Shown here: positions 1 to 38,280 of the stretch, one piece after another
Layout: the number at the start of each line of letters is the position of its first letter
Position numbering within the stretch: the stretch's first letter is position 1
Assembly: GCA_004283055.1 (NCBI GenBank)
Contig: SHLP01000022.1
Location: 1-38,280 of the forward strand
Source: Deltaproteobacteria bacterium
GTDB lineage: Bacteria; Myxococcota_A; Polyangia; Polyangiales; Houyiibacteriaceae
Length of the DNA: 38,280 bases
Direction: 5' to 3'
Position numbers and translations under genes: made by a program
Notes under the pieces: generated by a model
The model's database searches: none
What the model saw: only the letters and a program-made list of their open reading frames with translations
Told to the model about the DNA's origin: nothing

Positions 1-1
1 A

Positions 2-192
2 GGGGCGCGGAAAAAAGCGCGATATGGGGCGGAGTCGACGTAACGAGTGACAATCTGCAAGACAGCAACCACCCCAGATTGGCGCGAGTTCCGAGGCGAG
101 GCTTGCGTGGCCTCAGGCCCCAAGCCCCTCCGGCCACCCTTGCAAGCCGAGCCGTTCGGCGGAACCCCGTGACGGGTTTTTTTCCGCGCCCC
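2..192 (+). ncRNA. candidate structured RNA or attenuator closed by a 15-bp inverted repeat
   Basis: A perfect 15-bp inverted repeat (2-16 and 178-192) encloses three further hairpins. The first pairs 51-57 with 75-81 (7 bp). The second pairs 100-112 with 132-148 (13 bp with one 4-nt bulge). The third is a GC hairpin at 166-176 followed by seven T. The 3' half of the closing repeat contains this T-run, so the 5' A-run could pair with the terminator tail. The orientation of the terminator favours plus-strand transcription. I compared it by eye with 6S RNA, tmRNA, SRP RNA, RNase P and c-di-GMP riboswitch motifs and none fit. It may instead be the 3' region of a gene lying left of the window. 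No convincing ORF is present. Confidence 0.35.
163..183 (+). terminator. rho-independent terminator candidate
   Basis: The stem CCCG/CGGG (166-169 and 173-176), with a 3-nt TGA loop and flanking A/T pairs, is followed directly by seven T (177-183). The stem is short but the T-run is clean. It reads on the plus strand, toward the convergent J-domain gene, and so ends a transcript entering from the left or the structured element at 2-192. Confidence 0.5.
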
Positions 193-205
193 GATATGTC
201 CCGGT

Positions 206-1873
206 TTACTTCTTGAAGAACTTGCCGAGGAAGTTCGGGAGCTTGCCTTCCATTGCAGGGGGTGGGGCGCTGCTGCGACCTCTGGAATGGCGCATGGTTC
301 CGATTCGAACTTCGCGTGCAGCCTCGAGGTTTTGTGGATCGAGCTTGGCGACTTTCATGAAGTGCTTGAGCGCTTTGTCGTGCTCGCCTTGCCTCTTCAA
401 GAAGTGGGCTCGCACGAAATGGCCGTGCACATGGTCCGGATTGATCGAGAAGGTGCTGCGCAGAAGGCTGTTGATTTCGTCCGCGGTCTGTTCGTCGTCG
501 ACCCCGTCCTTCAGCAGTAGGATCCATGCCCTCATTGCGGGGTAGTCTGCTTCCTTGCGAACGACCGACATCGCCGCTTCGCAGATTTGCAATGCCTCGT
601 CGTAGCGCCGCCGTTTCACGAGCACATCGACCTTCTGGAAGTTGATCGCGGCTTCGACCATGACGTTGAGCTTACGTTCGGCCTCGGGCGTCCCGCCACC
701 TTGCATGACAGCCTTTTGATACTCCGCGCGCTTCTTCGTATCGCTCAGCGTGTCGTTGGCGACGGTGAACAGATGGAAGATCTCCTCGACCCAGGGCCGC
801 AGCGCCGAAAGCTCGGGAGGCAGGCGGTCCGGATGCCAGGTCTTGGCGAGAGTCATGTACTTCTTGCTGATCTCGCTGCCGCTGGACGATTCCTTCACGC
901 CGAGCATCTCGAAGTAGTTCTGCCGGTCCATCATTGCGATGAAGCGCGAAATCTCGTCCCAGCGTTTCTTTAGCTCGGGGCTGAGGCTCGGTGGAGGCGC
1001 CGACGGCAGCTCGCGCGGGGCGACGATCTCGCCAGAAAGCGTCCGCGACGGAGGCAGGTTGCTCAGCGAGGCCGGCAAGACCGAATTGGCGCTTGGCAGA
1101 GCGGACTCTCGCTCACTTGCTGGAGTCGAGTAGCGGTTCCTATCTGGGGTGCCTCGCGGAGCGCTCGTCGTCGCGCGCGGGCCGGCCGCAGCGGATGACC
1201 GCGGCTCGGGGGGCGACGGAGACCTCACGGCCTTGAGCTTCTGCTGGGAGGCGCGGGCAAAGGGCTCCAGGCACCCCGTGATGGCGAGGAGGTAGAGCAT
1301 CCGCTGCGCGACCTTCGGGTCGCCGAACTGCTCGATGAGTGTTCCCGCGGATGCGGGTTCCGCGCGCATCAGCTCGACGAAGGCCATTTCGTTCGCCTGA
1401 AGCCCAAACCTCGCGAGCGTTGAACCCGACTTGATCCGGTGCGCGCCGTCGCCGAGCTTTCGAATCACGCGAACCGCGGCGTCCTTTGGAACCTCAGCGC
1501 GCAGGGCAGTTGCAATCAGAGAGAAGACGTCGACCGCGCCTCGTTGTGTGCCCTCGGCCTCGCCGACCAAGTCTGCTTCGTAGAACGCGTACGGAGCCGT
1601 TCGTCGACTGAAGATGTGCAGCATGCCGTGCTCGAGGTCGGACGCCGGGTCGATGAAGCGGCCGATCGCCGGGACGCCACTTCGAAATAGGATGCGGTCT
1701 TGCCCGGGTCGCTCGTCGTCCGGCCAGATCGCGAGGGTGCCGGACAGCCCCTTCTTCTGAATGGACAGCAGTACATGCCCTATGGGCGTGGCACTCAAGG
1801 TGCCCTCTGCCACTGGCTCTGGGACAGACGACGTCAAAGGTTCCTGCTCCAAGGAACTATCAGAGTGCCACAT
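206..1873 (-). CDS. PATAN-like / J-domain / TPR protein
   Basis: Multi-domain protein of about 555 residues (561 from an upstream GTG at 1891). The N-terminal 150 residues resemble the PATAN/DUF4388 fold seen in myxobacterial and cyanobacterial signalling proteins. A long Pro/Ser/Ala linker follows. A J-domain at about residues 320-390 contains the HPD tripeptide that stimulates DnaK ATPase. The C-terminal third has TPR-like helices and ends in a Lys/Phe-rich tail. It lacks the zinc-finger and substrate-binding domains of DnaJ, so it is a specialised DnaK recruiter, not the housekeeping DnaJ. The ATG at 1873 is preferred over the GTG at 1891; neither has a good ribosome-binding site. Its client is unknown. 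Confidence 0.8.
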   Translation of the reverse strand: MWHSDSSLEQEPLTSSVPEPVAEGTLSATPIGHVLLSIQKKGLSGTLAIWPDDERPGQDRILFRSGVPAIGRFIDPASDLEHGMLHIFSRRTAPYAFYEADLVGEAEGTQRGAVDVFSLIATALRAEVPKDAAVRVIRKLGDGAHRIKSGSTLARFGLQANEMAFVELMRAEPASAGTLIEQFGDPKVAQRMLYLLAITGCLEPFARASQQKLKAVRSPSPPEPRSSAAAGPRATTSAPRGTPDRNRYSTPASERESALPSANSVLPASLSNLPPSRTLSGEIVAPRELPSAPPPSLSPELKKRWDEISRFIAMMDRQNYFEMLGVKESSSGSEISKKYMTLAKTWHPDRLPPELSALRPWVEEIFHLFTVANDTLSDTKKRAEYQKAVMQGGGTPEAERKLNVMVEAAINFQKVDVLVKRRRYDEALQICEAAMSVVRKEADYPAMRAWILLLKDGVDDEQTADEINSLLRSTFSINPDHVHGHFVRAHFLKRQGEHDKALKHFMKVAKLDPQNLEAAREVRIGTMRHSRGRSSAPPPAMEGKLPNFLGKFFKK

Positions 1874-1962
1874 GGAGCGGGCCAGTGACACATCCCGGCA
1901 GGCCCGGTCCTGCGAAGAACCCGTCCTTTAGGCGCAGCGGCGAATCCCACCTGATACTTCCA

Positions 1963-3462
1963 TCAGTCCGCCATGGTCCAACCCGTTCCCTCGGGGCCGT
2001 CCAAGAGCTCGACGCCCAGGGCTGAGAGCTCGTCTCGAATCCGATCGGCTTCGCCGAAGTTCTTCGATTTCCTTGCCTCATTACGCTCCGCGATCCGCCG
2101 CTCGATGCTCGCCGCCTCCAGGCCGGACGCCATGGCTCTGCGGTCACGGATTCGAACGAGAATCACGTCTGCATCCACAGCACCGAGCCCAAGCTCTGCT
2201 TCCAGGGCTCGGAACCCCGCCTTCGCCTGCTCGACCACGCTGCGGGGAGCCTTTCCTTTCTTTCTCATCGCCTCGTCGCAAAGCTCGTTCACAGCTTTCA
2301 GGAAGTCGGCGAGCTTCGCGAGCGCGACCGGCATGTTCAGGTCGTCGTCCAATGATTCGCGCAGCGCATCGCCGAAGGCTGCAATCTCGGGTGGGCTGGC
2401 TGCGTCGCTGTCGATCACTCGCTTCGGCGGTAGCCCTTCGAGCCTTTGCTTCGTCTTGTAGAGGTACGCGACACGACGTTCGGCTTCCTCGAACTGAGGG
2501 AAACCGGTTACGTTCCCGGCCTCGTCTAGGGTCCAGTCGAGGTTGAGCGGGGCTCGATAGTGCACCGTCATCATGAAGTAGCGGATGGCCTCCGGCTCGA
2601 CGCGATCGAAGAGGTCCCGGGCAGTGAAGAAGTTGCCCAGGCTCTTGCTCATCTTCTCCTTGTCGACTTCGACGAACCCGTTGTGCATCCAGCACCGCGC
2701 AAACGGTTTACCCGTAGCGGCCTCGCTTTGAGCGATTTCGTTTTCGTGATGCGGAAACACCAGGTCGAGACCGCCCCCGTGCAAGTCCAATGTGTCGCCG
2801 AGGTGTTTCATCGACATCGCCGAGCACTCGATATGCCAGCCGGGGCGGCCGCGTCCCCAAGGGCTCTCCCAACCCCAGGCCTCGTCTGCGCTCTTCTTCC
2901 AAAGCGCGAAGTCCGCAGGGTGGCGTTTGCGCGCGGTTTGCGCGTCGTCGAGCCGGTCACTCGCGCCGACCTTCATCTTGCTGAGGTCGCGGTGGCTGAG
3001 CTTGCCGTAATCCGGGAAAGACTCGACCGAGAAATAGACGTCGCCGTCGGCCAGGTAGGCATGACCGCCGTCGATCAGCCGTTGCACTAACGAGAAGATG
3101 TCATCGAGGTGCGTGCTCACGCGAGGCTCGATGTCTGGGTCGAGGTTGCCCAGCCGATGCATGTCCTCCGAGTACGCCGCGGCGAACCGAGCGGCGAGCT
3201 CGGTCGGCTCCGTGCCGGTTTCGGCGGCGCGTTTCAGGATCTTGTCGTCGACATCGGTGATGTTCCGAACGTAGGTGACCTCGATGCCGTCGCTCCGGAG
3301 GTGTCGAACCAGCACGTCGTAGACCACGTAGCAACGAGCGTGGCCGAGGTGCGCGTAGTCGTAGACGGTGGGGCCGCATACGTACACGCGCGCGTGCCCG
3401 GAGTCAGCTGGCTCAAAGGGCTCCTTCTGGCCCGTCAGGGTGTTGTACAGGCGTACCTTCAT
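1963..3462 (-). CDS. cysS: cysteinyl-tRNA synthetase
   Basis: Class I aminoacyl-tRNA synthetase that charges tRNA-Cys in the cytoplasm. The HIGH-type signature (HLGH) lies in the context CGPTVYDYAHLGHAR near the N-terminus, and KMSKS is present near residue 270. Zinc-ligand positions are visible: the Cys of CGPT, the Cys of HIECSAM, and the His/Glu of FPHHENE. At about 499 residues it is close to the family's usual length. The ATG at 3462 gives MKVRLYNTL, which matches how family members begin; the longer frame would start at a TTG (3501) and add 13 unconserved residues. It is divergent from hisD with about 83 bp between the starts, and it reads toward the J-domain gene about 90 bp downstream. 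Confidence 0.96.
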   Translation of the reverse strand: MKVRLYNTLTGQKEPFEPADSGHARVYVCGPTVYDYAHLGHARCYVVYDVLVRHLRSDGIEVTYVRNITDVDDKILKRAAETGTEPTELAARFAAAYSEDMHRLGNLDPDIEPRVSTHLDDIFSLVQRLIDGGHAYLADGDVYFSVESFPDYGKLSHRDLSKMKVGASDRLDDAQTARKRHPADFALWKKSADEAWGWESPWGRGRPGWHIECSAMSMKHLGDTLDLHGGGLDLVFPHHENEIAQSEAATGKPFARCWMHNGFVEVDKEKMSKSLGNFFTARDLFDRVEPEAIRYFMMTVHYRAPLNLDWTLDEAGNVTGFPQFEEAERRVAYLYKTKQRLEGLPPKRVIDSDAASPPEIAAFGDALRESLDDDLNMPVALAKLADFLKAVNELCDEAMRKKGKAPRSVVEQAKAGFRALEAELGLGAVDADVILVRIRDRRAMASGLEAASIERRIAERNEARKSKNFGEADRIRDELSALGVELLDGPEGTGWTMAD

Positions 3463-3545
3463 GATCGGCGAAGTCTGAGCACTTTCCGGCCCCGAGGGCA
3501 AGGTCGCGAGGTTGACCCCGTTCAGCCGCCCGCTAGAACTAGCAA

Positions 3546-4817
3546 ATGCTCAGGGTCTACGAACAGGGCCAGCCCGGCTACGAAGACACGTTAGCGTCTT
3601 TGAGCCGGCGCGGCGACGAAGATCTCGCCCGCGTCGAGCCCGACGTACGCGCGATTCTCGATGCGGTCCGCGAGCGGGGCGACGAGGCCGTTCTCGAGTA
3701 CACCGAGCGCTTCGACCGTCGTCGTCCTCCTGAGCTGGTGTTGAAGCGCGACTCCTGGTTGAAGGAGGCGCGCACGGTCGAGCCCGCCACCCTCGAGGCC
3801 CTGTCAGCGGCGGGCGATCGAATTCGGCGCTATCACGAGCATCAGAGAGACGCCGGGTTTCGATATGAAGAAGACGGCATCGAGCTCGGTCAACGCGTGA
3901 AGCCTGTGGGCGCGGCAGCCGTGTACGCGCCGGGTGGCAAAGCCCGCTATCCGTCGACGGTTTTGATGACCGCGATTCCGGCGACCGTTGCCGGAGTTGA
4001 ACGCATCGTTCTGGTCACGCCCAATCCGACGCCCGAAATCTTGGCAGCGGCGGAGGTCGCCGGGGTGACGGAGGTAATCGACGCGGGTGGCGCACAGGCC
4101 ATCGCGGCGGTCGCCTACGGCACCGAGTCGATTCCGCGCGTCGATAAGGTCGTCGGTCCGGGCAACATCTACGTTGCCTGCGCAAAGCGGCTCGTCTACG
4201 GCGTCGTCGATATCGATTCGATCGCCGGCCCGAGTGAGATTCTGGTCGTCGCAGACGAGGGCGCCGACCCGGAGATCGTCGCCGCGGACCTCCTCTCACA
4301 GGCCGAGCACGACGAGGCCGCTTATCCGCTCGCGATCGTCCTCTCTCGCGCCCAGGCGGATGCCGTGGATGCCGCGCTCGCAAGACAACTCGCATCGCTT
4401 CCGCGCAGAGCCATTGCCGAACAGTCCGTGCGCAGCAACGGCTACTGCTTCGTGGTCCAAGACTTGGAAGAAGCGGGCCGCGCGGCGACCCTCCTCGCAG
4501 CGGAGCACTTGAGCCTGTCCGTTTCGGATTCCGAAGCCATGCTCAGCCAAATCGGGGCCGCCGGAGCCATCTTTCTCGGCTATCACACGCCGGAGGCCGC
4601 CGGCGACTACGCGGCGGGCCCGAGTCACGTCCTACCGACGGGTGGCGCGGTCCGATTTGCGTCCCCGCTGGGCGTCTATGATTTCATCGTCAGGTCGTCT
4701 CTGATCCGCTACTCCCCGGCAGCTATCGCTCGACAGGCGGATCTGCTCGAAGGGCTGGCTCGGCTCGAGGGCTTGGAGGCGCACGCTCGCGCCGTTGCCC
4801 TTCGCAGAGCGAAGTGA
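3546..4817 (+). CDS. hisD: histidinol dehydrogenase
   Basis: Catalyses the last two steps of histidine synthesis: NAD-dependent oxidation of L-histidinol to L-histidine through the aldehyde. Family signatures are clear: GPSEILVVAD, then SQAEHDEAA carrying the zinc ligands Gln and His, the catalytic AEHLSLS Glu-His pair, and the C-terminal GPSHVLPTGG block. The length of 423 residues is normal and the protein is complete. No other his gene is nearby, so it is separated from any his operon. Its TGA overlaps the GTG of ttcA in GTGA, so the two genes are probably translationally coupled. Confidence 0.96.
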   Translation: MLRVYEQGQPGYEDTLASLSRRGDEDLARVEPDVRAILDAVRERGDEAVLEYTERFDRRRPPELVLKRDSWLKEARTVEPATLEALSAAGDRIRRYHEHQRDAGFRYEEDGIELGQRVKPVGAAAVYAPGGKARYPSTVLMTAIPATVAGVERIVLVTPNPTPEILAAAEVAGVTEVIDAGGAQAIAAVAYGTESIPRVDKVVGPGNIYVACAKRLVYGVVDIDSIAGPSEILVVADEGADPEIVAADLLSQAEHDEAAYPLAIVLSRAQADAVDAALARQLASLPRRAIAEQSVRSNGYCFVVQDLEEAGRAATLLAAEHLSLSVSDSEAMLSQIGAAGAIFLGYHTPEAAGDYAAGPSHVLPTGGAVRFASPLGVYDFIVRSSLIRYSPAAIARQADLLEGLARLEGLEAHARAVALRRAK

Positions 4818-5611
4818 CGGAGAGCCTTGCAGGCTCGGCTCGTGCCGAGTACCCACCCAACATGGGCCAAGCCAGCTTGGAGAAGCGACTCGCTCACGAG
4901 ATGGGGCGGTGCATTGCGGACTTCGGGCTCATTGCACCCGACGACCGCGTGATGGTGGCGATCAGTGGCGGCAAGGACAGCTATACCCTGCTGCATCTCC
5001 TCGAGCGAGCGCGCCAGCGAGCTCCGGTTCCGTTCGAGGTTATCGCGGTTCACCTCGATCAAGGTCAGCCCGGCTACGATGGGTCGACGCTCGAGGCCTG
5101 GTTGCGCGAGCAGGGCCACGCGTACGAAATCATTCGCAAGGACACCTACCAGCTCGTGACCGAGCGCATTCCGGAGGGACAGACCTATTGTAGTCTTTGT
5201 TCGCGGTTCCGCAGAGGCATCCTTTACAACGCCGCACAGAGACTTGGCTGCACGAAGATCGCGCTCGGCCATCATCGAGACGATGCGATCGAAACGCTCA
5301 TGTTGAACATGATGTTCAATGGCTCGCTCAGCGCCATGCCCGCCAAGCTCCTCAGCGACGACGGACGCAACACCGTGATTCGACCGCTCCTCTACTGCTC
5401 GGAGCGCGACATTGCGGCATACTCCGGGTACGTGGGTTTCCCGCTCATTCCTTGCAGTCTCTGCGGCTCACAGGACAATCTCTGGCGGCAGCAGGTCAAA
5501 GAGCTGCTCGACGACCTCGAAGCGCGGGCCCCGAAAGTGCGGCAGAGCATGCTGGCAGCATTGAAGAACGTTCGCATGACTCACCTCTTGGCGGGCAGCG
5601 AGGTCGGATGA
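4814..5611 (+). CDS. ttcA: tRNA 2-thiocytidine(32) synthetase TtcA
   Basis: PP-loop ATPase that thiolates cytidine 32 in the anticodon loop of certain tRNAs, using a 4Fe-4S cluster. The PP-loop signature SGGKDS is near residue 50. Two CxxC pairs, CSLC near residue 130 and CSLC near 217, match the cluster-binding cysteines of TtcA. GHHRDDAIET is a further family block. Length is 265 residues from the GTG at 4814, which overlaps the hisD stop. An ATG at 4862 gives a 249-residue form whose N-terminus aligns equally well with the E. coli protein as I recall it. Its stop overlaps the next gene in ATGA, so it sits in a coupled run. Confidence 0.92.
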   Translation: MTESLAGSARAEYPPNMGQASLEKRLAHEMGRCIADFGLIAPDDRVMVAISGGKDSYTLLHLLERARQRAPVPFEVIAVHLDQGQPGYDGSTLEAWLREQGHAYEIIRKDTYQLVTERIPEGQTYCSLCSRFRRGILYNAAQRLGCTKIALGHHRDDAIETLMLNMMFNGSLSAMPAKLLSDDGRNTVIRPLLYCSERDIAAYSGYVGFPLIPCSLCGSQDNLWRQQVKELLDDLEARAPKVRQSMLAALKNVRMTHLLAGSEVG

Positions 5612-6708
5612 CCCGCTGGACGACCTTGCTTGGCCTGCTCGTGGCGCTCACCAGCTCAGCAGCCGTATCCGCGCAAGAGATCAACATCGAGCGCTTCCGT
5701 CCCTCACTCGACCGCTTTGGTTTTCTAGGGTTCAACGGGAGCGCAACGCCCGGGCACGCTCGCTACAACCTCGGACTCTCCACCTGGTACTCCAACCGTC
5801 CGCTGCGCATTCAATACAGCGATGGAACGGGCGACCAGCTCATCGAGAACCGCCTGACCGGCGACTTGTACTTCGAGGCCGGCCTCTTCGGGCGCTGGTC
5901 GCTAGCCGTCGAAGTGCCCCTCGTCCTCTATCAAAACGGAGAGACCGTGGAGCCCGGCGGCGACCCGAGGTCGTTCACCGGATTCGCGGTAGAAGACCCC
6001 CGGTTCACGACCAAAGTTCGGTTCTTCGGAGAGAAGACCGAGCAAACCCAGAACCGCCCCGACGGCCCCGGCATGGGTCTCTTGCTCACCTTCCCGGTTC
6101 CCATCGGGAGCTCGAGCTTCTACGCGAGCGAAGGCCAGTTCTCGTTTGACGCGCAGCTTCTCGCCGACTTTCATCTTCTGGGCGCCGGCGCAGGGATGAT
6201 GCTCGGATGGCGCTATCGGGTGAACCCTCGCCGTTTTGGCGTCGACACCCTCGGACAGGAGTTTCAGTATGGCTTCTCGTTGAAGCCTCCGATTCCCCCG
6301 GCCAAAGACCTGTTTGGGCTTCTGGAGCTACGCGGCACGACCTCGTTCAAGGGAAAGAGCACCAATACGCTCGAAGGCGATGTCGGCGTTCGCTGGACCA
6401 AGAACCACGTGACGATGACCGCCGCGATCGGCATGGGATTCGTGCGTGGCCTCGGCCAACCGCGCTTTCGCGCGATCTTCGGCGTCTCTTGGTCTCCGCA
6501 AACAGACGACCTCGACGCCGACGGTATTCCGGATTCGCGCGACGAATGCCCGCGACTCCCCGAAGACATGGATGGTTTCGAGGACGAGGACGGTTGCATG
6601 GACCCGGACAACGACAACGACTTCATCCCCGACGCAGACGACAAGTGCCCCAACGAAGAGGCCATCGAAGGGCGGGACTTGGATGAAGATGGCTGCACGG
6701 ACCCGTAG
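5608..6708 (+). CDS. outer-membrane beta-barrel protein with thrombospondin type 3 repeats
   Basis: A 366-residue exported protein. It has a signal peptide (hydrophobic run at residues 5-20, cleavage near VSAQ), then about 270 residues of alternating amphipathic strands typical of an outer-membrane barrel. The C-terminal 65 residues are Asp-rich DxDxDGxxD repeats with paired Cys, as in calcium-binding thrombospondin type 3 repeats. In many Myxococcota this barrel-TSP3 arrangement continues into an OmpA peptidoglycan-binding domain, but here a stop codon follows the last repeat. The start ATG at 5608 overlaps the ttcA stop. Upstream extensions of this frame run inside ttcA and are not real. 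Substrate or partner is unknown. Confidence 0.82.
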   Translation: MTRWTTLLGLLVALTSSAAVSAQEINIERFRPSLDRFGFLGFNGSATPGHARYNLGLSTWYSNRPLRIQYSDGTGDQLIENRLTGDLYFEAGLFGRWSLAVEVPLVLYQNGETVEPGGDPRSFTGFAVEDPRFTTKVRFFGEKTEQTQNRPDGPGMGLLLTFPVPIGSSSFYASEGQFSFDAQLLADFHLLGAGAGMMLGWRYRVNPRRFGVDTLGQEFQYGFSLKPPIPPAKDLFGLLELRGTTSFKGKSTNTLEGDVGVRWTKNHVTMTAAIGMGFVRGLGQPRFRAIFGVSWSPQTDDLDADGIPDSRDECPRLPEDMDGFEDEDGCMDPDNDNDFIPDADDKCPNEEAIEGRDLDEDGCTDP

Positions 6709-7339
6709 GGGGGATTCAGTGTCAGTGTCAGTGTCAGTGCTCGCGTTCCTGTTTACAACGGCCTGTACCCCGCAGGGAGACCCTGGGATTGGGACAGGCT
6801 TTGCGGACGACTTCGAGCGAGCTCTGATCGGGGCCGCGTACGAGCGAACGGGGGGAAACTGGCAAATCAAGTCGGGGGAGCTTCGCGTGCAGGGTGCGAA
6901 GAACCATCCGCTCTGGCTTTTGCGGACACTTCCCCGGGACGTGCGGGTCGAGTTCGACGTGCGCAGCGAAAGCCCTGAAGGAGACATCAAGGTCGAGATT
7001 TTTGGAGACGGAACGTCCTTCGCGAGCGCCGATAGCTATGTGGCGACGAGCTACGTCATCATTTTCGGAGGCTGGAACAACACGGCAAACGTGTTGGCTC
7101 GGATGAACGAGCACGGTCGAGATCGGGTTGTCGGCGTGCCCCGAAGAGTCGAGCCGGGGAGGGTCTACCGGTTCAGAATCGAGCGAATCGGGCGTGTCCT
7201 CACCGTTTGGGTAGACGATGAAGTCCTGGTAGAAATGGACGACGCGGAGCCTCTCGAGGGTCGGGGACACGACCACTTCGGCTTCAATAACTGGCAATCG
7301 GAGCTGTTTTTCGACAACTTGAGAGTCACAGCGCTTTGA
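6683..7339 (+). CDS. lipoprotein with concanavalin-like jelly-roll domain
   Basis: A predicted lipoprotein of about 218 residues. From the ATG at 6683 the N-terminus has Lys/Arg residues, a hydrophobic Ser-Val/Leu/Phe stretch and the lipobox FTTAC, a classic lipoprotein signal. The mature part resembles LamG/DUF1080-type lectin-like beta-sandwiches (DDFER near its start, WQIKSGELRVQG, FDNLRV at the end), so it may bind carbohydrate; no catalytic residues are obvious. A GTG at 6719 sits better behind a ribosome-binding-like AGGGGGG (6707-6713) but would lose the positively charged signal-peptide head. The first 26 bases overlap the end of the porin-like gene in another frame. The frame contains four TCAGTG tandem repeats. 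Confidence 0.7.
   Translation: MKMAARTRRGDSVSVSVSVLAFLFTTACTPQGDPGIGTGFADDFERALIGAAYERTGGNWQIKSGELRVQGAKNHPLWLLRTLPRDVRVEFDVRSESPEGDIKVEIFGDGTSFASADSYVATSYVIIFGGWNNTANVLARMNEHGRDRVVGVPRRVEPGRVYRFRIERIGRVLTVWVDDEVLVEMDDAEPLEGRGHDHFGFNNWQSELFFDNLRVTAL
6716..6739. repeat. TCAGTG x4 tandem repeat in the lipoprotein signal peptide
   Basis: Four perfect copies of TCAGTG run from 6716 to 6739. They are read as alternating Ser-Val codons in the hydrophobic part of the lipoprotein signal. Each unit supplies an in-frame GTG. Gain or loss of a unit would keep frame but change signal-peptide length by two residues. Confidence 0.9.
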
Positions 7340-7349
7340 CGCTGGGGTC

Positions 7350-8237
7350 ATGACGCCAAAAGAATTCGAGATCATGTTGTCCGACGCCGAGGTGCAGCTC
7401 TCGCGCATCAAGCACCTCTATGAGCAGTGGTTTCAGGGCATCGAGCGCATCGAGCCGCAGATCCCTCGCAAGCAGTTCGATCGTATGCTTCACGCGCTTC
7501 GCAAAGCGCAGCCGAGGAACACCGCGCTTCGATTTCGCTTCCAAACTTTGATTCAGCGCTACACCACGCTTCAAACCTACTGGCGGCGCATCGGACGTCA
7601 GATCGAAGAAGGTACGTACCGACGCGACCTACTGCGAGCCAGGCGCCGACGCGAGGTCGGGCGGGAGCAGCGAGAGCAAGAGAGAATGCGTCGAAGCAGC
7701 GGGCCCGTTCAGCTCGATCCCAACGCTGATGTCAATCTGGACCAGCTCATCGCGGAAGCCAGCGACCGGATCGACGAGCTCAAGCGATCGCCCGACGCCT
7801 CCGCGACCGCCGCTTCAGCCGACCAAGAAGACACGGCCACGACGCTCCAGAACATCCGCGCGCAGCGGGAGCGACCGGCTGCTCCCGCCAAACCTCAAAG
7901 CCGGTCGGCTCGATTCTCGAAACCAAAATCGGGACGACCTTCCCCGGCGAAAGAAGCCCGCAAATCCCCGTCGCCCTCGAGTCGCCGCTCGCCACCAGAA
8001 ATGGCCGCGCGCTCCAAGGGGCCCGGAGATGCGAGGATGCGCCAAATCTACGAGAGCTACGTCGAAGCCAAACGAGGCAACAACGAGCGCACCGATAAGA
8101 TCGACTACGAGCGGGTTGCCAAGAGCCTCAAGAAGATGATTCCTGTCCTCGACCGAAAGCACAAAGGCAAGCGCATCGATTTCAAGGTCGTCGTCAAGGA
8201 CGGAAAGGTCGGCATCAAGCCGGTCGTGAAGAAGTAG
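7350..8237 (+). CDS. basic coiled-coil protein, MXAN_5187-like
   Basis: A 295-residue cytoplasmic-looking protein with no signal peptide. The first 110 residues are helical and conserved-looking (LYEQWFQGIERIEP, then TYWRRIGRQIEEGTYRRD) and resemble a family I recall from myxobacterial annotation as MXAN_5187 C-terminal domain; this was not searched. The middle (about 150-225) is Ser/Pro/Arg/Lys-rich and disordered. The C-terminal 70 residues are compact and lysine-rich (MRQIYESYVEAKR to VGIKPVVKK). Function is unknown; the high positive charge would suit nucleic-acid or ribosome contact, which is only inference. The ATG at 7350 is 10 bp after the lipoprotein stop. The last 23 bases overlap the convergent hflX gene. 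Confidence 0.75.
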   Translation: MTPKEFEIMLSDAEVQLSRIKHLYEQWFQGIERIEPQIPRKQFDRMLHALRKAQPRNTALRFRFQTLIQRYTTLQTYWRRIGRQIEEGTYRRDLLRARRRREVGREQREQERMRRSSGPVQLDPNADVNLDQLIAEASDRIDELKRSPDASATAASADQEDTATTLQNIRAQRERPAAPAKPQSRSARFSKPKSGRPSPAKEARKSPSPSSRRSPPEMAARSKGPGDARMRQIYESYVEAKRGNNERTDKIDYERVAKSLKKMIPVLDRKHKGKRIDFKVVVKDGKVGIKPVVKK

Positions 8238-9885
8238 GCTCGTTCGCTTGCAGCATGGGGTGCGAAACCTCGATGCGCATCTCGATCGCCTCCGAAAGCG
8301 CGCCGAGGGTGCTGCGGTCGAGCGCGCTGATCGGAACCCCACGCTCTCCTAGGGTGCCGTAGGGCATGTCGAGCTTGTCGCACTTGTTGAATACCAAGAT
8401 GCGCGGGACGCGCTCGAGCCCTAGGTCGACGAGGAGTTTCTCGGTGGTCTCGATGTGCTCGCTGCGGCAGGGATCTGATGCGTCGATCACGTGAAGCAGA
8501 AGGTCGGCGTCTCGCGTCTCATCGAATGTCGCGCGGAAAGCGGCAAATAGGTCTTTGGGCAAGTCACGGATGAAACCGACAGTGTCCGTCACGATGACAT
8601 CGCGCCCCGACGAAAGTCGAGTCGTCCGCGAGCGCGTATCTAGAGTAGCGAAGAGCTTGTCCTCGGCGATCACGTCGCTTCCGGTCAACGCGTTGAGAAG
8701 AGTGCTCTTGCCGGCGTTCGTGTAGCCGACGATCGCTACGGTCGGGGTTCCGCTTCTCTTTCGACGCGCGCGTCGTTGCTTTCGTTGCCTTCCGAGCTGC
8801 TTGAGCTGTGATTGGAGGCGCGCAATGCGTTCCCGCGCTCGGCGTCGCCCGACCTCGAGCTTCGTCTCACCCGGTCCGCGACCGCCGATGCCTCCCGTCA
8901 GCCGAGAAAGAGCGTCATCGCGTTGTCCGAGCCGCGGCAGAAGATACTTCATCTGTGCGAGCTCGACCTGCAGCTTACCGTCGCTGCTTTCGGCGTGCTG
9001 AGCGAAAATGTCCAGGATCAGCTGCGTTCGGTCCACGACCTTGAGGTCGGTCATTCGGGCGATGTTGTTGGCTTGCGCAGGCCTCAGGTCTCGGTCGAAG
9101 ATCAGGGTCTCGGCGTCGAGCTGCATCGCACGGATGACCACGTCCTCGAGCTTTCCGCGTCCCAGCGCGTACCGCGGGTCGACCTGGTCGCGGACCTGCA
9201 GCACGCGATCGGCGACGTCGACGCCGGCGGTTCGAGCCAGCTCCTCCAGCTCCCGCAGTGAATCCTCGGCCTGGCCGGCGTTTCGCTTGTCGCACACGTG
9301 GATGAGGATGGCGCGGCCGTCTTTGGCAACGACTCCACGTGCCCTCGCGGCGCGGGCGAACTCTTGCTCCAGCGTTGCGATGACCTCCGCCGGGTTATCT
9401 CGCGCCTTCGCGTACGGAATGGGTCCGAAAGTACGAAATGGCGGCTCGTGGCCGTCGTCGACGACTGGGAAGTTGTGACCGTAGTAGAGGCAGAGCGCCC
9501 GCTCTTCGCCGGGGGCTAGGCAGATCGCAACCACCATGTCGAGGTGGAGCCGGGTGAGGTCGACGAGATCGTCCCGGCTCAAAGGCTCATTGCGCAAGTG
9601 CGTGTGAATGAGGCGCAGGCCGCGAAGCCTTCCAGCGCCCGCCCTCATACGCCCGAGGTCCGGCAACATGAGCTTGGACGCATCCCCAACGACCACGTGG
9701 TGCACGGCGCCGCGTCGGTCGACGAGCACCCCGACTTGTCTCCCCGTTGCATGGGTGACCCCGACGAGCGCCCGGGTGAGCTCCGGCGTGGTGAGTCGAT
9801 CGAGCGGCACCTTACGCCGATAGATCCGCTGCAAAGCTTTCGTTTCGGAAGGGCTGAGCCCAGTCGTGTCGCCGTAGATCTCCAA
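8215..9885 (-). CDS. hflX: GTPase HflX with N-terminal extension
   Basis: Ribosome-associated GTPase of the Obg-HflX family; HflX proteins split stalled 70S ribosomes after stress. G1 (GYTNAGKST) is near residue 387, G3 (DTVGF) near 434 and G4 (NKCD) near 500. The HflX-specific glycine-rich [11 protein letters not shown] precedes the G domain. The protein has 556 residues, about 130 more than E. coli HflX, because of an N-terminal domain containing [13 protein letters not shown], which looks like a JAMM/MPN-type HxH...SxxD metal motif. The start is a TTG (9885) with GAGG about 8 bases upstream. It lies 55 bp downstream of nagZ on the same strand. Its 3' end overlaps the convergent basic protein gene by 23 bp. 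Confidence 0.94.
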
Positions 9886-9940
9886 ACGAAGCCTCAGCTC
9901 ACCGGGTGCGCAGTTGGGTTTGCAATGGGATGCGATCTGT

Positions 9941-11011
9941 TCATTCGAGTGGCTGAAGACGCGCTCTGATCGATCGCGCTTCGGCGTTGTGTAGCGCGAT
10001 TTCCAGTGGGACGGCAGGGGGCAGCTTCATGACCCCTTGGCGAAGCGCGTCGGCGCGAGCTTTCGCCTCCTCGAGCCGTGCGAAAAATGGCTTGCTGCGC
10101 TCGGCCTCGACGGCGAGCGCCTCCCGCAGCCGAGCCGCGGCGTCGAGATCTGAGCATACCAAGAGAAGGTCGCACCCGGCTTCGATCGCGCACACCCCGG
10201 CCTCTTCGATGGAATAGCGATCGCTGATCGCCTTCATCTCGAGGTCGTCAGAGAACACGGCCCCCTCGAAACCCATATCCTCGCGCAGGAGCTCGGTGAT
10301 CGCCGCTCGAGACATCGTCGCAGGAACTTCCGCGTCGACGGCTTCGAACAAAACGTGGGCGGTCATCAACGAGGGTATCTCTCCCACGGCAGCAGCAAAG
10401 GGTGGCAGCTCGACCTCGTCGAGCCGCGCCCGGTCGTGACGGAGGCTCGGAAGAGCGAGGTGGCTGTCGAGGTCCGTGTCGCCATGACCCGGAAAATGCT
10501 TGCCGCAGGACAAGACACCTCCGTCGTGAAGTCCAGCGGCGAACGCCAGCGCATGTTCGATCACGGCTCCCGGTGTGCCTCCGAAGGCGCGATCCCCGAT
10601 GACGGGGTTGTTCGGGTTGGTGTCGACGTCGAGCACGGGCGCGAAGTTTAGATTCACGCCTATCGCGCGAAGCTGTCGGCCGAGAACCCGTGCTGCTTGG
10701 CGAGTCAGGTCTGCATCCCCCGCCTTCGCCAGCCTGCGCATCGCGGGCAGCTGAAGAACCGGCTCGCCAAAGCGCGCCACACGGCCACCCTCCTGGTCCA
10801 CGGAGACTAGTATTGGATTCGCCGGATCGGTTCTCTCGACGCAAGAGGCGATCAGCGCCATCGCCTGTTGCAACTCATCGATGTTCCGCTTGAACAGGAT
10901 CAAACCCGCTACGGCTTGCTCGCCCAACCAATCATGAATTGCGGGAGGCGCCTCGGTGCCCGCAAATCCGCAGACAATCACGCTCCCGGCCATTCTCTCC
11001 AACTCGTTCAT
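9941..11011 (-). CDS. nagZ: beta-N-acetylhexosaminidase NagZ (GH3)
   Basis: Glycoside hydrolase family 3 enzyme that removes N-acetylglucosamine from anhydromuropeptides during cell-wall recycling. The diagnostic KHFPGHGDTDLDSH motif, with the catalytic His/Asp dyad, and the nucleophile region FSDDLEM are intact. VDQEGGRVARF is a further NagZ block. Length is 356 residues from the ATG at 11011, which gives an N-terminus (MNELERMAG) like other NagZ proteins; another in-frame ATG at 11032 adds seven residues. Neither start has a strong ribosome-binding site. There is no signal peptide, as expected for a cytoplasmic enzyme. It probably shares a transcript with hflX and is divergent from pcnB. 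Confidence 0.95.
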   Translation of the reverse strand: MNELERMAGSVIVCGFAGTEAPPAIHDWLGEQAVAGLILFKRNIDELQQAMALIASCVERTDPANPILVSVDQEGGRVARFGEPVLQLPAMRRLAKAGDADLTRQAARVLGRQLRAIGVNLNFAPVLDVDTNPNNPVIGDRAFGGTPGAVIEHALAFAAGLHDGGVLSCGKHFPGHGDTDLDSHLALPSLRHDRARLDEVELPPFAAAVGEIPSLMTAHVLFEAVDAEVPATMSRAAITELLREDMGFEGAVFSDDLEMKAISDRYSIEEAGVCAIEAGCDLLLVCSDLDAAARLREALAVEAERSKPFFARLEEAKARADALRQGVMKLPPAVPLEIALHNAEARSIRARLQPLE

Positions 11012-11111
11012 TTTGTTGAGAGACCGTAGCATCGGTCTTAGATTGCCGTCAGGACGGGTTGTTGCTAAAAGACTGTAACTTCTTCTTGCCCCTCATGGGC
11101 ACTGGAACCCG

Positions 11112-12467
11112 ATGACCCGAGTTATAGATCCTGACTTCGGTCGACGAGAAGACGAAGCTCGAGGCGTCCTCGACGACGAGCCGCCTGAACCCATCGTCTA
11201 TGCCCACGCGATTCCGCGTCGGCTCGTCGACCAAGATGCTGCCAAAGTGATTCGCCGCCTCAACCGACATGGGCACACCGCCTATCTCGTCGGCGGAGGT
11301 GTTCGTGACCTCATGCTGGGCCGAAAGCCAAAGGACTTCGACCTGGCGACGAGTGCCCGGCCTTACGAAGTGCGCGACCTTTTTCGCAACTGCCGCGTCA
11401 TAGGAAGACGCTTCCGCCTGGCGCACGTGCTGTTCTCAGGCGGGAAAATCATCGAGGTTGCGACTTTTCGGCGCGACCCGTCGCAGCACTACGAAGTCAT
11501 CAAACCGAAGTTCGCGAAGAAGATCCCGCTTTGTGCAGGGCCCGACCCCGTGCGCCTGATTCCTTCCCGACAGTCGATCACCGAAGCCGAAGACACCGAC
11601 CTTCTCATCACCAATGACAACGTTTTCGGCGAGCCGCACGAGGATTCGATTCGGCGCGACTTCACGATCAACGGACTGTTCTACGACCTCGAACGTGGGG
11701 AGGTCATCGACTTCGTCGGCGGAGTGGCCGATCTCGAAGAGCATCTGCTTCGCACGATTGGTGACCCCAACGTGCGCTTTCGTGAAGACCCGGTGCGCAT
11801 TCTTCGCGCGATCAAGTTCAGCGCGCGCCTCGACATGGGCCTCGATCCGGACGTCTACGACGCAATGGTTCGGCAGCGAAGCGAGCTCAGACGGGCGGCC
11901 GCACCCCGGGTGCTCGAGGAGATCCTCCGCTTCCTCCGCGGTGGGGCCGCACATCGGTCGGTCTTCTTATCCTGGGACGTAGGTGTGCTGAGCGAGATCA
12001 TTCCAGAGCTGGCTTCCTTCTTGGACGACGAGCTCGAGGGCGCGTCGCTCACGTTCGGACGTTTGAAGGCCGTGGATGCCTTGGCGGCCGAAGACCGGCT
12101 TCCTGGCGATGCCGTTCTGCTTGCAGCTCTGTTGCTGGGGCCCGTCGATGAAGCGCTCGAAGGGGTGTCGGACGTTCCGGTGGCGTACGAGGAGTTCGTT
12201 CGGGAGCTCTCGCTGCGCCTGTCGCTGCCACGGCGACTCAAGGACCGAATTCGCCTCCTCATCATGGCGCAGCGGCGTCTACGTACGGGGCGAATTCAAT
12301 CAATCGCACGCCGTGAGTACTTCGCCGATGCCGCGACCCTGTTCGCGCTCGACCGTATGGCTCGCGGAGAAGACATTCCCTCGTGGGCGAACGAGCCGAC
12401 AGACGCGGTCTACGAGGCCGAGCCACGTAGCCGGCGCCGCCGCCGCCGCCGCCGACCTCGCAGCTAG
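11112..12467 (+). CDS. pcnB: polynucleotide adenylyltransferase (PcnB type)
   Basis: Class II nucleotidyltransferase. The active-site signature GGGVRDLMLGRKPKDFDL carries the catalytic Asp pair. RRFRLAHVLF is typical of bacterial poly(A) polymerases rather than CCA-adding enzymes, and RRDFTINGLFYD follows. The poly(A) polymerase adds A tails to RNA 3' ends, promoting decay. Length is 451 residues, similar to PcnB. The C-terminus is an arginine tail written partly by six CGC codons (12435-12452), like the basic RNA-binding tail of E. coli PcnB. A CCA-adding or A-adding tRNA role cannot be excluded from motifs alone; the tRNA in this window lacks an encoded CCA, so some CCA enzyme must exist in the cell. 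Confidence 0.88.
   Translation: MTRVIDPDFGRREDEARGVLDDEPPEPIVYAHAIPRRLVDQDAAKVIRRLNRHGHTAYLVGGGVRDLMLGRKPKDFDLATSARPYEVRDLFRNCRVIGRRFRLAHVLFSGGKIIEVATFRRDPSQHYEVIKPKFAKKIPLCAGPDPVRLIPSRQSITEAEDTDLLITNDNVFGEPHEDSIRRDFTINGLFYDLERGEVIDFVGGVADLEEHLLRTIGDPNVRFREDPVRILRAIKFSARLDMGLDPDVYDAMVRQRSELRRAAAPRVLEEILRFLRGGAAHRSVFLSWDVGVLSEIIPELASFLDDELEGASLTFGRLKAVDALAAEDRLPGDAVLLAALLLGPVDEALEGVSDVPVAYEEFVRELSLRLSLPRRLKDRIRLLIMAQRRLRTGRIQSIARREYFADAATLFALDRMARGEDIPSWANEPTDAVYEAEPRSRRRRRRRRPRS
12435..12452. repeat. (CGC)6 codon run in the pcnB tail
   Basis: Six identical CGC codons, flanked by CGG and CGA, encode eight consecutive arginines (12432-12455) near the C-terminus of the poly(A) polymerase. It is a short trinucleotide microsatellite that could slip in whole codons without shifting frame. 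Confidence 0.9.
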
Positions 12468-12498
12468 TTTGCAAAGCGCGCGGAGAAGCCCCCGCGAG

Positions 12499-13839
12499 CT
12501 AGCGATCGACGCGATCGACGATGAGCTCGAACGCGCGTTCGTACACTTCGGGCTCATCCGCGTCGGGTAGGCCGTTCGCCAGGTTGGTCACGACGAAGAG
12601 GAGCGTTTGCGTGGCGTCATCGAGCTCGATGGGCACGTAGGCGCTCGGCGTCGTGCGGCTGTGCGGCGCTGCGATTCGACGAATCTCCTGGCCTCGGGCG
12701 TCCAGCTGAAGCGCGACGAAAGACCAATGCACACCGTATTCGCCTCGTAGCCAGGCGCGAAGGCGTCTCTCCTCGCCCCAGATGCTCGATTCCATCGCCA
12801 CATACGAGCTTCCGAAGGCTGCAAGCGGCTGCGAGGCGACGATACGCGTCGGAAGGCGCTTCATTTCTCTCGTGATCGGAACCATCGCATCGGGGCCGAG
12901 CAAGGCGATCGCGGAGTCGGTCCGGTTGCTACGTCCGACGAACCATCGAAGGAGCGCGAGCTCCTCGATGTTGTCGACCAAGCGATCGCCGCTTCGATCG
13001 ACAGCGGTTTGGATGGCCGACCAAAGATCGGGATCGGCACGAAGGCCCGTTCCTTCCCAGGTGCGTTGGCTGGCGAGCCCCCACACATCGCGGACGAACT
13101 GACCTGGCACGGCGTCGTGACGCGCCGAGAGATACGACAGCAGGATCGCGCCTCCGGTTCCGTCCCCCGCAGCGCCAGCGACCCAGGAACGGTACGGCTC
13201 GGCCTGTTGGCGGTGCGGCGTAGCGTTGCAGCCCAACTGGCCGGTGAGCTCCCAGGTCAGCCAGGCCGCGGTTGCTCGACGCCAGGTCCTCGCCTCCGCG
13301 GGGTCCATGCCCATCAGCAGCGCATCGGCGTACGCCGCCGTTGCACAGGCCTCGAGACTGCCATCCGCTGGTGCAGGACGGAGCACTGCGAAGGTCGAGG
13401 CCCGGTCGAAATAGGTCCAAGCCGGCATGCCGTCGGAGTACGCGTCCGGGGCTAGGGCACGACTGAGGTAGAGGTCGAGATCCGGCCCGCCCCCGAGATC
13501 TCCGTCGGAGATCGGCCAGGGCCAGCCCATGACGTCGAGGTGGCTTCGCGCCCGTTCGAGGGCGTTCAGCGCTATCCGCATCGAACGCTGGCTGACCCCG
13601 GGATCGGCGTGAACGCACAGAAGGGCGTATGGCGAGCACATCCTCTGCGATGCGGCATCAGGCCGCGGCACGGGCTCTGGAGCTGGGGTTCGGGGCCCGG
13701 TCCAGACCCGGGAGGTCATGGAGACGATCGCCTCCGCCAGGCCGTCCGTATCCAGGAGATCGCCCTGTGCCTGCGCGATTTGCGTCTGCAGGGCAAACAG
13801 CGCGACGACGCAGACGAGGTTTGATTTCACTCGAGGCAT
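12499..13839 (-). CDS. secreted protein of unknown function
   Basis: A 446-residue exported protein. The ATG at 13839 (MPRVKSNLVCVV) begins a clear Sec signal peptide with cleavage near AQAQG; upstream in-frame sequence overlaps the next gene's leader and is rejected. The mature protein is Trp/Asp/Ala-rich with several isolated Cys that could form disulfides (for example CSPYALLC). It contains an Asp/Gly loop (SDGDLGGGPDLDLYL) and a predicted helical middle (EELALLRWFVG). I see no HExxH, lipase GxSxG or other catalytic motif. The C-terminal 100 residues look like a beta-sandwich (FVALQLDARGQ, TLLFVVTNLAN). It is convergent with pcnB (31-bp gap) and divergent from the next gene. Confidence 0.75.
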   Translation of the reverse strand: MPRVKSNLVCVVALFALQTQIAQAQGDLLDTDGLAEAIVSMTSRVWTGPRTPAPEPVPRPDAASQRMCSPYALLCVHADPGVSQRSMRIALNALERARSHLDVMGWPWPISDGDLGGGPDLDLYLSRALAPDAYSDGMPAWTYFDRASTFAVLRPAPADGSLEACATAAYADALLMGMDPAEARTWRRATAAWLTWELTGQLGCNATPHRQQAEPYRSWVAGAAGDGTGGAILLSYLSARHDAVPGQFVRDVWGLASQRTWEGTGLRADPDLWSAIQTAVDRSGDRLVDNIEELALLRWFVGRSNRTDSAIALLGPDAMVPITREMKRLPTRIVASQPLAAFGSSYVAMESSIWGEERRLRAWLRGEYGVHWSFVALQLDARGQEIRRIAAPHSRTTPSAYVPIELDDATQTLLFVVTNLANGLPDADEPEVYERAFELIVDRVDR

Positions 13840-13887
13840 TTGACACGATCCGCTTGTACCTTCTACATCCCATCTCAAGGGGGGCCT

Positions 13888-14436
13888 ATGCACGACGGCC
13901 GTTTTGATCCTGGCGGCTTTTACGAGTTCAATCTGAACGGGGGTATGATTCGCACACGCAACGGTGAGCGAGTCGTGGTCCTCAGTGAGGATGTGCTCTC
14001 ATCTCTGGTAGCCGCAGCAGCCCGCGACGGCGATCTCACTCCGCTCCGGCGCTTGGGAGAGCTCCTCGGCGAGCAGGCGCTGGCCAGCTTGGACAGGCCG
14101 GCATCCGTCCTCTCGGCTGAAGCAGTGCTCGGACACGTGTCCGCGGTGACCGCGCTATTTGGTTGGGGACGGGCCGGGTTCGAGCGTTGGGGCTCTGCGC
14201 TGGTGGTCACGCTCCGCGACAAGCCGGAGCTCGACGAGGATGAGCTTGGAGCAGCAGCGCTCCTTGGCGGGATGTTTTCGGAGATTTCGCGGCGACAGGT
14301 TTCCTGCGTCCCGACCGGCGAGTCCAAGTTCATCATGGTGGACTTCGAGGTCGCCGAGACGGTTTGGGGTTGGTTCAAGGACGGAGCGGACCTGCCTGCC
14401 ATCATTGGCATGCTCGAAGCGAAGAGGGCATCATGA
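13888..14436 (+). CDS. conserved-looking protein of unknown function
   Basis: A 182-residue soluble protein. The start ATG at 13888 is fixed by a strong ribosome-binding site, AAGGGGGG at 13877-13884; the longer frame from 13840 has no such site. It begins with a Gly/Asn-rich segment (GGFYEFNLNGGMIRT), followed by helices and a beta-rich second half (WGSALVVTLRDKP, then ESKFIMVDFEVAE). I recognise no domain. Its stop overlaps the next ATG in ATGA, and the gene after that is coaX, so three genes are translated in tandem. A structural role or assembly partner for the disordered neighbour is possible, but this is speculation. Confidence 0.75.
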   Translation: MHDGRFDPGGFYEFNLNGGMIRTRNGERVVVLSEDVLSSLVAAAARDGDLTPLRRLGELLGEQALASLDRPASVLSAEAVLGHVSAVTALFGWGRAGFERWGSALVVTLRDKPELDEDELGAAALLGGMFSEISRRQVSCVPTGESKFIMVDFEVAETVWGWFKDGADLPAIIGMLEAKRAS

Positions 14437-14867
14437 CGGATCGCGAAGACAGGCTTCGGTCCTTGCTCGACAAGGTCAGGGCCAAACGCCCGGGTGAGCG
14501 GGAAACACATGCGGCCGAGGCCGTCGACCGGCTTCGGGCCGGCTCAGGCAACTTGGCGGCGGCTGCCCCGGCGGCGCCCCTTTCGGACCCTCCGACGTCA
14601 CCGCAGATCGAAAGCCCGACGCGCTATTCGTCGCAGCCACCCAGGGTGGAACGCCCGCTCTCTGTCGAGCCTCGGGCACGGTCGTCGGCGCCGCCTTCCC
14701 AGCCCGCCTTGGCGGCATCGCCGACCCAGCGGCCGGCGGCGATTCGCCCTCAGAGCGTCGCGCCGACGGGGCAGCCCGTCGTCTACGCAACCGAGCAGCC
14801 GGAGTTCCCGCGCCCCAAGACTTTTGGGGAGCTGCTCGAGCTCACTCTCTCCTTGCGGCCTCGCTAG
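14433..14867 (+). CDS. small disordered Pro/Ala/Ser-rich protein
   Basis: A 144-residue protein starting at an ATG (14433) that overlaps the previous stop. The first 35 residues form a charged helix (DREDRLRSLLDKVRAKRPGE). The next 80 are low-complexity Pro/Ala/Ser/Arg, surely disordered. The last 20 (RPKTFGELLELTLSLRPR) could be a short amphipathic binding helix. This helix-linker-helix layout suits a tether or regulatory peptide. Its stop codon touches the coaX ATG with no gap. Codon use looks like that of neighbouring real genes and the operon position supports it being genuine. Function unknown. Confidence 0.65.
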   Translation: MTDREDRLRSLLDKVRAKRPGERETHAAEAVDRLRAGSGNLAAAAPAAPLSDPPTSPQIESPTRYSSQPPRVERPLSVEPRARSSAPPSQPALAASPTQRPAAIRPQSVAPTGQPVVYATEQPEFPRPKTFGELLELTLSLRPR

Positions 14868-15632
14868 ATGCTCCTCGTCGTAGACGTCGGCAACACCCAC
14901 ACCGTGCTCGGCCTTTACGAAGGGGAACGCCTCGTCCATGACTTCCGAATCGAGACCTCGAAGGGCCGTACCAGCGATGAGTACCACGTCCTGCTCCTCG
15001 ACTTGCTAGCGCTGGCGGGGATCGATCGCAGCGACATTCGCGCCAGCGTCCTTGCGTCCGTGGTGCCTTCTTTCAACGACATTTTCATCGAGTCGGTCGA
15101 TCGAGCGTTTGATCACGAGATCATGGTCGTCGGTCCGGGAATCAAAACGGGGATGCCCGTGCTCTATGAAAATCCGCGAGAGGTGGGCGCCGACCGTATC
15201 GTGAACGCAGTCGCGGCGTACGAGCGCGTGCAGGGCGCTGCCATCGTGGTCGATTTCGGCACCGCGACGACGTTCGACTGCATCTCTGCAAATGGCGAGT
15301 ATCTCGGCGGCGCCATCTCCCCTGGCATGCAGATAAGCGCCAGCGCGCTTTTCGCCCATGCCGCTAAGCTGCCCCGCAGCGAGATCGCGCGTCCACCTCG
15401 TGCCATTGGGCGCAATACCGTGCACTCGATGCAGGCGGGTATCGTCTTCGGCTACGTCGGATTGGTCGACGGACTGGTGCGTCGCCTGGCCGCAGAGATG
15501 AAGACCGAGGTCTCGGTCATCGCCACTGGAGGCCTAGCCCGCTTGATCGAGCCCGAGAGTGAAACCATCGAGGAGGTCGACGAGTACCTCACCCTCGAAG
15601 GTCTTCGGCTGATCTATCACCGCAACGCTTAG
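14868..15632 (+). CDS. coaX: type III pantothenate kinase
   Basis: Phosphorylates pantothenate in the first step of coenzyme A synthesis. Type III signatures are present: the N-terminal phosphate-binding DVGNTHTVLG, GADRIVNAVAAYE in the middle, and DFGTATTFDCI, which contains the ATP/monovalent-cation-binding residues of the ASKHA fold. Length is 254 residues, normal for CoaX. The ATG directly follows the stop of the disordered protein gene, so it probably depends on coupled translation. Its stop TAG shares bases with the TAA of the convergent FHA gene (15629-15632). CoaX enzymes are typically insensitive to feedback by CoA. Confidence 0.95.
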   Translation: MLLVVDVGNTHTVLGLYEGERLVHDFRIETSKGRTSDEYHVLLLDLLALAGIDRSDIRASVLASVVPSFNDIFIESVDRAFDHEIMVVGPGIKTGMPVLYENPREVGADRIVNAVAAYERVQGAAIVVDFGTATTFDCISANGEYLGGAISPGMQISASALFAHAAKLPRSEIARPPRAIGRNTVHSMQAGIVFGYVGLVDGLVRRLAAEMKTEVSVIATGGLARLIEPESETIEEVDEYLTLEGLRLIYHRNA

Positions 15633-16285
15633 GGCTGCATCAGGAGGGTCATTGCGATGATACACGCGGTGACGACTAGCGCCGCTAGGGCGTAGACCGC
15701 GACCTCGCTTCGTCGAAGTCGGACAGGCTCCGTCGAGCGCTCGCCATCAGGCCTCGAAGGACGCGGCTTGGAGGGCCTCGACTCCCTTGGGCGTGGAGGC
15801 TCAGTCCTGGTTTCCTTCGGGATCGGGAGCAGGTCTACGCGCTCGTCGTGTCCCTTCTGGATGCCGTTTAGCTCGGCGTCGACCCGCTGTGCGTCGGTGA
15901 TGGCGAGTTGCTCGGCCAGCATTCTCCGCGCGAAGTCTGCCGTGACCCTGGCCGACATCTCCCGAGAAACGGGAACACCGATGTCGATGCTGAGCCGATA
16001 ACCGCCCAGGTCGAGGAGGTCGTGCTTGCGCAGGGCTTTCGGGCGTCCTGGGGCGACACGGATGTCGTTGACGCGGGTTCCGTTCGTGGACCCTTCATCG
16101 ACTAGGGCGTAGCCCGCGTCCTGTTCCCGGATACTCGCGTGCATCGCGCTCACCGCCGCGTGAGGTAGCTGAACGTCTGCGCTCTGCGAACGCCCGATGA
16201 CGATGCGTGGTTGTGCGAACTCATAGACGAAAGTCGAAGGGTTAATCTCCGTCCAAAGTGACTGCACAGTGATTCGCACGCCCAT
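15629..16285 (-). CDS. FHA-domain membrane protein
   Basis: A 218-residue protein. An FHA phosphothreonine-binding domain spans about residues 10-100, with the core motifs GRSQSADVQL, SAMHASI and DEGSTNGTRVN all intact. A charged helix follows, then a Pro/Arg/Ser-rich linker, and a single C-terminal membrane helix (VAVYALAALVVTACIIAMTLLM) at the very end. It is therefore tail-anchored with the FHA domain in the cytoplasm. It can read Thr phosphorylation by Hanks-type kinases; one such kinase is encoded at 23518. The ATG at 16285 is preferred over a GTG at 16300. It is convergent with coaX and divergent from the PilZ protein. Confidence 0.88.
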   Translation of the reverse strand: MGVRITVQSLWTEINPSTFVYEFAQPRIVIGRSQSADVQLPHAAVSAMHASIREQDAGYALVDEGSTNGTRVNDIRVAPGRPKALRKHDLLDLGGYRLSIDIGVPVSREMSARVTADFARRMLAEQLAITDAQRVDAELNGIQKGHDERVDLLPIPKETRTEPPRPRESRPSKPRPSRPDGERSTEPVRLRRSEVAVYALAALVVTACIIAMTLLMQP

Positions 16286-16415
16286 CGTGGCGGCCAACAC
16301 TGGAGTCCTACCACGCGCGGGTCAAGGAACTGGGTTGCAGAAAAGTGGACGGGTTCGCGTAGTTTTGGGACCAGTCCTGATGGGAGCGACTCACGGTCGC
16401 GCAGGAGAGCATTCG

Positions 16416-17993
16416 ATGAACACATCCGCGGGTTACTATCAAGCACCTCGGCAACCGCGCGTGCCGCTCGACGAAGTACTGATCAAGCTCCATCCCGAAG
16501 GTTTCCATCAAGAGTTCGAAGCTGACGGAATCAACATGGGGTCCGGTGGCCTCTCCATGCGGGCATCGGTCTTGCCCGAGGTCGGCTCCGTGCTCCGCTG
16601 CCAGTTGGACAATCCGATCGGCGGAGAAGCGATTGAGATGATCGGTCGAGTCGTTTGGGCGCACGAGAGCGGCCCGCACGTCGGGGAGTTTGGAATCCGG
16701 TTCACGGATTTGTCCGACCGTGACCAGACCCGCATCGAAGCACTGATACAGCGTTGGGGTCGTGCGACCGCCACGGCCCCGCTCGTTCAGCTGCAGCTCG
16801 ATGGGGTTGGCTCTCCGATCGTGGCCGAGGTCCGCTCGGAGACGGAGGCCGCGCTCTGTGTGGAGCAGCCCCTTCCGTTTCTCGCCATTGGCGCCTCGGT
16901 GCTGAACGAGAGCTCCGGCCGGCGCGGGCACCTCGAAGCGGTCGAGCTCAAGATGGACGAAATCACCCCGAGGTTGGTCCTGAGTATCGGCTACGAGCTC
17001 GAAGAGGCGTCGGCTGACTCCGCGTCCAGCGAGGGCGATCGCGATACGCTTCCAGACGACGCGCCTTTGAAGATTCGAGTGCAGCCAAGCGGCCACGAAG
17101 AACGCATGCACGACACCCCTCGCATCGTTTGCTACGACCGCGAATCCGAGACAGCCGATCAAGAACCACTTCGCGAGCGATTCAGCGGCTATTCGAGGTA
17201 TGCATCCGAACGGTTTTCGAGCAGCGTCGAGAACGTACGCTCCGCGCTGCTCGATCGGCTCGTCCCGCACGTGACGAGCAATGTGAGGGAGCTCTTCGGA
17301 CTGCTGGGGCGATTCGTCGCTGCCCTCCGCTCGCAGCTCGACGACAAGCCTCGACGCAAGCAGGTCCCTAGAAGCGAGGCGGCGCGGGCGCATCTCAAGA
17401 ACACACGCCGGAGCCGGCGGCGGTACCTGCTCTTGGCCGCGATGGTCTGCGGGATTGTGGCCGCCGGATGGGGTGTCTACCTCTGGGCCGCGGCTGGTGC
17501 GACCGAGCCTGACGCCGACACAGTGACCGAGGCCAACGCCGAGGCTGGTATCGAGGCCGGCAAGGCCCCTGCAGAGATTCGTCCCGAGGTCGAGAGCGAC
17601 ACGAAGACGGCGGAAGTGACCGCGAAGGCGAAGGGGCCGCGGCCGAGCGACTACGTGCCGCAGGGCGCTCCCCTGCCTCCCAAGGACGTGCGTGGTTCGG
17701 CATTTGGGGCCGATGCCGTCGAGGGTGGCGAGAAGTACGTGCTGCGAATGAGCAACCCCGTCAGCGTACTCGATGGAATCATGGAAGAGGACGGGTTTTC
17801 GGTCACGATCCCTGGAAGTCTCTCACTTTCACGCGCCGGTCCAATCGCCGCCGCGCATCCGGACGTGGAGCATGCCAGCATCCTCAACCGCGGTGATTTC
17901 TCCGAGCTCACCCTCCGCTTCGTTGCGGGTCGGCATCCCGCTTACCGCGTCGAGGCGCGCGGGCCCGCGATTGAGATCACAGTCGCGCGCTAA
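16416..17993 (+). CDS. PilZ-type / single TM / AMIN-like protein
   Basis: A 525-residue protein with an excellent start: AGGAGAG at 16403-16409 is seven bases before the ATG. Residues about 12-115 resemble a PilZ c-di-GMP-binding domain (PRQPR followed by NMGSGGLSM), though both signature motifs are slightly off consensus, so ligand binding is uncertain. A second beta-rich segment follows to about 200. A polar linker leads to one membrane helix at about 337-356, preceded by RRSRRR (cytoplasmic side). After an Ala/Glu-rich linker, the last 85 residues look like an AMIN-type periplasmic beta domain (LRMSNPVSVLDG to AIEITVAR). The layout would connect c-di-GMP sensing inside to the cell wall or a secretin outside. 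Its stop interlocks with htrA. Confidence 0.75.
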   Translation: MNTSAGYYQAPRQPRVPLDEVLIKLHPEGFHQEFEADGINMGSGGLSMRASVLPEVGSVLRCQLDNPIGGEAIEMIGRVVWAHESGPHVGEFGIRFTDLSDRDQTRIEALIQRWGRATATAPLVQLQLDGVGSPIVAEVRSETEAALCVEQPLPFLAIGASVLNESSGRRGHLEAVELKMDEITPRLVLSIGYELEEASADSASSEGDRDTLPDDAPLKIRVQPSGHEERMHDTPRIVCYDRESETADQEPLRERFSGYSRYASERFSSSVENVRSALLDRLVPHVTSNVRELFGLLGRFVAALRSQLDDKPRRKQVPRSEAARAHLKNTRRSRRRYLLLAAMVCGIVAAGWGVYLWAAAGATEPDADTVTEANAEAGIEAGKAPAEIRPEVESDTKTAEVTAKAKGPRPSDYVPQGAPLPPKDVRGSAFGADAVEGGEKYVLRMSNPVSVLDGIMEEDGFSVTIPGSLSLSRAGPIAAAHPDVEHASILNRGDFSELTLRFVAGRHPAYRVEARGPAIEITVAR

Positions 17994-19387
17994 CGCGGGG
18001 TCGAGCGGTTGAGCGGTTGAAAGAACCGCTGAGAATCTCGCTCGATGTACAGCAGGCCCTTGCCATCACGCAGCGCCATCCGAACGTCTTCGATCGTACG
18101 AACAGCCTGGCGGTCAGCTTGAAGGATGATGTCGCCCGGTCGAAGGCCGGCTCGATCCGCGTCGGAGCCAGGCTTCACCGCGCGAACGAAAACTCGACCT
18201 TCGCCTTCGTAGCCCACCCTCGCGCGAAGCCTGGCGGTCAGCTCTTCGAGCGCAAGCCCTAGCATTCCGTTGTCCTCGACGCTCTGCTCACTGGCCCGCG
18301 CGGAGTCCTCGCTCGGCCGCTCCCCGGTGACGACTCCGATCTGCTTGGTCTTTCCGCCGCGGCGCACCTCGAGGTTCACGCGTTCACCGACCCCCTGGCG
18401 CAGCACCGTGCGCAAGAGGTCGTGTCCCTCCCGGATCGGCTGGTTCCCAACCCCGGTGATCACGTCTCCCGACCGCAGACCCGCTTTGTCCGCCGGGCCC
18501 CCGGGCACCACAGCATTGACCAGTGCTCCTCCGTCGAAGTCCCCGCCGAAATGCGCAGCCAGCTCAGGCGTGATTTCCTGAAACGATACCCCGAGCCACG
18601 CCCGCTTGACCGAGCCGCTGGCGATGAGTTGGCTCGCGACGCGCTGAGCGATTTCAGCGGGAATCGCAAAGCCGATTCCGGAGCCGCGGCCGATGATCAT
18701 CGTGTTGATCCCGAGCACCCGCCCTTGAAGGTCAACCAGTGGTCCGCCGGAGTTGCCAGGATTGATGCTGGCGTCGGTCTGTAGATAGTCTTCGATTTCG
18801 TTCGCACCAATCCCTCCGCGCCCTTTCGCGCTGAGGACCCCGGTCGTCACGGTGTAGTCGAGACCAAAGGGAGAACCGATCGCGATGACGAACTGCCCGA
18901 CTCGCGCTCTTTCCGAAGACGCGAACTCGGCCTGCGGCAGTCCTCGAGCGTCGATCTTCAACATGGCGAGGTCGGTCGCAGAATCTGCGCCGACCAGGGT
19001 TGCTGGGTAACGCTTTCCGTTCCTCAACCGCACGTCGATCCGCGTTGCCTCTTTGACGACGTGGTTGTTGGTCAGGATGTAGCCGTCCGAACGCAAGATC
19101 ACACCCGAGCCGCCCCCTCGGACGATGCCTCCCTGTCCCTGGCCTCCGAAAAACGAGGGCAGACCATTGTTCATCGGCCTGCTGACTTCGACTCGGATGC
19201 TGACGACGGAAGACGAGACTGATTCGGCCACGCCGGTCAGGGCGGTTTCGAAGGCGACCGCCCGCGTCAGAGCGTCTTCGTCGACCGCCCCCTTCCTCGG
19301 CGATGCGGATGCGGTGCCCAGTGTGATGGCGGCGAGCATCGCACCCAAAGCTGCGAGCCAAGATCCCCGCTGCATGGTTCGAAACAT
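17990..19387 (-). CDS. HtrA/DegP-family periplasmic serine protease
   Basis: Envelope quality-control protease of 465 residues. It has a signal peptide (WLAALGAMLAAITLG, cleavage after ASA) and a trypsin-like domain with the full triad: His in TNNHVV, Asp in TDLAMLKID, Ser in GNSGGP. Two PDZ domains follow (AWLGVSFQE onward, and GLALEELTARL onward), as in DegP/DegQ. The start is chosen at the ATG of 19387 because GGGAGG (minus strand, 19395-19400) lies seven bases upstream; the in-frame ATG at 19393 and GTG at 19408 sit on or before that site. It is monocistronic and separated by 107 bp from the kinase operon. I see no convincing sigma-E promoter. Confidence 0.94.
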   Translation of the reverse strand: MFRTMQRGSWLAALGAMLAAITLGTASASPRKGAVDEDALTRAVAFETALTGVAESVSSSVVSIRVEVSRPMNNGLPSFFGGQGQGGIVRGGGSGVILRSDGYILTNNHVVKEATRIDVRLRNGKRYPATLVGADSATDLAMLKIDARGLPQAEFASSERARVGQFVIAIGSPFGLDYTVTTGVLSAKGRGGIGANEIEDYLQTDASINPGNSGGPLVDLQGRVLGINTMIIGRGSGIGFAIPAEIAQRVASQLIASGSVKRAWLGVSFQEITPELAAHFGGDFDGGALVNAVVPGGPADKAGLRSGDVITGVGNQPIREGHDLLRTVLRQGVGERVNLEVRRGGKTKQIGVVTGERPSEDSARASEQSVEDNGMLGLALEELTARLRARVGYEGEGRVFVRAVKPGSDADRAGLRPGDIILQADRQAVRTIEDVRMALRDGKGLLYIERDSQRFFQPLNRSTPR

Positions 19388-19393
19388 GAACAT

Positions 19394-19400
19394 ACCTCCC
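19394..19400 (-). promoter_or_regulatory. ribosome-binding site that sets the htrA start
   Basis: GGGAGGT on the minus strand. It is directly against the ATG at 19393 but correctly spaced (about seven bases) for the ATG at 19387, so it decides between three in-frame starts. Confidence 0.75.
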
Positions 19401-19494
19401 TTTGTCACCCCTCAACCTCTCAGGAACGGCGTTGATTCCAACCAGAAACGTAAGGCTCCTGCGCGATATTCAAAACCCCCCAGATTGCGGGATT

Positions 19495-21195
19495 TTAGCG
19501 CCTCAGGCAGGGCAGGGTGATCAGCGCTCGCGTGTGGCGTCCGGGTTCGCTCTCGATCTCGATATTCCCACGATGCTCCTCGATGATATTCCGCACGATC
19601 GAGAGGCCAAGCCCGGTCCCCTGGCCCTTTCGCCGCGTCGAGAAGAAGGGCTCGAAGACCCGGCCGAGCTCGGTCCGCCGAATTCCGACACCATTGTCCT
19701 CGACCTGGATCTGGATCTGGTCCTGACCGTGGAGGCGTGTGGAGAGCCCCAGGCGTCCGCCCTCTTCGGGTGCAGCGTTGCACGCGTTGGTGATGAGATT
19801 GACGAAGACCTGGTGGAGTTGCCCATGCACGGCCTTCACCTCCGGAAGGTTCTCGCCGTACTCACGCACCACCGTGACGTTTGCTTCGTCGAGACTGTGC
19901 TCACAGAAATCTACCGCCTCGTCGAGGACCTCGTTGAGCGAGACGGGCTGCGCCTCTTCTTTCGAAGGGCGTGCATAGCTGAGCAGATTGCGGGTGAAGG
20001 ACATGATGCGATCGGAGCTTCGCAAGATGCGTTCCAGGCGCTTGAGGTCGGCCTGCTCGGCCCCGCTTCGCGACAGCTTGCTCATCAGGTACTCCCCGTA
20101 GACCGAAATGCTCGTCAGCGGGTTGTTGATCTCGTGGACGATGCCCGCCGCGAGCTGGCCGAGAGTCGCCAGCTTCTCGGCGTGGATCACCTGGCCTTCG
20201 AGCTCGCGCACTTCGGTCCTGTCCTGACCAATCGCGATGACGCCGGCAACGCTGCCCTCGGAGTCGAGAATCGGTACCAGCGTGAACCGGAGCCGCGCGT
20301 TTCCGCCTCCGGCTTTGGGCAATCTGAGCTCGAACGGTGGTACCTCGCCACCGCGAAGTGCGTGCACGAAGGCCGACAAGACGCGCGCTCGCTCGTGTTG
20401 GCCCGTGAGCTGCAGTAAATCCTTGGAGACCAGCTCGGCCCGGTCGAGGCCGGTGATGCGACCGAAGGCGCCGCTGACCACGCGTACGTTGCGATCACGT
20501 CCAACGACCAGGACGGGGATGTTCGCATGCTCCAAGAGCTTGTCGAGGTAGTCGCGCAGGTGAAGCGATTCGCGGCGGAGACGGCCGCTCTCTATCGCGG
20601 CGCTGCCTTGGGCGGCCACAATCAAGAGCGCGTCTTCCAAGCGGGAGGGGAGCTCGTCACCGCGTACGAACTCCGCCGCGAGGACGCCGAAGATCTCTCC
20701 ACCCCTCGCTAGTGCAACGTCCAGACCATCGGCAGCAACGAGGTCCTCGCCGGGCCCTGCCATCAAGATGGGCTCGTATGTCCGCCGCAAAACCATACTG
20801 GGCGGCGGCTCCGCCGTTTCGGTAAAGCCCGCTCGAACGAGCCCTGCTTCGGTGATCGCAACTTCGTCCAGCGCGTCGGGCCGAATGTGATGCGTCGTGG
20901 CTTGGACGATGGCGCTTCGCTCCCGCAGTCCGCGCGAAAGCCTCATCGCGAAGCGGATTGTCGGAAAAAGTCGCTCCAGGGCGTGCACGTACGCTCGAAG
21001 GATACTCTCGTCCGTGCTCGGCCCCGTCGTCTCGCGCTGCGCCTGAGTCAGCGAGGCGAGCACGTTAGGCAGGGTGAGGCCTTCGGAACGTTCGCTGCGA
21101 CGTCGCCGTGGCGAAACGATCGACTTCACAGACGACACCCGCGGCTCAGGGTCTTGCTTCGAGACGGGTGGCTTTCTGTGCGCGGAGTCGTCCAT
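19495..21195 (-). CDS. GAF/PAS sensor histidine kinase (NtrB-like)
   Basis: A 566-residue soluble kinase. After a basic N-terminus, residues about 60-205 look like a GAF domain and 215-330 like a PAS domain (IPVLVVGRDRNV onward). The HisKA helix has the phospho-acceptor His355 in VHEINNPLTS. The ATPase domain is complete: N box NLITNACNA, G1 EDNGVGI, F box FEPFFSTRRKG and G2 GTGLGLSI. No membrane segment is present, so it senses cytoplasmic signals. The ATG (21195) is three bases after the stop of the upstream kinase-like gene, so the two are co-transcribed. No response-regulator gene adjoins; the partner is probably elsewhere. Confidence 0.93.
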   Translation of the reverse strand: MDDSAHRKPPVSKQDPEPRVSSVKSIVSPRRRRSERSEGLTLPNVLASLTQAQRETTGPSTDESILRAYVHALERLFPTIRFAMRLSRGLRERSAIVQATTHHIRPDALDEVAITEAGLVRAGFTETAEPPPSMVLRRTYEPILMAGPGEDLVAADGLDVALARGGEIFGVLAAEFVRGDELPSRLEDALLIVAAQGSAAIESGRLRRESLHLRDYLDKLLEHANIPVLVVGRDRNVRVVSGAFGRITGLDRAELVSKDLLQLTGQHERARVLSAFVHALRGGEVPPFELRLPKAGGGNARLRFTLVPILDSEGSVAGVIAIGQDRTEVRELEGQVIHAEKLATLGQLAAGIVHEINNPLTSISVYGEYLMSKLSRSGAEQADLKRLERILRSSDRIMSFTRNLLSYARPSKEEAQPVSLNEVLDEAVDFCEHSLDEANVTVVREYGENLPEVKAVHGQLHQVFVNLITNACNAAPEEGGRLGLSTRLHGQDQIQIQVEDNGVGIRRTELGRVFEPFFSTRRKGQGTGLGLSIVRNIIEEHRGNIEIESEPGRHTRALITLPCLRR

Positions 21196-21198
21196 CGC

Positions 21199-22587
21199 TC
21201 AGCCCTTTGCCCCCGGTTCACTCGACCCGTCGGCAGCACGATCGAGATCGAAGATCTTTTGATGGCCGACGTACGAGGTGGTTTCGTATCGGGTGATCTT
21301 CCCGATCTTGCGGACGATCTCTGCCATTCGCTCCGCTTCGCGGATCAGCACCCGAGCGGCTTTCGCCGCGGCGGAAGACGGCTCGGATTGTCGTAGGAGG
21401 AGCTCGGCGTAAGCCATCATGCTGGTCAAGGGCTGGTTCAGCTCGTGAGCCGCAGTGCCGGCCAGCTCCGCGAGCACTCCCTGTTTCTCGGTAAAAGCGA
21501 GCTTCTTCTGCGTCTCGGCCAGATGTTCTTCGACTCGGATCCGATCGCGCAGGTCGGCGAAAATGAGGACGATCGCGGACGGCTCGCCGTTCTCGTAGAT
21601 GAGAGAAGCGGATAGCTGCACCGGGACTCGCCTCCCGTGGATGTCCACGAGATCGAGCTTCGTCGGTTCGAGCCGTCCCGTGCCGCCGTGCTCGGTGGAG
21701 AGCAGCCGTTGGGTGACGAGCTCGACCGTGGCACGGCCAAGAAGATCTTCGAGCGTCACTGACCCGACCACGTCTGATTCGTGGTAGCCGGTGATTCGCG
21801 CCGCGCTCGCATTGAACAAGCGAACGCGCTGTTCCATGTCCGTCGAAATGATCGCGTCGACGCTAGCGTCGATCAACGATCCCAAGAACTCCATCGTCTT
21901 GACGAGCTCGCGCTCGGTTTGGCGCTGAAGCGTTACGTCTTCGAACGACATGACGGTGTGGTCCTTCGCGCCGAACAGCGGAGCGAACGAGCAGCTGCAC
22001 ACGATGCTCACCCCGTCGCGCCGAAGGACCTGGATGTCCATCGCTCGAGGATATTGGCCCTGTGAGAGTGCGCCGCGAACCCTCGGAAGATCATCGGCCG
22101 AAAGCAGGTACCCAATATCCTGGGACGCGATTGTTTCCTCGCGGTGGCCCGTGATTTCGTGGGAGCGAGGGTTGGCGGTCAGGATTTCGAGCTCGGGGCC
22201 CAGGACCACGACGCCGATCGCCATCGAGGCGAACGCCTCGGAGTAAGGGCGCCGCAAGTCGTCCAGAGGGCTCCGAGCGTGCAGACGCTGGAGACGGACG
22301 AGCAGCGCCGCTCGGCGAACCGGTCGAAACACGAAATCGTCCGCAAACCGTTCGAGCCGATCGGCCTGCTCACCTTCCGAGATTAGGAGAACAGGCATCG
22401 CCTGGGTCGGAGTCCACGCATTTGCACCTGGGTGGGCAGCGTCGAGCACGAGCACGTCGTGCTGCAGCTCCCGATCCCCGAGACCTTCGGTCGCGAGCCA
22501 CTCGACCGACCAATCGGTTCCCTCCAAGCTGGCGACGAGCTTCTGGCTGAGCTCGGGATCTTTTGAAATCAGTGCCAGTGTGGGCAT
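21199..22587 (-). CDS. receiver-like/PAS/PAS/HisKA protein lacking the ATPase domain
   Basis: A 462-residue protein. Residues 1-105 resemble a receiver domain: an Asp in LVLDAA is kept, but the conserved Lys is Arg in FVFRPVR, so it is probably a degenerate receiver. Two PAS domains follow (about 110-225 and 230-350). The HisKA dimerisation helix has His381 in AAHELNQPLTS and its second helix (ERMAEIVRKIGKITRYET). The protein then ends in about 25 residues (YVGHQKIFDLDRA) without any ATPase N, G1, F or G2 box. The stop is clean and I see no frameshifted ATPase remnant downstream; the next gene starts three bases later and is a complete kinase. It may be phosphorylated in trans by that kinase. 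Confidence 0.9.
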   Translation of the reverse strand: MPTLALISKDPELSQKLVASLEGTDWSVEWLATEGLGDRELQHDVLVLDAAHPGANAWTPTQAMPVLLISEGEQADRLERFADDFVFRPVRRAALLVRLQRLHARSPLDDLRRPYSEAFASMAIGVVVLGPELEILTANPRSHEITGHREETIASQDIGYLLSADDLPRVRGALSQGQYPRAMDIQVLRRDGVSIVCSCSFAPLFGAKDHTVMSFEDVTLQRQTERELVKTMEFLGSLIDASVDAIISTDMEQRVRLFNASAARITGYHESDVVGSVTLEDLLGRATVELVTQRLLSTEHGGTGRLEPTKLDLVDIHGRRVPVQLSASLIYENGEPSAIVLIFADLRDRIRVEEHLAETQKKLAFTEKQGVLAELAGTAAHELNQPLTSMMAYAELLLRQSEPSSAAAKAARVLIREAERMAEIVRKIGKITRYETTSYVGHQKIFDLDRAADGSSEPGAKG

Positions 22588-22666
22588 CTCGTTCGTACCC
22601 TACCAGAGACGAGTCTGCTGGTGGCTCTTTCGGGACGGGTGTGTAACCTTGCCCCGGACGGGGCAG

Positions 22667-23473
22667 GTGGCAAAGCCGATCGGCATTTTTGATTCGGGTT
22701 TGGGCGGACTCACGGTGGCCCGAGCCATCTCTGGGTCGGTTCCCGGCGAGGATCTCGTTTATCTAGGGGACACGGCGCGGGTTCCATACGGGACGCGGAG
22801 CGCGAAGACGGTGGTCCGGTATGCGATCGCCTGCGCCGAGCGTCTGCTGAGCTTCGACATCAAACTTTTGGTGGTCGCCTGCAACACGGCGAGCGGCGTC
22901 GCACTCGGTGAGCTCCAGCAACGCCTGGACATCCCGGTCGTCGGCGTGATCCAGCCGGGTGCCCGAGCGGGAGTCCAGGCGACTCGAACGGGGCGCATCG
23001 GCATCCTCGCGACGTCGGGGACGGTCGCGTCGGGAGCCTACGAGCGCGCAATTCTGGCCGAAAACCAGTCGATGAACGTTTTTGCGAGGCCGGCCCCCCT
23101 ATTCGTACCGCTCGCGGAGGAAGGCTGGGTGACCGGCGACGTCCCCAGGCTCGCGGCTCGTCGCTACCTTCAACCGCTGGTCGAGGTGGACGTCGACACG
23201 ATTGTGCTCGGCTGCACCCACTACCCATTGCTCTCCGAGACCATCCATGAAGTCGCGGCGGAGCTGCTCGGCCACGATGTGACGATCGTTGACAGCGCCC
23301 AGGCGACGGCAAGCGCCCTCACCGAGATCCTCGACCTGCCTCTTTCGCGCGAGCGCGCGGCGGGTTCGCTCGAAATCCTGGTCACCGATCTGCCAGGCCA
23401 ATTTGGTGCGGCCGCATCTCGATTCCTCGGGAAGCCGATCGAAGGCCTCAATATCCAGGTGATCGACCTCTGA
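22667..23473 (+). CDS. murI: glutamate racemase
   Basis: Makes D-glutamate for peptidoglycan by interconverting L- and D-glutamate without a cofactor. The two catalytic cysteines are in VACNTAS and LGCTHYPLL, and the N-terminal IGIFDSGLGGL block is intact, as is YLGDTARVPYG. Length is 268 residues, normal. The GTG at 22667 is the right start because the protein then begins MAKPIGIFDSG like other racemases; the frame extends upstream to a position inside the divergent kinase gene, which is not credible. The gene faces away from the kinase operon with about 79 bp between starts. It ends 44 bp before the Ser/Thr kinase gene. Confidence 0.95.
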   Translation: MAKPIGIFDSGLGGLTVARAISGSVPGEDLVYLGDTARVPYGTRSAKTVVRYAIACAERLLSFDIKLLVVACNTASGVALGELQQRLDIPVVGVIQPGARAGVQATRTGRIGILATSGTVASGAYERAILAENQSMNVFARPAPLFVPLAEEGWVTGDVPRLAARRYLQPLVEVDVDTIVLGCTHYPLLSETIHEVAAELLGHDVTIVDSAQATASALTEILDLPLSRERAAGSLEILVTDLPGQFGAAASRFLGKPIEGLNIQVIDL

Positions 23474-23475
23474 GC

Positions 23476-23510
23476 TTGCGTTTTACAATATCATCAAGAT
23501 ATTATGTAAA
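23476..23510 (+). promoter_or_regulatory. AT-rich dyad and candidate promoter before the Ser/Thr kinase
   Basis: An AT-rich island in GC-rich DNA. TTTACAATATC (23482-23492) and GATATTATGTAAA (23498-23510) form an inverted repeat with one 2-base insertion around a 5-base centre. Overlapping it, TTGCGT (23476-23481) and TATTAT (23500-23505), 18 bases apart, fit a housekeeping-sigma promoter. The ATG of the next gene lies only about 12 bases beyond, so a very short leader is implied. There is no T-run, so it is not a terminator for murI. An operator for a dimeric repressor is the simplest reading. Confidence 0.5.
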
Positions 23511-23517
23511 TACTGGC

Positions 23518-24849
23518 ATGCGGGATTTGGGTGGTGGACAGGCAATCGTCTCGGAAGAGCCGCTGGAGGACTCGGAGAATCGTATTTTCGCGACCGGCGA
23601 GCTGCTCGATGGCGTCTACGAGATCGTCAAGCTCCTCGGCCGCGGGGGAATGGGCCAGGTCTTCGAGGCTCACGATCACCTGCTCAATCGTCGAGTTGCG
23701 ATCAAAGCAGCGTGGCCGAATCCCCTGACCCCGCCGCTTCGAAACGAGGCGCGGGCGCTAGCTGCGTTCCAGCATCCAAGCTTGGTCAGCGTCCACACGC
23801 TCGGGGAGCACCGCGGGATCGACTACCTGGTCATGGAGCGCGTCTACGGCGTCTCTTTGACCAAGCACGCCGAAACCCGCTGGGGAAGCGGCGAGCCGTT
23901 CAGCGTGGCCGAAGTGGTGCAGATCCTCCTGCCAGCGGCCGAAGGGCTGAGCGTCGTTCACCGCGCAGGGCTCGTCCATCGCGACATCAAGCCGGACAAC
24001 ATCATGCTCACTCCGGTTCATCGCGTAGTGCTCATGGACTTTGGGCTCGTTTTGCCCGAGTTCGACGTCAACGGAAAGCAGCGTGTCGCGGGCTCTCCTC
24101 CGTACATGGCGCCCGAGGCTCTATTCAATACGGCCGCTCCTGGCAGCGGCCATCTCGTCGATATCTTCGCACTCGGCGTGCTCGCCTACGAGCTGCTCAC
24201 CGGGTCCCGGCCGTACGACGGCAGGACGCTTCGTGAGGTGGTCGCCAACCACGAACGCGGGCAACCCGTGCCGCTCGCCGAGCTCCGACCCGATTGCCCT
24301 CTGGCGATGTGCCAGCTCGTGCACGAAATGCTCAGCCCGAACCCGCAGATGCGCAATCAAAGCGCCGAGGCCGTTGCGTGGCAGCTGCGTGCGGTCGGCG
24401 ACGAGCGACCTCGCAGCCAAAGCACGAAAGAGACGAATCAAAAGGCGCCTTCGGTGTTGATTGTCGATGACGACGTGGACCTGGCGAAGATCCTCACGTT
24501 CTACGTGCGACAGATCCTTGGACCGACCGTGATTCGTGTCGCCCACGACGGGGAAGAGGCATTCCGCGAAGTCCAAAAAGAGGAGCCGGACGTCATGCTG
24601 CTCGATTTGCACATGCCCCGCATGAACGGCGTCGAGCTTTGCATGCAGCTCAGAGGCGAAGGCCTTGCGCAGAGCTGTTCCATCATCTCCGTCAGTGCCG
24701 GCGCGCAGGAGCACGATGTCCAGCTTCTTCATCAGCTCGGGATTCATCACTTCGTCGAGAAGGGATCGAACCTGCGAGAGCGACTTCGAAAGGTCGTCGC
24801 CGAAGCGTGCGGCGACCAGGTTCTGGCGAACGAGTCAACGGGCTCCTAG
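23518..24849 (+). CDS. Hanks-type Ser/Thr kinase with C-terminal receiver domain
   Basis: A 443-residue fusion. The kinase domain (about 35-290) has all the active-site motifs: glycine loop GRGGMGQV, VAIK lysine, HRDIKPDN catalytic loop, DFGL and the APE motif in MAPEAL. After a 20-residue linker there is a complete receiver domain (about 310-430): acidic pair VDDD, phospho-acceptor Asp in LLDLHMP, Ser in VSAG and Lys in VEKG. No membrane helix or PASTA repeats. A histidine kinase may control the Ser/Thr kinase through the receiver, or the receiver may be an output modified by it. The ATG at 23518 follows the candidate promoter; a TTG at 23476 would lie inside it. Confidence 0.9.
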   Translation: MRDLGGGQAIVSEEPLEDSENRIFATGELLDGVYEIVKLLGRGGMGQVFEAHDHLLNRRVAIKAAWPNPLTPPLRNEARALAAFQHPSLVSVHTLGEHRGIDYLVMERVYGVSLTKHAETRWGSGEPFSVAEVVQILLPAAEGLSVVHRAGLVHRDIKPDNIMLTPVHRVVLMDFGLVLPEFDVNGKQRVAGSPPYMAPEALFNTAAPGSGHLVDIFALGVLAYELLTGSRPYDGRTLREVVANHERGQPVPLAELRPDCPLAMCQLVHEMLSPNPQMRNQSAEAVAWQLRAVGDERPRSQSTKETNQKAPSVLIVDDDVDLAKILTFYVRQILGPTVIRVAHDGEEAFREVQKEEPDVMLLDLHMPRMNGVELCMQLRGEGLAQSCSIISVSAGAQEHDVQLLHQLGIHHFVEKGSNLRERLRKVVAEACGDQVLANESTGS

Positions 24850-24858
24850 AGTTCGAGC

Positions 24859-25356
24859 ATGCTGGACTCCGAACGGTCGGTCTCGACGCTCCGGCGTTGG
24901 GCGGAGCATCTCGTCACGCTGCTCGACGACCGGTTTCGCATCCCGGGGACGGATGTCCGCTTCGGGCTCGATCCGATCATCGGCATCTTGTTTCCGGGTG
25001 TTGGCGATGCGGTCACGGGGGTAGGCTCCGTCGGGCTCATGGCTTTGGCCCTCCGACGCGGAGTGCCTCGCGTGATCATGTTTCGGATGATTCTCAACAT
25101 CTTGATCGACGTGCTTGCGGGCGCTCTGCCGATCGTCGGCGACATCTTCGACCTCGCCTACAAGTCGAACCGACGGAATCTCGAGTTGATCCGGCAGCAC
25201 GAAGCGCCTGGGTCGAAGGCGACGGTCTGGGACTACGCGATCGCCACGTTGGGAGTAAGCCTTGCGGTCATCAGTATCATCGTACCGCTCGTCGCCGTCC
25301 TGTACTTCGGGCTCAACTACGGGCCTGCGCTTCTCGAGCATCTTCGGCTTCGATGA
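24859..25356 (+). CDS. DUF4112 membrane protein
   Basis: A 165-residue integral membrane protein. The block LLDDRFRIPGTDVRFGLDPI followed by IIGILFPGVGD is characteristic of DUF4112 as I remember it. Hydrophobic segments occur at about 38-62, 70-95 and 125-155; GALPIVGDIFDLAYKSN between them is a second conserved-looking GD motif. Function of the family is unknown. It starts nine bases after the kinase stop, so co-transcription with the Ser/Thr kinase is likely. Its 3' end overlaps the convergent small coiled-coil gene by 44 bp. Confidence 0.85.
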   Translation: MLDSERSVSTLRRWAEHLVTLLDDRFRIPGTDVRFGLDPIIGILFPGVGDAVTGVGSVGLMALALRRGVPRVIMFRMILNILIDVLAGALPIVGDIFDLAYKSNRRNLELIRQHEAPGSKATVWDYAIATLGVSLAVISIIVPLVAVLYFGLNYGPALLEHLRLR

Positions 25357-25606
25357 TGCGCTCCTGAGCTTCCCGAAGCTCGCTTTCGAGATGCCGGATT
25401 CGCCGATGGAGCGCGCGCAGGTCGCGCTGAGTCGCCAGATTGAGTAGCTTGGCAAGCTGTCGTACGCGCAGGTCCATCGCGCCTTGAGCGCGCCCACGAA
25501 AACGAAGGCCCTTCACGAAGATCTGCTGAACGTTCGGGTCCTGCATCAGCTTGGCGACCCTCGGGTCCTGAAGCAGCTTGAATAGGCGGTCTCTAAGCTC
25601 GGTCAT
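25313..25606 (-). CDS. small coiled-coil protein of unknown function
   Basis: A 97-residue helical protein. The N-terminal half has an aspartate/proline-marked repeat (LLQDPRVAKLMQDPNVQQIF) and the C-terminal half is a heptad-rich coiled coil (HRRIRHLESELREAQERI). It resembles short phasin-like or UbiK-like helical proteins only in general shape. There is no signal peptide or membrane helix. The ATG at 25606 lacks a ribosome-binding site, but the SCP2 gene ends 15 bases upstream on the same strand, so it is probably the second gene of that transcript. The last 44 bases overlap DUF4112 tail to tail. Confidence 0.65.
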   Translation of the reverse strand: MTELRDRLFKLLQDPRVAKLMQDPNVQQIFVKGLRFRGRAQGAMDLRVRQLAKLLNLATQRDLRALHRRIRHLESELREAQERIIEAEDAREAQARS

Positions 25607-25621
25607 GGTCGTGAAATCGGG

Positions 25622-25945
25622 CTAGCCGATGACGGCCTGGAGCTTCGTGGCGAGCAGCGCATTGCCCTTGATCTTGATCTTGCCCTGCATGAAGAACTGC
25701 ATCGCAGCTCCAGGTTTGTCGGTCATCGCTCTCCAGTCTTCGGTGGACAGCTCGATCGTACACTCGGCGTCGCCCGCGTCTCCCTCGGTTACTCCTGGTG
25801 CGTCCTTCATGTTCACGGTCCAGACGCCGCCCCCCTCTCCGTGGACGATGAACAGAAAGACCGCATCGACCGCTTTGGCCTTGTCTACGTCGCGGTCAAT
25901 CGATCGGGGAATGTCCCGGGTAAATGAGGTTTGCGCGTCGGGCAT
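25622..25945 (-). CDS. SCP2 sterol-carrier-type lipid-binding protein
   Basis: A 107-residue single-domain SCP2 protein. The family's features are visible: GGGVWTVNMKDAPGV, then CTIELSTEDWRAM and the C-terminal FFMQGKIKIKGN with a final amphipathic helix (LLATKLQAVIG) that caps the lipid tunnel. Such proteins bind fatty acyl chains or other lipids in the cytosol; a ligand cannot be deduced. The start at 25945 has GGGGA about eight bases upstream. The longer frame to 26320 runs inside the neighbouring gene and is not real. It is followed closely by the small coiled-coil gene. Confidence 0.9.
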   Translation of the reverse strand: MPDAQTSFTRDIPRSIDRDVDKAKAVDAVFLFIVHGEGGGVWTVNMKDAPGVTEGDAGDAECTIELSTEDWRAMTDKPGAAMQFFMQGKIKIKGNALLATKLQAVIG

Positions 25946-26021
25946 CGTCGATTCCCCGGACGGGGTTCCTGCTGGGCGGGGAGCTAACAATGCGCTCCCG
26001 AGAGTGTCAAGCCGATCGGCC

Positions 26022-26552
26022 TCAGGTGCCGGTTTCGAGGTCTCTCGCGAGATAAGCCAAAATGACTTCGTCGAGTGTCTTTTCACTGAGCACCTCGTGC
26101 CCAAAGGGAGCCGCGGGCGCGAGTGAGATCCGCTGCCCCGACGCGCTGTTCGGACGCAACTGCTCGTACTGTGGCGAGCCGTCCACGAGACGCGCCGCGG
26201 CGTGCTCGAGGACTTCGGTGCTGACCTCGCCAGGAAGCGCGTCGCCACTTGCGCCATCATCTTCTGCTTGTTCGGAGCTCTTTTCGTCGTACGCACCGTC
26301 GCGCAGCCCAATGAACACACGCTTGTGCTGTTCGCGCATCAGCTGCTTGACGATTTCAGTGAGCCCTTCGGACTCGACGTGCTCTTGGTACGAGGTCTTC
26401 TCCGAGGCGATGATGCGGCCGCCATCCGCGAAAAGCTGCGTGATGACGTGCGGCCGCTTCACACCCGAATCTTCGGTTTGAATGTGATACAGCTTTCCCT
26501 TATGGCGCACGTTCGTGTTGTAACCCACGAGCGGTGAAGGACTCGCTCCCAT
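26022..26552 (-). CDS. conserved myxobacterial-type protein, unknown function
   Basis: A 176-residue soluble protein. The N-terminal 60 residues contain VRHKGKLYHIQTEDSG and HVITQLFADGGRIIAS, then KTSYQEH. I associate this block with a family widespread in myxobacteria and sometimes annotated as FrgA-like; this is memory, not a search. A helix follows (VKQLMREQHKRVFIGL), then an acidic disordered stretch and a C-terminal helix (SEKTLDEVILAYLARDL). The ATG at 26552 is used; the longer frame reaches across the divergent gene and includes a poly-Phe run made from antisense lysine codons. The palindrome at 26566-26599 is just upstream. Confidence 0.75.
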   Translation of the reverse strand: MGASPSPLVGYNTNVRHKGKLYHIQTEDSGVKRPHVITQLFADGGRIIASEKTSYQEHVESEGLTEIVKQLMREQHKRVFIGLRDGAYDEKSSEQAEDDGASGDALPGEVSTEVLEHAAARLVDGSPQYEQLRPNSASGQRISLAPAAPFGHEVLSEKTLDEVILAYLARDLETGT

Positions 26553-26565
26553 CCCGAAATCATAT

Positions 26566-26599
26566 CCCAGAAAAAGGGGACAGTCCCCTTTTCCCTGGG
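26566..26599. repeat. long palindrome, REP-like
   Basis: AAAAGGGGAC (26572-26581), one base, then GTCCCCTTTT (26583-26592) form a perfect 10-bp stem. An outer stem CCCAG/CTGGG (26566-26570 and 26595-26599) extends it. It lies in the 70-bp gap between divergent genes, so it cannot be a terminator for either. The GGGGACAGTCCCC core resembles repeats I recall from many bacterial genomes beside REP-associated tyrosine transposases; no transposase is in this window. Confidence 0.8.
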
Positions 26600-26622
26600 T
26601 TTGAGGAAGCCAGCGCTGGTTC

Positions 26623-27660
26623 ATGGCAGGAAAGAAAAAGAAAAAGACCAAAGTGCGGCCGTTGCTGCCCCGTCCGGGGGCGCGATACACGTGCTTCGGC
26701 GACGGCCTCTGCTGCACCGACATCCATGGCATCGGGCCGCTGACCAAGAAGGAAGTCGCCGAGATGCGCCGCATCTACCGCCCTTCGGCCGGCTGGAATG
26801 ACGACCACGACGACTACATGCTCAACACGGCGGCCGACGGCGGCTGTCTGTTTCTAATGGCCGACCAGCGCTGCTCCGTTCACGCACAGCTCGGCCCCGA
26901 GGCCAAGCCCGACGGCTGTCGACGGTTCCCCTTGGGCCTGGCCGCAACTCCCGTGGGTGGTCGAATCACGACCGATCACCGCTGCCCATGTCGAACGTTG
27001 GGTGAGCGGCCAGAGATCCGGCCCGAAGACGTAGAGCCATCCATCTCCGACGGCGGGAGCAGGCCCATCGCCGATCGACGCATCAAACGGATCCCCTTCA
27101 CCTCGAACGAAGAGCTCGGTTTCTCGGATTGGGAGCCGCTCGAAGCGCAGTATCTGAACCGACTCCAGAGCCGAGAGCCCCTTCTCGCGATCTTGGACGC
27201 CAAGCCCTTTCCTGCTCTCCGCGGAAGTAGCTGGGAGAAGCAAGCTCGGGAATTCGTCGACGCACGAGACGGCACGCAGTTCGGCGTGGCGATGGCCTGG
27301 GTCGGCGACACCATCGGAGCGCTGCGAAACGGCCGAAGCCCTAGGCCTCCCGGGCGCCCCTGGAGCGCCGCCTTCGATCGCGCGGAAGCACGCTCGCCGA
27401 AAGCGCGCACGAGTCGCGCGGTGTTTGGTGACTGGGTCGCCGACGAGGTTTGGTCGCTCAAGTGGGCCGAGGACTACGACTTCGCGCTGGCGCGTACCGA
27501 GCTCGCTACGCGGCTCACGATCGCCGAAGATATTTGTGCTCGGTTGCGAGACACGGGGGCGAGGGCAGACCGTGCGGCAGCCGAAGCGGTGATGATGCTC
27601 GAGCTCGTGGGCGAATCCGATTTCTGGACCGAGGTCAAGGACCGCATGCGCCCATCATGA
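26623..27660 (+). CDS. YkgJ-type cysteine-cluster protein, copy 1
   Basis: A 345-residue protein. After a lysine-rich N-terminus, CFGDGLCC (C-x5-CC) begins a cysteine cluster continuing with CLFLMADQRC, a Cys 15 residues later (DGCRRFPL) and CPC in HRCPCRTLG. This matches the YkgJ/CxxCxxCC family, thought to chelate zinc or an iron-sulphur cluster. About 200 further residues are mostly helical, with blocks PFPAL, FGDWVADEVWSLKW and AAAEAVMMLELVG. The same architecture and blocks recur in the gene at 37217-38248, so the two are paralogues. The ATG at 26623 has only a distant GAGGAAG. Its stop overlaps the DUF501 start in ATGA. Function unknown. Confidence 0.85.
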   Translation: MAGKKKKKTKVRPLLPRPGARYTCFGDGLCCTDIHGIGPLTKKEVAEMRRIYRPSAGWNDDHDDYMLNTAADGGCLFLMADQRCSVHAQLGPEAKPDGCRRFPLGLAATPVGGRITTDHRCPCRTLGERPEIRPEDVEPSISDGGSRPIADRRIKRIPFTSNEELGFSDWEPLEAQYLNRLQSREPLLAILDAKPFPALRGSSWEKQAREFVDARDGTQFGVAMAWVGDTIGALRNGRSPRPPGRPWSAAFDRAEARSPKARTSRAVFGDWVADEVWSLKWAEDYDFALARTELATRLTIAEDICARLRDTGARADRAAAEAVMMLELVGESDFWTEVKDRMRPS

Positions 27661-28208
27661 GCAGCGTGGAACGCGACGGGGCCGTCCTGGCCCTCCAAAT
27701 CGGGCGACCTCTGCGCGCGACGTCGATGGTGCTGCGGAGGTGCAGCCTCGGCTTGCCCGTCATTGCCGAGGTCCCTCCGATTCTCGACACGGGCGAGCCG
27801 TTCCCCACGCGCTACTGGCTCACCTGTCCCCTTGCGCATCGTCGCATCGCGCGCGTGGAGGCGAAGGGCGGAGTTCGCGCGGCGCAGTCCAAGATCGACG
27901 CTGACCCTGAGCTCACACGAGCGCTCGAGGCGGCCCATGCCCGCTACGCCCGTGAGCGGGACGCACTCATTTCCCGCGACGCGGGCCGTCGCCCAGTCGG
28001 TGGCGTAGGCGGCTCATCGACGGGCGTGAAGTGCCTGCACGCACACTACGCGGACTTCGCAGCGGGCAACGCGAACCCGATCGGTCGCGACGTACACGAG
28101 GAGATCGGCGAGCCGTCCTGTCCGCTCCCCTGTGTCACGAACGTTGACGGCGAGCTGCAGCGCAACCCAGACTGGCGAGAGCCGACCGATGACCGCCACC
28201 CGAAATGA
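27657..28208 (+). CDS. DUF501 family protein
   Basis: A 183-residue protein. IGRPLRA, then GLPVIAEVPPILDTGEPFPT, RYWLTCPLAHRRIARVEAKG and KCLHAHYADFAAGNANPIG are the conserved blocks of DUF501, a family of unknown function also common in actinobacteria. Conserved Cys and His residues (TCPL, CLHAHYA, SCPLPC) could form a metal site; this is inference. The start ATG overlaps the stop of the cysteine-cluster gene, and the end overlaps the next gene by 20 bp, so it is the middle gene of a coupled trio. No signal peptide or membrane helix. Confidence 0.87.
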   Translation: MSSVERDGAVLALQIGRPLRATSMVLRRCSLGLPVIAEVPPILDTGEPFPTRYWLTCPLAHRRIARVEAKGGVRAAQSKIDADPELTRALEAAHARYARERDALISRDAGRRPVGGVGGSSTGVKCLHAHYADFAAGNANPIGRDVHEEIGEPSCPLPCVTNVDGELQRNPDWREPTDDRHPK

Positions 28209-28632
28209 TGCCCCGCAAGTCCGTCTCTCGCAGCGATTGCCTTGGTTGGCGGTCGTCGTGGCCTCGGTCGCAGTGCTAGGGGTGGCCGCGGGAATCGAAC
28301 CCGATCTTCGCGGATACGGCTCGCACACCCAGCTCGGCCTGCCTCCCTGCGGCTTCCTTTTGCTTACCGGTGCGCCGTGCCCGGGATGCGGTCTCACGAC
28401 GGCGTTCGCGCACGGTATCCGGGGCCAGTGGGCCATGGCCGCGAGCGCGAACCCCCTCGGCCTAGCTCTGTTCATCATCGTCTGCGCGTGTATTCCGCTG
28501 GGAGTCACCGCGGCTCTGCGCGGCTGGTCGCTCGGCGAGGTCGTCGATCGCTTCGGCCTCAACCGCTGGGCTCTTACCGTGGCAGCCTGTGCCGTCGCGG
28601 TCTGGGTCGTGCGATTCGCAGTCGCGATCTAA
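28189..28632 (+). CDS. DUF2752 membrane protein
   Basis: A 147-residue membrane protein with three or four hydrophobic segments (about 17-36, 52-62, 85-110, 125-145). GLPPCGFLLLTGAPCPGCGL, continuing into TTAFAHG, is the signature of DUF2752: three cysteines in a PCPGCG context just before a helix. The role of the family is unknown. The ATG at 28189 has GAGAG seven bases upstream and lies inside the end of DUF501, so translation is probably coupled. The stop interlocks in CTAA with the convergent receiver-GGDEF gene. Confidence 0.88.
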   Translation: MTATRNDAPQVRLSQRLPWLAVVVASVAVLGVAAGIEPDLRGYGSHTQLGLPPCGFLLLTGAPCPGCGLTTAFAHGIRGQWAMAASANPLGLALFIIVCACIPLGVTAALRGWSLGEVVDRFGLNRWALTVAACAVAVWVVRFAVAI

Positions 28633-29501
28633 GCGCTGTGCGCGATCGCATGGCGCGTCTGCTTTAGGAGGTCTTCACCGCTCTTGACACCGGCCTCGGG
28701 CGTGCTGGTGTGACCGATCTGCACCTCGGGCCTAGGCGTGATCTCTCCGCCCCAGAGCTCCCCGCTCTGGATCTGGCCGTGCAAGCGCCGAAGCACGTAG
28801 CCGGCGCCTTTACCGTCGGTTTCCGGCAGCAGAATACAGAACTCGTCGCGCCGCAGGCGAAACAAATGGTCGACCGCGCGGATGCAGGACTTCAGCCCGC
28901 CGCCGATTTTCGCCATCGCGTGGTCTGCGGTGCCATCCTCGCTCGCGGCCGCAATTGTCGATGAGTTGCCAAGCCTAACGACGATGCAGCTCAGTGGATG
29001 TCCGTAGCGTTCGGCGCGCGTATGTTCGTAGTCCAAGCTGATCAGAAGCTGCGATGGGGTCCCGGCGCCGGTTACTGGATCACGCTGGTCGGCGGGTGGG
29101 GTGCTTTCAGGGATGCCAAGGCGGTCGCGCCGGGTCGCGCGCAGCACGGTGCGCACACGCTGCTGGATTTCGAATACGCGGTACGGTCGGGTGAGGTAGT
29201 CCTCGGCGCCGAGCTCGATTCCGCGACGCCGCGCTTCCACATCTCCTTCGTCGGTCACGAGCAGCACGGGAATGCTGAGGAGGCTGGCGTCCGACTTGAG
29301 AATGCGGAGAATTTCAAAACCGTCGATCCCCGACATCCGTGCGTCGAGCATGAGCAGGTCCGGGGGCCGGCGCGCGACCATGGCCAGCACCTCAGAACCG
29401 TCCGCTGCCGTCACGACATCGTACCCTGCTGCCTCGCACGCTTCATGAAGCAAGCGCAGGTCGAACGGATCGGGGTCCCCAACCAAGACCAAGGCGCTCA
29501 T
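28629..29501 (-). CDS. response regulator with degenerate GGDEF domain
   Basis: A 290-residue protein. The receiver domain (1-120) keeps the phospho-acceptor Asp53 (LMLDAR) but has Arg in place of the conserved Lys (YLTRPYR). A linker leads to a GGDEF-like domain (about 140-290), recognisable from its fold pattern (DPVTGAGTPSQLL and LFRLRRDEFCILLPETD). Its signature is RRDEF instead of GGDEF, so it should not make c-di-GMP. It may bind nucleotide or act as a protein-interaction module. The ATG at 29501 is divergent from rsmB across 120 bp. It is convergent with DUF2752, the stops sharing four bases. Confidence 0.87.
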   Translation of the reverse strand: MSALVLVGDPDPFDLRLLHEACEAAGYDVVTAADGSEVLAMVARRPPDLLMLDARMSGIDGFEILRILKSDASLLSIPVLLVTDEGDVEARRRGIELGAEDYLTRPYRVFEIQQRVRTVLRATRRDRLGIPESTPPADQRDPVTGAGTPSQLLISLDYEHTRAERYGHPLSCIVVRLGNSSTIAAASEDGTADHAMAKIGGGLKSCIRAVDHLFRLRRDEFCILLPETDGKGAGYVLRRLHGQIQSGELWGGEITPRPEVQIGHTSTPEAGVKSGEDLLKQTRHAIAHSA

Positions 29502-29621
29502 CGCACCGGCTCGCTCGCGCTTGGTCGCTCATTGCCCCGTCGCACCGATGCACCGTATCACGCCGTTCCCACAGCCTCCAATCTCCGTGCCCGAGCTCGG
29601 GAGCGGACTAAGCTATGCGCC

Positions 29622-30947
29622 GTGGTAGCCCAAGCCAGAGAGATCGCGGCCCGCGTGCTGCAACGGGTCGCGAGCGATGACGCCTGGGCGATGCCCACCC
29701 TCGACGCGGAGCTTCGTCGCGGATCGATCAAACGCGTCGACGCTGCGCTTGCGACACAGATCGTGTACGGCTCGCTTCGCACAGCGCCAACGCTCGAAGC
29801 GGCGATCGGCCGACATCTTCAGCGGCCGCTCAAGGTCGACCACTGGACGCGCGCTGTGCTGATGAGCGCCGTTTACCAGCTCCTGTACCTCGATCGTGTG
29901 CCCTCGCATGCCGTCGTCCACGATGCGGTGGAGCTGGTGCGGATGAAGCGCGGCAGGAGGCTCGCCGGGTTCGCAAACGCCGTGCTTCGAAAAGTCGCAG
30001 CCGATCGCCCCCCGATTCCTAAGCCGCCGTCGTCCCTGGCGGTCCCAGACTGGCTGAGTGCCGCCTTGGTCGCGTCGATCGGCTCAGAGCACACCGAGGG
30101 CCTCTTGCGTGTTGCGGAGCAGAGTCCGTCGATCGATCTGCGCGTGCGCGCGGACCTCGATCGTCAAGCCGTGGCCGATGCAATCGCGGCGGCGCATCCG
30201 GACGCCTCGCTATCGTACACGGAGCTTTCACCCCACGGCCTGCGTATCCGCGCTGCGGGCGACCCCCGAGCCCTGCCCGGCTACACCGAGGGCGCGTTTG
30301 CGGCTCAGGAAGAGGGTGCTCAGTTGATCGGCCTTCTGCTGGGCACGAAGCCTGGCGATCGTGTGCTCGACGCCTGCGCGGGCCGCGGGGGCAAGACCGC
30401 GCAGCTCGTCGAAGCGGTAGGTGAAACGGGCACTGTGGTCGCCACCGACCTTCACGAACACCGTCTCGAGCAGATCCCGGGAGAGCTCACCCGGCTGCGA
30501 CTCGACCCGACGAGGCTGCAGACCGCGACGGTCGATTGGACCGTTGGAAGCGGCGGGGTCCGGGGCGAGTTTGACCGCGTCCTCGTCGACGCCCCCTGCA
30601 CCGGGCTCGGAACACTACGCCGCAGGCCTGAAATTTTACTGCGAACCAGGCCAGGTGACCCAGCCCGAATGGGTGAAACACAACGCCGTCTGCTGAAGAC
30701 GGTGGCTGCCCTGGTTCGACCAGGCGGCACGCTCCTCTATGCGGTTTGCTCGCCGCTTGCGGAGGAGGGCGCCGAGGTCGCGGGCGCGACGGACTTGCCA
30801 GGATTCGAGCTGCAGGCCGGGCGTCCTTCAGGTCTGAAATCACTGTGCTTTGAATCCAACGGCCGGTTGGCGGTCGGCCCCTCGGTCCAAGGGGCCGGAC
30901 CCTGGGCGGACGCCTACCAAGTCTATATGTGGGTGAATGTAGGTTAG
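29622..30947 (+). CDS. rsmB: 16S rRNA (cytosine-C5)-methyltransferase, RsmB-like
   Basis: A 441-residue methyltransferase. The N-terminal 140 residues are a NusB-like RNA-binding domain (AREIAARVLQRVA onward, FANAVLRKVA). The Rossmann domain has the SAM-binding DACAGRGGKTAQL, the motif IV DAPCTGLGTLRRRPEI with one catalytic Cys, and motif VI YAVCSPLAEEG with the second Cys needed by m5C enzymes. RsmB methylates C967 of 16S rRNA; substrate identity here rests on domain order. The start is a GTG at 29622; the much longer frame runs through the divergent regulator gene. It is followed after 50 bp by tRNA-Pro. Confidence 0.92.
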   Translation: MVAQAREIAARVLQRVASDDAWAMPTLDAELRRGSIKRVDAALATQIVYGSLRTAPTLEAAIGRHLQRPLKVDHWTRAVLMSAVYQLLYLDRVPSHAVVHDAVELVRMKRGRRLAGFANAVLRKVAADRPPIPKPPSSLAVPDWLSAALVASIGSEHTEGLLRVAEQSPSIDLRVRADLDRQAVADAIAAAHPDASLSYTELSPHGLRIRAAGDPRALPGYTEGAFAAQEEGAQLIGLLLGTKPGDRVLDACAGRGGKTAQLVEAVGETGTVVATDLHEHRLEQIPGELTRLRLDPTRLQTATVDWTVGSGGVRGEFDRVLVDAPCTGLGTLRRRPEILLRTRPGDPARMGETQRRLLKTVAALVRPGGTLLYAVCSPLAEEGAEVAGATDLPGFELQAGRPSGLKSLCFESNGRLAVGPSVQGAGPWADAYQVYMWVNVG

Positions 30948-30951
30948 CTCT

Positions 30952-30980
30952 TTGACAGCGCTCGACGATAACGCTAGATT
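30952..30980 (+). promoter_or_regulatory. promoter of tRNA-Pro
   Basis: TTGACA (30952-30957) is a perfect -35 box. Seventeen bases later TAGATT (30975-30980) matches four of six -10 positions. Transcription would start near 30987, about 11 bases before the mature tRNA. It begins five bases after the rsmB stop. Confidence 0.75.
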
Positions 30981-30997
30981 CCGCCGAGCTTGAAATA

Positions 30998-31071
<74 letters not shown>

Positions 31072-31112
31072 CTAGAATTGAACACTGCAATCACAATTGC
31101 GGCGGAGGCAGG

Positions 31113-31721
31113 ATGGCAAAGGCGTTACCCCCGGTAAGAGTACTCGTCGTCGACGACGACCAGGCGATCTTGGAGTTCATGGAGACCTTCCTCACCAAGG
31201 ACGGCTTCGAGGTCACGACCCTCGCCAATCCGAAGGACGCGCCCGAGGAGGTCAAGGACGGTGGCTATCACCTCGTGGTGCTCGACCTGATGATGCCCGG
31301 CCTCGGCGGCGTCGAGGTTCTCGAGCAGATACGCCGGGTCGACAGCGACGTCGCGGTAGTGATCTTCACCGGCTATCCGTCTCTCGACACCGCAGTGCAG
31401 TCGATGAAGCTCGACGCGGTCGACTACCTCAAAAAACCTTTCAACCCCGATGAGTTCCGAGAGGTTCTCGATCGCGTGATGCGCAAGAAGGGCCTCCTCC
31501 GAACGCCCGAAGAAAACCTACACCGCGTGATCGGCGAGACCATTCGGGGGCTTCGAAAGGACCGCGGTTTGACCTTGAAGCAGATGGCCCGCCGTACCGG
31601 CCTCAGCGTCTCGCTCCTGTCGCAAATCGAGCGCGCCGAATCGAGCGCGTCGATCAGCTCGCTTTACAAAGTGGCGACGGCGCTCGACGTGCGGATTCAA
31701 GATCTATTCGGCGAGTACTGA
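31113..31721 (+). CDS. receiver-XRE response regulator
   Basis: A 202-residue regulator. The receiver domain (about 8-122) is complete: acidic triplet VDDD, phospho-acceptor Asp in VVLDLMMPG, Thr in FTGYPS and Lys in LKKPF. After a short linker a Cro/CI-type HTH domain (about 138-200) follows: RGLTLKQMARRTGLSVSLL then SQIERAES, like the HTH of cupin regulators but without a cupin. GGAGG at 31104-31108 fixes the ATG at 31113. The longer frame from 31014 reads through the tRNA gene and is not real. No cognate histidine kinase is adjacent. It is convergent with the TPR lipoprotein (10-bp gap). Confidence 0.93.
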   Translation: MAKALPPVRVLVVDDDQAILEFMETFLTKDGFEVTTLANPKDAPEEVKDGGYHLVVLDLMMPGLGGVEVLEQIRRVDSDVAVVIFTGYPSLDTAVQSMKLDAVDYLKKPFNPDEFREVLDRVMRKKGLLRTPEENLHRVIGETIRGLRKDRGLTLKQMARRTGLSVSLLSQIERAESSASISSLYKVATALDVRIQDLFGEY

Positions 31722-31731
31722 TCCCCGCCGT

Positions 31732-33276
31732 CTACTCCGCGTGAACGGAGCGCTCGAGCACGGCGATAAGGTGTTTGCGGAGCTGTGGCTCATCGATGAC
31801 CTCCAACGCGCGTCGGCCCCGGTTTCGCGCAAGCTCGACCTGATCGTCTGCTGCGAGCAGCTCGACCAGGCGAACTCTGGCATATAGGTCGTCCGGGGCC
31901 GAAACCGTCCATCGTTCGAGAACTTCGATCGCCGATCGGCGCTTGCCTTGCGAAGCCAACCTTTCGGCCAGAACGCGCGCCCGAAGCCCCGCCGCGTCGA
32001 GCCCAGGCGCCTTGACGGCTGCGTAGTACGCCGCTGCCTCCTCGAAGTGCCCCGCACGCTCGAAAAGTGCCGCGAGCGTCGCTCGCTCGAGATCTCGTTT
32101 CGGATCGAACAGACGAAGGCCCGCTCGGAGCGCACCCTCTTGGAGAAAAAGCGCTGCCAATGTCTCTCGAACCGCGAGCGAATAGTGGGGTGCCTGGCTC
32201 AGCGCTTCAGCGGCCGCGCCGCGTCGACCTAGCGCGCTCGCGCACTCCGCAAAGTCCAAGCGTGCGGCTTCGAAGCTCGCGGCGCCGAGCGGGACCGCCG
32301 CGAACACCGAGGCAGCTTCGACGAAGTTCCCTTTCAAGAGCAAAGCACGCCCCTTGGAGTATTCCGCCTTCGGAGAGGGCGGCACGGAATTCAACAGAGC
32401 CAGCACCACGTCGGCTTCACCGATCTCCAAGAGCAGATCCACGCGCTTTGACCAATCCCCAGTCTCGGGGTTGGTGGAGGCTGCCAAAAACGATGCGACT
32501 TCCGCGCGGCCGCCGCTTTCGAGCAGAGCACGAAGCCAGACCGCGACGTGTTGTGCCGTGTCGAGCGCCGGCGCGAGCGTCCGGGCCGCCAGCGCAGGCT
32601 GGCCGCGCCTGAGGGCGAGCTTCCCGGCGCGGAGAGCTTGCTCTGCGCGACTCGAATGCGCGCCGAGCGCAACGGCAAGCCGCCATGTTTCCACGTCGCC
32701 GCGGCGACGCGCCAGGTCGAGGAGAACGCCTCGTGCGCGCTCCGAACGCACTTCGTTGGAAGCGCGCAAGTACGCCAACAAGACCGCGCTCGCTCGCTCC
32801 GGACGACCGGAGCCGATCAGGGTTTCCGCAAGTCCGATGACCGGCTCGTCCCAAGTCGATGCCTGCGACTGAGCCCGGAGAAACGCTTCGATGGCGTCTG
32901 TTGTCTCGCCCCGGTGCTGCGCGATGCGACCCTGTGCAAGTGCGACCCAGGGCGAGCCAGGATGAGAGCGACGTGCCGCCGCAAGTGTGCGATCGGCGCG
33001 GCGCGAGTCCCCGCTCAGCTCGTACTCCTCAGCCAAGCGGGTCATCAGAAGCGCATCGTCCGATGGCGCCGCAGCAGCGTTCTCGAAGGCCATTGCGGCT
33101 TGACCGTGTTGGTCCTGGCTCGACCAGGCTTCACCTTCGATGAACCACTCGTAGGCATACGGCGAAATGAACGGGCCGTGTTCGAGATTTCCGTCCACCA
33201 CCCGAGGGACGGTGCGCAGCGTGGGGGCCGTGCACGCGGCGACCCCGAGCAGTACTATGGAAGCCAAGCGACTCAC
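31732..33276 (-). CDS. TPR-repeat lipoprotein
   Basis: A 514-residue lipoprotein. A GTG at 33276 gives MSRLASIVLLGVAAC with the lipobox Cys at residue 15; the longer frame places an unlikely 29 residues before the signal. The rest is a series of TPR/Sel1-like helical pairs rich in Ala and Leu (for example WVALAQGRIAQHRGETTDAI and KAEYSKGRALLLKGNFVEAA), forming a solenoid for protein-protein contacts. Location is the inner face of the outer membrane or the periplasm. TATTAT lies 10 bases upstream of the start (minus strand) and might be a -10 box, again with a short leader. Partner unknown. Confidence 0.83.
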   Translation of the reverse strand: MSRLASIVLLGVAACTAPTLRTVPRVVDGNLEHGPFISPYAYEWFIEGEAWSSQDQHGQAAMAFENAAAAPSDDALLMTRLAEEYELSGDSRRADRTLAAARRSHPGSPWVALAQGRIAQHRGETTDAIEAFLRAQSQASTWDEPVIGLAETLIGSGRPERASAVLLAYLRASNEVRSERARGVLLDLARRRGDVETWRLAVALGAHSSRAEQALRAGKLALRRGQPALAARTLAPALDTAQHVAVWLRALLESGGRAEVASFLAASTNPETGDWSKRVDLLLEIGEADVVLALLNSVPPSPKAEYSKGRALLLKGNFVEAASVFAAVPLGAASFEAARLDFAECASALGRRGAAAEALSQAPHYSLAVRETLAALFLQEGALRAGLRLFDPKRDLERATLAALFERAGHFEEAAAYYAAVKAPGLDAAGLRARVLAERLASQGKRRSAIEVLERWTVSAPDDLYARVRLVELLAADDQVELARNRGRRALEVIDEPQLRKHLIAVLERSVHAE

Positions 33277-33419
33277 TCTGGAATAATAGTCGAGAGGGTC
33301 ATTCGAAGCCCGAGCGTTCCCCGGACGCGGGGTTTGACTTCGCCGCGCCACACCCCTACACATTTGCGAAGCGCGAGCCTCCGTTGTGCCATTCCGCGCT
33401 TGAACTCAGGGAGAATACG

Positions 33420-35642
33420 ATGGGTCCGATTTGGATGACGTTGCTGCTGGTAAGCACGCTCGGATTTTTCTCATGGTCCGCGTTCCGGCGGCTCAGGCAG
33501 GTCAAAGTGGGGGTCCCAGACCCTCGGTTCAGCTGGGAGCCCGCGCAGATCGTCGACCGGGCGAAAACACTGCTGGTCTACGCCTTTGGGCAGAAAAGGA
33601 TGCCCAACTACACGTTGGCGGGTTTTGCCCACGTCGGTATCTTCGTCGCCTTCCAGGTGCTCTTGCTCAACAGCCTGATGCTCTGGGGCCGCGGCTTCGA
33701 CCCGGACTTCGACTTCTGGGGCTTGCTGAGCACCGACCACCTCTTCGGCAAGCTCTACTCCTTCGCCAAGGAGCTCGCAGCGTTCGCCGCGATCGTCGGC
33801 TCGGTTCTCTTCCTCTATCTCCGCTGGGGCAAGCGCGGCGTCGACAGCGGTGACCCGAAAGCCGTCAAAGACAAGCCGCGCATGACGCTCGGCCACCATG
33901 CCGATCGTTACGTCTTCACCGAGCCCATCCTCATTCTCTTCATCATCATCACGATGATGGGTGCGGACTTCCTCTACGTCGGAGCCTCCCTGGTCCTGGA
34001 TTCGCGTGCGTACGGGGAGCCGATCCATGCAGGCTGGTGGGAGCCGTTCGGCGGCATCTTCGCGCAGCTTCTCTCAGGCACCGACAGCGACGGTGTCGTG
34101 CGCGCGTTCCAGCACGCTGGTTTCTGGTGGCACTCCGCGTTCGTCCTCATCTTCCTGAACATCCTTCCCTACTCGAAGCACTTCCACGTGCTCACGGTGA
34201 TCCCCAACGTCTTTGCGTACGAGCGAAGGCCGAATGCCCTGCCCAAGGTCGACGACCTCGAGGGTAAAGTAGAGCGAGAAGAGTCGCTCGGCATCAACCG
34301 CATCAGCGATCTCACCTACAAGCACATCATGGACCTGTACACCTGCACGGAGTGCGGGCGGTGCAGCGACAACTGCCCAGCATACATTACCGGTAAAAAA
34401 CTCTCTCCGAAGCACCTCACCCTGGCGATTCGAGATCATCTCTACGCCACCGAAAAGGACATGTTCGGCAAGGAGTCTCTCGTCGAAGAACCCGGTGATA
34501 CGCCCGCGGCCGAGCCCAAGCCGAGCGCCGGGGAGGAGCCGATCCACACTTTCCCAGCTGCGCCCGAGGGAGCCTATTTCGTCGGCGAGACTGTCGTCGA
34601 CCTGGTTCCCAACATCCTCCATCCGGATGTGATTTGGGGCTGCACCTCGTGTCGCGCGTGCGAAGAGCAATGTCCCGTCATGATTTCCTACGTCGACAAG
34701 ATCGTCGGCATGCGACGCGAGGAAGTCATGATGAAGAATGAATTCCCCGGCGAGCTCCAAGGCGCTTTCAACGGGATCGAGACCAACGGCAACCCCTGGA
34801 ACATCTCTGCGATGGATCGGGCGGATTGGGCTGACGGCCTAGATATCCCGCTTCTGAGCGACAAGCCTGACGCAGAGGTCTTGTACTGGGTTGGCTGTGC
34901 GGCCAGCTACGACGACCGCGCCAAGAAGGTGGCCCGCGCGGTATCCAAGCTTCTCAAGAAGGCCCGCGTCGACTTTGCGATTCTCGGCACAGAAGAGACA
35001 TGCACCGGCGACCCCGCGCGTCGAGCCGGCAACGAATACCTCTTTCAGATGCTCGCCGAGCAAAATGTCGAAACCCTCAACGGCTACGAAGCGTCGAAGA
35101 AGACCATCATCACGGCTTGCCCACATTGCTTCAACACACTCGCCAACGAGTACAGCGATTTCGGAGGCTCCTTCGACGTCGTGCATCACACCGACTTCCT
35201 CAACGGACTGTTGGTGGCCGGCAAGCTCATTCCGTCGAAACCCGTTCGGGGCAAGGTCGTCTACCACGACAGCTGCTACCTCGGCCGCTACAACCAGGTC
35301 TACGATTCGCCACGCCAAATCCTCGAGTCGATCGAGGGCCTGGAGCTGACGGAGGTCGATTACTGGAATCGGAAGAAGGGCCTCTGCTGCGGCGCTGGGG
35401 GCGCGCAGATGTTCATGGAAGAGCAGGGCGACGAGCGCGTAAACAACAAGCGCACGCTGCAACTCCTCGACACGGGCGCGACCACGGTCGCCAGCGCGTG
35501 TCCATTCTGCATGACCATGCTGACCGATGGCATCAAGGACGAGGAAAAGTCCGATGAGGTCGCCCAGCGCGATATCGCCGAGATTCTCGCCGATGCGATC
35601 GAGCTCGAGGAAGTCGAGCAGACGCCCTTGGCGGCCGAGTAG
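33420..35642 (+). CDS. membrane-bound Fe-S oxidoreductase, EtfD/HdrD-like
   Basis: A 740-residue protein. Five or six membrane helices in the first 270 residues form a NarI-like haem-b module with suitable His residues. Two 4Fe-4S motifs follow, CTECGRCSDNCP (about 309-320) and CTSCRACEEQCP (about 408-419). The C-terminal 250 residues have two CCG domains (the Cys of VGCAAS, TACPHC; HDSCYLG, LCCGAGG, ASACPFC), as in heterodisulphide reductase D. This layout fits enzymes that pass electrons from electron-transfer flavoprotein to menaquinone during fatty-acid oxidation; no etf or acyl-CoA dehydrogenase gene is in the window. AGGGAG at 33408-33413 supports the ATG. Confidence 0.9.
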   Translation: MGPIWMTLLLVSTLGFFSWSAFRRLRQVKVGVPDPRFSWEPAQIVDRAKTLLVYAFGQKRMPNYTLAGFAHVGIFVAFQVLLLNSLMLWGRGFDPDFDFWGLLSTDHLFGKLYSFAKELAAFAAIVGSVLFLYLRWGKRGVDSGDPKAVKDKPRMTLGHHADRYVFTEPILILFIIITMMGADFLYVGASLVLDSRAYGEPIHAGWWEPFGGIFAQLLSGTDSDGVVRAFQHAGFWWHSAFVLIFLNILPYSKHFHVLTVIPNVFAYERRPNALPKVDDLEGKVEREESLGINRISDLTYKHIMDLYTCTECGRCSDNCPAYITGKKLSPKHLTLAIRDHLYATEKDMFGKESLVEEPGDTPAAEPKPSAGEEPIHTFPAAPEGAYFVGETVVDLVPNILHPDVIWGCTSCRACEEQCPVMISYVDKIVGMRREEVMMKNEFPGELQGAFNGIETNGNPWNISAMDRADWADGLDIPLLSDKPDAEVLYWVGCAASYDDRAKKVARAVSKLLKKARVDFAILGTEETCTGDPARRAGNEYLFQMLAEQNVETLNGYEASKKTIITACPHCFNTLANEYSDFGGSFDVVHHTDFLNGLLVAGKLIPSKPVRGKVVYHDSCYLGRYNQVYDSPRQILESIEGLELTEVDYWNRKKGLCCGAGGAQMFMEEQGDERVNNKRTLQLLDTGATTVASACPFCMTMLTDGIKDEEKSDEVAQRDIAEILADAIELEEVEQTPLAAE

Positions 35643-35647
35643 CCTTA

Positions 35648-35672
35648 GTGGCAGCGCTGGGGTGGCAGCGCT
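35648..35672. repeat. 11-bp direct repeat
   Basis: GTGGCAGCGCT occurs at 35648-35658 and 35662-35672, three bases apart, just after the Fe-S oxidoreductase stop and before the channel promoter. It could be a tandem operator or a small duplication. Confidence 0.7.
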
Positions 35673-35683
35673 CGTCGCAGCGG

Positions 35684-35710
35684 TTGACACCAGCGGCCCG
35701 GGCATAGATC
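35684..35710 (+). promoter_or_regulatory. candidate promoter of the K+ channel gene
   Basis: TTGACA (35684-35689) is a perfect -35 box; TAGATC (35705-35710) is a partial -10 box. The spacing of 15 bases is short. The start would be near 35717, almost at the ATG (35721), so the message would be leaderless or nearly so. The boxes resemble those of the tRNA-Pro promoter in this window. Confidence 0.5.
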
Positions 35711-35720
35711 CTCGCGTCGC

Positions 35721-37220
35721 ATGACGGTGCGCGATTACCTGCACGCTGCGTTTCACGATCCGCGAACGCAAGCGTATCGGGTGGTCGAGTCCGCCGTTTG
35801 GGTCCTGATCTTCTTGTCGATCGCGCTCCTCGTCGCCGAGCCCTTTTTTCCCGAGGGCTCGAAGGGCGATCAAATCCTCCAGCGAATCGACCGGGTCATT
35901 CTGTGGTTGTTCGCCATCGAGGTGAGCACGAGGATCCTGACCTATCGACCGCCTGTTCTCGAGGTGTTCGAGAAACCGCCACTTGGAAAGCTGCGCGCCG
36001 AGATCTTCGGTCGGGTTCGGTTCGCTCTCACGCCCATGATGCTGATCGACGTCCTCACCGTGCTCGCCTTGGTCCCAGCGCTTCGCGGTCTACGTGCTCT
36101 GCGTCTCTTGCGTCTTCTGCGCACCCGCAGGTTCTTCCGCTACGCGAACCCCTTTCGCGGATTGATGCATGCCTTTGAAGAGGACCGCCTCCTGTTCACC
36201 TTTGCGTTCTCGGTTCTAGGCGTGGAGACGATTCTCGGTGGAATCAGCCTGTTTCTCGTGGAGCGTTCATCGAACCCCGAGATCCAGAGCGTTGGCGATG
36301 GGCTTTGGTGGGCCTTGGTGACGATCACCACGGTCGGTTTCGGCGACATCACGCCCGTGACGGCCCTGGGGCGGGTCATTGGCGGCGTGATGATGGTCGG
36401 CGGCCTGTTCACCTTGGCTCTTTTCGCAGGCGTTATCGGCCACAGCCTGTTACACGCGGTCCTGAGCATCCGAGAGGAGCAGTTTCGAATGAGCGGTTAC
36501 GTCAATCACATCGTCGTCTGTGGCTACGAGCTCGGCAGTGGAATGCTGCTCAGCGTGCTCAGCACGGAGATCGATTTCGAGGAGCAGCGCGTCGTCCTCT
36601 TCGGCCCGTACGAGCGTCCGCGCGAGCTCGCTCCCGAGTTCATGTGGGTTCAGGGCGACCCAACCAAAGAGAGTGAGCTCGACAAAGCGCGCATCGCGTA
36701 CTCTTCCACGGTGATCGTGACCGGTTCGAGGCGCGTCAAGCCGCAGCAGGCCGACGCGACGACGATCCTCACGGTGTTCACGATTCGCTCCGCCTTGACC
36801 AAGAGCCTGGAGGCACAGAAGCGCAAGAGACCGGTCCGGATCATTACCGAGGTTCTCGACTCCGAGAACGTCCAGCACGCGCGAACGGCTGGGAGCGATG
36901 AGGTCATCGAGACGCGCAGAGTCGGATACTCGCTGCTGGCGCACACCGTCGTATACCCAGGTGTCGCCGACGCTACGAGCCGTATGGTCTTCGCCGGGAA
37001 TCAGAATTTGTACGTCGGCCCGGTGCCGGCAGACCTAGCGGCGCCGGCCACATTCGACCAGGTCAGCCGTCAGGTCCGTGCTGCGACCGGCTGTTTGGTG
37101 ATCGGCGTCCGTAACCCCGAGTCGGGGGAGGAGAATATCAACCCCGGGGGCGAGCTCATGGTCGTGCCGGGGATGGAGCTGGTCTACTTGTCGTCCAAGC
37201 CGCGTCTGGAGAGCGCATGA
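35721..37220 (+). CDS. voltage-gated-type K+ channel with RCK domain
   Basis: A 499-residue ion channel. Six membrane helices lie in residues 20-250, including an S4-like helix with Arg every third position (LRGLRALRLLRLLRTRR, about 121-137) and the K+ selectivity filter TTVGFGD (203-209) in the pore loop. A cytoplasmic RCK/TrkA-N domain follows (about 262-400, starting HIVVCGYELGSG), then a TrkA-C-like end (about 430-495). RCK domains gate channels with ligands such as Ca2+ or nucleotides. The start ATG is 11 bases after the -10 box, with no ribosome-binding site. The stop overlaps the next ATG in ATGA, which couples it to the cysteine-cluster gene. Confidence 0.92.
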   Translation: MTVRDYLHAAFHDPRTQAYRVVESAVWVLIFLSIALLVAEPFFPEGSKGDQILQRIDRVILWLFAIEVSTRILTYRPPVLEVFEKPPLGKLRAEIFGRVRFALTPMMLIDVLTVLALVPALRGLRALRLLRLLRTRRFFRYANPFRGLMHAFEEDRLLFTFAFSVLGVETILGGISLFLVERSSNPEIQSVGDGLWWALVTITTVGFGDITPVTALGRVIGGVMMVGGLFTLALFAGVIGHSLLHAVLSIREEQFRMSGYVNHIVVCGYELGSGMLLSVLSTEIDFEEQRVVLFGPYERPRELAPEFMWVQGDPTKESELDKARIAYSSTVIVTGSRRVKPQQADATTILTVFTIRSALTKSLEAQKRKRPVRIITEVLDSENVQHARTAGSDEVIETRRVGYSLLAHTVVYPGVADATSRMVFAGNQNLYVGPVPADLAAPATFDQVSRQVRAATGCLVIGVRNPESGEENINPGGELMVVPGMELVYLSSKPRLESA

Positions 37221-38248
37221 CCGTCCGTGCGCGGCGCGAACCCCTCCTAGTTCGTGCCGGCGCGCGATTCGACTGCGTCGGAGACGGCCTGTGCTGCAGT
37301 GACATCCATGCAGTAGGTGCGCTGAGCGACGAGGATTGCCAAATGCTGGAGATGATCTCCGAGGACGCGGTCGATCGGCACGAAGGCGAGGACGCGGCGG
37401 TTCTCATGATGCGCAGCGATACGGGGCGCTGTGTCTTTTGGGGTGAAGATGGATGCGCGATTCATGCCCGGATTGGCGCTCAGTTGAAGCCGACGCCCTG
37501 CATCCAGTTTCCGTACGCGCTCACCGCTACCCCATCGGGCGGTCGGATATCGACACAGCACCGCTGCACTTGCCGCACCCTGGGCCAGTTGCCACCCGTT
37601 CGCGCGGAAGCGGCAAAGCCCTGTTTGCTCGATTCCGACGGAGAGCTGAAACCTGAGCATGCGGTCTTCGACGAGGTTTTTTGGACACGGAACGAGCCGC
37701 TTTCCTTTGCTGAATACTCGGCCCGAGAGGCTGGCCTGATCGGGTCCCTGCTCGAGGGAACGAAGTTGACGACTGTGCTCGATGCGCAGCCGTTCCCAAC
37801 GCTCGAGGCCATGAGCTGGTCGGAGGTGGCCGACGAGATGCTCGACTTCCAGGGCCCTACGCGAGCCGCCTTTGCAGCGCGATGGTTTGGCGACGCGATT
37901 GCCTTTTTGTCGGATCGTCGCGAGCGTACCGAGCGCGGACGACCTTGGGACGACGCGTTCGAGCGAGCGGGTGAGCGCGTCGTCGATCCGGTATCGCCCA
38001 ACGAAGTCTTCGGCGATTGGATCGCGGACGAGATCTGGGCGATGCGCTGGACACGCTTCGGAAGCCTAGCCCGGGCCCGGAGCGAGCTCGCGACGCGGCT
38101 TGCCATTGCACGTCGAATCGCCGGCTGGCTCGACATCAGCTCCCCCAAGCAGGACAACATCTCCGCGGCCGAAGCGGTGATGATCGTCGACGTGATTGGC
38201 ACGACGGATGCTTGGGAGCAGGTGCAGGAGGCGTTCCCAGAGCCGTAG
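37217..38248 (+). CDS. YkgJ-type cysteine-cluster protein, copy 2
   Basis: A 343-residue paralogue of the protein at 26623-27660. It shares the cysteine pattern: CVGDGLCC, then CVFWGEDGC, a Cys 15 residues on (PTPCIQFPY) and CTC in HRCTCRTLG. Outside the cluster PFPTLEAMSW, FGDWIADEIWAMRW, RSELATRLAIA and SAAEAVMIVDVIG match its partner at the same places. Every cysteine of the motif is kept in both, so both should bind metal. The C-terminal 200 residues are not part of the usual short YkgJ protein. Start overlaps the K+ channel stop. Role unknown; linkage with the channel suggests ion or redox sensing, which is inference. Confidence 0.86.
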   Translation: MTVRARREPLLVRAGARFDCVGDGLCCSDIHAVGALSDEDCQMLEMISEDAVDRHEGEDAAVLMMRSDTGRCVFWGEDGCAIHARIGAQLKPTPCIQFPYALTATPSGGRISTQHRCTCRTLGQLPPVRAEAAKPCLLDSDGELKPEHAVFDEVFWTRNEPLSFAEYSAREAGLIGSLLEGTKLTTVLDAQPFPTLEAMSWSEVADEMLDFQGPTRAAFAARWFGDAIAFLSDRRERTERGRPWDDAFERAGERVVDPVSPNEVFGDWIADEIWAMRWTRFGSLARARSELATRLAIARRIAGWLDISSPKQDNISAAEAVMIVDVIGTTDAWEQVQEAFPEP

Positions 38249-38280
38249 GGCTGGGTTTAGTTACACCGCCCGCCCACCCC

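Follow-up and report, generated by a model that had tools for sequence, protein, structure and literature searches.

The window analysed here is a stretch of 38,280 nucleotides from a Deltaproteobacteria bacterium (contig SHLP01000022.1, positions 1 to 38,280; GenBank assembly GCA_004283055.1). Two adjacent minus-strand genes, here called A and B, together account exactly for positions 19495-22587. ORF A (21199..22587; ATG at 22587, TGA at 21201-21199) encodes a 462 aa histidine kinase-like protein that lacks a HATPase domain, as defined by the ORF call, Pfam, an AF2 model and orthologues. It comprises a pseudo-receiver (residues ~1-105), PAS1 (~120-220), PAS2 (~235-345), a HisKA/DHp region (347-433) and a conserved tail (434-448).

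A first-pass annotation of the locus had described a degenerate receiver, two PAS domains and an intact His381 in a protein that ends cleanly without an ATP-binding domain, a description that our searches bear out. Pfam finds both PAS domains (best stretches 125-219 and 237-345) and HisKA at residues 373-428 (PF00512, E 1.7e-11), in which His381 (codon 21445..21447, minus strand; motif HELNQP in the window copy) is the phospho-acceptor that characterises histidine kinases. The receiver lies below Pfam detection; residues 5-105 match the CarR receiver weakly (E 7e-4), and the alpha/beta start of the AF2 model fits a receiver. The acidic pair and the Lys are lost (S-K and R) and the Asp position is kept, so that the window copy does not carry the functional receiver of a RetS-like phosphate-sink hybrid. 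HATPase_c, a defining domain of HisKA-type histidine kinases, is absent from A at E ≤ 1 and present in B; ORF A ends about 25-30 residues past the second helix of its DHp region. The predicted domain layout of the pair includes no membrane segment.

In place of the usual HATPase start, A carries a C-terminal tail, Y434-E-T-x-x-Y-V-G-x-x-x-I-x-D-L448 (21244..21288, minus strand), delimited by orthologue conservation and the AF2 model. Residues 434-462 are disordered on their own (pLDDT about 30-45), and the tail is still disordered in a single-chain AF2 model of A-tail/B, a prediction that yields no score for an interface and in which the TGA was read as Trp purely as a modelling device. That the tail is conserved yet predicted to be disordered suggests that it may fold on a partner.

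ORF B (19495..21195, minus strand) encodes a complete sensor kinase of 566 aa with a probable GAF domain, PAS (221-331; PAS_4, 2.2e-13), HisKA (345-410, with His354) and HATPase_c (459-562, 1.6e-26). The TGA of A and the ATG of B are separated by 3 bp (GCG, 21196..21198, minus strand) and lie in the same frame; because B begins so soon, no HATPase can hide behind A. The expectation of a complete GAF/PAS kinase three bases downstream thus holds for the gap, PAS, HisKA and HATPase, whereas GAF appears only as a sub-threshold Pfam match (GAF_2, E 0.09) and is plausible but weak. The N and G boxes of B are intact, and N466, N470, D500, G502, G504, G526, G528 and G530 are invariant across the B family, from which we infer that B should be an active kinase. 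His354 is likewise invariant, and the family is marked by a diagnostic FCEH motif (C431, H433 in the window), almost invariant as Phe-Cys-Glu/Asp-His.

Upstream of A lies a divergent murI gene, and an HtrA-like protease (17990-19408, minus strand) is encoded directly 3′ of B. The murI-A-B-htrA order is found again in part in families f1, f3 and f9; one genome that lacks B (G026, locus L059) has HtrA directly after A. These positions point to a possible envelope-related role for A-B. Two further genes of the window lie on the opposite strand: one encoding a PilZ-domain protein with long flanking regions (16269-17993, plus strand), which adjoins the HtrA gene, and one encoding a Ser/Thr protein kinase fused to a receiver (23476-24849, plus strand), two genes from A-B, whose position is conserved within the genus and across several genera of the family.

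Conservation of the A family

A orthologues were found, one each, in 99 of 115 related genomes searched. A 102-column profile of HisKA plus tail, with which members score about 100 bits or more and paralogues about 64, had exactly one match per genome in 210 of 289 genomes of the class. It also matches in families f20, f26 and f35, outside the class, the last of these being recovered by DNA pattern as well. No relatives were found in a plasmid collection.

Among 149 A loci examined, none has a HATPase domain in the same ORF, and most of these ORFs stop within 50 residues of the tail. His381, Glu382, Asn384, Gln385 and Pro386 (H-E-x-N-Q-P) are invariant in 143/143 non-duplicate copies; the sequences were excised with a pattern that includes this motif, and no copy failed the pattern. 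The tail residues Thr436, Tyr439, Gly441, Ile445 and Asp447 are present in 140-143 of the 143. The absence of HATPase from all 149 copies, set against the invariance of H-E-x-N-Q-P, argues for a phospho-acceptor or phosphatase site that is in use and would need the ATPase of a partner.

Many relatives have the layout REC-GAF-PAS-PAS-HisKA (for example at L084), the GAF domain being absent in the window's genus. A complete receiver occurs in 38 of 124 scored copies (about 30%), mostly those of f12 and f35; in the other copies the receiver is degenerate. B is shorter in f12, at about 410-450 aa, with no sensor domain found in the L084 copy; the receiver of A and the sensors of B may trade off against each other.

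Two other unusual HisKA arrangements occur in the genome from which the window comes. At L254 (contig C96, about 64.0-66.0 kb), tandem HisKA ORFs of 321 and 325 aa (1030-1995 and 1992-2969) overlap by 4 bp; their HATPase regions are unmatched by the B-derived model, and they are possibly a pseudokinase pair. At L273 (contig C221), downstream of a CheB-like gene, a short ORF (1426-2172) encodes a HisKA protein whose ATPase looks degenerate.

Linkage of A and B, fusions and orphan copies

The first-pass annotation had called for a search for the same pairing in other genomes, and the pairing proved to be conserved. Of the 121 A loci with enough flank, 98 have a HATPase kinase as their immediate downstream neighbour, in the same orientation. 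For the 87 loci at which the A stop and the B start were both definable, B starts at -4 relative to the A stop in 41, at +3 in 18 and at -1 in 6, and the overlaps are of a kind typical of translational coupling. The downstream kinases form one orthologous family, marked by FCEH. In whole-genome searches with the B profile, standard-pair and fused copies of B score 384-761 bits and no other kinase exceeds 315; in family f62 (G327) the adjacent kinase has diverged and scores 278 bits.

B was not found standing alone in any of 21 A-less genomes searched, from chosen genome lists that include some incomplete assemblies. Comparing 98/121 with 0/22 by a Fisher test yields p about 1e-13, a descriptive value, as the 22 includes one genome too many and the genomes are non-independent. 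Acceptor and ATPase thus lie on separate, jointly conserved proteins, as in a split kinase, though A occurs without B at 23 loci. The ATPase partner does not lack an acceptor of its own, as CheA4 does, since B has a HisKA with its invariant His354. Paired direct-coupling analysis placed no DHp-DHp contacts among its top 100 couplings (87 A-B pairs; Meff 62, too few sequences), and no conserved response regulator gene was seen beside the pair in the loci inspected. The lineage-wide conservation of A and its frequent pairing indicate that A-B is probably a working two-part sensor, an old and widely kept arrangement in Myxococcota, and not a broken gene.

In two genomes of one genus (G042 and G047, family f11) the profile finds no A, and each has a single fused ORF, of 834 and 884 aa. 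The N-terminal ~410-460 residues align with the GAF-PAS-PAS region of A (E 6e-40 and 5e-44, about 30% identity), the remainder being B, with 46-56% identity over PAS-HisKA-HATPase; the HisKA of A is missing from both. By its domain order, such a chain is one in which an A sensor would feed, and could drive, a B kinase, and we regard it as the best genomic evidence that the same input passes between two chains elsewhere. That the HisKA of A was dropped once its sensor was joined to B suggests that this domain may serve to join the two proteins. Being dispensable once the sensor is tied to B fits a docking role for it and does not fit an obligatory phosphorelay through His381.

At the 23 orphan loci A has no adjacent kinase, and in the 20 of these whose genomes were tested no B orthologue occurs elsewhere, only background kinases of at most 315 bits. 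The linked or orphan state changes at least 14 times on the A tree, or 10 times counting only well-supported branches, from which we infer, as to direction, that B has probably been lost repeatedly. Orphan copies keep His381 and nearly all tail residues. With these residues retained, A must also have a role that does not depend on B, and aiding the neighbouring kinase cannot be all that it does. Two positions appear relaxed: Lys427 is present in 16/23 orphan and 93/98 linked copies, and Tyr434 in 20/23 and 98/98. This is a weak hint, confounded by shared ancestry, that the two residues are candidate contacts with B.

Possible mechanisms and related systems

The domain content of the two proteins, their ancient conservation, the operon coupling, the dependence of B on A and the fusion are the observed basis for what follows. 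Together they support a view of A as a sensor subunit that serves B and is itself catalytically incomplete. In the model that we favour, A is a DHp-only sensor subunit whose PAS domains would read signals and whose HisKA, half of a four-helix bundle, would pair with the HisKA of B. B would bring the only ATPase, and in the mixed dimer its catalytic domain may phosphorylate His381 of A in trans, so that the signal state of A tunes B. The tail, replacing the start of a HATPase domain, probably folds onto the catalytic domain of the partner or onto a shared response regulator. In lineages without B, A would have to rely on another kinase or work through its HExxN phosphatase-type motif. That A and B form such a bipartite kinase, dimerising through their DHp domains with the ATPase of B serving both, seems to us evenly balanced between true and false; against it, the invariance of His354 makes it quite plausible that B functions as a normal homodimer. 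A broader version, in which members of the A family are hubs, DHp-only subunits that pair with B, or with other kinases where B has been lost, and whose tail folds on the partner, is put forward more tentatively. The split-kinase interpretation of the first-pass annotation is in these respects partly supported.

In one alternative, A is mainly an independent phosphatase or phosphotransfer hub for response regulators, acting through its DHp and HExxN motif, and B is an optional, dedicated kinase of the same regulator, which is where the two would meet, and not in a heterodimer. Many lineages have A alone, with H-E-x-N-Q-P and tail kept; HisKA-only proteins with HE/DxxN/T have been proposed as split bifunctional kinases (PMC3591291), and in RetS the HisKA acts as a phosphatase although the ATPase is inactive (PMC5992135). 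The tight coupling of the two genes and the strict dependence of B on A count against it, as do the fusions, in which the HisKA of A is deleted and no phosphatase function of A can survive, and the lack of a response regulator gene seen conserved beside the pair. We consider this alternative unlikely, while worth keeping in mind.

Less probable again, A could inhibit or tune B through an unproductive dimer, or drain phosphate through its receiver, without being a substrate. Restraint of one kinase by another is proven for RetS and GacS, by three routes that include phosphate theft by a receiver (PMC5992135), and about 30% of scored A copies have a complete receiver. However, the receiver is degenerate in most copies, the window's included, pure inhibition does not require an invariant His381, and the fusions suggest input rather than inhibition. 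We would be somewhat more surprised still if B phosphorylated His381 in a transient enzyme-substrate encounter, both proteins remaining homodimers. CheA4 phosphorylates CheA3 in this way (PMC3591291) and the histidines of A and B are both invariant, but in CheA the acceptor is a mobile domain of its own, whereas in A it is a DHp, a dimerising domain of the type that B also has.

A frameshift (which the first-pass annotation had itself named as a refuting outcome), an assembly error, gene decay or stop-codon read-through has next to no likelihood: in the window, as in most members of its genus, the TGA, gap and B do share a frame, but B starts 3 bp after A, no HATPase occurs in A at 149 loci from many assemblies, A is strongly conserved, and the gap is -4 or another out-of-frame value in most loci. 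Both a hidden frameshift or truncated assembly and a conserved A-B read-through fusion were rejected on these grounds, the in-frame TGA being local to the genus.

The arrangement has partial precedents. In group A Streptococcus, FasB and FasC heterodimerise by two-hybrid analysis, and loss of the HATPase leaves FasC functional whereas loss of its DHp His does not (PMC12675982). This too is an adjacent pair of kinase-like genes in which one partner's HATPase is dispensable and its DHp His required; unlike A, FasC retains the HATPase and sits in the membrane, and it acts together with FasA, a neighbouring regulator of a kind that A-B lacks. CheA3 and CheA4 of Rhodobacter sphaeroides place phospho-acceptor and ATPase on separate cooperating proteins (PMC3591291), as A and B may do if B acts in trans, although the acceptor there is a CheA-type P1 domain and CheA4 has none of its own, whereas B is complete and the acceptor of A is a DHp. 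RetS of Pseudomonas aeruginosa is, like A, a kinase-like protein unable to autophosphorylate, which modulates the complete kinase GacS through HisKA and REC (PMC5992135); it keeps a degenerate HATPase and inhibits GacS, while A has no HATPase and is co-encoded with B.

HisKA proteins without HATPase are themselves already known. A SMART census counted 1556 among 42417 HisKA proteins (3.7%), 711 of them with HE/DxxN/T, and predicted that they are split bifunctional kinases (PMC3591291). A lacks the same domain and has the same motif, but the census had no conserved partner, whereas A belongs to one defined, class-wide family with a dedicated one. In the open-licence literature searched we found no description of the A family or of A-B pairing, and a class-wide DHp-only family with a dedicated kinase would, on that footing, be a new form of split or heterodimeric kinase.

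HisKA proteins without an ATPase are easily dismissed as fragments, and tests of split or mixed kinases are few. The A family has natural controls built in, with A-B pairs, orphans that lack the kinase and fusions that lack the extra DHp, and so makes testable both the passage of a signal across a mixed kinase dimer and the function of a DHp without an ATPase of its own. If the hub reading is true, mixed kinase dimers would be routine in these bacteria, their subunits dividing sensing and catalysis between them.
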